Positions 1-46,853 of a stretch of DNA of 46,853 nucleotides are shown one piece after another (position 1 is the stretch's first letter; each line of letters begins with the position of its first letter). A program made the position numbers and the translations under genes. The stretch is from positions 1 to 46,853 of the forward strand of contig NZ_JACJMB010000018.1 in assembly GCF_016902615.1 (NCBI RefSeq), given 5' to 3'. Origin of the DNA: Collinsella tanakaei. GTDB lineage: Bacteria; Actinomycetota; Coriobacteriia; Coriobacteriales; Coriobacteriaceae. The notes below the pieces were generated by a model. That model was not told the DNA's origin. It searched no databases and was given only the letters and a program-made list of their open reading frames with translations.

Positions 1-62
1 AACAGCTCCGCGGCGAGCTCCCTGAGCCTCCGGTCGTGCCTGCACCGCAGGTCGATGGACAT
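1..62 (-). CDS. IS transposase orfA, N-terminal fragment (partial)
   Basis: An ATG at 62 on the minus strand opens 20 codons, starting MSIDLRCRHDRRLRELAAEL, before the window ends. GGGAGGC lies 5 nt upstream. The fragment is basic and helical, which suits the N-terminal helix-turn-helix of an IS3-family OrfA, but it is too short to identify by itself. The identity comes from the IS150-like terminus just upstream. Confidence 0.5.
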   Translation of the reverse strand, partial: MSIDLRCRHDRRLRELAAEL

Positions 63-66
63 GAAA

Positions 67-114
67 GCCTCCCATCTCTCGGACCTCTATTTCCATGTCC
101 AAGAAATGGGAGGC
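67..114 (-). promoter_or_regulatory. hairpin sequestering the transposase ribosome binding site
   Basis: Arms 67-82 and 99-114 pair over 16 positions in the minus-strand transcript: 14 Watson-Crick pairs and two G-U wobbles, with a 16-nt loop. The distal arm contains GGGAGGC, the ribosome binding site of the ATG at 62. The proximal arm lies inside the IS terminal repeat, so transcripts entering from outside would fold over the start. Such protection from read-through translation is known for several IS families; applying it here is inference. Confidence 0.55.
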
Positions 115-120
115 AGTTCA

Positions 121-484
121 AAGATGGCCCCCTCTTAGCTCCTAGGCTCCCTGAAGTGCTTCCCGGCGTTCTTGGAGCCTTTTGTATTGCCGTTCGACGT
201 ACGAAATGACAGGGGCAACCGTGTTTCCCCAGGCCTTCGATTCCCTGTGTATCGTTTTCACCAGGACAACTTGGCTCTATGGCGGCTTTCTGTGCATCAG
301 GCTTGGTCGGCTCACTCGCTCTGGCACTTCATGCCACTGCGGATGAGATGTCTGAGATGCGCGGTGCAGCTCGACGTTTTTCTTCATCTAGCCGAGAGCT
401 CATGGACGAGCGGGTGGAGCTTGAACTTGTATTGGATGGAGCGCACGGGCCTTGGTCGCCGTGCCTCATGTGCGCCCCTGCATT
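121..484. other. stretch without a convincing gene
   Basis: This is the sequence just outside the IS end. Open frames exist on both strands, but none has a good ribosome binding site together with recognisable protein character. A 46-codon minus-strand frame starts near 469, just after the small membrane-protein gene; it is Ser/Arg-rich, has only a weak GGGG upstream, and I do not call it. The area may be decayed accessory DNA. Confidence 0.4.
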
Positions 485-589
485 TTATTCGGCACCGCCC
501 TCGTTCCTCCGCTTGAGTACAGCCCATTTGATGACGCGATACAGGATGACTCCCGTGATGGCTCCCGCGATGATTTCAGCGTATTCCAT
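485..589 (-). CDS. small single-span membrane protein, 34 aa
   Basis: The minus-strand frame encodes 34 residues beginning MEYAEIIAGAITGVILYRVI and ending in a charged KRRNEGGAE tail. AGAAGGAAG sits about 7 nt before the ATG, a good ribosome binding site. Residues about 4-25 form one hydrophobic segment, and the basic residues after it predict a cytoplasmic C-terminus. Size and topology resemble small holin-like or mobile-element membrane peptides, but I do not recognise a family. It stands alone in an otherwise gene-poor accessory stretch next to an IS end. Confidence 0.4.
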   Translation of the reverse strand: MEYAEIIAGAITGVILYRVIKWAVLKRRNEGGAE

Positions 590-911
590 ATATTTCTTCC
601 TTCTAATTCCGGGAGGCGCGGGGGACGGGTTTTCTGACCCCTTGCCTCAGGGCTCTCAGAAGCGCTTGCCTTTGGGCCGGTGCGCTTCCGCGATTGCCTT
701 TTTGAGTCTGCTGGCTCCTGTTTGAGCAGGCCTTACGGGATATCGACCGACATCTTCGTTACGCCAGGCTTAATGGTTTGGGTTTCTAAAAGCCACGGGG
801 TTCTACATGCGGTTTTGTCAGGCATATCGGTCGCGTGGGCGTCTGAGTGCGGATCGTCAACTGCCTATTGCAAAGAGGACGGATTGATGGGCGGCTGCCG
901 GGTAGCACCAT
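590..911. other. stretch without a convincing gene
   Basis: No frame here has both a plausible ribosome binding site and protein-like composition. The overlapping forward frames are arginine- and serine-rich, as expected of non-coding GC-rich DNA. I see no strong hairpin or repeat in it. Confidence 0.4.
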
Positions 912-1396
912 CTACGCCGCAGACGCCTTGCGCTTGCTGCTCCACGCCAGGGCAAGGGCGATCACGGCGACGATGCCGACGCTGATGCCCACCGTGGCGC
1001 TATCGCTCAGCGCGATGAACGGGATGCCCACAAACATGCCGATGATGTAGGGGACGAGCCAGACGAGCCATACCACGGTGCTGAAGCGGTGGAACGTCTG
1101 CTCCAGGTTGCGGTTGCGCCGCACGAGCGTGAAGGTCGCCCAGACAGCGTGGAAGAGCATCAGGACATGGCGGCTGCTCCGGTGATGCCGTGAATACCGG
1201 TCATGCCGGCCGACCCCGCCTGCGCCATGCTCGTCATGATCGTGGTGCCGGTGGTGTCGAACACCAGGCCGCACCAAAAGAGGATAACGTGCTTTTTGGA
1301 CAGGTGCTCGTCATGCCGTTCGGAGAACACGCCGATGGTGTAGAAGACGAGGGCGAGCGTAATTGCTGCGCTCGCGAGCATGAGCTGAAGGGACAT
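912..1396 (-). pseudogene. HsmA/TIGR03987-type membrane protein, frameshifted
   Basis: Two minus-strand frames together give one four-helix membrane protein. The first starts at 1396 (MSLQLMLASAAITLALVFYT) after GGAAG and runs through FWCGLVFDTTGTTIMTSM to HGITGAAA. The second continues VLMLFHAVWATFTLVRR and FHRFSTVVWLVWLVPYI to the stop at 912. The combined order matches what I know of the TIGR03987/HsmA family. The frames differ by one base near 1163-1171, consistent with a single-base deletion or a sequencing error. The gene is divergent from the TetR gene at 1627 and shares operator-like palindromes with it. Confidence 0.65.
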
Positions 1397-1415
1397 AGAT
1401 GCTTCCTTTCGTAAG

Positions 1416-1443
1416 TGAACACTGTTCATATGAACGGTGTTCA
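1416..1443. promoter_or_regulatory. two TetR-type operators between divergent genes
   Basis: Two perfect palindromes, TGAACACTGTTCA (1416-1428) and TGAACGGTGTTCA (1431-1443), lie 15 bp apart start to start. They sit between the HsmA-type gene (minus) and the TetR gene (plus). The same TGAAC-N3-GTTCA motif recurs at 2390 and 3015. Binding by the neighbouring TetR proteins is inference. Confidence 0.6.
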
Positions 1444-1626
1444 TGATAGGATTGGGTTGGATCGCCTTCAAGCGACATGGCTGAAACGCTGGCAATTTGC
1501 TCGTTTCTTCCTGAACAGTCCACGGGATTGTTCATGGGCGGGGACGAATCGGCGGAGCGGCATTGCTACAAGGTTTTTTGCCGGTGCGTGAACAGCGTGG
1601 CACCGGCAAGCAGAGGAGGGATCGCC

Positions 1627-2220
1627 ATGGCGGGGAAGAGCGCCGTCACGCGGGAAGAGATCGTCGAGGCGGCCTACATGCGCGCCCGCTCCCAGGGGCT
1701 TGCATCGCTGAGTGTTCGCGCCGTGGCGGGCGATTGCGGCGTCGCCGTGGGCACGCTCTATAACTACTTTCCGGACAAGTCGTCGCTTGTGACCGAGGTT
1801 ATCGAGCGCTTCTGGGAAAATGTCGCCTTCGGAGGCTCTGGAGCGTCTGGCGCCTGCCCGCAAGGTGCCTGCTTCGCCTATCGCGAGGGAGAAAACCTCG
1901 TGGGGTTCTGCCGTCGTGTCGCCGATACGCTGGCCGATGCCGTGATGGAGTTACAAGACGGATGGCTTGCCGAGATATCGACGCTCGATGGTCGCACGAA
2001 GGCACGTGGTCTCAAGGTGGAGCGCGCGTGCTTCGCCCATATCGAGGCTAACCTGGAGCAGGCGATCGAGCACGATCATGCCGTGAATGCCGAGCTGCTG
2101 GCGCAGGTGGGCGCGGCGCCCTTGGCTCGCTTCATCTGGTGCGGCATCTACGAGTCGCTTCGTGCAGGGGACCGCTCGTGCTCTGTGCTGTTCGCGCTGC
2201 TGGAGCACGCATTGTACTGA
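1627..2220 (+). CDS. TetR/AcrR family transcriptional regulator
   Basis: 197 residues. The N-terminal TetR DNA-binding domain (about 8-55) has the typical recognition region GVAVGTLYNYFPDKSSLV. The rest is a helical ligand-binding and dimer domain without recognisable specificity. The ATG at 1627 follows GAGGAGGG at good spacing; an in-frame ATG at 1477 would add 50 residues of non-TetR character and is not preferred. The gene is divergent from the HsmA-type gene and lies 197 bp before a second TetR gene. The paired palindromes at 1416-1443 suggest autoregulation and control of the divergent gene. Confidence 0.85.
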   Translation: MAGKSAVTREEIVEAAYMRARSQGLASLSVRAVAGDCGVAVGTLYNYFPDKSSLVTEVIERFWENVAFGGSGASGACPQGACFAYREGENLVGFCRRVADTLADAVMELQDGWLAEISTLDGRTKARGLKVERACFAHIEANLEQAIEHDHAVNAELLAQVGAAPLARFIWCGIYESLRAGDRSCSVLFALLEHALY

Positions 2221-2234
2221 TTGGGGGATCGCTG

Positions 2235-2320
2235 TCCTCATCGGGGACGGGGTAGTGCGGTGCCATCCTGAGCCCGACCGGGTTCAAGATGGCACCGCAC
2301 TACCCCGTCCCCGATGAGGA
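2235..2320. repeat. 86-bp perfect palindromic repeat element
   Basis: Arms 2235-2267 and 2288-2320 are perfect 33-bp inverted copies. The arm contains ATCGGGGACGGGGTAGT followed by GCGGTGCCA. The 20-bp centre can pair further with mismatches. A relative with the same outer sequence but a different inner stem begins at 46791, and short half-copies (GTCCCCGATGAGGACA) occur at about 28601 and 31046. The element lies between two co-directional TetR genes and lacks a U-tract, so it fits a REP/MITE-like repeat better than a terminator. Confidence 0.8.
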
Positions 2321-2389
2321 AAACGCTCTGTAGCCGTGATGTGAAGCGGGTATCGTCCCGTTGACGCAGCGAAGCCGATTGCCTATAAA

Positions 2390-2402
2390 TGAACAACGTT
2401 CA
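2390..2402. promoter_or_regulatory. TetR-type operator upstream of second TetR gene
   Basis: The perfect palindrome TGAACAACGTTCA lies 16 bp before the start codon of the TetR gene at 2418. It shares the TGAAC-N3-GTTCA pattern with the sites at 1416, 1431 and 3015. TATAAA overlaps its left edge and may be the -10 box, which would suit repression. Confidence 0.55.
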
Positions 2403-2417
2403 AGTTGAGGTGATCAG

Positions 2418-2975
2418 ATGAAAACCGCCGTTACATCCAAAGAGGAGATTCTGAAGGTCAGTCGCGAGCTCATCCGCGAGCAGGGCTGGTCGGCGACCAG
2501 CGTGCGCTCCGTCGCCGCCGCCTGCGGCATCTCCGTCGGGTGCGTCTACAACTACTTCGACTCCAAGTCAGATCTTGTGGGTGCTACGGTTGAAAGCGTC
2601 TGGCGCGAGATTTTCCACCGCGCGGACGACGGCGTCGCGTTCCAGGACACCCAGACTTGCATCATCTGGATGTACGGGCGGATGGAGTACGGCAGCGAGC
2701 GGTATCCGGGGTTCTTCACGCTCCATTCTTACGGTTTCATGCAGCAGGACAAGCCGGACGGGAAGCGCCGCATGCATCAGGCCTGGCAGCATGTGCTCGA
2801 CAGCCTGCGCGACGTCATCAGGCGCGACGCGAACGTGCGGCCGGATGCCTTTACCGACCGCTTCACAGTGGAGCAGTTCGCCGACGTCCTGTTCTCCCTG
2901 ATGCTGTCCGCGCTGCTGCGCCAGGACTACGATCCGGGCTCCGTGCTGGAGATCATCCGCAGAACCCTGTATTAA
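2418..2975 (+). CDS. TetR/AcrR family transcriptional regulator
   Basis: 185 residues with an N-terminal TetR domain (about 8-52) containing CGISVGCVYNYFDSKSDLV. The C-terminal part (FTLHSYGFMQQDKPDGKRRM, then a helical region) is less typical and gives no ligand clue. The start follows TTGAGGTGATC. The upstream operator at 2390 and the related site at 3015, before the next gene, suggest that this regulator or its neighbour at 1627 controls both itself and the membrane genes downstream. Confidence 0.85.
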   Translation: MKTAVTSKEEILKVSRELIREQGWSATSVRSVAAACGISVGCVYNYFDSKSDLVGATVESVWREIFHRADDGVAFQDTQTCIIWMYGRMEYGSERYPGFFTLHSYGFMQQDKPDGKRRMHQAWQHVLDSLRDVIRRDANVRPDAFTDRFTVEQFADVLFSLMLSALLRQDYDPGSVLEIIRRTLY

Positions 2976-3014
2976 GTTGCCCCGCTTTCCGGCGGGGACT
3001 TTTAGACCCAAATA

Positions 3015-3027
3015 TGAACGATGTTCA
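3015..3027. promoter_or_regulatory. TetR-type operator upstream of membrane-protein genes
   Basis: The perfect palindrome TGAACGATGTTCA lies 17 bp before the ATG at 3045. It is the fourth copy of TGAAC-N3-GTTCA in 1.6 kb. A weak GC stem (CCCCGC/GCGGGG) followed by ACTTTT at about 2980-3003 separates it from the preceding TetR gene. Confidence 0.55.
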
Positions 3028-3044
3028 ACATATGGAGGTACACC

Positions 3045-3476
3045 ATGAAAGTGAAGCGGAACACCCTGCTGCTCATCGCCTGCCTCGTGTGGAGCGCGGC
3101 GGGTATCAACATCCTGAGGATCGGGCTCATTGCGTATCCGCCCAACCTGTCTATTGTGAACTTCCTGCTGAGCGCTGTGGTCTTCACGGTGTTTCAGATT
3201 TTCATTTTCGGGAAGCTGGTCGAAAAGCACACGACCCGGATCCGCTCCTATGCGGACGAGCGGCAGTTTTTCCTCAAGTTCTTCGACGGGAAGGCGTTCG
3301 TCATCATGGCCATCATGATGGCGGGCGGTATCGGCCTGCGCGCAAGCGGGCTTGCGCCCGAGCGCTTCATCGCCGTCTTCTACACCGGGCTGGGCGCCTC
3401 GCTGCTGCTTGCCGGGCTGCTGTTCGGGCACAACTTCGGGAAAGCCGTATCGACTGGTGCCTGCGTGCGGGCATAG
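3045..3476 (+). CDS. hypothetical four-helix membrane protein
   Basis: 143 residues with four predicted membrane segments (about 6-30, 36-60, 86-102 and 110-132). A charged loop with KHTTRIRSYADERQFFLKFF lies between the second and third. I do not recognise a named family. GGAGG 6 nt before the ATG at 3045 fixes the start. The gene stands between a TetR gene and a DUF2871 gene, with a palindromic operator just upstream, so it is probably a target of the local TetR system. A transport or stress role is possible but not shown by the sequence. Confidence 0.7.
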   Translation: MKVKRNTLLLIACLVWSAAGINILRIGLIAYPPNLSIVNFLLSAVVFTVFQIFIFGKLVEKHTTRIRSYADERQFFLKFFDGKAFVIMAIMMAGGIGLRASGLAPERFIAVFYTGLGASLLLAGLLFGHNFGKAVSTGACVRA

Positions 3477-3552
3477 GCGCAAGAAGGGGGCCTGTCTGCG
3501 TCGTTCGGGCTGCTGTCTTCGATAGATGAATACGAGTAAAGGAGAGAAAACG

Positions 3553-3972
3553 ATGAAACGGTATATGAACCTGTCAGTGGTGTATGCGGTGCTCGCGATG
3601 GTCGGCGGCGTGTTCTATCGGGAGTTCACCAAGTTCAACGGCTTTTCTGGCCAGACCGTCCTCGGGGTGGTGCACACGCATTACTTCCTGCTGGGTATGG
3701 TGTGGTTCTTGCTGCTGATGCTGCTTGAGAAGAACTTTTCGTTCACCGGGGAGAAGACCGGCCGGCTGCTGGTGGTCTATCAGATCGGCCTGAACCTGAC
3801 CGAGGTGATGTTCATCGTGCGCGGCGTGACCCAGGTGCTGGGGCTCGATCTGTCCTCGGGCATGAACGCATCGGTCTCCGGTATCGCAGGGATCGGGCAC
3901 ATCCTGCTCGGTGTCAGTCTGGTGCTCGTGCTGCTGCAGGTGCGCAAGAGTGTGATTGCCGCGCGGGGGTAG
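3553..3972 (+). CDS. DUF2871 family membrane protein
   Basis: 139 residues with four membrane segments. Features recalled for DUF2871 are present: an early GGVFYREFTKFNGF, then GVVHTHYFLLGMVWFL with paired histidines in the second helix, and a final GIGHILLGVSLVLVLL helix. The family has no established biochemical function. AAAGGAG upstream supports the start at 3553, 76 bp after the previous membrane gene, which suggests co-transcription. Its association with HsmA-like and TetR genes points to a regulated membrane module. Confidence 0.75.
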   Translation: MKRYMNLSVVYAVLAMVGGVFYREFTKFNGFSGQTVLGVVHTHYFLLGMVWFLLLMLLEKNFSFTGEKTGRLLVVYQIGLNLTEVMFIVRGVTQVLGLDLSSGMNASVSGIAGIGHILLGVSLVLVLLQVRKSVIAARG

Positions 3973-4076
3973 TCGATCCGATGTGCTCCTGTGATTGATG
4001 ATGGCCTGCAGTGAATGAAGACGATCGTATCGTCGATAATCAGTACAATAGCTTTGGCCATATTGGCTACTATAAC

Positions 4077-4120
4077 AATAGTCCCCGCTTTCGTCTGGCG
4101 CTACGAAAGCGGGGACTATT
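4077..4120. terminator. long perfect hairpin after the DUF2871 gene
   Basis: Arms 4077-4094 and 4103-4120 form an 18-bp perfect stem (AATAGTCCCCGCTTTCGT and its complement) around an 8-nt loop. The sequence CGGTTTTAGG follows. It lies about 105 bp beyond the DUF2871 stop. It could terminate transcription, but the stem is longer than usual and the U-tract is poor, so a small palindromic repeat is equally possible. Confidence 0.45.
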
Positions 4121-4576
4121 CGGTTTTAGGCGGTGGTGGCTGCTCTCTCGGCCGTTCTGGAATCGATGGCCCTGCGTACAATGCGAGCGCCCAAGGGACT
4201 GATGTTTCTAAACGTCGTGCACGTTTTCATTTGGTCGATACCCATGCCCATGGCGATGTGACCAAACACTTTGTCTGCGAACGAGTTTGTAATGGTATGA
4301 AATTCGTCGAAGTCAAAAAGCGCCGGCATCTCCAGTCCGCTTGTTGTCGCCATGATGCTTTTATATATAGCTCGACCAGCTGCCCGGCCGCATCGAGTGG
4401 CCTGACAACCAGGACGAGGACGCTTGGTCAGTGGCATCTTGGTCGGATGCCACACGGACTGATGTGTTGGGTGCGCCCGCTTACCTCCTCGCTGGCCGAT
4501 TTTCTCGGGAGGGGCTGTCCGGCCACATTCGTCCGTCAGGCCTCGCTTATTTTCGGACAAGCCGGTGCAAAGGCGC
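4121..4576. other. stretch without a secure gene; one doubtful minus-strand frame
   Basis: A minus-strand frame from about 4353 to 4126 reads MATTSGLEMPALFDFDEFHT and onwards. It looks somewhat protein-like but lacks a clear ribosome binding site and matches nothing I recognise. A longer version starting at 4560 is arginine/proline-rich and doubtful. The area may hold a decayed gene. Confidence 0.3.
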
Positions 4577-4936
4577 CTAGGCGTCTGCGCTCTGCGTTGC
4601 GACGTATGTCGTCTGTGTCGTCTGCTGCGTCTGCGTCTGCTCCGACGGCTTGAAGAATATGCTGATCAGGCAGATTGAGACGAGGGCGCATGCGATGCCG
4701 GCAAGCACTTTGCGACCGATGGGCGGAAGCTTGCTGCCGGCGTGCACGATGCCGCTTTCGGGCGCCTCGATGCAGAGCCTGCGCCAAATGTAGCGGATGC
4801 CGAACCACAGGGCCACGCCGGCGGCGATGGCGAATGCGTAGACGACGGCCGCGATAGCGAGGCACACGAGCAGAAACATGCCGCACATCCACGCGCAACC
4901 CTGCTTCTTCTGAACGACCACGATCTTTTTGGCCAT
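4577..4936 (-). CDS. hypothetical membrane protein with two spans
   Basis: 119 residues starting MAKKIVVVQKKQGCAWMCGM, with GAGGAG at good spacing upstream. A long hydrophobic stretch at about 16-48 (one or two helices) is followed by a polar segment and another helix near 77-94. The C-terminus is a Gln/Thr-rich tail. I do not recognise a family. It is flanked by gene-poor DNA and the divergent XRE gene at 5172. Confidence 0.6.
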   Translation of the reverse strand: MAKKIVVVQKKQGCAWMCGMFLLVCLAIAAVVYAFAIAAGVALWFGIRYIWRRLCIEAPESGIVHAGSKLPPIGRKVLAGIACALVSICLISIFFKPSEQTQTQQTTQTTYVATQSADA

Positions 4937-5171
4937 TTTCGCATCTCCTCGTCGATGAGCTGGCTCTCTCCTTGCGCAGGCATGATAAGCCGTTTCGCCG
5001 CATTGCGAATGAGCTGCGAGCTAATCGGTGCGGGCGGGATAGGGGGAGAGGCACTCCGAGTGCCAGACGTCAGCGCACGCCGTGCCGCCGCGCAACGGGT
5101 TGTTGCTCGACGGGGGAGCGGGCCTTCGGGACAATAGACGCAGCATTACCGACCGCAAAGGAGCTGCCACC

Positions 5172-5627
5172 ATGCTGATGTTGAAGGACACGCTCGCTCG
5201 CCTGCGCCGCGAGCGCGGGCTCACCCAAGAGGAGCTCGCTCACCGGCTCTACATCACCCGCCAGGCTGTGAGCCGCTGGGAGACCGGTGCCACCGAGCCG
5301 GGTATCGACATGGTCAAGCTGATCGCCCGCGAGCTGGATGTGCCCGTGACGGTGCTGCTCGACATGCCCGATGAGTATTGCCAAAGCTGCGGCATGATGT
5401 TCACCGCGCCTGGCCAGCGCGGGCACGAGGCCGACGGGACGGAGACCGCGGAGTTCTGCCGCTGGTGCTATGAGGGCGGCAGCTACACCTACGAGACCAC
5501 AATGGACGAGATGATCGAGGACTGCGCCCCGCGCATGGCCGATGCTATGGGTTGGACCGTGGACGAGGCGGCGTCGCTGCTCGGCGCCGTGCTGCCGACG
5601 CTGAAGCGCTGGCAGGAGTGCAGCTAA
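5172..5627 (+). CDS. XRE-type regulator with C-terminal zinc ribbon
   Basis: 151 residues. The N-terminal half (about 5-60) is a Cro/C1 helix-turn-helix (RGLTQEELAHRLYITRQAVS). The C-terminal half carries CQSC at 70-73 and CRWC at 96-99, forming a four-cysteine zinc ribbon of the type annotated as putative zinc ribbon (Zn_ribbon_2). It ends in a helical region typical of that family. AAAGGAGCTGCCACC precedes the ATG at 5172; the longer in-frame start at 5082 is not needed. Metal binding is inferred from the cysteines. The target genes are unknown. Confidence 0.8.
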   Translation: MLMLKDTLARLRRERGLTQEELAHRLYITRQAVSRWETGATEPGIDMVKLIARELDVPVTVLLDMPDEYCQSCGMMFTAPGQRGHEADGTETAEFCRWCYEGGSYTYETTMDEMIEDCAPRMADAMGWTVDEAASLLGAVLPTLKRWQECS

Positions 5628-5648
5628 AGAAACGCTGATCAAAACGCA

Positions 5649-5697
5649 TTTCGCGCCCGCAGATGTCTCCCGTTTCCGGATGCCTGTGGGCGCGAAA
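5649..5697 (+). terminator. hairpin after XRE gene
   Basis: Arms 5649-5663 (TTTCGCGCCCGCAGA) and 5683-5697 pair almost completely, allowing G-U. The stem lies 21 bp after the XRE stop codon. A short T-run occurs only about 15 nt later, so it is either an imperfect terminator or a structured repeat. Confidence 0.4.
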
Positions 5698-5809
5698 GCC
5701 TGTTGGTCGGTTTTCTCCAAGGGAAGCGGACGTCCGAAAGTGGGCAGTCGCGGCGATATCGGCGTTGGATGTGTCACGGGGTGTGGACGGCTTGCGGTTG
5801 CTCTTGCTG

Positions 5810-5880
5810 CGCTTCTCTGCTCGCGCCGCCTGATGGCCGCGAAGGCGATTGACCTTCCCGAGCACGGCGGTGACGGTATA
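5810..5880 (-). pseudogene. remnant of a VTT-domain protein 3' end
   Basis: About 70 bp closely resembles the 3' end of the VTT gene at 6890-7687. Both share GCTCGCGCCGCCTGATGGCC (plus strand), which encodes the AAIRRREQ tail on the minus strand. Small deletions relative to the intact copy break the frame. The rest of the gene is not recognisable, so this is probably a residue of a former tandem duplicate. Confidence 0.5.
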
Positions 5881-6317
5881 GGTGCCGGGGTGAGTGTCGA
5901 GCGCACGGTCGAGGCAAGTCCCCTCTGACGGTAGGTCTGGGGACTCACGTCGACACCGTGCGCGCGGTGCTGTGGTCCGTGACGATGTGCGGCTGCACCC
6001 GTCGCAGCGCGGGTGCTCCGTCCGGTACTTGCTCTGTCTCTCCGTCGGAATCATCGAGACGCTCAGCTTGTTCATTGACGGGAGGGGCTGTATGGGTTCC
6101 TCAACATGCTTCCTGGTGGATGCAATCCTCGTTGAGGGCGCTAGGGGCGGGGCTGGAGATTAGGCTCACCAATCGCTATACGGTACGTGGGGGGATGGAG
6201 AGCGTTTCTGTTTTGCCCTGCTATCCTTGAGGGACATGTACAGAGCGTGAGCGAGAAGGGTTTCCGACGCGCCTGTCAATCCGATGTTGAGCCGACTCGA
6301 ACAGGAGCAAGGTGAAG
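5881..6317. other. stretch without a convincing gene
   Basis: No frame combines a ribosome binding site with protein-like sequence. It lies between a VTT-gene remnant and an interrupted gene and is probably decayed accessory DNA. Confidence 0.4.
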
Positions 6318-6806
6318 ATGGGTCTCGGCAGACTAGTCGTGAAGGCGGCCTCGAAGGCGACCGCGAGTACCAGACGCGCGCCTAGCAGTTGGCGCGGCAA
6401 GGAGCGTCGTGGAAACTGCGATTGACGGTGGGCCGAGAGTCGAGGTTGGCTCTCTGTTTCTGTAGCGCTCTATGGCGGCGAGCGCTTCGTGTACATCCTC
6501 CAGGGAAAACTTTCCCGAGCCTCGGCTTCTCCTGTGAGGCAGGATGACAACACAGTCCAGGAACTCCTTCCCGATGGCGCGGTCGAGGTCGATTTCACTA
6601 ACAGGTCGGTCGAAAACTGGACTAAGATCTATGCGCTCATGGTCGGGAGCTGCGAAATAGGCGATGTCGAGAATGCGGGCGAAGGCGGTTTCATTGTCAC
6701 CGTCGCGGCGAGTCTCGAAATGTACGTGGCTAAGTACGAGATCGACACGGGTGGTGCCAACCGCGGCCTTGACCCGTCCAGCCAAGGCGAGAAGACCATC
6801 ATCTAG
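6318..6806 (+). pseudogene. unknown gene interrupted by an in-frame TGA
   Basis: AGGAGCAAGGTGAAG precedes an ATG at 6318 that starts MGLGRLVVKAASKATASTRR. The frame meets TGA at 6423-6425, then stays open to the TAG at 6804-6806, giving 161 residues plus one internal stop. The downstream part looks like real protein (for example VENWTKIYALMVGSCEIGDV), and a strong hairpin follows the final stop. Alternatives are reinitiation at the GTG at 6489, a nonsense mutation or a sequence error. The opposite strand is also open here, so strand choice rests on the ribosome binding site and hairpin. I recognise no family. Confidence 0.45.
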
Positions 6807-6836
6807 ACGCGGGCAGTCGCCGCAGCTGCCCGCGTC
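6806..6836. terminator. hairpin between convergent genes
   Basis: GACGCGGGCAG (6806-6816) pairs perfectly with CTGCCCGCGTC (6826-6836) around a 9-nt loop. It starts at the last base of the stop codon of the interrupted gene and lies 54 bp beyond the convergent VTT gene. There is no U-tract on either strand. Confidence 0.45.
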
Positions 6837-6889
6837 GCCATGCGGGGAGATCGGCGACGGTTGCGCCCTAGGGCGCGAGCGGCCGGACG

Positions 6890-7687
6890 CTACCCCCGTT
6901 TCGCCTTGTTCTGCTCGCGCCGCCTGATGGCCGCGAATGCGATCGTCCCGGCGCCGACGAGCGCAGCGGTGATGACGCCGGTCATGACAGCCGCTGTCCA
7001 GTTGCCCTCGGAGGCGAACCCGGCGGCGAGCGTCGAGGTCACGATGGAGGGGATCCTGCCCACGCAGGTGATGAGCGCGATGCGCCACCAGGGGCAGGTG
7101 GTGAGCCCCGCGGCGTAGGTGAGGATATCCTTCGGCGTGCCGGGAATGAGAAAGACCACGAACATGATGAGCTCGAAGCGGGCCGAGTCGCGCAGCCACG
7201 CCACGCCCTCGGTCTGCTCACGCGTGAAGAACAGGCGCACGATGCGCATGCCGAGGGTCTTGACGAGCGCGGTGACAAGGACCGTTCCCACAAGGCCGCC
7301 CACAAAGCAGATGGTCGTGCCCTCCCAAAAGCCGAAGAGGTAACCCGCGGCGAGCTCGACAGGCTCGCCCGGCAGGACGGCGATGATGATCTGGGCGATA
7401 ACGAGTGCCGCCATGGCCACCGGTGCGAACGGGCCCTGCGCATCGACCCAGGCGCGCACGGCCTCGCCGTTCGTGAAGAAGTTCCAGAGCTCGGGGCCGA
7501 AGGCGACAAGCGCGCCGATAATCGCGACGGCGGCGATGGCGGCCACGACGAGGACAGCCGGGCGCAGGTTCCGGTTGGCAAGAATGGGCGCGTTCCGGAG
7601 ACCGGCGCCGGTTGTCGGGACGCGCGATGTGCGGTCGGTCGGGGGCATGCGCCCCGCGCGGTCGAGCTCGTTATCCAGTGACGCCAT
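6890..7687 (-). CDS. TVP38/TMEM64 family (VTT domain) membrane protein
   Basis: 265 residues. A polar N-terminus is followed by a first membrane helix at about 43-65. The VTT domain follows, with the typical LPGEPVELAAGYLFGFWEGT and PGTPKDILTYAAGLT motifs, which are re-entrant-loop regions in this DedA-like superfamily. A final helix ends in a basic tail. Family members act in membrane lipid handling or membrane homeostasis in bacteria; the precise role is not known. GGGGGCGAT precedes the ATG. A short decayed copy of its 3' end lies at 5810-5880. Confidence 0.85.
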   Translation of the reverse strand: MASLDNELDRAGRMPPTDRTSRVPTTGAGLRNAPILANRNLRPAVLVVAAIAAVAIIGALVAFGPELWNFFTNGEAVRAWVDAQGPFAPVAMAALVIAQIIIAVLPGEPVELAAGYLFGFWEGTTICFVGGLVGTVLVTALVKTLGMRIVRLFFTREQTEGVAWLRDSARFELIMFVVFLIPGTPKDILTYAAGLTTCPWWRIALITCVGRIPSIVTSTLAAGFASEGNWTAAVMTGVITAALVGAGTIAFAAIRRREQNKAKRG

Positions 7688-7962
7688 GGTCGTATCGCCC
7701 CCTTCGGTTCATCTGCAAGTCTACGGGGCGAACGTCCAGAATTTGTCAACGCGTGGCTATTATTCGCTTAAGTTTGACACCGGGCGCCGTGGGGCGCCGG
7801 CGCAAAAGACGGCGTGGTTCTGTGACGGCTCGATGGATGGATTTCTGTTGCGCAACAACCACCTGCCAAAGTGTGGTATTCAATTACACCGTATGAATTG
7901 TTTCGGTACCAGGTGCATATGCGTCGTGTACCGAGGGGTCGGGATGAAAGGAAGCGATACCC

Positions 7963-9357
7963 ATGAGACATTCACGGCTTGTGGCGGCTGTGATCTCGCT
8001 GGCGTGCGCGGCAAGCGTGGCGCCCGCTGGGGCATTCGCTCTGGATGACGCGGCAGTCGTGACGGTGTTCGAAGAGCAGGCGGCAACGGTCGAGACCGAC
8101 GCCGCCCAGCAGGAGGCACCGGCGACCGAGGACGCGACGGACGCTCTCGCAACCGATGAGAAGCAGGCGGAGGCGCCGGCCGAGGAGCAGGCGACGCTGC
8201 CCGAAGAGCAGCAGGGCGCTCCCGCTGCCGAGGACCAGCAGGACGCCGCCACCGAGGCGCAGGAGACCTCCGACGTCGAGCTCCAGACCACAACCTCCGG
8301 CTGGGGCAACGAGGGTGGCTACCGCGTGTGGTACGTGAACGGCCAGGTTGCCCGTAACCTGAAGTTCACCGACCCCAAGACGGGGAACTCCTACTGGGCG
8401 AAGAGTTCGGGCCTCATCGCCGAGAACGAGGAGTACTACGATCCGGTGAGCAACGCCTGGTACTACGCCGGCAAAGACGGCGTGACCATCACCGACCAGG
8501 ACTTCTACCTCAAGGACCAGGACAAGACCGTCCACTACGACGAGAAGGGCCGCATGGTCAAGGGTGAGGTCTACAGCTACTTCCCCGAGGACGGTGCCTA
8601 CCACTGGCGCTACTTCCACCCGGTGACCGGTGCGCTGCAGACGGGCTTTTCCTATGTCGTCGAGCAGAACAAGTGGTGCTACTACGATCCCGAGACCGCT
8701 TGGATGGTCTACGGCGAGCAGTTCATCGACGGTGGCTGGTACTACTTCGATCCCTACACGGGCGCGATGGACTACGACTTCGCCTATCTGCCCAAGGCGA
8801 ACAAGTGGGTGTACTACGATCCGGTGACGGGCCGCATGGTGTACGGCCAGCGCATGGTCGACGGGCGCCCGTATTACTTCGACAAGGTCACCGGCCGTCA
8901 GCTGACGCCCGACGAGCTGAAGGAGAAGCTGCTCCAGCAGGTGCGCGCCTCCTACTACACGCACCCCGACACCGAGGGCGAGTTCGCCGCGGCGGGCGGC
9001 ACCCTGTGTCCGCACGGCCCCTGCATGACCTACGTGTGGTGGTGCTTCCACCATGCGGACCTGGACATCTTCCTGGCGGACGGCCAGCTCATGAGCTATC
9101 CGCACATGAACCTCGACTGGTACAAGGAGCGCGGGCGCGTCGACTTCAGCCCTAAGGTCGGCGACATCATGTTCCTCAAGTATGCCGGCTTCGCCTTCGA
9201 CAAGGGCTTCTCGGCGAGTCATGTGGGCATCGTCGTGGGCATCAACCCCGACGGCAGCGTGACGCTTGCCGATGCCTCGTTCAACAGCATCGAGCCGCGC
9301 TGGTATCCGATCAACGGCGACACCGCGGGCATTGCACATCCCTACTGGGGCGACTGA
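7963..9357 (+). CDS. secreted CHAP-domain cell wall hydrolase with wall-binding repeats
   Basis: 464 residues. A signal peptide (about 1-26, ending AGAFA) is followed by an Ala/Glu/Gln-rich linker to about residue 112. Tandem aromatic repeats of choline/glucan-binding type come next (for example DGGWYYFDPYTGAM and NKWVYYDPVTGRM, to about 315). The C-terminal domain has CHAP hallmarks: Cys354 in GPCMTYVWW and His420 in SASHVGIVVG. CHAP domains cleave peptidoglycan peptides or amides. AAAGGAAG lies upstream and a clear terminator downstream. The next gene carries the same repeat type, so both probably act on the same cell surface. Confidence 0.85.
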   Translation: MRHSRLVAAVISLACAASVAPAGAFALDDAAVVTVFEEQAATVETDAAQQEAPATEDATDALATDEKQAEAPAEEQATLPEEQQGAPAAEDQQDAATEAQETSDVELQTTTSGWGNEGGYRVWYVNGQVARNLKFTDPKTGNSYWAKSSGLIAENEEYYDPVSNAWYYAGKDGVTITDQDFYLKDQDKTVHYDEKGRMVKGEVYSYFPEDGAYHWRYFHPVTGALQTGFSYVVEQNKWCYYDPETAWMVYGEQFIDGGWYYFDPYTGAMDYDFAYLPKANKWVYYDPVTGRMVYGQRMVDGRPYYFDKVTGRQLTPDELKEKLLQQVRASYYTHPDTEGEFAAAGGTLCPHGPCMTYVWWCFHHADLDIFLADGQLMSYPHMNLDWYKERGRVDFSPKVGDIMFLKYAGFAFDKGFSASHVGIVVGINPDGSVTLADASFNSIEPRWYPINGDTAGIAHPYWGD

Positions 9358-9399
9358 TAACCCGCCTCGCGCGCGGCTGCCGCATAGGAAACGTTGAGA

Positions 9400-9439
9400 G
9401 ACCATCCCGTCGCACATGCGCGGCGGGATGGTCCTTTTT
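9400..9439 (+). terminator. Rho-independent terminator
   Basis: GACCATCCCG (9400-9409) pairs with CGGGATGGTC (9424-9433) and is followed by CTTTTTC. It lies about 40 bp after the CHAP gene stop and separates it from the SGNH gene. Confidence 0.8.
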
Positions 9440-9519
9440 CGGTTGCATATGGCCGGCTTTCGAGCGTGCGGGTACAATCCTATCGAACGATTTCTGACGC
9501 ATCCGGGGAGGATCGACCA

Positions 9520-11154
9520 ATGTCCGCCCAACAGATTTATTCCCATCTGCGCCCAGCGCTCGCCTTCGCGTGCGCAACGCTTGCGCTTGCCTGCCCGATC
9601 GGGATCGCCCAGGCGGAGCCTGCCGCACAGGAGGTCCAGGCGGCGCCGCGCGCCGGTGAGCCCGAGCCGCCCGCGTCGGGTACCGGCTGGGCGGAGCTCG
9701 ACGGCGAGCGCTACTGGTTCGATAACGGCGTCATGGCCCGTGACAAGGAGGTGTTCGACCCGGACTCGCGCGCGTGGTACTGGTTCGACGCGGACGGCAC
9801 CATGGCGCGCGACAAGGACGTGTTCGTCCCCGTGTCGAACGAGGACCGCACCCGCGGCAAGTGGGTGCGCTACGACGCGTCGGGCCACATGGTCAAGGGC
9901 CTGGATTACCGCTACGGCTCGTGGTACTACTTCGACGAGACGACGGGCGAGATGGCGAAGGGCTTCGTCTACCTGCCTGATGGCCAGAAGTGGGTGTACT
10001 TCGACGCCGTGACCGGCCGCATGCTGTACGGCGAGCAGGCTATCGACGGCCAGTGGTACTACCTCGACGAGGAGACCGGCGCGGTGACCTACGGCTGGCA
10101 TCGCTTCGAGCAGGCGAACAAGACCGTGTTCTACAGCTGGCCCTCGGGCGTGATGGTGCACGGATCCTATACGGTGAACGGCATCGGCTATCACTTCGAC
10201 GAGCTGACCGGCGCGCTCGATGCGGGCCAGCAGATGCCCGAGCCCAAGCTCGTCAGCGGCATGGTGTCGCCGATCTCGCTCGGGGACGCGGTCGCGTCCG
10301 GCGAGGTGCACTCGGTGCGCATCTTCGGCGACAGCATCATGGCGGGCGTGGGCGCGCTCGGCTACGAGCATCCGGATGGCGAGAAGCTCTTCACCTACGG
10401 TGGCTCCATCTACCGCGAGCCGTCGTCTGCGACGAAGAGCGCCTCGAACCTGCTTCGCGCCTACCTGGGCGAACGCGGCGTCAGCCTCGTGAACGCGAGC
10501 GTCGCGGGATTCGGCTCCATGTGCACCTACGACAAGATCGGCGATGATATCTTGGGCGACGAGGACCTGGCGATCGTGGTGCTCGGCACGAACGATCGCG
10601 GTATCGTCGATGCGCAGGAGACGCTCGAGGACTTCACCGCTTACGCCGAGTCGTTCCTCACGCGGGTGAGCGAGCACTACGGCGGCAAGATGATCGTGCT
10701 GTCGCCTATCCCCGTGGTGAGCGAGGACTACCGCTTCACCCTGCGCGAGGTGTCCGATGCCCTGCGCGAGCTGTGCGAGGCCCACGGGTGGGCGTACGCC
10801 TCGCTGCACGATGCTTTCATGGCGACGCTTGCGGTGCAGGGCCTGCCCGCGGAGCTCTTCTACACCGACGGCACGCACCCGAATCACCTGGGTCAGGAGT
10901 TGCTGTGGGATACGCTCTGCCGCGTGCTCGACATCGACGGGTCCGGCATCGACTGGGACGATGTGGGCGCCGGCGATACCGGCGATTCTGGTGCGGGGGA
11001 GGGCCAACCCGGCGCGGGCGATACGCCGGGTGCCGATACCGGTTCGGACGATGCGCCGGATGCCGATGGGAACGATGCGGACGCCGCCGCCGAGGACACC
11101 CCGGGTCCCGATGCGAATGCTGGCGAAAAGACGCCCGACGTCGATGCCGCATAG
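9520..11154 (+). CDS. secreted SGNH/GDSL hydrolase with wall-binding repeats
   Basis: 544 residues. A signal peptide (about 1-32) is followed by choline/glucan-binding-type repeats from about 48 to 240 (DGQWYYLDEETGAVTYGW and similar). The SGNH esterase domain then has Ser272 in FGDSIMAG, Asn358 in LGTNDRG and the Asp450/His453 pair in TDGTHPNHLG. The last 60 residues are Asp/Gly/Ala-rich, with no LPXTG motif. SGNH enzymes remove acyl groups, here presumably from a wall or host glycan; the substrate is unknown. GGGGAGGATC before the ATG at 9520 sets the start. Surface retention probably depends on the repeats, as for the CHAP protein. Confidence 0.85.
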   Translation: MSAQQIYSHLRPALAFACATLALACPIGIAQAEPAAQEVQAAPRAGEPEPPASGTGWAELDGERYWFDNGVMARDKEVFDPDSRAWYWFDADGTMARDKDVFVPVSNEDRTRGKWVRYDASGHMVKGLDYRYGSWYYFDETTGEMAKGFVYLPDGQKWVYFDAVTGRMLYGEQAIDGQWYYLDEETGAVTYGWHRFEQANKTVFYSWPSGVMVHGSYTVNGIGYHFDELTGALDAGQQMPEPKLVSGMVSPISLGDAVASGEVHSVRIFGDSIMAGVGALGYEHPDGEKLFTYGGSIYREPSSATKSASNLLRAYLGERGVSLVNASVAGFGSMCTYDKIGDDILGDEDLAIVVLGTNDRGIVDAQETLEDFTAYAESFLTRVSEHYGGKMIVLSPIPVVSEDYRFTLREVSDALRELCEAHGWAYASLHDAFMATLAVQGLPAELFYTDGTHPNHLGQELLWDTLCRVLDIDGSGIDWDDVGAGDTGDSGAGEGQPGAGDTPGADTGSDDAPDADGNDADAAAEDTPGPDANAGEKTPDVDAA

Positions 11155-11197
11155 CGCGATCCGCTGAGGGGACGGCGCGCCGCCCCGGCGTCGCGTA

Positions 11198-11227
11198 GCG
11201 CACGGCTGCAGCGTCGCGGCCGTGCGC
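11198..11227 (+). terminator. hairpin after SGNH gene
   Basis: GCGCACGGC (11198-11206) pairs with GCCGTGCGC (11219-11227). It is followed only by TTCG, so it is a weak intrinsic terminator at best. It lies 44 bp after the stop codon. Confidence 0.4.
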
Positions 11228-11328
11228 TTCGAATCGCATGCTGCCCGTTCGGTACGCGCAGGCAGTTTCCGCATCCGGCGGTTCTGCTACCATCGGAGCG
11301 AACGCGCGTCGTCGGAGGGGGTTCGAAC

Positions 11329-13320
11329 ATGAAGCAAGCGGTGCTCGGGTTGCTCGCGCATGTCGATGCGGGCAAGACCACGCTCGCCGAGGCGATGCTG
11401 TTCCAGGCGGGTGCCATCCGCACGCAGGGACGTGTCGACCACGGTGACTCCCATCTGGACACCGACGCCATGGAGCGCGCCCGCGGCATCACGATCTTCG
11501 CGAAGCAGGCCGATCTCACGTACAACGATGCGCATCTCATGCTCGTCGACGCACCGGGGCATGTCGATTTCTCCGCCGAGGCGGAGCGCACCCTGCGGGC
11601 GCTCGACTACGCGGTGCTCGTGGTGGGCGCGAACGACGGCGTGCAGGGACATACCGAGACGCTGTGGGAGCTGCTTTCCCGTTACGGCGTCCCGACGTTC
11701 GTGTTCGTGAACAAGATGGACCTCGCGCCGACCGATGCCGCAGGGCTTCTGGATACAGTTCGCGACCGTCTGTCGACCTCGTGCGTGGATGGACGCGCGC
11801 TGCTTTCCGGTGACGAGGCGGTGTTGGAGGACGCGGCGGCAACCGACGAGGAAGCGCTCGACGAGTACCTGGCGGAAGGGACGCTCAGCCCCGCCACCCT
11901 GCGGTGCCTTGTGAGCGAGCGCTGCATCTTTCCGGTCTTTTTCGGCTCCGCACTGCGTGACGACGGGGTGTCCGATTTCATGGACGGCCTGATCGCGCTT
12001 GTCGCCGAGCGCGCGTGGCCGGAGGAGTTCGCCGCCCGCGTGTACAAGGTCAGCCGCTCCGCACGCGGCGAGCGCCTGGCGTGGCTCAAGGTCACCGGCG
12101 GCGTCCTGCGCGCCAAGATGATGGTCGCAGGCGTCGACCGCGGCGCTTCCTGGGAGGAAAAAATCGACCAGGTGCGCATCTACGACGCCGATTCGTTCCA
12201 GACCGTGACGGAGGTTCCCGCCGGCTGCATCTGCGCGGTGACGGGCCTTACTCACGTGGTGCCCGGCAGCGCGCTCGGTGCCGAGGAGCGCGGCCTTGAA
12301 CCCCTGCTGGCGCCGGTTCTGTCCTATCAGGTCCTGCCGGGGGAGGCGGACATCCACAAGCTTGTGCGCGCGCTGCGCGAGCTTGCCGACGAGGACCCGC
12401 TGCTCGGCGTGAGCTGGCAGGAGCACCTGCAGGAGGTCCACGTCCAGCTGATGGGCGCGGTGCAGCGCGAGGTGCTGCAGCAGACGCTTGCCGACCGGTA
12501 CGGATTCGCTGTCGACTTCGGCCCGGGCGGCATCCTGTACAAGGAAACCGTGACCGCCCCGGTTGAGGGCGTGGGGCACTTCGAGCCGCTGCGCCACTAC
12601 GCCGAGGCGCATCTGCTGATCGAGCCGCTGCCGCGCGGCGCGGGCATCGAGGTTGGCACGCGCTGCTCGGAGGACGACCTCGACCGCAACTGGCAGCGCC
12701 TCATCCTCACGCACGTGCTGGAGCGTGGGCACCTGGGCGTGCTCACGGGCTCGCCGCTCACCGACGTGCGCTTCACGCTGCTCGGCGGGCGCGCGCATGC
12801 GAAGCACACCGAGGGCGGCGATTTTCGCCAGGCGACGTATCGCGCCATCCGCCAGGCGCTCATGATGGCGCGCGAGCAGGGCGCTTGCGAGCTTCTGGAG
12901 CCGTGGTACCGCTTCCGCCTGACGGTTCCCGCCGACAAGGTGGGGCGCGCCCTGGCCGACGTGCAGCGCATGGGCGCGGAGTTCGAGACGCCGTCCGTCC
13001 AGGGCGACATGGCGCAGCTCACCGGGTTCGCGCCCGCCTCGGAGATGCGCGAGTACGGGCTTGAGGTGAGCGGGTATTCCGGCGGGTTGGGGCGCTTGGC
13101 GCTTGAGTTCGCGGGCTACCGCCCCTGCCACGATGCCGACCGCGTGATCGAGCAGGCCGCCTACGATCCTGAGGCCGATCTGCCGAACACGCCGGATTCG
13201 GTGTTCTGCAGCCATGGGGCGGGCTATACCGTCAAGTGGCATGAGGTGCCCGAGCATGCCCATGTGACCATCGACCCCGATCGCCTGCGCCCATGGCGCG
13301 ATGCGGAGGGGTATCTGTAG
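11329..13320 (+). CDS. TetM/TetO-like ribosomal protection GTPase
   Basis: 663 residues with EF-G/TetM architecture. The GTPase domain has AHVDAGKTT (10-18), RGIT in switch I (52-55), DAPGH (74-78) and NKMD (128-131). Elongation-factor-like domains II-V follow, including an EF-G-like domain IV region with TEGGDFRQATYRAIRQALMM. Length and motifs fit the tetracycline ribosomal protection family rather than housekeeping EF-G, which would be about 700 residues. Chromosomal homologues are often annotated as Tet proteins without proven resistance, so resistance is only a possibility. GGAGGGGG precedes the ATG. No tet leader peptide or transfer gene is adjacent. Confidence 0.8.
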   Translation: MKQAVLGLLAHVDAGKTTLAEAMLFQAGAIRTQGRVDHGDSHLDTDAMERARGITIFAKQADLTYNDAHLMLVDAPGHVDFSAEAERTLRALDYAVLVVGANDGVQGHTETLWELLSRYGVPTFVFVNKMDLAPTDAAGLLDTVRDRLSTSCVDGRALLSGDEAVLEDAAATDEEALDEYLAEGTLSPATLRCLVSERCIFPVFFGSALRDDGVSDFMDGLIALVAERAWPEEFAARVYKVSRSARGERLAWLKVTGGVLRAKMMVAGVDRGASWEEKIDQVRIYDADSFQTVTEVPAGCICAVTGLTHVVPGSALGAEERGLEPLLAPVLSYQVLPGEADIHKLVRALRELADEDPLLGVSWQEHLQEVHVQLMGAVQREVLQQTLADRYGFAVDFGPGGILYKETVTAPVEGVGHFEPLRHYAEAHLLIEPLPRGAGIEVGTRCSEDDLDRNWQRLILTHVLERGHLGVLTGSPLTDVRFTLLGGRAHAKHTEGGDFRQATYRAIRQALMMAREQGACELLEPWYRFRLTVPADKVGRALADVQRMGAEFETPSVQGDMAQLTGFAPASEMREYGLEVSGYSGGLGRLALEFAGYRPCHDADRVIEQAAYDPEADLPNTPDSVFCSHGAGYTVKWHEVPEHAHVTIDPDRLRPWRDAEGYL

Positions 13321-13359
13321 GCGCCCCGCCGCATCGCCGTTTCGTTTGCCGAATGATAT

Positions 13360-13404
13360 GGGCCGCCCCGAGCAGTGGGTTCGAGGCGGTCCTTTCGCGT
13401 GCGT
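13360..13404 (+). terminator. weak terminator after the TetM-like gene
   Basis: GGGCCGCC and GGCGGTCC can pair around a 20-nt loop and are followed by TTTCG. It lies about 40 bp after the stop codon. The stem is imperfect. Confidence 0.35.
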
Positions 13405-13442
13405 GGGATGCGTGCTGCCAATACGCTTATGCGGGCTTGGCG

Positions 13443-13919
13443 CTATGCGGGGTCCTGCCCGTCATCATCCGGGCCGCCTTCGCCGCTCGATGTGCCCTTG
13501 CCGTCGGGTTGACGCCCCGTTTTCCGTTCTGCTGCCGGCGAGGTGGGGGAGGCGCTGCCCTGCGATGCCGATGCGGCCTTGCGCGCCGCGCGACGATGCA
13601 CAAAACAGCCGACCGCGATGCAAGCTGCCGCCAGCATGACGGCGAGGGCGATGTACATGCCCTGCGCGTCGCCGGTCTGTGGAAGCCCGAGGGCGTGCAA
13701 CAGGCGATTGAGCCCGCTTTCCGTCTGCTGGGACGTGTTTTGAGACCAGGCCTCGTCGATAGAAGACGGCTGCTGGTCGGAGGGGTTGTCCGAAGGATTA
13801 TCCGGTGTATCGTCCGAAGGTGTGTCCGCATCCTCGAACTTGGGGCCGACCGTGATGTTGTAGATCAGGGTCCTAGAGTGAGGGACGAAAATGCGCCCAT
13901 CAGAAATGCGACTGTGGTA
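13443..13919 (-). pseudogene. C-terminal remnant of an LPXTG surface protein
   Basis: The minus frame between stops reads RIFVPHSRTLIYNITVGPKF, an Asp/Pro/Ser-rich linker (TPSDDTPDNPSDNPSD), then LPQTG, a hydrophobic helix (MYIALAVMLAAACIAVGCFV) and a basic tail. That is a sortase sorting signal on the end of a wall-anchored protein. No start codon or signal peptide exists and a stop precedes the fragment, so only the anchor end survives. The tail beyond the basic residues is about 40 residues long, longer than usual. No sortase gene is in the window. Confidence 0.65.
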
Positions 13920-13922
13920 CTA

Positions 13923-14260
13923 AAGATTATAACCAGTTGGCACAAAGGGACAGGGCGGGAGGGGTGGGAGCGGTCGGTCTTTTCGAGATGCGGCATGCTG
14001 CGTCTACGGGCTGCGCGCACCATGGCGGGCGGCGCATACAGGGCGTCTCGTCAGGCTCGCGGCAACTCCGGCGGCGGATGCGCTTTCGACGGGCTTTCGT
14101 CGCATGTCGTTTCGGCAGGTTCGGCCACTAACGGCGCGCAGGGCTCGGCGGAAGCGCCCGCATGCAATCCCACATCCCTCATGCCGGCTCGGCGCAACCG
14201 CAATCGCGTCTCGCTGCCGACAGATATACTTAACGGAACAGAGCACATGGAGGGGGCGCC
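13923..14260. other. stretch without a convincing gene
   Basis: Upstream of the LPXTG remnant and downstream-facing MBL gene. Frames on both strands are Arg/Ala-rich without ribosome binding sites. It probably once held the rest of the surface-protein gene but nothing recognisable remains. Confidence 0.35.
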
Positions 14261-15097
14261 ATGAAGGTCACGGTCTTGCTGGAGAACGCGACGCCGTCGA
14301 GCCGGTTTACCGCAAAGCACGGGCTCAGCCTGTTTCTGGAAACGGGTGACCGGCGCATCCTTTTCGACATGGGTCCCGACGCGAGCTTTCTGGACAACGC
14401 CCGCGCGCTCGGCATCGACATCGCCTCCGCCGATACCGCGGTAATCTCGCACGGGCATGCCGACCACGGCGGCGGCCTTGCGGCCTACTTCGCCGTGACG
14501 GATAGCGCCCTATCGCCAGCCCCCGTCTACATTCGCGAGCGTGCGTTCGAGGGGCATGTGTCGGGCGTGGGGGAGCGCCAGCACGAGATCGGGCTCGATC
14601 CCGCGCTCGCATCCAGCGACCGCATCGTGCCGACCGGCGAGCTGCGCGTTTTGGGCGATGGCCTGGTGCTCTTCTCCCCATCGGGCGGCGCCCATGCCGC
14701 GCCCGCGTCGAACCGGACGCTGTTCGCCCGGCAGCAAGACGGCGCGCTCGCACCCGACACGTTTGCCCACGAGCAGAGCCTGCTTGTACATGAGGGGGAC
14801 CGCTACCTGCTCGTTTCCGGCTGCTCGCACACGGGGATCTTGAACATCATGGCGCGTGCCGAGATGCTCGCGGGCGCTCCGCTCGATGCCGTGGTGGCCG
14901 GCTTTCACCTCATGGCGCCGAGCGCCGGCACGGTCTGCGACGAGGCGTCGATCCGCCTGCTCGCCCGCGAGCTCTCCTGCCTGAAAACGCGCTTCTACAC
15001 CTTCCACTGCACGGGCCTTGCCGCGTACAGCTTGCTGCGCGACGAGCTGGGCGACCAGATCTCCTACCTGTACACGGGCTGCTCGGTCGAGGTGTAG
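14261..15097 (+). CDS. MBL-fold metallohydrolase
   Basis: 278 residues. The metallo-beta-lactamase motif SHGHADHGGG (His64, His66, Asp68, His69) is present. Further likely metal ligands lie in SGCSHTGI and FHCTG. The overall pattern resembles the group annotated as 7,8-dihydropterin-6-methyl-4-(beta-D-ribofuranosyl)aminobenzene 5'-phosphate synthase-like proteins, whose bacterial function is unclear. GAGGGGGCGCC precedes the ATG. It converges with the yhgE gene, leaving only 27 bp between stops. Confidence 0.75.
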   Translation: MKVTVLLENATPSSRFTAKHGLSLFLETGDRRILFDMGPDASFLDNARALGIDIASADTAVISHGHADHGGGLAAYFAVTDSALSPAPVYIRERAFEGHVSGVGERQHEIGLDPALASSDRIVPTGELRVLGDGLVLFSPSGGAHAAPASNRTLFARQQDGALAPDTFAHEQSLLVHEGDRYLLVSGCSHTGILNIMARAEMLAGAPLDAVVAGFHLMAPSAGTVCDEASIRLLARELSCLKTRFYTFHCTGLAAYSLLRDELGDQISYLYTGCSVEV

Positions 15098-15124
15098 CGA
15101 GCCTGCGCTGTGCACGCTTGCCAC

Positions 15125-17359
15125 CTACATCACGTGCGTCGACTCGAGGGCTTCCTCGAAGCGCTTGACGGCGGTCGCCGTCGGGCGGCACAGCAGCAAC
15201 CCAAGCGCGAGCGCGGGCACGGCGTAGGCCGCGAGAATGGCCAGCTGGATCCAGAAATCGTCGTTGTAGACGCCGAAGAGCGCCGCGCGCATGGCGCCTT
15301 CCGCGTGCACGAAGGGCAGCCATGCGTAGATCGTCTGGAACACCGGGGGCAGCATCTGGGCGGGAAACGTTCCGCCGGCGCCGGCGACCTGCACGACCAT
15401 GAGGACGACGGCGACCGCCTTGCCGATGTCGCCGAACGACGAGGTGAGCGCGAAGATGATGCTGATGAACACCACGGATGCGAGGCATCCCGCGAGCAGG
15501 AAAAGGCCGGGGTGCGCGCACTGCACGCCCAGATAGCCGACGTCGCCTATGCAGATGATGGCCGCCTGGATGATACCCGTGCTGCAGAAGAGCGCCAGGC
15601 GCCCCAGATAGGCTTGCGTCACCGTGCAGCCCGTCTCCTGCAGCGCCTGCGCGCTCGGCGTCGCCTTGATGAGCGCGGCGAGGACCACCCCGCCGATCCA
15701 AATGGCGAGCGTCGTGTAGAAGGGTGCCATGGCCGAGCCGTTGTTCTCGACGGGGAAGACCGCGTGGCGCTCGATGCTCACGGGCTCGGCCATGAAGGCG
15801 CCGAGCTCCGCGGGCGAGGTCAGAAGGATCGTGCGCACCTGGTCCATGTCGGACGAATCGAGGGCGCGGGACAGCGCGCCCTGCAGCTCGCCGATGCGCG
15901 TCGCGGCGCTCTCGAGGTCCTCGGCCGTCTGGCCGAGCGTGGCGTGCATCCCGTCCAGGTTGCCGCTTGCTGCCTGGGTGGCGGCGGCCACGGCGGCGCC
16001 GGTGCGCTCGAGGTCCTGAAGCGCGCTGTCCGCGCCGGTCGCGGTGGCCTCCAGGGTGCCGGCGAGGTCTGTCAGCGAGCCGTCGAGCGAGGTGTTGAAC
16101 GAGTCGCCGGCGGAGGTGAGCGCGCTCTGCGCGTCGGCCACCATCTGGGTGAGTTCGGCGCGCGCCGTGTCGGCATCGGCGCGTCCCTGCTCAAGGTCGC
16201 CGGCAGTTCTCTCGATACCTGCCGAGAGGTTCTCGAGTTCTTCGATCGCGCGCCCGACACGCTGCGCGAGCCCCTCGATGGTCAGGCTGACCTCGAGGAC
16301 CTTCGTGTACTCGGCTGAACCGACCTGGAAATGGCTTTCCATCTGCTTGACGAGCGTGTCCTGCCCATCAAGGGTGTCGGCGAGCTTGCGCAGCGCATCG
16401 AGTCGCTGCTGGATGGCGCTGTCGACATCCGCGAGGGCAGACGTCATGCGGTCGATGTGCCCGCCCGCGGTATCCATCGCGTTACCGATCGCCGCGCTGA
16501 CGCCGTCGAGGCTCGCCGCCCCGGTATCGAGCGCCCCCTTGACGGAGGCCGTGGCATCCTCGAGCGCGCCATCGAGTCCGCGCACGCCGTCGGCGCCGTC
16601 GCGCAGGGCGGCAGCGAGTCCGCCCTCGGTGTCGGTCAGGGCGGAAAGCGAGGTGGAGCTCGCGTCGAGCAGGTGCTGGGCGGATCCGACGAGGTCGCCT
16701 GCCGCCTGCACGCTGCCGGCGGTGCTTGAGAGGGTCTGTGCGCTGCCGTCGAGGGCGGACTGCATAGCGCGCGCGACGGTTGCGAGCTGTCCGTCGTCGA
16801 GCATGCCGGAGAGCTGCTTCAAGGCACCTGTGCCCACGTCGGTCACGGCGCGGGCGAAGCCGGTGTCGATATCCTCCTGGATGGAGGAGGACGCCTTGTT
16901 CGTCACGATCTCGGCGATGGCGTTGGCCTTCTGGTTCTGCATGAATGTCACCTTCGCCTGGCGCGCCTCGCCACCAAGACCGCTGAGCAGGCAGGACGAG
17001 AAGTCCTTCGGGATGATGAGGGCGGCGTAGTAGGAGCCGGCGGCAAGGCCGGACTCCGCCTTGTCGCGCGCGGCGGGCTCGTAGCCGATCGAGCTGGAGG
17101 CAAGCAGGGTGGAGACGACCTCGTCGCCGAGGTTGAGCTTCAGGGGCACGAGGTCGCTTTCGTATCCCTCGTCCTCGTTCACGAGGGCGACCTTGAGGTT
17201 CTTCGTGTTGCCGTAGGGGTCCCAGCTTCCCGCGATGTTGAACCACGCGTAGAAGGACGGCACGACGAGGATGCCGACCATGACGACGATGCTCACGGCG
17301 TTGGCGTATGCGTGCCGCGCGTCGCGGCGGATGAAGGACAGCAGGCGATGCATGGTCAT
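15125..17359 (-). CDS. YhgE/Pip domain membrane protein (second of pair)
   Basis: 744 residues. The N-terminal YhgE/Pip part has a first membrane helix (IVVMVGILVVPSFYAWFNIA) followed by WDPYGNTKNLKVALVNEDEG. A long Ala/Ser/Asp/Leu-rich helical, coiled-coil-like region spans about 200-500. Five or six C-terminal membrane segments follow, including FPAQMLPPVFQTIYAWLPFV. Related proteins include phage infection protein and the EsaA-type subunits of type VII secretion. The ATG at 17359 shares one base with the TGA of the upstream paralogue (TGATG), implying translational coupling. GAAAGG lies just upstream. Confidence 0.8.
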   Translation of the reverse strand: MTMHRLLSFIRRDARHAYANAVSIVVMVGILVVPSFYAWFNIAGSWDPYGNTKNLKVALVNEDEGYESDLVPLKLNLGDEVVSTLLASSSIGYEPAARDKAESGLAAGSYYAALIIPKDFSSCLLSGLGGEARQAKVTFMQNQKANAIAEIVTNKASSSIQEDIDTGFARAVTDVGTGALKQLSGMLDDGQLATVARAMQSALDGSAQTLSSTAGSVQAAGDLVGSAQHLLDASSTSLSALTDTEGGLAAALRDGADGVRGLDGALEDATASVKGALDTGAASLDGVSAAIGNAMDTAGGHIDRMTSALADVDSAIQQRLDALRKLADTLDGQDTLVKQMESHFQVGSAEYTKVLEVSLTIEGLAQRVGRAIEELENLSAGIERTAGDLEQGRADADTARAELTQMVADAQSALTSAGDSFNTSLDGSLTDLAGTLEATATGADSALQDLERTGAAVAAATQAASGNLDGMHATLGQTAEDLESAATRIGELQGALSRALDSSDMDQVRTILLTSPAELGAFMAEPVSIERHAVFPVENNGSAMAPFYTTLAIWIGGVVLAALIKATPSAQALQETGCTVTQAYLGRLALFCSTGIIQAAIICIGDVGYLGVQCAHPGLFLLAGCLASVVFISIIFALTSSFGDIGKAVAVVLMVVQVAGAGGTFPAQMLPPVFQTIYAWLPFVHAEGAMRAALFGVYNDDFWIQLAILAAYAVPALALGLLLCRPTATAVKRFEEALESTHVM

Positions 17360-19938
17360 CAGGACCTTTCGGAGCCGGTGGGTGCGATCTTGGCGGTGGG
17401 GTCCGCGGCGCGGGCGGACAGGTGCTGCGTGGGTGCGGCGGTCAGGGTGCGCCGGGCGCGCGCGTGCAGGAACTCGACGACGATGAGGTAGGTGCATGTC
17501 GCCGTGAGCGCGACGGTCCAGCAGATGAGCAGCGGCAGCGGGTCCGCCAAGACGAACTGGAGCACCACGAGCAGCACGGCCTCGCACGCGAGCGCGACGG
17601 TGCCGCGCGTCACGAGGACGGGGTAGGCGCGCTCGAGGCGCTCGGCGCGGGCGGGGTCGTCCAGCACGCCGGAGATGCGCGCCGTGCGGTCCGGTTCCGC
17701 TAGGGCGGCATCTGCACCCACGTGCTCGGCGATCATGAGGTCGGTCTCGGCGAGCCTGCGGTCGAACAGCGCGTTCACGCTGACGAGCCGGCGGCGGGCG
17801 CCGATTCCGATGGCGAGCGCGGGTATGCAGAACAAAAGGAGCATCCCCAGGTTCGCCGCGTAGGCGCCGTCGTAGAAGCCCGCTACCGCCTCGCGCATGG
17901 CGTCGATGCCGTAGGTGAAGGGCAACCACGGATGGAGCGCCTGGAAGAAGTCGGGCATCATCTCGATGGGGTAGGTGCCCGCCGCGCCCGGGATCTGGAG
18001 CACCACGAGCAGCACGCCGAGCGCCTTGCCGATGTGCTTGAAGGAGATGGCGAGCGCGTAGACGATGAGAACGTAGACGAGCGAGGCGATCATGCCCGCG
18101 GCCACGTATGCCACGGGCTCGACGCATTGGATGCCGAGCACGATGTCGCCGGTGCAGCAGATGATCGCCTGCACCTGGCCGAGCATCGCGAGCAGAAGCC
18201 AACGGCCGACAAAGCCCTGCCAGGGCCGGAACGTGCCCACGCCCTCGGGGTCGACCTCCAGCTTGAAGATGGCGACGAGGACGAAGCCGCCCACCCACAG
18301 GGCGAGGTTCGTATAGAACGGGGCGACGCCCGAGCCGTAGTTTTTCACGGGGAAGATCGGGTGGTTCTCCATCGTGATGGGCGCGCTCAGGTAGCTGCCT
18401 GTATGCGCGGGGTCGAGCTGGGCGATCTTGTCCAGCTCCGTGAAGGCCTGCGCACTCGAGAGGGCGTCGATGTCGTCCGCCACGCCGCCCGTGCGCTCGG
18501 CTGCGACGCGGAGGGTATCTGCCGTGTCGTTCGCCAGGGTGACGGTCTGCGCGAGCAGGTCGTCGAGCTCGGCGAGCAGGGTGTCGGCCTGGCTGGTCGC
18601 CGGGCCGATGGCCTCCAGGGTGCCGGTGAGCTGGCTGCCGGCGTCGGCGAAGTCGTCGAGTGCGGCGGAGATGTCGCCCGTGGTGTCGGCGGCGAGGCCC
18701 GACTGCAGGTCCGCCAGCCCCTGGGAGCCGCTTTGCACGGCGTCGTTCACCGAGGCGGAAAGGCTGCGCACGGCGTCGGCGTCCGCCTTGATGGCGTCCG
18801 ATACGCCCTGCAGCCGGTCGAGCTGCTCTGTCTGGCCGTCGGTGAGCGTGATGAGCGCCGAGATCTCGGTATCGAGTGCGCCCGCGATGTCGTTGCGGAT
18901 CGCCTCCTGCTCGCCGTTTGCGGCGGGAAGCTCGAGGATGGCCGTGCGTGCGAACTCGAGGGAGGCCTTGAAGGTCTGCACGGTGCCGTCAAGCGCGCGC
19001 ACGGCGGCGATGGCGTTGTCGATGGTGCCCTGGGCCCAGCCGATGTCACCGGTGATGGCGCCGATGTCGTAGGCGGCGCTCGACGACAGGCCGGCGAGCG
19101 TGCCGCCGGCGTCTGCGAGGGCGCCGGTGAGGTCGCCCGCCAGGGTGCGGGCGTCGCCGCGCATGCTCTTGGCGCGCTCGAGCGCGTGGTCGAGGTCGCC
19201 GGCAAGCGTGCTCGCCTGGGTCGAGGCGCTGTTCAGCGAGCTGCGCGCATCCGCGATGGCGGCGCGCGAGGTTGAGACGGCGGCATCCATGCCCGCGAGG
19301 CCGTCGGCGAGCTCCGTGGCCTGCGAGGCCGCTTCGCGCAGGGTGGCCGCGGTGCTGTTGATGCCGTTGCGCGCGGTGTCGAGCGCCTCGCCCGAGGCGC
19401 CCTTGAGCTTCTCGCCCGCCACCTCGCCCACGACGCGGACGAACTCGCTCGAGATCTGGCTCTCGAGTGTGGTGGCGCCCGTGTCGGTCACCTTCGGGGC
19501 GATGGCGTTTTCCTTCTCGTTCACGTAGTAGTCGATATGCGCCGGCTGCGCGTTGCCATCGAGCACGCCGGAGAGCGTCGAGGTGAAGTCGCTCGGGATG
19601 ATGAAGGCGGCATAGGCGTCGCCCTCGCGGACGTTGTCGATGGCCTCCTGCTCGCTGTTGTCGAATATCCAGTTCAGCTGGTCGTTTTCCTCCAGGCGCT
19701 GGCGAACCATGTCGCCGGCGTTGACATGCCCCATGTCCGGAATGTCGGCACCCGTGTCCTCGATGACGACGGCGACCGGCACGGTGGAGGTGTTCTCGTA
19801 GGGGTTCCAGTTGGCGAGGATGTTGATCCAGGCGTAGAGCGAGGGGATGATGCACACGCCGATGGTGACCAGGACGGCTGCGGGATTGCGCAGGACGCGT
19901 CTGAGGTCCCGGATAAAGATGCGTATGACGGTTCCCAT
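17359..19938 (-). CDS. YhgE/Pip domain membrane protein (first of pair)
   Basis: 859 residues with the same plan as the paralogue downstream: an N-terminal helix (IGVCIIPSLYAWINILANWN) followed by PYENTSTVPVAVV, a long helical extracytoplasmic region with many Ala/Asp/Leu heptads, and C-terminal membrane helices with TYPIEMMPDFFQALHPWLPF. It has an extra C-terminal part of about 120 residues with two more helices (near 780-830) that the second copy lacks. AAGGGAGACCC precedes the ATG. The divergent TetR gene and its operator at 20025 probably control the pair. Confidence 0.82.
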   Translation of the reverse strand: MGTVIRIFIRDLRRVLRNPAAVLVTIGVCIIPSLYAWINILANWNPYENTSTVPVAVVIEDTGADIPDMGHVNAGDMVRQRLEENDQLNWIFDNSEQEAIDNVREGDAYAAFIIPSDFTSTLSGVLDGNAQPAHIDYYVNEKENAIAPKVTDTGATTLESQISSEFVRVVGEVAGEKLKGASGEALDTARNGINSTAATLREAASQATELADGLAGMDAAVSTSRAAIADARSSLNSASTQASTLAGDLDHALERAKSMRGDARTLAGDLTGALADAGGTLAGLSSSAAYDIGAITGDIGWAQGTIDNAIAAVRALDGTVQTFKASLEFARTAILELPAANGEQEAIRNDIAGALDTEISALITLTDGQTEQLDRLQGVSDAIKADADAVRSLSASVNDAVQSGSQGLADLQSGLAADTTGDISAALDDFADAGSQLTGTLEAIGPATSQADTLLAELDDLLAQTVTLANDTADTLRVAAERTGGVADDIDALSSAQAFTELDKIAQLDPAHTGSYLSAPITMENHPIFPVKNYGSGVAPFYTNLALWVGGFVLVAIFKLEVDPEGVGTFRPWQGFVGRWLLLAMLGQVQAIICCTGDIVLGIQCVEPVAYVAAGMIASLVYVLIVYALAISFKHIGKALGVLLVVLQIPGAAGTYPIEMMPDFFQALHPWLPFTYGIDAMREAVAGFYDGAYAANLGMLLLFCIPALAIGIGARRRLVSVNALFDRRLAETDLMIAEHVGADAALAEPDRTARISGVLDDPARAERLERAYPVLVTRGTVALACEAVLLVVLQFVLADPLPLLICWTVALTATCTYLIVVEFLHARARRTLTAAPTQHLSARAADPTAKIAPTGSERS

Positions 19939-20024
19939 GGGTCTCCCTTGCGATTCGTCGATTCACGGTTCGGCATGTCTTCCCGATTCTGTGGAAATAC
20001 CCGGTTACTATACGCTCAACCGAT

Positions 20025-20065
20025 TTTTTTGAAAAGAGTTCAAAAAAGTTGCATGGTGATATAAT
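20025..20065 (+). promoter_or_regulatory. operator and promoter between yhgE pair and TetR gene
   Basis: A perfect palindrome, TTTTTTGAA-N5-TTCAAAAAA (20025-20047), lies between the divergent genes. TATAAT at 20060-20065 is a good -10 for the TetR gene, with GTTCAA (inside the palindrome) as a weak -35 at 16-bp spacing. The overlap suggests autorepression and repression of the yhgE operon; binding is inferred. Confidence 0.6.
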
Positions 20066-20092
20066 TACGCACGCGATATGCAAGGAGGTGCG

Positions 20093-20719
20093 ATGGGCGT
20101 CCAGACGGATCAGCCAGCGGGTCAGACGAGGACCCGCAAGAGCGCAGCGACGCGCGAGAAGATCATGGCCGCCGCGACCGAGCTTATGGTCGAGCGCCGC
20201 GGCACGGGGTTTCAGCTTGTTGAGGTGTCCGAGCGCTGTGGCATGTCCAAGGGCTCGCTCTACTATTACTTCGCCGACAAGGGCGCGCTCGTCCAGGCGG
20301 TGTTCAACCGCGCGCTCGAGGACCTGGTGGCGGACATCGAGGCGATCGTGGCGCAAGCGCCCTCTGCCCGTGCGGCGATTTTGGGGCTCGTGGAGGCCGT
20401 GTCCCGGGCCATGCGGCCGGCAAGCCCGTTGACCCTGGCGCTCGCCCACGGCATCTGGGACGTGGAGCACGAGGTCCTGCCGCATGTGAAGGAGCACCTC
20501 GAGCGAATTATCGCAATCCTCGAGGCGCAGCTCGAGCGCGCGAAGGGGGAGGGCATCGTGCGTGCGGATACGAGGTGCCATTTCGTCGCGGTCGCCGTCA
20601 TCGGCGCGTTCGCGATCACCGAGTATGCCGATTCTGGAACCGACGACGCCGAAGACACCGAGGCGTTCGTGCACGGCGTGCTCGACATGATCTTCCACGG
20701 CATCGGCGTGGAAGCGTAG
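20093..20719 (+). CDS. TetR/AcrR family transcriptional regulator
   Basis: 208 residues. The N-terminal TetR domain (about 20-65) has CGMSKGSLYYYFADKGALV; the C-terminal half is a helical ligand domain. AAGGAGG ends 5 nt before the ATG at 20093, which is preferred over the ATG at 20078 that precedes the AGGAGG. Divergent from the yhgE/pip pair with a palindromic operator between them, so it is the likely local repressor. TetR genes beside YhgE/Pip genes are common in Gram-positives. Confidence 0.85.
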   Translation: MGVQTDQPAGQTRTRKSAATREKIMAAATELMVERRGTGFQLVEVSERCGMSKGSLYYYFADKGALVQAVFNRALEDLVADIEAIVAQAPSARAAILGLVEAVSRAMRPASPLTLALAHGIWDVEHEVLPHVKEHLERIIAILEAQLERAKGEGIVRADTRCHFVAVAVIGAFAITEYADSGTDDAEDTEAFVHGVLDMIFHGIGVEA

Positions 20720-21316
20720 GGGTGTTTTGCTTCTGGGGACATGCCGGAGCGTAGAGCTCTGGGCTTTGTTTTGCGCTCCCACGACCTGGTCCTACCTTGG
20801 AGCCGGGGTTTTGGGTTGCCAATCTAAACGCCCGTGATTCGGGAGAGGCTCCTACCTGCATAATCCTGTGATCAAGCTGTATAAAATTGCCCTGCTCAAA
20901 TTGCAGTCTCATAGGCACTTTATATAAAAGATTGTCAGGGGTACGATTTTTGGGTGCCAATCGCCCATAGGCGCTATACCTCCTGATATTTTCCCAGTTG
21001 AATCCTGCGGAAACGCTGGGGGTCTCCGACCTATGGGGAAAGCGCACCCGAAAATCGTACCCCTGACAATATGTAATATGTATTCATGGGGTTTGAGACG
21101 GTCCTGACCAGGCGTCAGGCTGTCGCAGGATGTGCGTGTAGCGCCGTTGCGCGATGTGTCGTGATGAGGCATCGGAATGTTGCTCAGCAGAAACGATAGG
21201 ATGCTGCAAGAGGTGGGTGCCAGCTGTTATGACTTCGATTCACCATGCCACTCAGTGGATGCCGTAGGGGTTCGGCGTATTGAGAAAAGGGTTGCTTCGG
21301 TTTGGGGTGAGCGGCG
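20720..21316. other. intergenic region holding only the MITE-like repeat
   Basis: Apart from the inverted-repeat element at 20931-21070, no gene or further strong signal was found. Frames across it on the minus strand merely read through the repeat. Confidence 0.45.
20931..21070. repeat. 140-bp palindromic-ended repeat (MITE-like)
   Basis: Inverted terminal repeats of 27 bp at 20931-20957 and 21044-21070 match at 26 positions and begin ATTGTCAGGGGTACG. An inner pair (CCCATAGG / CCTATGGG) lies inside them. There is no coding capacity. The size and ends suggest a non-autonomous mobile or repetitive element. No clear target duplication is visible. Confidence 0.6.
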
Positions 21317-21712
21317 TTAGTGAGGGGGGTCGAACGGTTTCCAATCGTAGGCACTGAGGGGAAATTCGTCATCGTACCCAACCTCCCCGATCCATCCCAG
21401 GTCGATGTTGCTTCCGAGTTCAGGAAGCCCTGGTGAACCGCGACCGAGCATGTGGTCAAAAGCGACTTCCCCTGTGTCGCCGATATCGAGCGTAGACGAT
21501 ATGAAGCCATCCGCGTCGGTGTCGATGACAGTAACGAGCACGGAGAGTGAATCCGTGTCGACAGCATCAACGTGGACGATGGCTCTGCAGAGAATGGGTC
21601 CTCCGGCGCTGGGTGCATTAACGTAGCTGAGAACGGCGAAGACGATTGTCGCCGCAAAAAAGAGCGCAAGCAACGCGGTGGCAAGAGCGCGGAGTACGGT
21701 TTCGCGGCCCAT
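21317..21712 (-). CDS. hypothetical exported or membrane-anchored protein
   Basis: 131 residues. A hydrophobic N-terminal segment (about 8-32, LATALLALFFAATIVFAVLS) acts as a signal anchor. The remainder is an acidic extracytoplasmic domain with ILCRAIVHVDAVDTDSLSVL and a Trp/Asp-rich end. TAGGAGACGAT precedes the ATG. The translation is unbroken, but I recognise no family. It lies downstream of the broken HEPN gene on the same strand and may be co-transcribed with it. Confidence 0.6.
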   Translation of the reverse strand: MGRETVLRALATALLALFFAATIVFAVLSYVNAPSAGGPILCRAIVHVDAVDTDSLSVLVTVIDTDADGFISSTLDIGDTGEVAFDHMLGRGSPGLPELGSNIDLGWIGEVGYDDEFPLSAYDWKPFDPPH

Positions 21713-21743
21713 ATCGTCTCCTAAAGGTTCGGCGACGCTGTCA

Positions 21744-22154
21744 CTAGGGCAGCTCGTTGAGCTGATCTTCTCCGTAGCGCTCCAAGATATCCTGCTTTAG
21801 TTGATCAAATGCGGGAATGTGGTCGTTAATGACCGTCGTTGCGAGGTTCTGGGCGAGTACAGCATCGTAAATATGTGTCGTGTCGTTGCGGTCCCGCAAC
21901 ATGCGCAGCCACGTCTCCTCGTCAAGGAAGTCGAAGAAGCGATACGCGTGCTTGATGATTTCGCGGGGCGAACCTGATGCGGCAATTGAGTCTCCCTCAA
22001 AGGTGAGAAGGGCTTTGAGGAGCTTTCAGGATAGTTCAAATTGGAGCGAGAATTAATCGATGATGCCGCTTTGTATAACAACGTTCGTCAGGTCCTGTTG
22101 AGGAGCGCGCGTGAGTACATCGAGTGCGGAGCAATAGTTATCAAACTTCTTCAT
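21744..22154 (-). pseudogene. HEPN (HI0074/HepT-like) partner of MNT, two nonsense codons
   Basis: One minus frame of 137 codons reads MKKFDNYCSALDVLTRAPQQ and on to ERYGEDQLNEL. It contains the HEPN RNase motif RNDTTH (residues 89-94) and the FELS-KLLKALLTFEG region of the nucleotidyltransferase substrate-binding family. Two in-frame stops break it: TAA at codon 34 (22053-22055) and TGA at codon 43 (22026-22028), where the family usually has Lys and Trp. The frame is otherwise intact and overlaps the MNT gene by 14 bp, so decay or sequence error is recent. Confidence 0.7.
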
Positions 22155-22428
22155 AGAGCACAACCCCATCGCGTTTGATTTCCGAACGAAGTTCTTCCGA
22201 TTTGACGGTATCAAGATTGATGACATCAACTCCCAATACCGACCACAGGTCGTTCTGCACGGCGTCCTCGAAGGCCTCTGGTACAGGACATCCCTCGATG
22301 GCTACGTCGACGTCACTCTTGACTAGATTGGTCCCCCGGGCGCGGGATCCGAAAAGGATAACGCGGCGCGTGCCGGTGCGCGCCGCGTTATCAGCAATTT
22401 GTCGATACACCTGCTCGATGGGAACCAT
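22141..22428 (-). CDS. MNT-domain nucleotidyltransferase (HI0073/MntA-like)
   Basis: 95 residues with the minimal nucleotidyltransferase motif GS-X10-DXD: GSRARGTNLVKSDVDVAIEG, with Gly27, Ser28, Asp39 and Asp41. In type VII toxin-antitoxin systems such MntA proteins inactivate the HEPN RNase by adding AMPs to it. AAAGGATTCAC precedes the ATG. The cognate HEPN gene follows with overlap but carries two stops, so the pair as read would be an antitoxin without a toxin. Confidence 0.8.
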   Translation of the reverse strand: MVPIEQVYRQIADNAARTGTRRVILFGSRARGTNLVKSDVDVAIEGCPVPEAFEDAVQNDLWSVLGVDVINLDTVKSEELRSEIKRDGVVLYEEV

Positions 22429-22469
22429 GTGAATCCTTTCGCGAACTCAGGTCTATGGTTTCCGTTCTC

Positions 22470-23471
22470 TCACATGATGGCTGCGGCCACGATGTAGGCG
22501 ACGTAGAGCAGCACGAACACGATGCCGTTGCGCCTGCTCATCGTGTGGCGCGGCCCGATGTAGGCGAACGCGATGAGTGCGGCGGTTGCCAGCGCGAGCA
22601 GGATGAGGTCGGGGTTGTAGGACGCGGCGTAGGGAACGGTGGTCACGAGCGCCGGCAGGCCCATGACAAGCAGCAGATTCGCCACGTTGGATCCCACGAC
22701 GTTGCCCACGGCGAGGTCGGTGTTGCCGCGCAGCGCCGCCACGACGCTGGTGATGAGCTCGGGCAGGCAGGTGCCGAGCGCGATGACGGTGATGCCGATG
22801 AGGCGCTCGCTGATGCCCAGGCTCTCGGCGAGGGACACGGCGTGGTCGATCGTGAGGTCGGCGCCGACCTTGAGCAGGCCGATGCCCGCGACGATGAGGA
22901 CGATGGCGGCAAGGGGATGCGTGCGGGCGCGGTCGATGAGCGCGCGGATGCCGCTCTCGACGGCCTTCTCGAGCTCAGGGGCGTCGGCGTCAGCCTCGGC
23001 ATCTTCCTCCTGGTCGCCCTCGCGCATGCCGACGACGATCGTGCGCGCCATGAAGGCGGCGAAGGCGATGAGCAGGATGATGCCGTCGATGAGAGACAGG
23101 CTGCCGTCCAGGTTCGCCAGCAACGCGAGCAGGCCGATGGCGGCGATGCTCGCCGGCACCTCGAAGCGCTGCGTCTGGCGTGTGAGGCGAATGGGCGCGA
23201 TGACGGCGGATAGGCCGAGGATGAGCAGCAGGTTCGCCAGGCAGCTGCCCACGACGTTGCCGACGGCCATGTCGGAATAGCCGCTGGCCGCCGAGCTCAC
23301 GCTCACGACGATCTCGGGTGCCGCCGTGCCGACGGCGACGAGCGTGAGGCCGATGACGCGGTCGCTCATGCCGAAACGCCGCGCGATGCCGCACGAGCCG
23401 TCGACGAGGAAGTTCGCGCCGAAGATGAGCAGGGCGAATCCTATAACGATGAAAATGAGGTCAAGGACCAT
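22470..23471 (-). CDS. calcium/sodium antiporter (YrbG-type, CaCA family)
   Basis: 333 residues with two inverted copies of the Na/Ca exchanger repeat. The alpha-1 region has GTAAPEIVVS and GNVVGSCLANLLLILG; the alpha-2 region has GTCLPELITS and GNVVGSNVANLLLVMG. About ten membrane helices are visible, with an acidic cytoplasmic loop (EGDQEEDAEADADAPELE) in the middle. GGAGGGAAG abuts the ATG at 23471; the longer frame upstream adds 22 unlikely residues. It probably exchanges Ca2+ for Na+ or H+ across the cytoplasmic membrane. Confidence 0.85.
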   Translation of the reverse strand: MVLDLIFIVIGFALLIFGANFLVDGSCGIARRFGMSDRVIGLTLVAVGTAAPEIVVSVSSAASGYSDMAVGNVVGSCLANLLLILGLSAVIAPIRLTRQTQRFEVPASIAAIGLLALLANLDGSLSLIDGIILLIAFAAFMARTIVVGMREGDQEEDAEADADAPELEKAVESGIRALIDRARTHPLAAIVLIVAGIGLLKVGADLTIDHAVSLAESLGISERLIGITVIALGTCLPELITSVVAALRGNTDLAVGNVVGSNVANLLLVMGLPALVTTVPYAASYNPDLILLALATAALIAFAYIGPRHTMSRRNGIVFVLLYVAYIVAAAIM

Positions 23472-23677
23472 CTTCCCTCCGATCCCACATGCGATCCGGC
23501 GGGTCCCTATCTTTCCGCCGGCGCACGCGATGTACATACACGCACTACGTTTACCCGCTCAGAGGCGGTTTCTGGAAGAGCCGGAGGGCGCATCCAGACG
23601 GAATGCAAATATGTGAGGGAATTGGGGACAGATAGTGGAAACGCGATGGCCGCCTGAGCTCCGCTGCCGTCGACGGT

Positions 23678-24589
23678 CTAGCGACAGGTGAAGGCGTAGG
23701 TGACCTCACCGGCGTCGAAGGTTGCAGTGATGGCGTAGCGCCAGCCCGGCTCGAGGGTAAGCGTTGCCTCGCCGTCCGTAAGCGCGGTCTCGACCGTCTC
23801 GGCGGGAAGCGCGGCGGGATCGAGGGCGGCGGTGCCGCCGGCGCGCGTGGCCGCTTCGGCGAGGGCGTCTTCGCTCCAGCGCTCGACCGCGACGGCGCGC
23901 ACCTCGTCATCGAAGCTCACACGTGTCTCCGTGGCGCCGTCGAGACGGGCGTCGGGCAGCTCGTCGCGCTCGATCTGCACGGGGGAGGGTGCATCGGAGG
24001 CGATCGTTGCGGCCTCGCAGTCGTGCTCAACGGTCCAGGTGTAGCTGCAGATCTGGGGCGTCAGTGTGACCTGGGCGAGCTCGGTTGTGTACTCGATGGC
24101 CGCGTGCGCGGGCTGCCCCGGGTCGCGCTCGACGGAGAGCTGCTCGATCAGGTCGGCGTAGGGGGCGACGTCGTCGGGCGATCCCTCGTCGATGACCTCG
24201 ACGCGCGTGATGCCCGGGTACTGGCCGGGGTAGCTCTCGAGCATGATGCCGTTGCCGGTGACCTCCACCACGTTGCCGCTCGTGAGGTCGGCGGCCGCGA
24301 TGGGGTTGCCGTCCGCGTCGACGATCTGGGCGTCATCGAGCGTGGGGATGTAGGGCGTGCCGGTGGCCTGGTTCACGAACAGCGGGCTTCCGTCATCCAG
24401 GATGATGACGAGGGCCTCCTCGGCGACGGAGTTCTCCTCCGCGCTGCCAGCGGGGGCAGAGCTCCTGTCGATTCCCGTCATGCTGCCGCCTTTCGTTACG
24501 GTTCCGGTCGTGCAGCCGCCAATGAGCGCCGCGGTGAGAAGTGCCGCCGCGGCCGTGCGCGCGGTTGCGCCTCGAAGGTTGTGTCCCAT
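23678..24589 (-). CDS. lipoprotein of unknown function
   Basis: 303 residues. The signal sequence ends in a lipobox (LIGGC, Cys near residue 26), so it is probably lipid-anchored on the outer face of the membrane. The mature part starts with a Ser/Gly-rich linker, then a beta-rich segment containing DDGSPLFVNQATGTPYIPTL and NPIAAADLTSGNVVEVTGNG, like a small OB or DUF3221-type fold. The C-terminal part has CSYTWTVEHDCEA with two cysteines that could pair. AAAGGCGAGCC precedes the ATG. I assign no specific function. Confidence 0.7.
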   Translation of the reverse strand: MGHNLRGATARTAAAALLTAALIGGCTTGTVTKGGSMTGIDRSSAPAGSAEENSVAEEALVIILDDGSPLFVNQATGTPYIPTLDDAQIVDADGNPIAAADLTSGNVVEVTGNGIMLESYPGQYPGITRVEVIDEGSPDDVAPYADLIEQLSVERDPGQPAHAAIEYTTELAQVTLTPQICSYTWTVEHDCEAATIASDAPSPVQIERDELPDARLDGATETRVSFDDEVRAVAVERWSEDALAEAATRAGGTAALDPAALPAETVETALTDGEATLTLEPGWRYAITATFDAGEVTYAFTCR

Positions 24590-24712
24590 GGCTCGCCTTT
24601 CCGGTCGGTCGTGTTCGCGCCATCCTACCATGGGTAACCCGGATGCCTCATCCCCGTTGCGCCCGCGCGGCCCGGCTGCAGACGGTATACAGAACCTGCA
24701 GATAGGGTGAGT

Positions 24713-24745
24713 GGGCCCGCGCGACGCGAAGCGTCCCGCGGGCCC
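24713..24745. terminator. GC-rich hairpin between GH13 and lipoprotein genes
   Basis: GGGCCCGCG (24713-24721) pairs with CGCGGGCCC (24737-24745), with a further ACGC-GAA-GCGT inner stem. It lies about 37 bp beyond the stop of the minus-strand GH13 gene. No U-tract follows on the minus strand. Confidence 0.45.
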
Positions 24746-24781
24746 GCTTGTGAGCCGTTAGCTTTACGTGCAGCTTATTCG

Positions 24782-27043
24782 CTACTTCTTGAGCATCCAG
24801 ACGAAGCTCCAGCTCGGCATGTCGACGGTCTCGATATCGGACACCGCACCGCTCACCAGGTCAGTGTAGGTGCCCGCCTCGGGCATCCAGATCGTCTTGG
24901 CATCGTCGCTGAAGTTGAAGACGGCGTGCAGCTCCTCGCCGTCGGCGCGACGCACGATCCACAGGATGGAGAGGTCGCTGTAGTCCTTGGTGTAGACCTC
25001 GGCGTCGGCGGAGAAGACCGGCTCGGTGCGGCGGATCTCCTCAAGCTCCGACAGGGCGTCGAAGATGCGCTGCTGGACGGTACCGGGCTGCTCGATGGCG
25101 CGCGTGAGGTCCCAGTCGAACTTCCCGCGGTGGATGTAGCGCGAGTCCTCGACCTTCTCAGGGTCGTCCTTGTAGGTGTAGTCGTTCACCTGGCCGACCT
25201 CGTCGCCGCTGTAGATGATGGGCAGGCCGGACTGCGTGAACACGTAGGCATGCAGCATGATGTCCTTGCGGATGGCCGTGACCATCGCTGCCTCGTCGCC
25301 CTCGAAGCCGGCGGCCTCGATGCCGCACATGGAGGCGGTGGTGGCGCAGAAGCGCGCGTCGCCCGTGACGGGGTCGGCGTTGTAGAGCTCGCCGCGGCTC
25401 ACGCTGCCGGGGGTGAGTCCGCAGAAGTAGTCGTTCAGGAACTTCTTGTGCGGCACCTCGTACATGCCCCACTGCTCGAGCGAGTCGTAATCGAGGCCCC
25501 AGCCGATGTCGTCGTGGCAGCGCAGGTAGTTCAAGAACGTGTACTCATGCGGCAGGCCGTAGACGGCGTCGAGCTGCTGGCGGAGCAGCCGCACGTCGCG
25601 CGTGGCGACGGTGTGCCAGGTCGTGGCCATGGTGGTCACATTGTAGAGCATGTGGCACTCGGGCTTCTCGACCGTGCCGAAGTAGGGCACGACCTCCACC
25701 GGCGCCATGACGACCTCACCCAGAAGCACGATGCCCGGGCAGACGATCTCGCCGATCATGCGCATCATGCGGACGATGGTGTGGACCTGCTTGAGGTTGC
25801 GGCAGTTCGTGCCCAGCTGCTTCCAGATGTAGGGCACCGCGTCGATGCGGATGATGTCCATGCCCTGGTTCGCCAGGAACAGGAAGTTGTACATCATCTC
25901 GTTGAAGACGCGCGGGTTGCGGTAGTTCAGGTCCCACTGGTAGGGATAGAACTGCGTCATGACGCACTGGTCGAGCTCGGGCAGGTAGGTGAAGTGGCCG
26001 GGCGCGGTGGCGGGGAAGACCTGCGGCACGTCGCGGGTGTAGCGGTCGATGATGCCCTGGTCCTTCACGAAGAAGTAGCGGCTCATGTACTCGCCCTCGC
26101 CCGCACGCGCGCGGCGCGCCCACTCGTGGTCCTCGGAGGTGTGGTTCATGACGAAGTCCATGCACAGGCTGATGCCGCGGTCATGGCACTTGTCGGCGAG
26201 CTCCGCAAGATCCTCCATGGTGCCGAGCTCGGGGTTCACGCGGCGGAAGTCCTTGACCGCGTAACCGCCGTCCGAGCGGCTCTTGTCGGAGGGCGTGTCG
26301 AGGAACGGCATGAGGTGGATGTAGTTCACATGGCAGCGCTCGATGTAGTCGAGGTTCTCCTCGACGCCCTTGATGGTGCCGGCGAAGTTGTCGATGTACA
26401 TCTGCATGCCGAGCATGTCGCTTGAGCGGTACCAGGCGCCCGCGGCCTCGCGCTCGGCGTCGAGGGCCTTGAGCTTGGCGGAGCGCTCGTCGAAGAAGCG
26501 CTTCATCTGGTCGCAGAGCTCGGCGAACATGTCGCCGTTGTCGTAGAGCTCCATGTAGAGCCAGCGCAGCTCGTCGTGATGGCGGGCGAGGCGCTCGGCG
26601 AAGAGCTTGTCGTCGGCTTCCTTCTGCTTTTTGGCCGCCGCCGCGCTGACCTTCTTGGCGGCAGGCTTCTTCGCTGCGGTCTTGGTGGCCCTTGTGGTCT
26701 TGGCGGGCGCCGGCGCGGCCTTGGTGGCCTTCGGCGTCGATGCGCTCTTGGCCGCCGTCTTCGCGCCGGTCTTGGGGGCGGCTGCCTTCTTGGTTGCCGT
26801 GGTCGAGGCGGCCTCGGTCGCCTTCGACGCCGTCTTGGTCTCCTTGGCCGTTGCGCTCTTCGCGGACGCGGCAGTCGTCTTCTTGGCTGCTGCGGTCGTC
26901 GCCGCGGGTGTGGTCCTCTTCTCGCTGGCGGCCGCGGTCGCCTTCGTCGTGGATGCGGTCTTCGTCGTGGTCGTCTTCTTGGCCGCCTTGGGCTCGGCGG
27001 TATCTGAGGTCGCTTGGGAGGCAGGCTTGCGGGTGGTCGCCAT
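24782..27043 (-). CDS. GH13 amylosucrase-like enzyme with histone H1-like N-terminal tail
   Basis: 753 residues. The first 140 or so consist almost only of Ala, Lys and Thr with Ser and Pro (repeats such as TAAKKPAAKK), like histone H1 or nucleoid protein tails. A GH13 catalytic domain follows: DFVMNHTS (region I), nucleophile Asp401 in DIIRIDAVPYIW, acid/base Glu443 in LLGEVVMAP, and His510-Asp511 in LRCHDDIGW. Sequence style and a C-terminal beta domain fit the amylosucrase/sucrose hydrolase branch (GH13_4). GGAAGGATGGG precedes the ATG and the frame is unbroken, so the tail is truly part of the gene. No signal peptide is present. Confidence 0.82.
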   Translation of the reverse strand: MATTRKPASQATSDTAEPKAAKKTTTTKTASTTKATAAASEKRTTPAATTAAAKKTTAASAKSATAKETKTASKATEAASTTATKKAAAPKTGAKTAAKSASTPKATKAAPAPAKTTRATKTAAKKPAAKKVSAAAAKKQKEADDKLFAERLARHHDELRWLYMELYDNGDMFAELCDQMKRFFDERSAKLKALDAEREAAGAWYRSSDMLGMQMYIDNFAGTIKGVEENLDYIERCHVNYIHLMPFLDTPSDKSRSDGGYAVKDFRRVNPELGTMEDLAELADKCHDRGISLCMDFVMNHTSEDHEWARRARAGEGEYMSRYFFVKDQGIIDRYTRDVPQVFPATAPGHFTYLPELDQCVMTQFYPYQWDLNYRNPRVFNEMMYNFLFLANQGMDIIRIDAVPYIWKQLGTNCRNLKQVHTIVRMMRMIGEIVCPGIVLLGEVVMAPVEVVPYFGTVEKPECHMLYNVTTMATTWHTVATRDVRLLRQQLDAVYGLPHEYTFLNYLRCHDDIGWGLDYDSLEQWGMYEVPHKKFLNDYFCGLTPGSVSRGELYNADPVTGDARFCATTASMCGIEAAGFEGDEAAMVTAIRKDIMLHAYVFTQSGLPIIYSGDEVGQVNDYTYKDDPEKVEDSRYIHRGKFDWDLTRAIEQPGTVQQRIFDALSELEEIRRTEPVFSADAEVYTKDYSDLSILWIVRRADGEELHAVFNFSDDAKTIWMPEAGTYTDLVSGAVSDIETVDMPSWSFVWMLKK

Positions 27044-27679
27044 GGTCCCATCCTTCCTACTCGTATCTCGGTATTCGCATTCATTCTATGGTGTCTACGA
27101 GCGGATTTATGCAACAGGAGGCCGGGTGGGCAAGACTCGTGGCAATCGTCTATATCCGCTATGGGAACGATATCGCAAAAGGGTTGGTTGCGCGCGTTTT
27201 CTGGGTGGTGACGTCGGGAAGCGCGGCGCGCGCGGGATGGCGCGGGCGCGGTGGATGGCACTGGCTGCGGTTCGGGTGCGCACTCGGGGCGCGATCGGCC
27301 CGAACCGCCCAGTTCCCTTCCGCGCACAGACGAGCATGGGCGGTGCGCTTCCTGACGCGCGCGGGCAAACGGTTTTTCAGCGCGGATTTCGCCGCTTCGC
27401 AACCTCGACCTCCTACTTTCAGTACTTTTTTCGAGGACTCTCGTGAAGAGCGGGTATCCGGTTGAAATATGAGCAGAAAAACCGCAGGTAAATGGCTATA
27501 TCGTTTTGGCTGTTTTCAGGGTCTACTCGTGACGGCTCCAAAAAAGTACTGAAAGTGGGCCCTCCTCGTTTCGCGGGGCTCGGTTTCCGGCGGATTCGTG
27601 CACGCGATGCCGCACCGGGCGGGGCAGGTGCCGGGTGGCGTACACTCGTGGCGGTCAATATGAGTGAAAGGGGTCGGAC
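27044..27679. other. intergenic region with an inverted-repeat element
   Basis: Between the divergent GH13 and PanE-like genes. It holds the inverted repeat at 27415-27556. The rest shows no ribosome-bound frame. AT-rich TCGGTATTCGCATTCATTC near 27066-27084 may be promoter sequence for the GH13 gene. Confidence 0.45.
27415..27556. repeat. 142-bp palindromic-ended repeat (MITE-like)
   Basis: Arms 27415-27435 (ACTTTCAGTACTTTTTT then CGAG) and 27536-27556 match as inverted copies at 20 of 21 positions. The inside has no coding capacity and is more AT-rich than its surroundings. It resembles the element at 20931 in size and layout but not in sequence. Confidence 0.5.
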
Positions 27680-28594
27680 ATGGCGATCGAGCGTATCGCG
27701 TTTATCGGTAGGGGAGCCGTCGGGCTTCTTCATGCGAGCATCATGGCGGAGCATCTGGGGCCGGGCGCCGTCGAGTTCGTGATGGATGACGAGCGCTTCG
27801 CACGCCATGCGGGCGACGTGCCGCGCATCAACGGTGAGCCGTGTCGCGTGCCCACGATCTGCGCGAGCGAGGCGACCCCGGTCGACCTCGTCATCCTCAC
27901 GGTCAAGGCCACGGGCCTTGCGGGCGCGCTCGATACCATGGAGGCGCTCGTCGGTCCGGACACGCGCATCCTGTCGCTTCTGAACGGCGTGACGAGCGAG
28001 GGCATCATCGCCGAGCGATATGGGTGGGAGCGCATCGCGCCGAGCATCACGCAGGGAATGGATGCCGTCTTCATGGACGGGGAGCTCACCTACACCCATC
28101 CCGGCGAGATCCGCCTGGGCGCGGGGATGAGGACGGCTCGCGGCGTCGTGGAGGATATCGATGACGCGCTCACGCGCGGCGGCATCGTCCATACGGTCGA
28201 GGCGGACATCGTCCGCCGCATGTGGGTGAAGCTCATGCTGAACGTCGGCATCAACCAGACCTGCATGGTCTACGGCGGGACCTACGGCAGCGCGAGCGAG
28301 CCGGGCAGCGAGCAGAACCGTTGCTTTATCGCCGCCATGCGCGAGGCGCTTGCGGTAGCGCGCGCCGAGGGGGTCGACGTGACGGAGGCCGACCTTGCCG
28401 AGATGGCCGAGCTCACGGCATCGCTCGGTGGGGCGGGCATGCCGTCGATGGCGCAGGACCGCATAGCGCGCCGACCGACCGAGGTCGAGCTCTTCGGGGG
28501 CACGATCGTGCGCCTGGCCGAGCGCCACGGGATCCTCGTGCCGCAAAACCGCTGGCTCTACCAGCGCATCCGCGAGATCGAGGCGAGCTGGTAG
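27680..28594 (+). CDS. ketopantoate reductase family (PanE/ApbA) protein
   Basis: 304 residues. An N-terminal Rossmann fold starts ERIAFIGRGAVGLLHAS. The glycine motif is GRGAVG, where the family usually has GxGxxG, so the nucleotide-binding loop is close to normal. The middle has LVILTVKAT and LLNGVTSEGIIAERYG, typical of ApbA/PanE. The C-terminal helical domain has WVKLMLNVGINQTCMVY, matching the K-x-x-x-N active-site region. NADPH-dependent reduction of 2-dehydropantoate or a related ketoacid is likely; no other pantothenate genes are adjacent. AAAGGGGTC precedes the ATG. Confidence 0.8.
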   Translation: MAIERIAFIGRGAVGLLHASIMAEHLGPGAVEFVMDDERFARHAGDVPRINGEPCRVPTICASEATPVDLVILTVKATGLAGALDTMEALVGPDTRILSLLNGVTSEGIIAERYGWERIAPSITQGMDAVFMDGELTYTHPGEIRLGAGMRTARGVVEDIDDALTRGGIVHTVEADIVRRMWVKLMLNVGINQTCMVYGGTYGSASEPGSEQNRCFIAAMREALAVARAEGVDVTEADLAEMAELTASLGGAGMPSMAQDRIARRPTEVELFGGTIVRLAERHGILVPQNRWLYQRIREIEASW

Positions 28595-28624
28595 GCTACC
28601 ACGTCCCCGATGAGGACACCCCGC

Positions 28625-29803
28625 TTACTGCTCGGAGCTCACGTAGCTCTCGTCGATGGTGACCTTCACGATGGTGCGCGGGTAGTGGTCCGCGACGATC
28701 TGCTTTACGCGGCGGCGCAGCTGCTCCTCGGTGAGCGGAAGGTCGGTCGGGCGCACGCAGTCGAAGATGACGTTCGTGTGCGTGGGGCCGGGCACGGTCC
28801 GAAGATCGTGGATGGTGATGCGCGGGTCGATGATCTTCACGGCCTGGTTGATCCAGTTGCGCATGTCGTTCACGGTCGGGTCGTCGGTCACGATGGGGTC
28901 GTAGTGCAGCGTGACGATGAGGCCGTCGTCGTTTTTGAAATCCTGCTCGATGTTGTCGATGAGGTCGTGGCTCTCCATGGGGTCGGCCTCGGCGGCCATC
29001 TCCACGTGCGCGCTCGCGAACTGGCGGCCGGGGCCGTAGTCGTGCACCATGAGGTCGTGGGTGCCGAGCACGCCGGGGTAGCTCATGATCTTGGCGCGGA
29101 TGTGCTCGACGAGCTCGGGCGAGGGCGCCTGGCCGAGCAGCGGGTTCACCGTGTCGCGCACCAGCCCGATGCCGCTCCATATGATGAAGGCGCCCACGGC
29201 CGCGCCGGCGACGCCGTCGAGCTGGATGCCGCAGACGTGCGAGATGGCGGCCGAGGCGAGCACCGCCGCGGTCGAGATGACGTCGTTGCGCGAGTCGACG
29301 GCGGTCGCCTGGAGGGTCTCCGAGTCGATGCGGCGCCCGATGGTGCGGTTGAACGCCGCCATCCAGAACTTGACCGCGATGGAGAGCACGAGGATGAGCA
29401 CGAGCGTGCCGTTGAACTCGACCGGAGTGGGGTGGAAGATCTTTTCGACCGAGGAGCCCACGAGGTTGATGCCGATGGCGAGCACGAGCGCGGCGACCAC
29501 GAGGCCCGCGAGGTACTCGTAGCGCCCATGGCCATAGGGGTGCTCGGGGTCGGCCGGGCGGCTCGCCAGCTTGAAGCCGAGCAGGCTCACGATGTTGCTT
29601 GCCGCGTCGGACAGGTTGTTCACGGCGTCGGCGACGATGGAGACGGACCCCGCGACGATGCCGATGGCGCCCTTCGCCACGCAGAGCGCGACGTTGCACA
29701 CGATGCCCACGATGCCGGCGAACTGGCCGTAGGCGGTGCGCACGGCGGCGTTCGCCGTGTCGTCGGCGTTCGGTATGAAGTGGCGGATGAGCCAATCGAT
29801 CAT
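28625..29803 (-). CDS. cation diffusion facilitator (CDF) family transporter
   Basis: 392 residues. Six membrane helices include ADAVNNLSDAASNIVSLLG (helix 2 metal site) and DSRNDVISTAAVLAS (helix 5 metal site), with HPYGHGRYEYLAGL between helices 2 and 3. A cytoplasmic C-terminal domain of about 170 residues follows, longer than in typical CDF proteins. The substrate is probably Zn2+, Mn2+ or Fe2+ exchanged for protons; the N-x-x-x-D pattern of helix 2 leans towards Mn-type members. GGAAGGACC precedes the ATG at 29803. The gene follows a terminator of the gldA-like gene. Confidence 0.82.
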   Translation of the reverse strand: MIDWLIRHFIPNADDTANAAVRTAYGQFAGIVGIVCNVALCVAKGAIGIVAGSVSIVADAVNNLSDAASNIVSLLGFKLASRPADPEHPYGHGRYEYLAGLVVAALVLAIGINLVGSSVEKIFHPTPVEFNGTLVLILVLSIAVKFWMAAFNRTIGRRIDSETLQATAVDSRNDVISTAAVLASAAISHVCGIQLDGVAGAAVGAFIIWSGIGLVRDTVNPLLGQAPSPELVEHIRAKIMSYPGVLGTHDLMVHDYGPGRQFASAHVEMAAEADPMESHDLIDNIEQDFKNDDGLIVTLHYDPIVTDDPTVNDMRNWINQAVKIIDPRITIHDLRTVPGPTHTNVIFDCVRPTDLPLTEEQLRRRVKQIVADHYPRTIVKVTIDESYVSSEQ

Positions 29804-29818
29804 GGGCGGTCCTTCCGG

Positions 29819-29853
29819 CAAAAAGACGCGGGCGGCAGGATGTGCCGCCCGCG
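29819..29853 (-). terminator. Rho-independent terminator of the gldA-like gene
   Basis: On the minus strand CGCGGGCGGCA pairs perfectly with TGCCGCCCGCG (29827-29853) and is followed by TCTTTTTGCC. It lies about 93 bp past the stop of the gldA-like gene and just before the CDF gene. Confidence 0.75.
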
Positions 29854-29945
29854 CAGGGTGTTGCAATCAAACGGATTGTAGGCGTTTTCGCCGCTCCGCG
29901 CGAGGGTGGGGGCGGCGGGCACGTGGCGATTCCGGGCACCTGCCG

Positions 29946-31034
29946 TTACCGGGAGCCCCCGATGGCGTCGGCCGCGATGATGGCGTCGCGCACACCCGCG
30001 GGCGTGACCGCGAAGGGGAGGTTGCCCATGGTGTCGGTCGGCGCGCAGGCGTCTCGCGCCACGGCGTCGATCAGCTCGCGGGAGGCGTCCTCGATGCCGA
30101 GGGCGGCGAGCGTCGTCGGAAGGCCGACGGCCCGCATGAGGCCCAGCACCTCGTCGAGCTCTTTTGTCGGGGCGTTCTCGAGCACGAGCTGGACGAGCAC
30201 GCCGAACGCGACCTTCTCCCCGTGCATCGAGCGGGCCGCCTCGGGCCTGCGCGCCAGCGCGTTGTTGACGGCGTGGGCGGCGGCAAGGCCGCAGGATTCG
30301 AAGCCGATGCCGGACAGCAGCGTGTTCGCCTCGATAATGTTCTCGACGGCGGGCGTGAGGCAGCCGGCGTCAAGGGCCGCCTTCGCCTTCACGCCGTCTT
30401 CCATCAGGGTGTCAAAGCAGCTGCGGGCAAGCGCGAGCGCCGCCCTCGTCATGGTGCCGCCCCCGCAGACGGCAGCGCCGCTCGCCGCGCACGCGCGGGC
30501 CTCAATGTAGGTGGCGAGCGCATCTCCCATGCCGGCGACGGTCAGGCGCACGGGCGCGGCGGCCGCGATCTCGGTGTCCATAAGGACGACGTCGGGGCTC
30601 GCGGGCAGGTAGAGGTAGCGGTCGAAGGTGCCGTCTTCGCGGTAGATGACCGAAAGGGCGCTCACCGGGGCGTCCGACGAGGCGGCGGTGGGGCAGACGA
30701 TGACGGGTGCGCCGAGGGTGTGCGCGACCGCCTTGGCGGTGTCGATGACCTTGCCGCCGCCGATGCCGATGATGACGTCGCAGCCGCGCTCGCGGGCGAG
30801 CGAACGCAGGCGCTTGATCTCGGCGTCGGTGCATTCGCCGCCGAACGGCTCGAGGGCAAGCATCGCCCCCTCGCGCTCGAAGCCGCGCTTGATGGCGGCT
30901 CCCATGCGCTCGATCGCCGCGGTGCGGGCGATGCCGAGTGCGCTCGATCCGAAGGGCGCCGCATGGGCGCCGAGCTCGGTTATGGCGCCGGGCCCCTGGA
31001 TGTACCTGCTGGGACTCTTATATATACGGGACAT
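29946..31034 (-). CDS. gldA: glycerol dehydrogenase-like iron/zinc-containing alcohol dehydrogenase
   Basis: 362 residues of the GldA group. The NAD-binding region has IGIGGGKVIDTAKAVAHTLG followed by PTAASSDAPVSALSVIY. Metal ligands are likely Asp in VAGMGDALATYIEA and His in GLAAAHAVNNAL and ARSMHGEKVAFG, all as in glycerol dehydrogenase. The reaction would be glycerol to dihydroxyacetone with NAD+, or reduction of a related ketone. GAAGGAGAATGC precedes the ATG. The gene ends in a strong terminator. The exact substrate cannot be read from sequence. Confidence 0.8.
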   Translation of the reverse strand: MSRIYKSPSRYIQGPGAITELGAHAAPFGSSALGIARTAAIERMGAAIKRGFEREGAMLALEPFGGECTDAEIKRLRSLARERGCDVIIGIGGGKVIDTAKAVAHTLGAPVIVCPTAASSDAPVSALSVIYREDGTFDRYLYLPASPDVVLMDTEIAAAAPVRLTVAGMGDALATYIEARACAASGAAVCGGGTMTRAALALARSCFDTLMEDGVKAKAALDAGCLTPAVENIIEANTLLSGIGFESCGLAAAHAVNNALARRPEAARSMHGEKVAFGVLVQLVLENAPTKELDEVLGLMRAVGLPTTLAALGIEDASRELIDAVARDACAPTDTMGNLPFAVTPAGVRDAIIAADAIGGSR

Positions 31035-31099
31035 GCATTCTCCTTCTGTCTGTCCCCGATGAGGACACCCAACATCTTGGTCAAGACCCCAACTTGTGC

Positions 31100-31203
31100 C
31101 GTTCGCGTATCGGTGAGCGGTCTTGTTGTGGAGGTTTCTCCACGAGTTGACCGCAAGACGGAAAATAGCCGCCGCAGGTCAGGCGGCTGCGCGGTTTTTT
31201 CGA
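31100..31203 (+). ncRNA. candidate structured RNA ending in a terminator
   Basis: The plus strand can fold GTGGAG-GTTT-CTCCAC inside an outer GTCTTG/CAAGAC stem (about 31117-31159). Next comes either AGCCGCC/GGCGGCT (31167-31188) or the overlapping stem CCGCCGCAG/CTGCGCGG, which ends directly at TTTTTT (31195-31200). Two mutually exclusive stems before a U-run look like a terminator/antiterminator. No plus-strand gene is directly upstream. I recognise no known riboswitch, and no promoter is obvious. Confidence 0.3.
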
Positions 31204-31268
31204 CCCCGCAGCGGGGTGAGAGAACGTTTTATGCACGGAAAAAAGCACATTGCGCGTGACCTGCCAAA

Positions 31269-31316
31269 ACACAATATGTAGTGAGGGCTTCAAAAGAAGC
31301 TCACACCATCTAGTGA
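31269..31316. promoter_or_regulatory. pair of NrdR boxes upstream of nrdD
   Basis: ACACAATATGTAGTGA (31269-31284) and TCACACCATCTAGTGA (31301-31316) resemble the known NrdR box ACACWATATATWGTGT. They are 32 bp apart start to start, the spacing of about three helical turns seen in ribonucleotide reductase promoters. TATAGT at 31329-31334 is a possible -10. NrdR repression through dATP/ATP sensing is therefore likely. No nrdR gene is in the window. Confidence 0.8.
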
Positions 31317-31351
31317 GAAACCTTGTCGTATAGTTAGGACCCGGCGCTGTC

Positions 31352-31399
31352 CGCCACAGGGAACAGGCGGGTGCGGTACCCCTCGTGTTCCCTGTGGCG
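31352..31399 (+). promoter_or_regulatory. hairpin in the nrdD leader
   Basis: CGCCACAGGGAACA (31352-31365) pairs perfectly with TGTTCCCTGTGGCG (31386-31399) around a 20-nt loop. It lies between the NrdR boxes and the nrdD start and would be in the 5' untranslated RNA. No U-tract follows. It may stabilise the transcript or regulate it. Confidence 0.5.
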
Positions 31400-31444
31400 A
31401 ACGAGCGCAATTGGACAGTCGGACCCTATCGAAAGGTTGTGTGC

Positions 31445-33667
31445 ATGAAGATCATCAAGCGCAACGGCACCGAAGTCGCCTTCGACATCGACAAGATCTC
31501 GAACGCCATCCGCGGCGCCAACCGCGAGGTGAAAGAGGAAGAGCGCATGACCGAGCGCGAGATCGTGTTCGCGTCTCAAAACGTTGCTGAGGCATGCGAG
31601 AACGCCGGCCACACCGTGTCGGTCGAGGAGATCCAGGACCTCGTCGAGGACGAGATCATGGCGCTCGACCACTACGAGGTCGCCCGCCACTACATCATCT
31701 ACCGCTACGTTCAGAGCCTGAAGCGCCAGAAGAACACCACCGACGACAAGATCCTGTCGCTCATCGAGTGCAACAACGAAGAGGTCAAGCAGGAGAACTC
31801 CAACAAGAACCCGACGGTGAACTCCGTGCAGCGCGACTACATGGCCGGCGAGGTCTCCAAGGACCTCACGCAGCGCGTCCTGCTGCCGCACGACGTGGTG
31901 GAGGCGCACAACGAGGGCCTCATCCACTTCCACGACTCGGACTACTTCGCGCAGCACATGCACAACTGCGACCTGGTGAACCTCGAGGACATGCTGCAGA
32001 ACGGCACTGTGATCTCCGGTACGCTCATCGAGCGCCCGCACAGCTTCTCCACCGCCTGCAACATCGCCACGCAGATCATCGCCCAGGTGGCGAGCTGCCA
32101 GTACGGCGGCCAGTCCATCTCGTTGACGCACCTGGCGCCCTTCGTCGAGGTCTCCCGCCAGAAGATCCGCGGCCAGGTGGACCGTGAGCTTGAGGAACTC
32201 GGCGTCGACGCCACCGAGGAGAAGATCGCCGCCGTGGTCGAGGACCGCCTGCGCGACGAGATCCGCCGCGGCGTCCAGACCATCCAGTACCAGGTCGTGA
32301 CCCTCATGACCACGAACGGCCAGGCGCCGTTCGTGACGGTGTTCATGTACCTGAACGAGGCCCGCACCGAGGCCGAGAAGCACGATCTGGCCATGATTAT
32401 CGAGGAGACGCTGCGTCAGCGCTACGAGGGTGTGAAGAACGAGGCCGGCGTGTGGATCACCCCCGCCTTCCCGAAGCTCATCTACGTGCTGGAGGAGGAC
32501 AACGTCCACGAGGACTCCCCGTACTTCTATCTCACGCAGCTCGCGGCCAAGTGCACCGCCAAGCGCATGGTGCCCGACTACATCTCCGAGAAGATGATGC
32601 GCAAGCTGAAGCTGTCGGCCGGCGAGACCGAGGGCAACGGCGATTGCTACACCTGCATGGGCTGCCGCAGCTTCCTGACGCCCGACCGCTCCGGCAACGG
32701 CTACGACAACGTGGCGCGCGCCAAGAACTACGAGCCCGGCAAGCCCAAGTACTACGGCCGCTTCAACCAGGGCGTCGTGACCATCAACCTGCCCGACGTC
32801 GCGCTGTCCTCGCACGGCGATGCCGACAAGTTCTGGGAGATCTTCGACGAGCGCTTGGAGCTCTGCCACAAGGCCCTCATGTGCCGTCACGAGCGCCTGA
32901 AGGGAACGCTGTCCGACGCGGCGCCGATCCTTTGGCAGTACGGCGCGCTGGCGCGCCTGGACAAGGGCGAGACGATCGACAAGCTGCTCTACGGTGGCTA
33001 CTCCACGATCAGCCTCGGCTACGCGGGCCTGTACGAGTGCGTGAAGTACATGACGGGCGCGAGCCACACCGACGAGCGCGGCCGCAGCTTCGCCCTCGCC
33101 GTCATGCAGCACATGAACGACAAGTGCGCCGAGTGGAAGGCCGAAAGCGACATAGACTTCTCGCTCTACGGCACGCCGCTCGAGTCGACGACCTACAAGT
33201 TCGCGAAGTGCCTGCAGCGCCGCTTCGGCATCATCCCGGGCGTGACGGACAAGGGCTACATCACGAACAGCTACCACGTGCACGTGAGCGAGGAGATCGA
33301 CGCGTTCGACAAGCTGAAGTTCGAAAGCGACTTCCAGCAGCTGTCGCCCGGCGGCGCCATCTCCTACGTCGAGGTCCCCAACATGCAGGACAACCTCAAG
33401 GCCGTCATCCGCGTCATGCAGTACATCTACGACAACATCATGTACGCGGAGCTGAACACGAAGAGCGATTACTGCCAGGTGTGCGGCTACGACGGCGAGA
33501 TCCGCATCGTGGAGGACGACGGCAAGCTCGTGTGGGAGTGCCCGAACTGCGGCAACCGCGACCAGGAGAAGATGAACGTCGCGCGCCGCACGTGCGGCTA
33601 CATCGGCACGCAGTTCTGGAATCAGGGCCGCACCGAGGAGATCCGCGACCGCGTGCTGCACCTGTAG
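31445..33667 (+). CDS. nrdD: anaerobic ribonucleoside-triphosphate reductase (class III)
   Basis: 740 residues. The N-terminal ATP-cone (about 1-90; KIIKRNGTEVAFDIDKISNA) is the allosteric activity site. The catalytic barrel contains GDCYTCMGCRSFL. The C-terminal zinc site CQVCG and CPNCG precedes the glycyl radical loop RRTCGYIGTQFW, with the radical on Gly718 or so. It reduces NTPs to dNTPs using formate or a thiol under anoxic conditions. The ATG at 31445 follows GAAAGG; the frame could extend upstream but only into the leader. nrdG follows, and NrdR boxes lie upstream. Confidence 0.95.
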   Translation: MKIIKRNGTEVAFDIDKISNAIRGANREVKEEERMTEREIVFASQNVAEACENAGHTVSVEEIQDLVEDEIMALDHYEVARHYIIYRYVQSLKRQKNTTDDKILSLIECNNEEVKQENSNKNPTVNSVQRDYMAGEVSKDLTQRVLLPHDVVEAHNEGLIHFHDSDYFAQHMHNCDLVNLEDMLQNGTVISGTLIERPHSFSTACNIATQIIAQVASCQYGGQSISLTHLAPFVEVSRQKIRGQVDRELEELGVDATEEKIAAVVEDRLRDEIRRGVQTIQYQVVTLMTTNGQAPFVTVFMYLNEARTEAEKHDLAMIIEETLRQRYEGVKNEAGVWITPAFPKLIYVLEEDNVHEDSPYFYLTQLAAKCTAKRMVPDYISEKMMRKLKLSAGETEGNGDCYTCMGCRSFLTPDRSGNGYDNVARAKNYEPGKPKYYGRFNQGVVTINLPDVALSSHGDADKFWEIFDERLELCHKALMCRHERLKGTLSDAAPILWQYGALARLDKGETIDKLLYGGYSTISLGYAGLYECVKYMTGASHTDERGRSFALAVMQHMNDKCAEWKAESDIDFSLYGTPLESTTYKFAKCLQRRFGIIPGVTDKGYITNSYHVHVSEEIDAFDKLKFESDFQQLSPGGAISYVEVPNMQDNLKAVIRVMQYIYDNIMYAELNTKSDYCQVCGYDGEIRIVEDDGKLVWECPNCGNRDQEKMNVARRTCGYIGTQFWNQGRTEEIRDRVLHL

Positions 33668-33700
33668 GGGCAGGCGGAAACAAGAACCGATGACGCACCC

Positions 33701-33730
33701 GACGCACTTTTCCTCCGGGGAAAGTGCGTC
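33701..33730 (+). promoter_or_regulatory. intercistronic hairpin between nrdD and nrdG
   Basis: GACGCACTTT (33701-33710) pairs with AAAGTGCGTC (33721-33730), extended by G-U and G-C pairs around the loop. It lies 33 bp after nrdD and 22 bp before nrdG. A short GTTTC follows. It may attenuate or protect the transcript and so lower NrdG relative to NrdD. Confidence 0.5.
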
Positions 33731-33752
33731 GTTTCATAAGGGAGGCCGGAGC

Positions 33753-34334
33753 GTGAACTACGCAGAGATCAAGCATTTCGATATCGCCAATGGCGAGGGC
33801 GTGCGCACGACGCTGTTCGTGTCGGGCTGCCGGCGCGGGTGCCCGGGATGCTTCAACTCCGGGGCATGGAGCTTCGAGGCGGGGCAGCCCTTCACGCGCG
33901 AGGTTGAGGACGCGATCTTGGAGAGCCTGGCGCCCGCCTACATGGACGGCCTCACGCTGCTCGGCGGCGAGCCGATGGAGCCCGAGAACCAGCGCGGGCT
34001 CGTGGCGTTCGTCGAGCGCGTGCGCGAGCGCTACCCGCGCGGGTGCGGCAAGACCATCTGGTGTTTCACCGGCGATACGCTCGACGAGCTTGTGGACGGC
34101 GGGCGCCATCACACCGAGGTGACCGACCGGCTGCTCGACGCCATCGACATCCTAGTCGACGGCCCGTGGGTGCAGGAGCTCTACGACATAACGCTCCGCT
34201 TCCACGGCTCGTCGAACCAGCGGGTGATCGACCTCAACGCCACACGCGAGGCTGCCTCTGCTCAGGGCGTTCCGCTTTCAGATGCCGTGGTGCTCTGGCA
34301 GGACGAGGAAGTCTACACGACGCACACGATGTAG
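33753..34334 (+). CDS. nrdG: anaerobic ribonucleotide reductase activating protein
   Basis: 193 residues starting at a GTG 5 nt after GGAGGCC. The radical-SAM cluster motif is CRRGCPGC (CX3CX2C) in VSGCRRGCPGCFN, followed by LLGGEPMEPENQ, the SAM-binding GGE motif. The enzyme uses S-adenosylmethionine and a 4Fe-4S cluster to make the glycyl radical on NrdD. It is co-directional with nrdD and separated only by a hairpin, so it is very probably co-transcribed. Confidence 0.93.
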   Translation: MNYAEIKHFDIANGEGVRTTLFVSGCRRGCPGCFNSGAWSFEAGQPFTREVEDAILESLAPAYMDGLTLLGGEPMEPENQRGLVAFVERVRERYPRGCGKTIWCFTGDTLDELVDGGRHHTEVTDRLLDAIDILVDGPWVQELYDITLRFHGSSNQRVIDLNATREAASAQGVPLSDAVVLWQDEEVYTTHTM

Positions 34335-34391
34335 CGGGTGCGCTCCGCGGGGCGTAGGCGCCCCGGGGGCGATCGCTTGCATCGTATGCAT

Positions 34392-34448
34392 CCAACTTGC
34401 CAAAAGTCCCGCCAAGAGCGGCTCTTGGCGGGACTTTTGGCAAGTTGG
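34392..34448. repeat. 57-bp near-perfect palindrome after nrdG
   Basis: Two perfect 28-bp inverted arms (34392-34419 and 34421-34448) flank a single G. The arm begins CCAACTTGCCAAAAGTCCCG. As RNA it would be an extremely long hairpin; as DNA it could extrude a cruciform. No U-tract is present. It lies 58 bp after the nrdG stop and 146 bp before folE, so it may separate the two transcripts. Confidence 0.8.
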
Positions 34449-34593
34449 TTGAGCGCGACCTCCTGAGTGCGGGCCTCTTCTCGGGGACGCCCGCGCCGAG
34501 CTCGCTGCGTCGAGAGCGTCTGCCCGCGCGCGGCGTCTGCCGGCGCAGTGGTACCATAGCGTGGTCATTGCGGGCCCTATGTTGGGAGGATCC

Positions 34594-35154
34594 ATGGTCG
34601 ATCAGGAAAAGGTGCGCCAGGCGGTCCGCCTGCTGCTGGAGGGCATCGGCGAGGACCCCGCGCGCGAGGGCCTGCTCGAGACGCCCGATCGCGTGGCCCG
34701 TATGTACACCGAGCTTGCGGGAGGGATGGACGAGGACGCCGCGGCGCACCTCGCCAAGACGTTCGCCGTGCGCGCCGACGACCTCGTGATCGAGCGCGAC
34801 ATCACCTTCTATTCGCTGTGCGAGCACCATCTGCTGCCGTTCTATGGCACGGTGGCGATCGGCTACGTGCCGCGCGGGCGCGTCGTGGGCCTCTCCAAGC
34901 TTGCGCGCACCGTGGAGGTTTTCGCCCGCCGCCTGCAGCTGCAGGAGCGCCTGACCGCCCAGATCGCCGACGCCCTGATGGACGATCTGGGCTGCGCCGG
35001 CGCCATCGTGTACGTGGAGGCCGAGCACATGTGCATGACCATGCGCGGCGTGCAGAAACCCGGGACGGTCACCGCCACCTGCGCGCGGCGCGGCGCCTTC
35101 GAGGAGGACCCCGCGCTCGAGGAGCGCTTCTTCCGCATGTTGGGGCGCGCGTAG
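34594..35154 (+). CDS. folE: GTP cyclohydrolase I
   Basis: 186 residues. Zinc and active-site residues are in [20 protein letters not shown] (Cys and His) and in [15 protein letters not shown] (the second zinc Cys). The N-terminal helix has [20 protein letters not shown], diagnostic of FolE. It converts GTP to 7,8-dihydroneopterin triphosphate, the first step of folate and pterin synthesis. GGGAGGATCC precedes the ATG at 34594. Its TAG overlaps the GTG start of the HD gene (TAGTG), pointing to translational coupling. Confidence 0.93.
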
Positions 35155-35723
35155 TGGACGGATGTCCCGTGCCCCATCCGGACGGCGCCCGGCGTCGGGC
35201 GGACCTGCCGCTCGGACTCGCCGCCATGCCCCGTGTGGACGCCATCGTGCGCCATCCGCTGTTCTGCGACCAGCTCGCGCGCATCGCGCGGGCAGAGCAC
35301 GACCGCGTCTTCTGCCGGCATGACCTCGCGCACCTCATGGATGTCGCCCGCATCATGTGGATCGGCAACCTGGAGCAGGGACTGGGGCTTGACCGCGAGC
35401 TCGTCTACGCGTGCGCGTTTCTGCACGACATCGGCCGTGCGGCCCAGTACGAGACGGGTGAGCCGCACGACGTCGCGGGCGTCCGCATCGCGGGCGAGAT
35501 TTTGGGTACGGTAGATGACGGCTGTGCATTCTCCGCGGAGCAGCGGGAGATGTTGCTGGATGCGGTCGGCGGGCATCGCGGCCCTGCGGCTCGCGCCGAC
35601 GCGGCGCCGCTCGCATGCCTGTTGCATGCGGCCGACAAGGCGTCGCGGCCCTGTTTCGCCTGCCCCGCCCGCACGGAATGCTACTGGCCGGAGGAAACCA
35701 AGAACCTCGCCGTGCGCATCTAG
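35154..35723 (+). CDS. HD-domain hydrolase in pterin operon
   Basis: 189 residues if read from the GTG at 35154; an ATG at 35226 would give 165. The HD metal motifs are present: His in CRHDLAHLMDVARI, the His-Asp pair in FLHDIGRAAQYETGEPHDVA, and Asp in LLHAADKASR. The tail carries three cysteines (CFACPARTEC). HD proteins hydrolyse phosphate esters of nucleotides. Placement between folE and folB, coupled to folE, suggests that it removes phosphate from dihydroneopterin triphosphate, the step otherwise lacking here. That role is inference. Confidence 0.8.
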   Translation: MDGCPVPHPDGARRRADLPLGLAAMPRVDAIVRHPLFCDQLARIARAEHDRVFCRHDLAHLMDVARIMWIGNLEQGLGLDRELVYACAFLHDIGRAAQYETGEPHDVAGVRIAGEILGTVDDGCAFSAEQREMLLDAVGGHRGPAARADAAPLACLLHAADKASRPCFACPARTECYWPEETKNLAVRI

Positions 35724-35772
35724 CTTTGCGGCCTTTGCGCGCGGGAGGCGGTATGCGTAAAGGAGCGAACTT

Positions 35773-36267
35773 ATGGGAAAGAAGCATCAGAAGCATCTGC
35801 CGGAGAAAGCCACGCCGATCGAGGGGGCCGAGCTCGCCCGGAGGGACGCGGGCCTGCCCGCTACGCGCACCGCGCTCGCGCGCGTGACGCACGAGGACCT
35901 CTCGCGCGCCGACAAGATCCACATCGACGGCCTCGAGGTCTTTGCGAACCACGGCGTGTATCCCGAGGAGCGCGCGCTGGGGCAGAAGTTCGTCGTCTCG
36001 CTCACGCTCTACACGAGCCTGCGCGAGGCGGGCAGGACCGACGACCTGCGCGCGTCGATCGACTACGGCAAGGTGTGCCACGACGTGGACGCCTTTTTGC
36101 GCGAGCATGTGTTCAAGCTGATCGAGGCGGCGGCCGAGGGGCTGGCGGACGACCTGCTCGCCCGCTACGGCGCCCTGCTGGGCGTGCGCGTGCGCCTCGA
36201 GAAGCCATGGGCGCCGGTGGGGCTGCCGCTGCGCACCGTCGCCGTGGAGATCGAGCGCACGCGGTAG
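35773..36267 (+). CDS. folB: dihydroneopterin aldolase with N-terminal extension
   Basis: 164 residues; typical FolB is about 120. The aldolase core starts near residue 46 with ADKIHIDGLEVFANHGVYPEE, which holds the conserved N-H-G and glutamate. It continues with SIDYGKVCHDVDAFL and ends LEKPWAPVGLPLRTVAVEIER. The first 45 residues are charged and not part of the family fold. AAAGGAG precedes the ATG at 35773, so the extension is probably real. It converts dihydroneopterin to 6-hydroxymethyl-dihydropterin. folK and folP are not nearby. Confidence 0.88.
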   Translation: MGKKHQKHLPEKATPIEGAELARRDAGLPATRTALARVTHEDLSRADKIHIDGLEVFANHGVYPEERALGQKFVVSLTLYTSLREAGRTDDLRASIDYGKVCHDVDAFLREHVFKLIEAAAEGLADDLLARYGALLGVRVRLEKPWAPVGLPLRTVAVEIERTR

Positions 36268-36379
36268 CGCCGCCGCGGATGAGACGGCGCTGGCGGCGCG
36301 CGTGAAGGGGACGTACGACCGGGCGCGCGGAGCGCCGTGCGCCCGCCTGCGCGCAGGCCAAGGCGCGGGTGGCGGGGGC

Positions 36380-37150
36380 TCAGACGTCGGCGACCTCGCG
36401 CGCGGGGCGGCGCAGCAGCGCGGAGAGCTCGCGGTTCGCCGGGCACCAGGTGTCGAGCAGCGCGTGGAAGCGGGCGTTGTGGCTCGGCTCCATGAGGTGC
36501 GTGAGCTCGTGGGCGACGACGAACTCGAGGCAGGCGGGCGGGTAGGCGGCCAGCTTCGTGTTGATGCGCACGGCGCGCGTCGCCGGCGTGCACGAGCCCC
36601 AGCGGCTCCTCATGCTGCGCAGGCTCCAGCTGCTCGCCGCCACGCCCATGCGGTCCTCGCAGCGTGCTGCGACCCCGGGCAGCAGGCGGGCGACCTCGCG
36701 GCGGTAGAGCTCGGCGACCAGGCGGTCGTACTCCTCGACCGGGAGGCTCGCGAGTCCGTCCTCGTCGCGCGCGGGGGCGGCGCCGAACGTCGCGGGCCGC
36801 GCGGCGGCGCCGAAGCGCACGCCCGCCCGTCTCAACGCGTCGGCCAACGGGACGAGGGACCCCCAGAGCGGCACGCTCGCGCGGTCCTCGGCGCGCCGCG
36901 GTTCGGCTTCCGCCTCGGCGCGCCTGCGCACGCGCTCGCCGATCCAGGCCGCTCGCCGGTCCAGGAATTCCTGGGCGACCTCGACGCGCGTGAGCGCCGG
37001 GATGCTCATGACCACCGAGCCGTCGCCGCGCACGCGCAGGTTGAGGTTGCGCACGCGCTTGCGCGTGACGGTCACGGGGATGCGGGCGCCGTCGGCGTCG
37101 ACATGGAGCGTGAAGGGGGCGGAGACGGGGGTGCTGTTCGATCGGTTCAT
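36380..37150 (-). CDS. YgjP-like (DUF45) metal-dependent protease or hydrolase
   Basis: 256 residues. The C-terminal half has RSRWGSCTPATRAVRINTKL and the zinc motif HELTHLMEPSHNARFH (HExxH with a downstream His), the signature of YgjP/SprT-like DUF45 proteins. The N-terminal half has beta-rich RNLNLRVRGDGSVVMSIP, also typical. The start is uncertain: I chose the ATG at 37150 after GGGGCGC, but 37162 is possible. Enzyme activity in this family is little known. It converges with folB. Confidence 0.78.
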   Translation of the reverse strand: MNRSNSTPVSAPFTLHVDADGARIPVTVTRKRVRNLNLRVRGDGSVVMSIPALTRVEVAQEFLDRRAAWIGERVRRRAEAEAEPRRAEDRASVPLWGSLVPLADALRRAGVRFGAAARPATFGAAPARDEDGLASLPVEEYDRLVAELYRREVARLLPGVAARCEDRMGVAASSWSLRSMRSRWGSCTPATRAVRINTKLAAYPPACLEFVVAHELTHLMEPSHNARFHALLDTWCPANRELSALLRRPAREVADV

Positions 37151-37413
37151 GCGCCCCAGCATAGCAGACGGCCGGCCTTGCGTATCGGTCCGCCCGTGCG
37201 GGGTCGGCTCCGGTCGCATCGAGCCGGCGAGGCGGATCCGACCGCGGACGCCGGCGCGCAGCGCGTCGGATCCGTCGGGGCCGGCGGCGGCATCCGTCGC
37301 CCCAGCGGCATCCGCGCCCGTTCGTCTCGAAAAGCTTACCCGATGCTGACGGGGGCCGACGCGCTCCCTACAATGGTCAAAGATCTTCGACCGTCGAGGT
37401 GAGGGGCCGTTCC

Positions 37414-37884
37414 ATGCACGAGGACCGCGATATCCGACGCGCCGCCGATGGCGCGGGGCGCTCTGTGCCCGACGCCGCTGCGCTCGCGGACTCCGCGTGG
37501 GACTCCTTCGCGCCGCGCCGCATGGCGGAGCTGGCAGAAGAGTTCTCGTCTTGCCGCCAGGCGTTCATCGCGCTCGGAAACGAGAACCGACAGCTGATCT
37601 TCATCGAGCTGCTGCGCCACTGGGGCGGCATGCGCGTGGGCGAGCTCGCCGCGTGCGCCAACCTGTCGCGCCCGGCCGTCTCGCATCATCTCAGGGTGCT
37701 GCGCGAGGTGGGCCTCGTGGACATGTACGAGGTGGGGACGAGGAGCTTCTACCATGTGGGCGCCGACCTCGCCCTGTGGGGCCGGATGGCGCGCCTGGCA
37801 GGCGATGCGGCGGGCTTCGTCAGGCAGGTGGCGCGCCGCGCCGAGAGCAGGGGCGAGGGCTGCGGCGGCATGAGGATCGGCTAA
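37414..37884 (+). CDS. ArsR-family helix-turn-helix regulator
   Basis: 156 residues. The winged helix lies at about 45-115, with FIALGNENRQLIFIELLRHW and the recognition helix NLSRPAVSHHLRVLREVGLV, followed by the wing ending SFYHVG. The first 35 residues are polar and extra. No clear metal-binding cysteine cluster is seen, so metal sensing is doubtful. GAGGGGCC precedes the ATG at 37414. The downstream nitroreductase remnant is 28 bp away and may have been its target. Confidence 0.8.
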   Translation: MHEDRDIRRAADGAGRSVPDAAALADSAWDSFAPRRMAELAEEFSSCRQAFIALGNENRQLIFIELLRHWGGMRVGELAACANLSRPAVSHHLRVLREVGLVDMYEVGTRSFYHVGADLALWGRMARLAGDAAGFVRQVARRAESRGEGCGGMRIG

Positions 37885-37911
37885 GCGGACGTGCAGAGGG
37901 GAGAGGGCGCG

Positions 37912-38370
37912 ATGGATGATGGAAATCGCCCGTTCGGGACGGTAGGTGCGCTGGGGCCTGGAGCGATGCGGAGCTCCTCGACGCCATGGGGGCGCGCCAC
38001 TCGGTGCGCAGGTACCGGGACCGGCGGCTTGATGCCGATGTGCTGCGGGCGCTCCAGGAGGTGATCGATGCCTGCAACGAGGCGGCGGGGCTGAGCTTCA
38101 CGCTCGTCGCGGATGACCCGTCCGCCTTCGACGGCGTCCTCGCGCACTACGGATCGTTCCGCGGCGTGCGCAACCACGTGGCGCTCATCGGGAGCAAGGG
38201 CCCGCATCTGGACGAGACGGTCGGGTACTACGGCGAGCAGGTCGTGCTCGCGGCGCAGCTGCTGGGGCTCAACACCTGTTGGGTCGCCATGACCTACAGC
38301 AGGCGCGGAGACTCCCCTGTGAGGCGCGGGGAGGGACGCCCGGCGGTCCTTGAAGGTGGATGTGGGCGAT
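37912..38370 (+). pseudogene. nitroreductase-family remnant, frameshifted and truncated
   Basis: From 37959 one frame reads WSDAELLDAMGARHSVRRYR, then LDADVLRALQEVIDACNEAA and HYGEQ-type VGYYGEQVVLAAQLLGLNTC, the pattern of small nitroreductases. The N-terminal codons from the ATG at 37912 (after GGGAGAGGG) are in another frame. After about residue 110 the frame loses similarity, although SPVRRGEGR looks like the remnant of the next motif. FMN-dependent activity is not expected. Confidence 0.6.
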
Positions 38371-38692
38371 GCAACCATGATCAACCTGCCTTCGTCCTGT
38401 TGATGCTACGTTATCCGTTCGCGAGTAATCGTAGGCGATGCAGCCTTTCGGTTCTGTCGGCAGAGGGTGTATGAAGCGTATATGCGTGTAGGGCGACTGC
38501 GTAGGGCAGGGCCTTCGGGGACGCGACGTGGATTCTCCGTGGCGCCCTCGGTGTTCGCCATGGTCGTATTGCTGCCGTGCGCGGAGGGTGTCGGAGCGGA
38601 GCCGCCCGCGTCGCTATAATGTGGGGTCACGCGTACAGGCTGCGGCCGCCCGCAGGGGCTCGTATCGCCGCAACCGGGAAAGGACATACCTC
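38371..38692. other. intergenic stretch upstream of the D-Ala ligase gene
   Basis: No gene was found. The region follows the decayed nitroreductase and probably contains the ddl promoter; CGTCGCTATAATGTGGGG near 38608-38624 includes TATAAT, a good -10, about 70 bp before the start codon. Confidence 0.45.
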
Positions 38693-39760
38693 ATGATCAA
38701 CGTGGCCATTCTTTTCGGCGGCATCTCCACCGAGCACGATATCTCGCTCAAGTCCGCCGACAACGTCATCAACCAGCTGCCCCGCGACCGCTTTGCCCCG
38801 GTGCTGATCGGCATCGATCGCGACGGCGCGTGGTTCCACTACACCGGCGATGCGGCGGATGTCGTCACGGGCGCCTGGGAGGAGCATGACGTGAACCCCG
38901 TCGTCCTCATTCCCGGGCGCGGCGAGGGCGATGCGCGCGGCGGCATGCTCGAGCTGGTCGACAACGAGTTCGTCGAGCTCGATGTCGACGTGGCGCTGCC
39001 GGTGCTCCACGGTCAGGGCGGCGAGGACGGCACCGTCCAGGGCATGCTCGAGAGCTGCGGCATCCCGTATGTCGGCTGCGGCGTGATGGCGTCCGCGGTG
39101 TGTATGGACAAGGACGCCTCGCACCGTCTCGCGGCCGCCGCCGGCGTGCGCTCCCCGAAGTGCGAGGTGCTCTGGCGCGGTGCTGCCGACGAGGACTGCC
39201 TGGCGGTGGTGGAGCGCCTCGGCGGCTACCCCGTGTTCGTGAAGCCCGCGCGCGGCGGCTCGTCGATCGGCGTGTCCAAGGCGGTCGACGAGGCCGCCTA
39301 CCGCGAGGCGCTCGAGGCGGCGTTCGCGCTCGACGAGAAGGTCGCCGTCGAGGAAGCCATCTGCGGCGTGGAGGTCGGCTGCGCCGTCATGGGCGACGCG
39401 GTCTCCGGCACCACGATGGGGGCGGTCGACGAGATCGTCATCTCCGGCGACGGCTTCTTCCGTATCCATCTGGAGAAGGACCCCGGCGCGAACACGGAGC
39501 TGCGCTGCCCGGCGGACCTTCCCGCTGATGTCATGGAGCGCGTGCGCGCGGCGGGCACGACCGTCTACGAGGCGCTCGGCTGCTCGGGCTTCGCCCGCGT
39601 GGACCTGTTCGTCACGCCCGAGGGCGAGGTCGTGTTCAATGAGGTCAACTCGACGCCTGGCCTTACGTACTACTCGCGCTTCCCGCAGATGATGCGCGTG
39701 GCGGGCCACGAGCTGGGCGAGGTGCTCGGCCAGCTCATCGACGCGGAGCTCGCGAAATAG
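38693..39760 (+). CDS. ddl: D-alanine ligase, VanA-like in the omega-loop region
   Basis: 355 residues of the ATP-grasp D-Ala ligase family: ILFGGISTEHDISLKS at the start, FVKPARGGSSIGVSKA (ATP-binding loop) and VVFNEVNSTPGLTYYSRFPQ (metal and substrate site). Instead of the Y-x-x-KY omega loop of ordinary Ddl it has GFFRIHLEKDPGANTELRCP, with His259 aligned by eye with the His of VanA/VanB (FRIHQE). That would favour D-lactate as second substrate. AAAGGACATACC precedes the ATG. No vanH, vanX or vanRS gene is adjacent. Confidence 0.85.
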   Translation: MINVAILFGGISTEHDISLKSADNVINQLPRDRFAPVLIGIDRDGAWFHYTGDAADVVTGAWEEHDVNPVVLIPGRGEGDARGGMLELVDNEFVELDVDVALPVLHGQGGEDGTVQGMLESCGIPYVGCGVMASAVCMDKDASHRLAAAAGVRSPKCEVLWRGAADEDCLAVVERLGGYPVFVKPARGGSSIGVSKAVDEAAYREALEAAFALDEKVAVEEAICGVEVGCAVMGDAVSGTTMGAVDEIVISGDGFFRIHLEKDPGANTELRCPADLPADVMERVRAAGTTVYEALGCSGFARVDLFVTPEGEVVFNEVNSTPGLTYYSRFPQMMRVAGHELGEVLGQLIDAELAK

Positions 39761-39868
39761 CGTGTGGGACCTGTGACCGAGGGTAGCCTGCGCGCTTTTC
39801 GGGTATAGTGACCAGCACACGCCGCAGCCCACGAGGGGCGCGGCGATGACCATGAAACGAGGATTCAC

Positions 39869-40297
39869 ATGTCCAACCAGGGTAAGAAGGTCCGCGCGCA
39901 CTATCGCGGCACGCTCGATGACGGCACCCAGTTCGATTCCAGCTACGATCGCGGCGAGCCCATCGAGTTCACCTGCGGCGCCCATCAGATGATCCCCGGC
40001 TTCGATGCCGCCGTCATGGACATGGAGGTGGGCGAGAAGAAGACCGTCCACATCCCGTGCGCCGAGGCTTACGGCGAGCGCAACGAGGACCTCGTGCTGC
40101 ACTTCCCGGCGGCCCAGGTGCCGAATATCGAGGAGATCAAGGTCGGCGACCGCCTGTTCCTCTCCGGCCCCGCAGGCCAGCCCATCCCGGTGACCGTCGT
40201 CTCCGTCGATGCCGAGGGCGTCGACTTGGATGCCAACCACGAGATGGCCGGCAAGGACCTCAACTTCGATATCGAGCTCGTCGAGGTGCTCGACTAG
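39869..40297 (+). CDS. FKBP-type peptidyl-prolyl isomerase, SlyD-like
   Basis: 142 residues. The FKBP fold begins KKVRAHYRGTLDDGTQFDSS and has PIEFTCGAHQMIPGFDAAV. A SlyD-type insert-in-flap domain follows (CAEAYGERNEDLVLHFPAAQ and onwards). The histidine-rich nickel-binding tail of E. coli SlyD is absent. It probably acts as a cytoplasmic folding catalyst and chaperone. CGAGGATTCAC precedes the ATG and an ideal terminator follows. Confidence 0.88.
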   Translation: MSNQGKKVRAHYRGTLDDGTQFDSSYDRGEPIEFTCGAHQMIPGFDAAVMDMEVGEKKTVHIPCAEAYGERNEDLVLHFPAAQVPNIEEIKVGDRLFLSGPAGQPIPVTVVSVDAEGVDLDANHEMAGKDLNFDIELVEVLD

Positions 40298-40328
40298 CCC
40301 GCGACACGCATCCGCTGCCATGTGGAGA

Positions 40329-40363
40329 GGCGCGACCGACACCCCGGTCGCGCCTTTTTGTTT
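40329..40363 (+). terminator. Rho-independent terminator
   Basis: GGCGCGACC (40329-40337) pairs with GGTCGCGCC (40346-40354) and is followed by TTTTTG and TTTT. It lies 31 bp after the SlyD-like stop. Confidence 0.88.
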
Positions 40364-40429
40364 TATTAGGGAAACTCCTTGCGGTATTATAGTTCGCTAC
40401 AGATAACTAATGAGCCGAAAGGACATGCC

Positions 40430-40873
40430 ATGCGTCTGCGCGAATCGGGTGAGGACTATCTGGAGGCGATCCTCGTGCTGAAGCGGCAGCACGGCGCGGT
40501 CCGCGCCATCGACATCGCCGCGCACCTGGGCGTCACGAAGGCGAGCGTCTCGAAGGCCATGGCCGCGCTCGAGGACAAGGGGTTCATCGAGGTGGTCAAG
40601 CGCGACGTGCGCCTGACGCAGGAGGGTGCGCGCGTGGCGCACGAGATTCTGGAGCGCCATGTGTTCTTCCGCGACCTGCTCATCTCCGCGGGCGTGGCCC
40701 CGGAGGTGGCCGCCGAGGAGGCGTGCCACATGGAGCATTGCCTGTCTGCGGACAGCTTCCAGAAACTCAAGGACTCGTGGGGAAGTAGGACGGACCTCCA
40801 TGAGGGAAGGGCGACTCTTGCAGGAATCGCGACATCAAAGCGATGGAGTTGCTTCTTGATGTCCTCTCTGTAG
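40430..40873 (+). CDS. DtxR/MntR-family metal regulator with abnormal C-terminus
   Basis: 147 residues. The N-terminal winged helix (LRESGEDYLEAILVLKRQHG and VTKASVSKAMAALEDKGFIE) and dimer/metal-binding helices (HVFFRDLLISAGVAPEVAAE, then EACHMEHCLSADSFQKL) are typical of short DtxR-type regulators. After SFQKLKDSW (about residue 115) the sequence becomes GSRTDLHEGRATL and loses family character, so the 3' end may have been replaced by foreign DNA bordering the toxin-antitoxin island. GAAAGGACATGCC precedes the ATG. The key metal ligands up to residue 110 remain. Confidence 0.7.
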   Translation: MRLRESGEDYLEAILVLKRQHGAVRAIDIAAHLGVTKASVSKAMAALEDKGFIEVVKRDVRLTQEGARVAHEILERHVFFRDLLISAGVAPEVAAEEACHMEHCLSADSFQKLKDSWGSRTDLHEGRATLAGIATSKRWSCFLMSSL

Positions 40874-41047
40874 CCTGCTGAGCACGGTACGCGAATGAGG
40901 CGTGAGTCTTGTGCGAGGAGTGCCAGACACCATCGGCCCAAATGCCATCGGGTAGAGAGAGCATAGCTTCTACCGCGAGCCAACACAGCCTGAGGAGAGC
41001 AACGGGTATACTCAGGTAACATAGGCGATTGGAGTTGAGGAGGGGAA

Positions 41048-41560
41048 ATGAAGGCGCTGGACGTCGCGAGTGTTTTCGTCAATTGCTACGGAAATGCCAT
41101 CAAACCAACTAATTTGAAGGTGAACAAACTCGCTTACTATGCTCAAGTCGAGTCGCTGAGAATGCGCGGTTGCGTATTGTTCGACGATGAGATTGAAGCT
41201 TGGAAGTACGGTCCGGTCGTTCCCTCCATCTATCATGCTTTCAAGGCTTTCGGCAGGGGCGTTATAACCTCAGCTCCTCAAGCCCAAGACGTTACCGAAT
41301 CGGATGGGTGCGTTATCGAGTACGTCGCGAATACGTACGGTAAGTTAACCGCTTTTGATCTCGTCTCGGTGTCGCATCGAGATGGAGGTGCGTGGCGAAA
41401 CGTGTATAGCGAGCACGAGGACAGGGTGATAACCGATAGGGACATCGTCGAGTCGATTGATTATCTTGGAGTATCCGGAATTGGAGGAACGCTTGATGCC
41501 GGAATTCGTGGGGTAATCAATTCGATTCCCAATGTTCTGAAGATGCTGGAAAACTCGTGA
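41048..41560 (+). CDS. Panacea-domain (DUF4065/SocA-like) antitoxin
   Basis: 170 residues matching the Panacea domain: ITNLK-type TNLKVNKLAYYAQVESLRMR, then FDDEIEAWKYGPVVPSIYHA, then LTAFDLVSVSHRDGGAW. Such proteins neutralise toxins of several unrelated folds in PanAT systems. GAGGAGGGG precedes the ATG. Its TGA overlaps the GTG of the toxin gene by 4 bp (GTGA). Base composition is clearly less GC-rich than the neighbours, a sign of horizontal transfer. Confidence 0.82.
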   Translation: MKALDVASVFVNCYGNAIKPTNLKVNKLAYYAQVESLRMRGCVLFDDEIEAWKYGPVVPSIYHAFKAFGRGVITSAPQAQDVTESDGCVIEYVANTYGKLTAFDLVSVSHRDGGAWRNVYSEHEDRVITDRDIVESIDYLGVSGIGGTLDAGIRGVINSIPNVLKMLENS

Positions 41561-42057
41561 CCGAAGACGAGGCGAAAAGCGTCGGATGCATAGTCTTCGA
41601 CGAGGAGTTGGTTTGGGCTATTGCCGAAACGATTTACGATCTCCACTCGAGCATATCGAAGGCTGGGGCATGTTTCGACCCGTTATCAGGTGCTTCAGAA
41701 GAAGCAAAACTGAGTGTCATCGGAAGGCTTGCGAGCACGGTCAACACTTGTTTCGGTGTTGTATTCGAGTCCCGCCCGGATGAGCGGTATGACGGAGATG
41801 TGTTCTTGCAGGTGTCGAAATTCTGCTTCATGCTGGCGAAAGACCATGTGTTTCTTGATGGGAACAAGCGGACGGCGCTCATCATCTCCCTAGCCATTCT
41901 CCAGCGAATCAAGGGCATCATGGTTTCCGTCTCCGACTCATCGGATCCGAGTGAGAACGAGCTGTACAAGTGGATACAGAGTATTGTTGCAGGAGATGGC
42001 GATGTTGATTCCCTATCGGCCATCCTGCGCGAGCGGGCTCGATTCGGTAGCTATTGA
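41557..42057 (+). CDS. Fic/Doc-family toxin
   Basis: 166 residues starting at a GTG overlapping the antitoxin gene. The Fic core is HVFLDGNKRTAL (His97, Phe99, Asp101, Asn103, Arg105), preceded by the FCFMLAKD helix as in Doc. Doc is a kinase of EF-Tu, while Fic proteins usually transfer AMP; the motif has Asp-Gly like many Fic proteins (HxFxDGN) rather than Doc's usual Asn/Asp-Ala, so activity is open. Its partner is of the Panacea type instead of the usual Phd antitoxin. Confidence 0.82.
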   Translation: MTEDEAKSVGCIVFDEELVWAIAETIYDLHSSISKAGACFDPLSGASEEAKLSVIGRLASTVNTCFGVVFESRPDERYDGDVFLQVSKFCFMLAKDHVFLDGNKRTALIISLAILQRIKGIMVSVSDSSDPSENELYKWIQSIVAGDGDVDSLSAILRERARFGSY

Positions 42058-42105
42058 GACCATGGGTGACATGCAGGTCAGCTGATATGGGCGAAGGATT
42101 AGAGG

Positions 42106-42143
42106 GCGAGGGCGGGTTCTGTTGTGGCATATCCCGCCCTCGC
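42106..42143. terminator. hairpin between convergent toxin and ATPase genes
   Basis: GCGAGGGCGGG (42106-42116) pairs perfectly with CCCGCCCTCGC (42133-42143). It lies between the convergent stops at 42057 and 42181. There is no U-tract. It probably works as a bidirectional terminator. Confidence 0.5.
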
Positions 42144-42180
42144 TGCCGTCGGTTGAGTGGTTTTCCGTCAGGTTGACATG

Positions 42181-44091
<1,911 letters not shown>

Positions 44092-44155
44092 GAATCGATC
44101 ACCTGGTTGTTCTATACTCGATGTGTCAACGGTATGAGATGTGCCGGTTGAATCG

Positions 44156-44194
44156 AGCCGCCTTGCGCCCAGCCCGCGCCAGGCGGCTTTTTTT
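44156..44194 (+). terminator. terminator-like hairpin pointing against the metal operon
   Basis: AGCCGCCT (44156-44163) pairs with AGGCGGCT (44181-44188) and is followed by TTTTTT on the plus strand. All nearby genes run on the minus strand, so it could end an antisense transcript. On the minus strand it is simply an intercistronic hairpin preceded by A's. Confidence 0.45.
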
Positions 44195-44215
44195 GCATGC
44201 GGCCGGCAGGATGCG

Positions 44216-44265
44216 GCCCCGCCTGCGCGGGAACCCATGGGCAAGGGTTACCGCGCAGGCGGGGC
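44216..44265. promoter_or_regulatory. strong intercistronic hairpin between HMA and ATPase genes
   Basis: GCCCCGCCTGCGCGG (44216-44230) pairs perfectly with 44251-44265, with a further inner AACCC/GGGTT stem. It starts 10 bp past the stop of the HMA gene on the minus strand and has no U-tract. It probably stabilises or partly terminates the upstream transcript, so that the small HMA protein can be made in excess over the ATPase. Confidence 0.5.
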
Positions 44266-44274
44266 TGGTCGCGC

Positions 44275-44493
44275 CTAGCGCAGGATCTCGCAGTCCGGCT
44301 CGAGATCGGCGGTGAGCTTAACCACGCGCTCGAGTACGTCGTCGAACGCGTCGTCGGCGGCGGTCAGGGTGAGCTTCTGCGTCATGAAGTTGACGCTCAC
44401 CTTCTCGACGCCGTCGACGTTGGCGATGGCATCCTCGAGCTTCTGCGCGCAGTTCGCGCAATCGATCTCGTCGAGCTTGAAAGACTTACGCAT
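44275..44493 (-). CDS. HMA-domain metal chaperone
   Basis: 72 residues forming a single heavy-metal-associated domain. It starts MRKSFKLDEIDCANCAQKLE, with the CANC metal motif at 12-15, then a typical VEKVSVNFMTQKLTLT strand. AAAGGATCCC precedes the ATG. In many P1B ATPases this domain is fused to the N-terminus; here it is a separate protein upstream of the ATPase gene, and probably delivers or senses metal for it. Confidence 0.85.
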   Translation of the reverse strand: MRKSFKLDEIDCANCAQKLEDAIANVDGVEKVSVNFMTQKLTLTAADDAFDDVLERVVKLTADLEPDCEILR

Positions 44494-44555
44494 GATGGGA
44501 TCCTTTCTTTCGGCGCTTACGCGCGCGGTTAGTAACGTACTAATGAAGTCGGCCT

Positions 44556-44906
44556 TCACTCGCAGATGTGGCTCATGCCCTGGTTGAGCATGGTGTAGAC
44601 GTGGTCGTCGGCGAGCGAGTAGTTGATATTGCGCCCGTCGCGCCTGAACTTGACCAGGTGCGACTGCTTTAAGATGCGCAGCTGGTGGGACACGGCGGAT
44701 TGCGAGGTCGAGGTCGCCTCGGCGATGTCGGCCACGCACAGCTCGCGGCCCATGAGGGCGTAGAGGATCTTGATGCGCGTGGTGTCGGAGAACACCTTGA
44801 ACAGGTCCGCGAGGTCGTAGAGGAGCTCCTCGTCGGGAAGGTCCTCGGGCGAGCAGGTTGTCGCCAGCTGCTCGGGTGCCTCGGTCTGCGGCTGGTTGGC
44901 TGCCAT
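44556..44906 (-). CDS. ArsR/SmtB-family metal-responsive repressor
   Basis: 116 residues with a winged helix: ADLFKVFSDTTRIKILYALM, then ELCVADIAEATSTSQSAVSH and QLRILKQSHLVKFRRDGRNI. ELCVADIAE carries the Cys typical of ArsR/CadC-type sensors, and Cys18 lies in the N-terminal TTCSPEDL, so a Cd/Zn/Pb site is plausible. AAGGAGGCAGGA precedes the ATG. It leads the operon with the HMA protein and ATPase, and two operators lie upstream. Confidence 0.88.
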   Translation of the reverse strand: MAANQPQTEAPEQLATTCSPEDLPDEELLYDLADLFKVFSDTTRIKILYALMGRELCVADIAEATSTSQSAVSHQLRILKQSHLVKFRRDGRNINYSLADDHVYTMLNQGMSHICE

Positions 44907-44923
44907 TCCTGCCTCCTTTCAAC

Positions 44924-44980
44924 ATATGAACAATCATTCATATTTCTATCGTCTCTGATTATATGAGCGCATGTTCATAT
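44924..44980 (-). promoter_or_regulatory. two ArsR-type operators
   Basis: ATATGAACAATCATTCATAT (44924-44943) and ATATGAGCGCATGTTCATAT (44961-44980) are inverted repeats with the ATATGA/TCATAT form common in ArsR/SmtB operators. They are 37 bp apart, start to start, and upstream of the ArsR gene. Autoregulation and metal induction of the operon are inferred. Confidence 0.7.
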
Positions 44981-45093
44981 GTCAATGGGTTTTTCCCAAG
45001 TGGCAGGTTTTCTTCGGCAGGTGTAGAGAGACAGTGCTGCTGGCTGCCACTGAGGCGGTGCTATGGCGCGTGTACGGGAATTCTTTTGAAACT

Positions 45094-45114
45094 ATTTAAC
45101 GACTATCGTTAAAT
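45094..45114 (+). promoter_or_regulatory. palindromic operator upstream of DUF2975 operon
   Basis: A perfect palindrome, ATTTAACGA-N3-TCGTTAAAT, lies 48 bp before the ATG at 45162. TTGAAA at 45086-45091 could be a -35 box, placing the palindrome between -35 and -10. The likely binder is the small XRE regulator encoded at 46546, since DUF2975 genes commonly pair with such regulators; this is inference. Confidence 0.6.
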
Positions 45115-45161
45115 AAGGGTAGAAGAAGGGTGACCGAATCCTCTCGACAGGAGGTGGCCCC

Positions 45162-45863
45162 ATGAAGGTGATCGATGCGCTGCGTGCGCTGTGGACCGAC
45201 CACACGGACCAGGGGCGGCACGGCGCGATCAGCCTCCTTGTCGATGCGGCATGGGCGGGCATGTGGCTGTGCCGGGTCGGGTGCGCGCTCTGTGCGATCG
45301 GCATCGCGCTGCAGATCGGGACGATTGCGGCGAGCTTTCCCGCCAGTATCGGCGATGTGTTCTCGTGGGAGTCGGTTGGATACGGCTACAACGATGCGGC
45401 CGGTATAAGCCGAATCGAGGTGTACCTCGTAAAAGACAAACGGGCCGGCTTCGTGCCCGACGCCTCGTATCTGCTGTTTGAAGCCGATGGCAGCATGCCG
45501 TTGGCAAGCGATTTGGCGCGCGCGACGTCGCTGGCGTTCGGCGCCGCGGTGCTGGCGGTGGGTGCCCGCTTCTTCCGTCGGGTCGGATCAAGCGGTCGTC
45601 CGTTCGAGCGCCCGCGTGCGCGCGAGCTTTCCGCTATCGGCCTGCTCGCCATCGCGGCGGCTGTGGTGCCCAACGTCGTGGGGCTTGCCGTCTCGACGTG
45701 GGCGACCAACGCGTACCTCATGTGGCCGCAATTCGTGTGGGGCGCGTGGGAGCCGGGTGTCGTCAACGGTTGGCTCGTGGTACTCGGCGCCTTCATCGTC
45801 ATGATGGCGCGCGTGCTCGACTACGGTTGCATCCTGCAGGAGCAGGACGACCGGTTGCTGTAA
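45162..45863 (+). CDS. DUF2975 family membrane protein (first copy)
   Basis: 233 residues with four membrane helices: two near 32-60 and 118-138, then two in the C-terminal half. A periplasmic or external loop lies between the first and second. The last residues, DYGCILQEQDDRLL, are the conserved DUF2975 end. The function of this family is unknown. AGGAGGTGGCCCC precedes the ATG. A second copy follows after 28 bp. Confidence 0.8.
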   Translation: MKVIDALRALWTDHTDQGRHGAISLLVDAAWAGMWLCRVGCALCAIGIALQIGTIAASFPASIGDVFSWESVGYGYNDAAGISRIEVYLVKDKRAGFVPDASYLLFEADGSMPLASDLARATSLAFGAAVLAVGARFFRRVGSSGRPFERPRARELSAIGLLAIAAAVVPNVVGLAVSTWATNAYLMWPQFVWGAWEPGVVNGWLVVLGAFIVMMARVLDYGCILQEQDDRLL

Positions 45864-45891
45864 GTAGGACCCGATTCGAAAGGGGCTGACG

Positions 45892-46536
45892 ATGGGCGGA
45901 TTGTGGCATCGGCTCATGAACGCACCGGAGGCGGGAGACCGGGCACGCGCGTTGAGTGAGCTCGCCGGGGAGGCGAAATGGGCCAGTCGGGCATGCCGGT
46001 TCGTGGCGGTCTTGATGGTGCTCGGCATCGTCGTCATCGTTTTGTTTTTCGTGGGACTCATCGCACCGAAGTTCATCGCCGAGGGAGCTTCGCTCAAGTC
46101 AATTGCCAGCGCGGGCACAGGCTTTACCGGTATCGAGCTCACCACGCCGGAACGCACGGCGACCTTTACGCTCGTCTCTGAGGATGGAACGACAACGATT
46201 GGAAAGTGGCTCGGGTATCTCTGCGTGCTCGCCGCGCTGATCGTTGCCTCGCGGGCGCTCGCGATAATCGCATCGACTCGGTCGCCCTTCAGCTACGCGC
46301 GCTCGCGCGAGATGAAGATCGTGGGCCTGCTGCTCGTATGCGCCGGGCTGGTCGCTCCGCTTGCGGGCACCCTGCTCGCGGTACTCGGCCTGGTGGTCTC
46401 GGGGTTTAGGGACAGCTTGAGCCTCTCGATGGCGTTCGAGGCCGCGTCGCTGCTCGCGGGTCTGGTGGTGATCGTGTTCGGGCGCATCGTCGACTACGGC
46501 TGCATCCTGCAGGAGCAGGATGACCGGCTGCTGTAG
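45892..46536 (+). CDS. DUF2975 family membrane protein (second copy)
   Basis: 214 residues with four membrane helices in the same arrangement as the first copy. The last 14 residues (DYGCILQEQDDRLL) are identical in both, while the external loop between helices one and two differs strongly. GAAAGGGGCTGACG precedes the ATG. The pair arose by duplication and divergence; only the cytoplasmic tail is tightly conserved, which suggests a shared cytoplasmic partner. Confidence 0.8.
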   Translation: MGGLWHRLMNAPEAGDRARALSELAGEAKWASRACRFVAVLMVLGIVVIVLFFVGLIAPKFIAEGASLKSIASAGTGFTGIELTTPERTATFTLVSEDGTTTIGKWLGYLCVLAALIVASRALAIIASTRSPFSYARSREMKIVGLLLVCAGLVAPLAGTLLAVLGLVVSGFRDSLSLSMAFEAASLLAGLVVIVFGRIVDYGCILQEQDDRLL

Positions 46537-46545
46537 GATGGCGTC

Positions 46546-46785
46546 ATGATCGTAACGAGATTGGACCGCGTGCTCGCGGATCGAAAAGTGACCGCCAAGG
46601 AGCTGTCCGAGCGTATCGGCATCTCCCAAGTGAACCTCTCGCGCCTGAAGACCGGCAAGATCAACGCCGTGCGCTTCTCCACGCTCGAGGCCATCTGCCG
46701 TGCGCTCGACTGCCAACCCGGGGATCTGCTCGAGTACATTCCCGACGACGAGCTGTCCGAGCGCCTGGGTCTGGCGGATGAATAG
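46546..46785 (+). CDS. small XRE-family (YozG-like) regulator
   Basis: 79 residues, nearly all one Cro/C1 helix-turn-helix: LADRKVTAKELSERIGISQV followed by NLSRLKTGKINAVRFSTLEA and CQPGDLLEYI. Such short regulators are commonly encoded next to DUF2975 genes. It starts 9 bp after the second DUF2975 stop, with GGATGG upstream. The likely target is the palindrome at 45094, making an autoregulated three-gene unit. Confidence 0.85.
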   Translation: MIVTRLDRVLADRKVTAKELSERIGISQVNLSRLKTGKINAVRFSTLEAICRALDCQPGDLLEYIPDDELSERLGLADE

Positions 46786-46790
46786 AAAGG

Positions 46791-46853
46791 TGTCCTCTGG
46801 GGGGACGGGGTAGTTTGGTGCCACTCTGCGCCCGGCCGGGCGCAGAGTGGCAC
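46791..46853. repeat. palindromic repeat element, truncated by window end
   Basis: TGTCCTC is followed by GGGGACGGGGTAGTTTGGTG, matching the outer arm of the element at 2235 apart from a few bases. The centre is a perfect 18+18-bp palindrome (46818-46853) with no loop and an inner sequence unlike the 2235 copy. The right outer arm lies beyond the window. Confidence 0.7.

Follow-up and report, generated by a model that had tools for sequence, protein, structure and literature searches.

An amylosucrase-type enzyme of Collinsella tanakaei with a histone H1-like N-terminal tail, and tails of the same kind on GlgA and GlgB

Histone H1-like tails are already known from proteins of bacterial storage granules. 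In PhaF and PhaM, the tethers of polyhydroxybutyrate granules, the histone-like tail binds DNA non-specifically and spreads the granules along the nucleoid, and PhaM moreover activates the polymer synthase (PMC13052382, in part). For AlgP of Pseudomonas aeruginosa, a disordered KPAA-rich C-terminal tail with a repeat region of 154 aa and a protein net charge of +55 was described, and this tail was required for the spacing of polyphosphate granules (PMC9239181, in part). The enzymes analysed here are likened to PhaF and PhaM in function, as a link to a storage granule would again be combined with a histone-like tail, with binding presumed in the present case. The tail of PhaF and PhaM is carried by accessory granule proteins, whereas here it is part of the very enzymes that synthesize the polymer, which would be an alpha-glucan. 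With AlgP the tail described here shares predicted disorder and basic charge, and KPAA is enriched in four of its relatives; AlgP, in contrast, is not an enzyme, and the present tail is made up of A, T and K with a single KPAA. K/A/T tails of the same composition are also carried by actinobacterial TopA (here in the same genome) and RpoD (here a frame in the same order), where they have a role in DNA binding; TopA and RpoD act on DNA, whereas the tailed enzymes described here act on glucan. The solved amylosucrases of Neisseria, Deinococcus and Calidithermus (PDB 1g5a, 3ucq and 7esh) match the enzyme core over their full length but, with 628-656 aa, have no long tail ahead of the N-domain.

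Thus, what appears to be new is the presence of such tails on glucan-making enzymes and their sharing by three of them. The initial annotation knew of no described enzyme of this arrangement, and none was found in the open-licence PMC literature, as judged by titles and the beginnings of abstracts, be it an amylosucrase, a GlgA or a GlgB. In two thirds of the text of a review on alpha-glucan enzymes (Chem Rev, PMC11046441) the terms lysine-rich, intrinsically disordered, N-terminal extension and nucleoid are all absent. The placement of bacterial glycogen seems to be little studied, since the 2025 review on organelle positioning (PMC13052382) never mentions glycogen in its main text.

The window, i.e. 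the whole stretch of 46,853 nt that was analysed (contig NZ_JACJMB010000018.1, positions 1 to 46,853), contains the following features:

24782..27043, minus strand: whole open reading frame of the tailed GH13_4 amylosucrase-type enzyme, 753 aa plus stop, ATG start, single unbroken frame
26645..27043, minus strand: predicted unfolded basic A/T/K tail, residues 1-133 (by alignment 1-143), delimited by pLDDT, helix start and composition
24785..26644, minus strand: amylosucrase core, residues 134-753, delimited by sequence and fold similarity and by the invariant residues D401, E443 and D511
27051..27058, minus strand: ribosome binding site AGGAAGGA, 7 nt ahead of the ATG, Shine-Dalgarno score 5
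22470-31034: neighbouring genes for a Na/Ca exchanger, a PanE-like reductase, a CDF cation transporter and a glycerol dehydrogenase

The neighbouring protein at 23678-24631 had no match in Pfam or NCBIfam. A CDF gene was also observed near the amylosucrase-type enzyme in another locus (L037).

From the upstream stop codon to about residue 146, the proposed ATG is the sole ATG, GTG or TTG codon in frame, and the ribosome binding site ahead of it is a good one, as initially annotated. Initiation near residue 140, which had been named as a possible refutation, is thus disfavoured. A translation start at the core, with the tail region left untranslated, is extremely improbable. Some relatives do begin near the core (79 of the 101 scored tails of Lachnospiraceae have 10 aa or fewer), but these homologues are separate variants. 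Against such an artefact there are also the start codon with its ribosome binding site, the tail composition, which is kept at the protein level across species, and the tails of GlgA and GlgB, which are C-terminal and independent of the choice of start.

The enzyme core was compared with solved structures. In the sequence search, similarity to 18 chains of amylosucrases and sucrose hydrolases begins at residue 126-156 of the window enzyme, and the best solved relatives are amylosucrases, with a full-length match to 7esh (E 2.2e-137). When Foldseek was used with the predicted model of the window enzyme, the top 15 matches were amylosucrases and the top 26 were amylosucrases or sucrose hydrolases. 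The match to the solved amylosucrases covers the full length in both sequence and fold, the helical N-domain included. D401, E443 and D511, which we take to be the catalytic triad (catalytic Asp, Glu and Asp), align with the solved enzymes and were invariant in 30 aligned sequences. The AlphaFold2 model is based on 30 sequences and has low to moderate confidence in much of the barrel. The sucrose hydrolases 3cze and 9r8i are close to the window enzyme as well, and amylosucrase and hydrolase activity are indistinguishable by sequence and fold. The window protein is regarded as a complete cytoplasmic amylosucrase-type enzyme with putative activity on sucrose, in agreement with the assignment to GH13 made earlier; amylosucrases belong to subfamily 4 of this family.

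The in-frame tail of Ala, Lys and Thr was confirmed, with a correction of its unfolded part. Residues 1-128 were modelled with a pLDDT of about 31 and without secondary structure, and the first helix starts at residue 134. The unfolded part would therefore comprise about 133 residues instead of about 140, with residues 134-143 predicted to prolong the first helix of the enzyme. Residues 1-143 contain 48 A, 33 T, 29 K, 11 S, 8 P, 5 E, 3 R and 1 D, corresponding to 34% A, 23% T and 20% K at a net charge of +26, and F, W, Y, L and I are all absent. The tail is long, predicted to be disordered, strongly basic and rich in Lys and Ala with few acidic or hydrophobic residues, as in H1-like tails of the AlgP and PhaF type. 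KPAA-type repeats are not enriched in the window tail, which has one KPAA, a count reached by 173 of 1000 shuffles. In the relatives L009, L126, L129 and L145 the KPAA count is above that of shuffled sequences (reached by 0-1 of 1000), and in L126 an array of a 12-bp DNA unit fits KPAA. As a stand-alone domain the window tail had no match in PDB, PHROGs or Pfam, even at E 10. A basic head formed by the first 15 residues was considered as a common element and rejected: it is conspicuous among Lachnospiraceae and in the named-locus set but does not stand out in Coriobacteriia. Judging from its composition, the window tail may bind DNA or other polyanions.

The composition was evaluated for 31 pooled Coriobacteriia tails of at least 20 aa (1,914 residues). 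K accounts for 15.5% of the residues versus 2.1% expected from the base composition of local intergenic DNA, F, W and Y together for 0 of 1,914 versus about 6% expected, and the basic share of charged residues is 84% in the tails versus 40% in the core. The window tail has 0 repeated 15-mers versus 0.5 expected after synonymous codon shuffling. The window tail is therefore neither a product of chance nor of simple slippage. Due to the skewed composition and the lack of repeated 15-mers, we conclude that the composition is preserved in the protein and that any DNA repeats once present have been lost. Slippage as the whole cause is accordingly rejected for the window tail, not for the tails of Lachnospiraceae.

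The genome of the window was searched for similar stretches with a pattern of AAGAAG followed by three codons for S, T, P or A, which is not exhaustive. This pattern gave 65 matches versus 18 for the reversed control. Subsequently, 50 contexts (30 loci from the pattern search and 20 fetched) were scanned for strict K-rich windows, which were found in the window enzyme and in the first five of the following frames, the sixth being from another genome:

L359:633-3239, plus strand: TopA (topoisomerase I), tail of 51 aa with 33% K
L333:1404-1937, minus strand: ribosomal protein L17, K/A-rich stretch
L332:1410-1883, minus strand: ribosomal protein L31, K/A-rich stretch
L361:1435-1857, minus strand: SecE, K/A-rich stretch
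L348:1014-1601, minus strand: NuoI-like ferredoxin, K/A-rich stretch
L395:476-2395, minus strand: RpoD frame, other genome of the same order, K/A/S/T extension of about 180 residues with several KPAA-like units

As shown by SecE and the NuoI-like ferredoxin, K-rich stretches also occur outside nucleic-acid and glucan enzymes. The pattern matches in GlgA and GlgB lie in the stretch of contig C46 treated below, the match at C46:21574 lies in a 400-kb sample of the genome, and those at C67:22053 and C42:590 lie outside the contexts scanned. No further case was found in the 400-kb sample by the strict or by a looser rule; this sample ended at C46:100000 and missed the tails of GlgA and GlgB. The strict scan of these 400 kb and of the best 80 of 526 loci yielded 25 amylosucrase ORFs and nothing else. 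A protein search with the tail matched the tail itself and one weak out-of-frame his-region match (150 of 352 candidates scored), and the uniqueness of the tail in its genome that was read from this search was overturned by the GlgA and GlgB tails. One GlgA match and one polyphosphate kinase match were obtained in the same genome, so that glycogen as well as polyphosphate could serve as a partner.

By a control scan of other GH13 loci in the same genome, tails were discovered in the glycogen cluster, which is organized as follows:

Contig C46, 98376-100781: glgB
Contig C46, next in the cluster: glgP, glgC and glgD
Contig C46, 105658-108135: glgA
Contig C46, last in the cluster: glgX-malQ fusion

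Past the enzyme cores, GlgB carries about 95 and GlgA about 306 C-terminal residues. The tail is hence not a feature of the GH13 enzyme alone, as it had first appeared, but is also present on GlgA and GlgB, both in this genome and across the genus. The fractions of A, K and T are.34,.20 and.23 in the amylosucrase tail,.34,.26 and.18 in the GlgB tail and.36,.19 and.26 in the basic block of GlgA, whose composition is thus near that of the other two. The GlgA tail of this genome is a diblock of 86 aa with net -20 followed by 208 aa with net +37. GlgP, GlgC, GlgD and GlgX-MalQ of the same genome have no such tail. In this genome the tag is found on 3 of 3 chain-lengthening or branching enzymes versus 0 of 6 other sugar enzymes, i.e. 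GlgP, GlgC, GlgD, GlgX-MalQ and two further GH13 loci on contigs C30 and C2 (Fisher p 0.012, for a class named post hoc and with MalQ also rearranging chains).

The cluster was additionally fetched from 36 further genomes, in three of which (G021, G001 and G026) no upstream glg genes were found in the stretch. Together with the genome of the window, 34 genomes were scored, 31 of the window's genus and 3 of family f5 (G054, G046 and G038), and a tail was called from 25 aa onwards. GlgB is tailed in all 34 (28-164 aa, all net positive). GlgA is tailed in 31, which are all 31 of the window's genus (103-467 aa, all net positive); in the three f5 genomes GlgA has no tail, though GlgB is tailed. GlgP, GlgC and GlgD, which serve as an internal control from the same operon, are tailed in 0 of 34 each. 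Over 8 genomes the tail lengths of the enzymes are uncorrelated (Spearman 0.19 and 0.40, not significant), with two of the eight amylosucrase lengths (G017 and G008) being rough or lower bounds.

As amylosucrase, GlgA and GlgB share this kind of tail, glycogen synthesis in the cell may be anchored to DNA or to a different polymer of negative charge. At a probability of roughly 45%, the tail would be a polyanion-binding tag on glucan-building enzymes that works like PhaF, PhaM and AlgP, with binding and location put forward by analogy. It is read as such a tag because TopA, L17, L31 and RpoD carry like stretches and because of the precedent of PhaF, PhaM and AlgP. An amylosucrase-type enzyme with an N-terminal unfolded polycation would convert sucrose to alpha-1,4-glucan and fructose in the cytoplasm, and the lineage would tag its alpha-glucan lengthening and branching enzymes, GlgA and GlgB at the C-terminus and amylosucrase at the N-terminus. 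The tag would most likely bind polyanions such as nucleoid DNA, RNA or polyphosphate through charge. It could thereby gather the three enzymes and the growing glucan at a single site and ensure that glycogen granules stay spread, as H1-like tails do for polyhydroxybutyrate and polyphosphate granules. Tentatively, and with somewhat less confidence, we propose for Collinsella and its relatives that glycogen synthesis is positioned and confined by H1-like tails which tether GlgA, GlgB and the long-tailed amylosucrases to the nucleoid, to another polyanion or to each other.

Among the 31 GlgA tails of at least 100 aa, 26 contain an acidic 40-aa window with a net charge of -6 or below, and in 30 the window of lowest charge lies ahead of that of highest charge. 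With acidic-then-basic GlgA tails, the enzymes might instead assemble with one another. The tails of GlgB and amylosucrase, both basic, and the distal block of GlgA could pair with the acidic proximal block of GlgA, so that the enzymes condense together and not on DNA. The diblock of the window's own genome and the prevalence of the acidic-first order fit such coacervation, which is nevertheless unlikely, as the acidic window is absent from 5 of the 31 tails and GlgA is untailed in the scored f5 genomes.

Amylosucrase tails were compared across relatives. The enzyme is present in 40 of 296 sampled Coriobacteriia genomes, in 8 of 43 genomes of the window's genus and in 99 of 348 genomes of Lachnospiraceae, the family around the L054 genome; further loci were taken from a genome-contig scan (best 80 of 526). 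After fragments with fewer than about 430 aligned residues had been dropped and identical cores merged, 213 rows were kept, comprising 38 of Coriobacteriia, 102 of Lachnospiraceae, 22 of other Actinomycetota and 51 from the contig scan alone. The start of L109 was set by hand, the tail of L009 is a lower bound due to a contig edge, and L119 (identical with L008/L038), which was excluded from the tail statistics on account of an adapter-like break, entered the tree with 100 aa.

As proposed with the initial annotation, homologues in Coriobacteriia were searched, and the 37 scored rows (of 38) have tails of 11-202 aa, none of 10 aa or fewer and 8 of at least 100 aa. All 32 tails of at least 20 aa are net positive, with 22% K+R and 4% D+E. 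Among the 101 scored rows of Lachnospiraceae (of 102), 12 tails have at least 50 aa; of the 18 tails of at least 20 aa, 13 are net positive, 4 negative and 1 neutral, and long tails of this family blend lysine with glutamate. In other Actinomycetota a K-rich tail was found in none of the 20 scored rows. Three members of the window's genus (G013, G016 and G022) have amylosucrase tails of merely 24-39 aa with net +3 despite long GlgA and GlgB tails; the tag on amylosucrase is hence optional within the genus. The tether to the nucleoid, polyphosphate or glycogen that was envisaged at first is retained as the leading idea and is strengthened by the GlgA and GlgB tails, whereas a universal nucleic-acid-binding role in the amylosucrase family appears weakened because tail length varies and tails are often short or absent, and often non-basic in Lachnospiraceae.

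In the FastTree phylogeny, the 38 Coriobacteriia rows group with 10 rows from the contig scan in one clade with support 99. Its sister clade comprises 31 rows, most of them bearing Mediterraneibacter names, and the two clades are nested within the Lachnospiraceae rows. This nesting fits a horizontal transfer into Coriobacteriia. With a cut at 50 aa, 32 changes between long and short tails are required on the tree. Over the whole amylosucrase set, tails have 0-253 aa and net charges between -29 and +29. Such variation is compatible with a bristle for solubility or spacing, in which an unfolded charged tail prevents trapping or aggregation of enzymes that make insoluble amylose-like chains and sequence is secondary to charge and disorder. 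Moreover, the tailed enzymes handle long glucan, and the fold is not kept, since the K/A/E tail of L062, the sole one modelled from Lachnospiraceae, was predicted to be partly helical with low to moderate confidence. A mere bristle would, however, need neither the basic charge of all Coriobacteriia tails of at least 20 aa nor their poverty in acidic residues, and GlgP, which also acts on glycogen, has no tail. This explanation seems doubtful.

Many Lachnospiraceae tails show a large excess of repeated 15-mers. In L062 the tail is built of a 24-bp DNA unit and has 139 repeated 15-mers versus 34.6 expected. The tails of L054/L171 and L055 have 188 versus 98 aa at 95% identical core DNA. Across L054, L055 and L060 (188, 98 and 130 aa), core DNA is 90-95% identical, which points to fast gain or loss of repeats. 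The GlgA tail of the window's genome also contains repeats (33 versus 4.8 expected), whereas the GlgB tail contains none. These repeats, together with the many short or absent tails, speak for a tolerated, functionless tandem duplication of a short terminal sequence. This explanation is distinctly improbable, given that the window and GlgB tails lack DNA repeats and are far in composition from mutational expectation, and that tails are kept in 34 of 34 GlgB and 31 of 31 genus GlgA proteins and are absent from three neighbouring genes.

For the reading as a polyanion-binding tag count the near-identity of the three tails in composition, the GlgA/GlgB pattern in every scored genome of the genus, the untailed operon neighbours, the uniformly basic Coriobacteriia tails of at least 20 aa and the repeat-free window and GlgB tails with their composition kept. 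Against it count the short amylosucrase tails in three genus members, the lack of a length correlation, the tail-less GlgA of family f5, the non-basic tails of Lachnospiraceae, the drawing of the glucan-building class after the data had been seen, and the DNA repeats still present in the GlgA tail of the window's genome. If the reading holds, alpha-glucan granules would be positioned by a system whose tethers are the polymer-making enzymes, and the principle of PhaF and AlgP would be extended to a third kind of storage polymer and to tethers that are enzymes. The tail would then be a natural low-complexity charge tag reused on unrelated folds and at either terminus. Its presence on chain-building enzymes and its absence from their operon neighbours in all 31 scored genomes of this genus of gut bacteria make the question accessible to simple tail deletions.

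Two observations concern individual loci. In L008/L038 the frame upstream of the amylosucrase core enters the peptide PVPYTHLDEYKRQ, which we take to be sequencing-adapter read-through, so that this assembly is probably broken at the tail. In both Lachnospiraceae loci examined for this (L054 and L111) the amylosucrase gene lies behind a gene for a GH36 alpha-galactosidase, in L111 also ahead of one for a PfkB-type kinase, and this arrangement likely represents a raffinose-type operon for the use of raffinose-type sugars.
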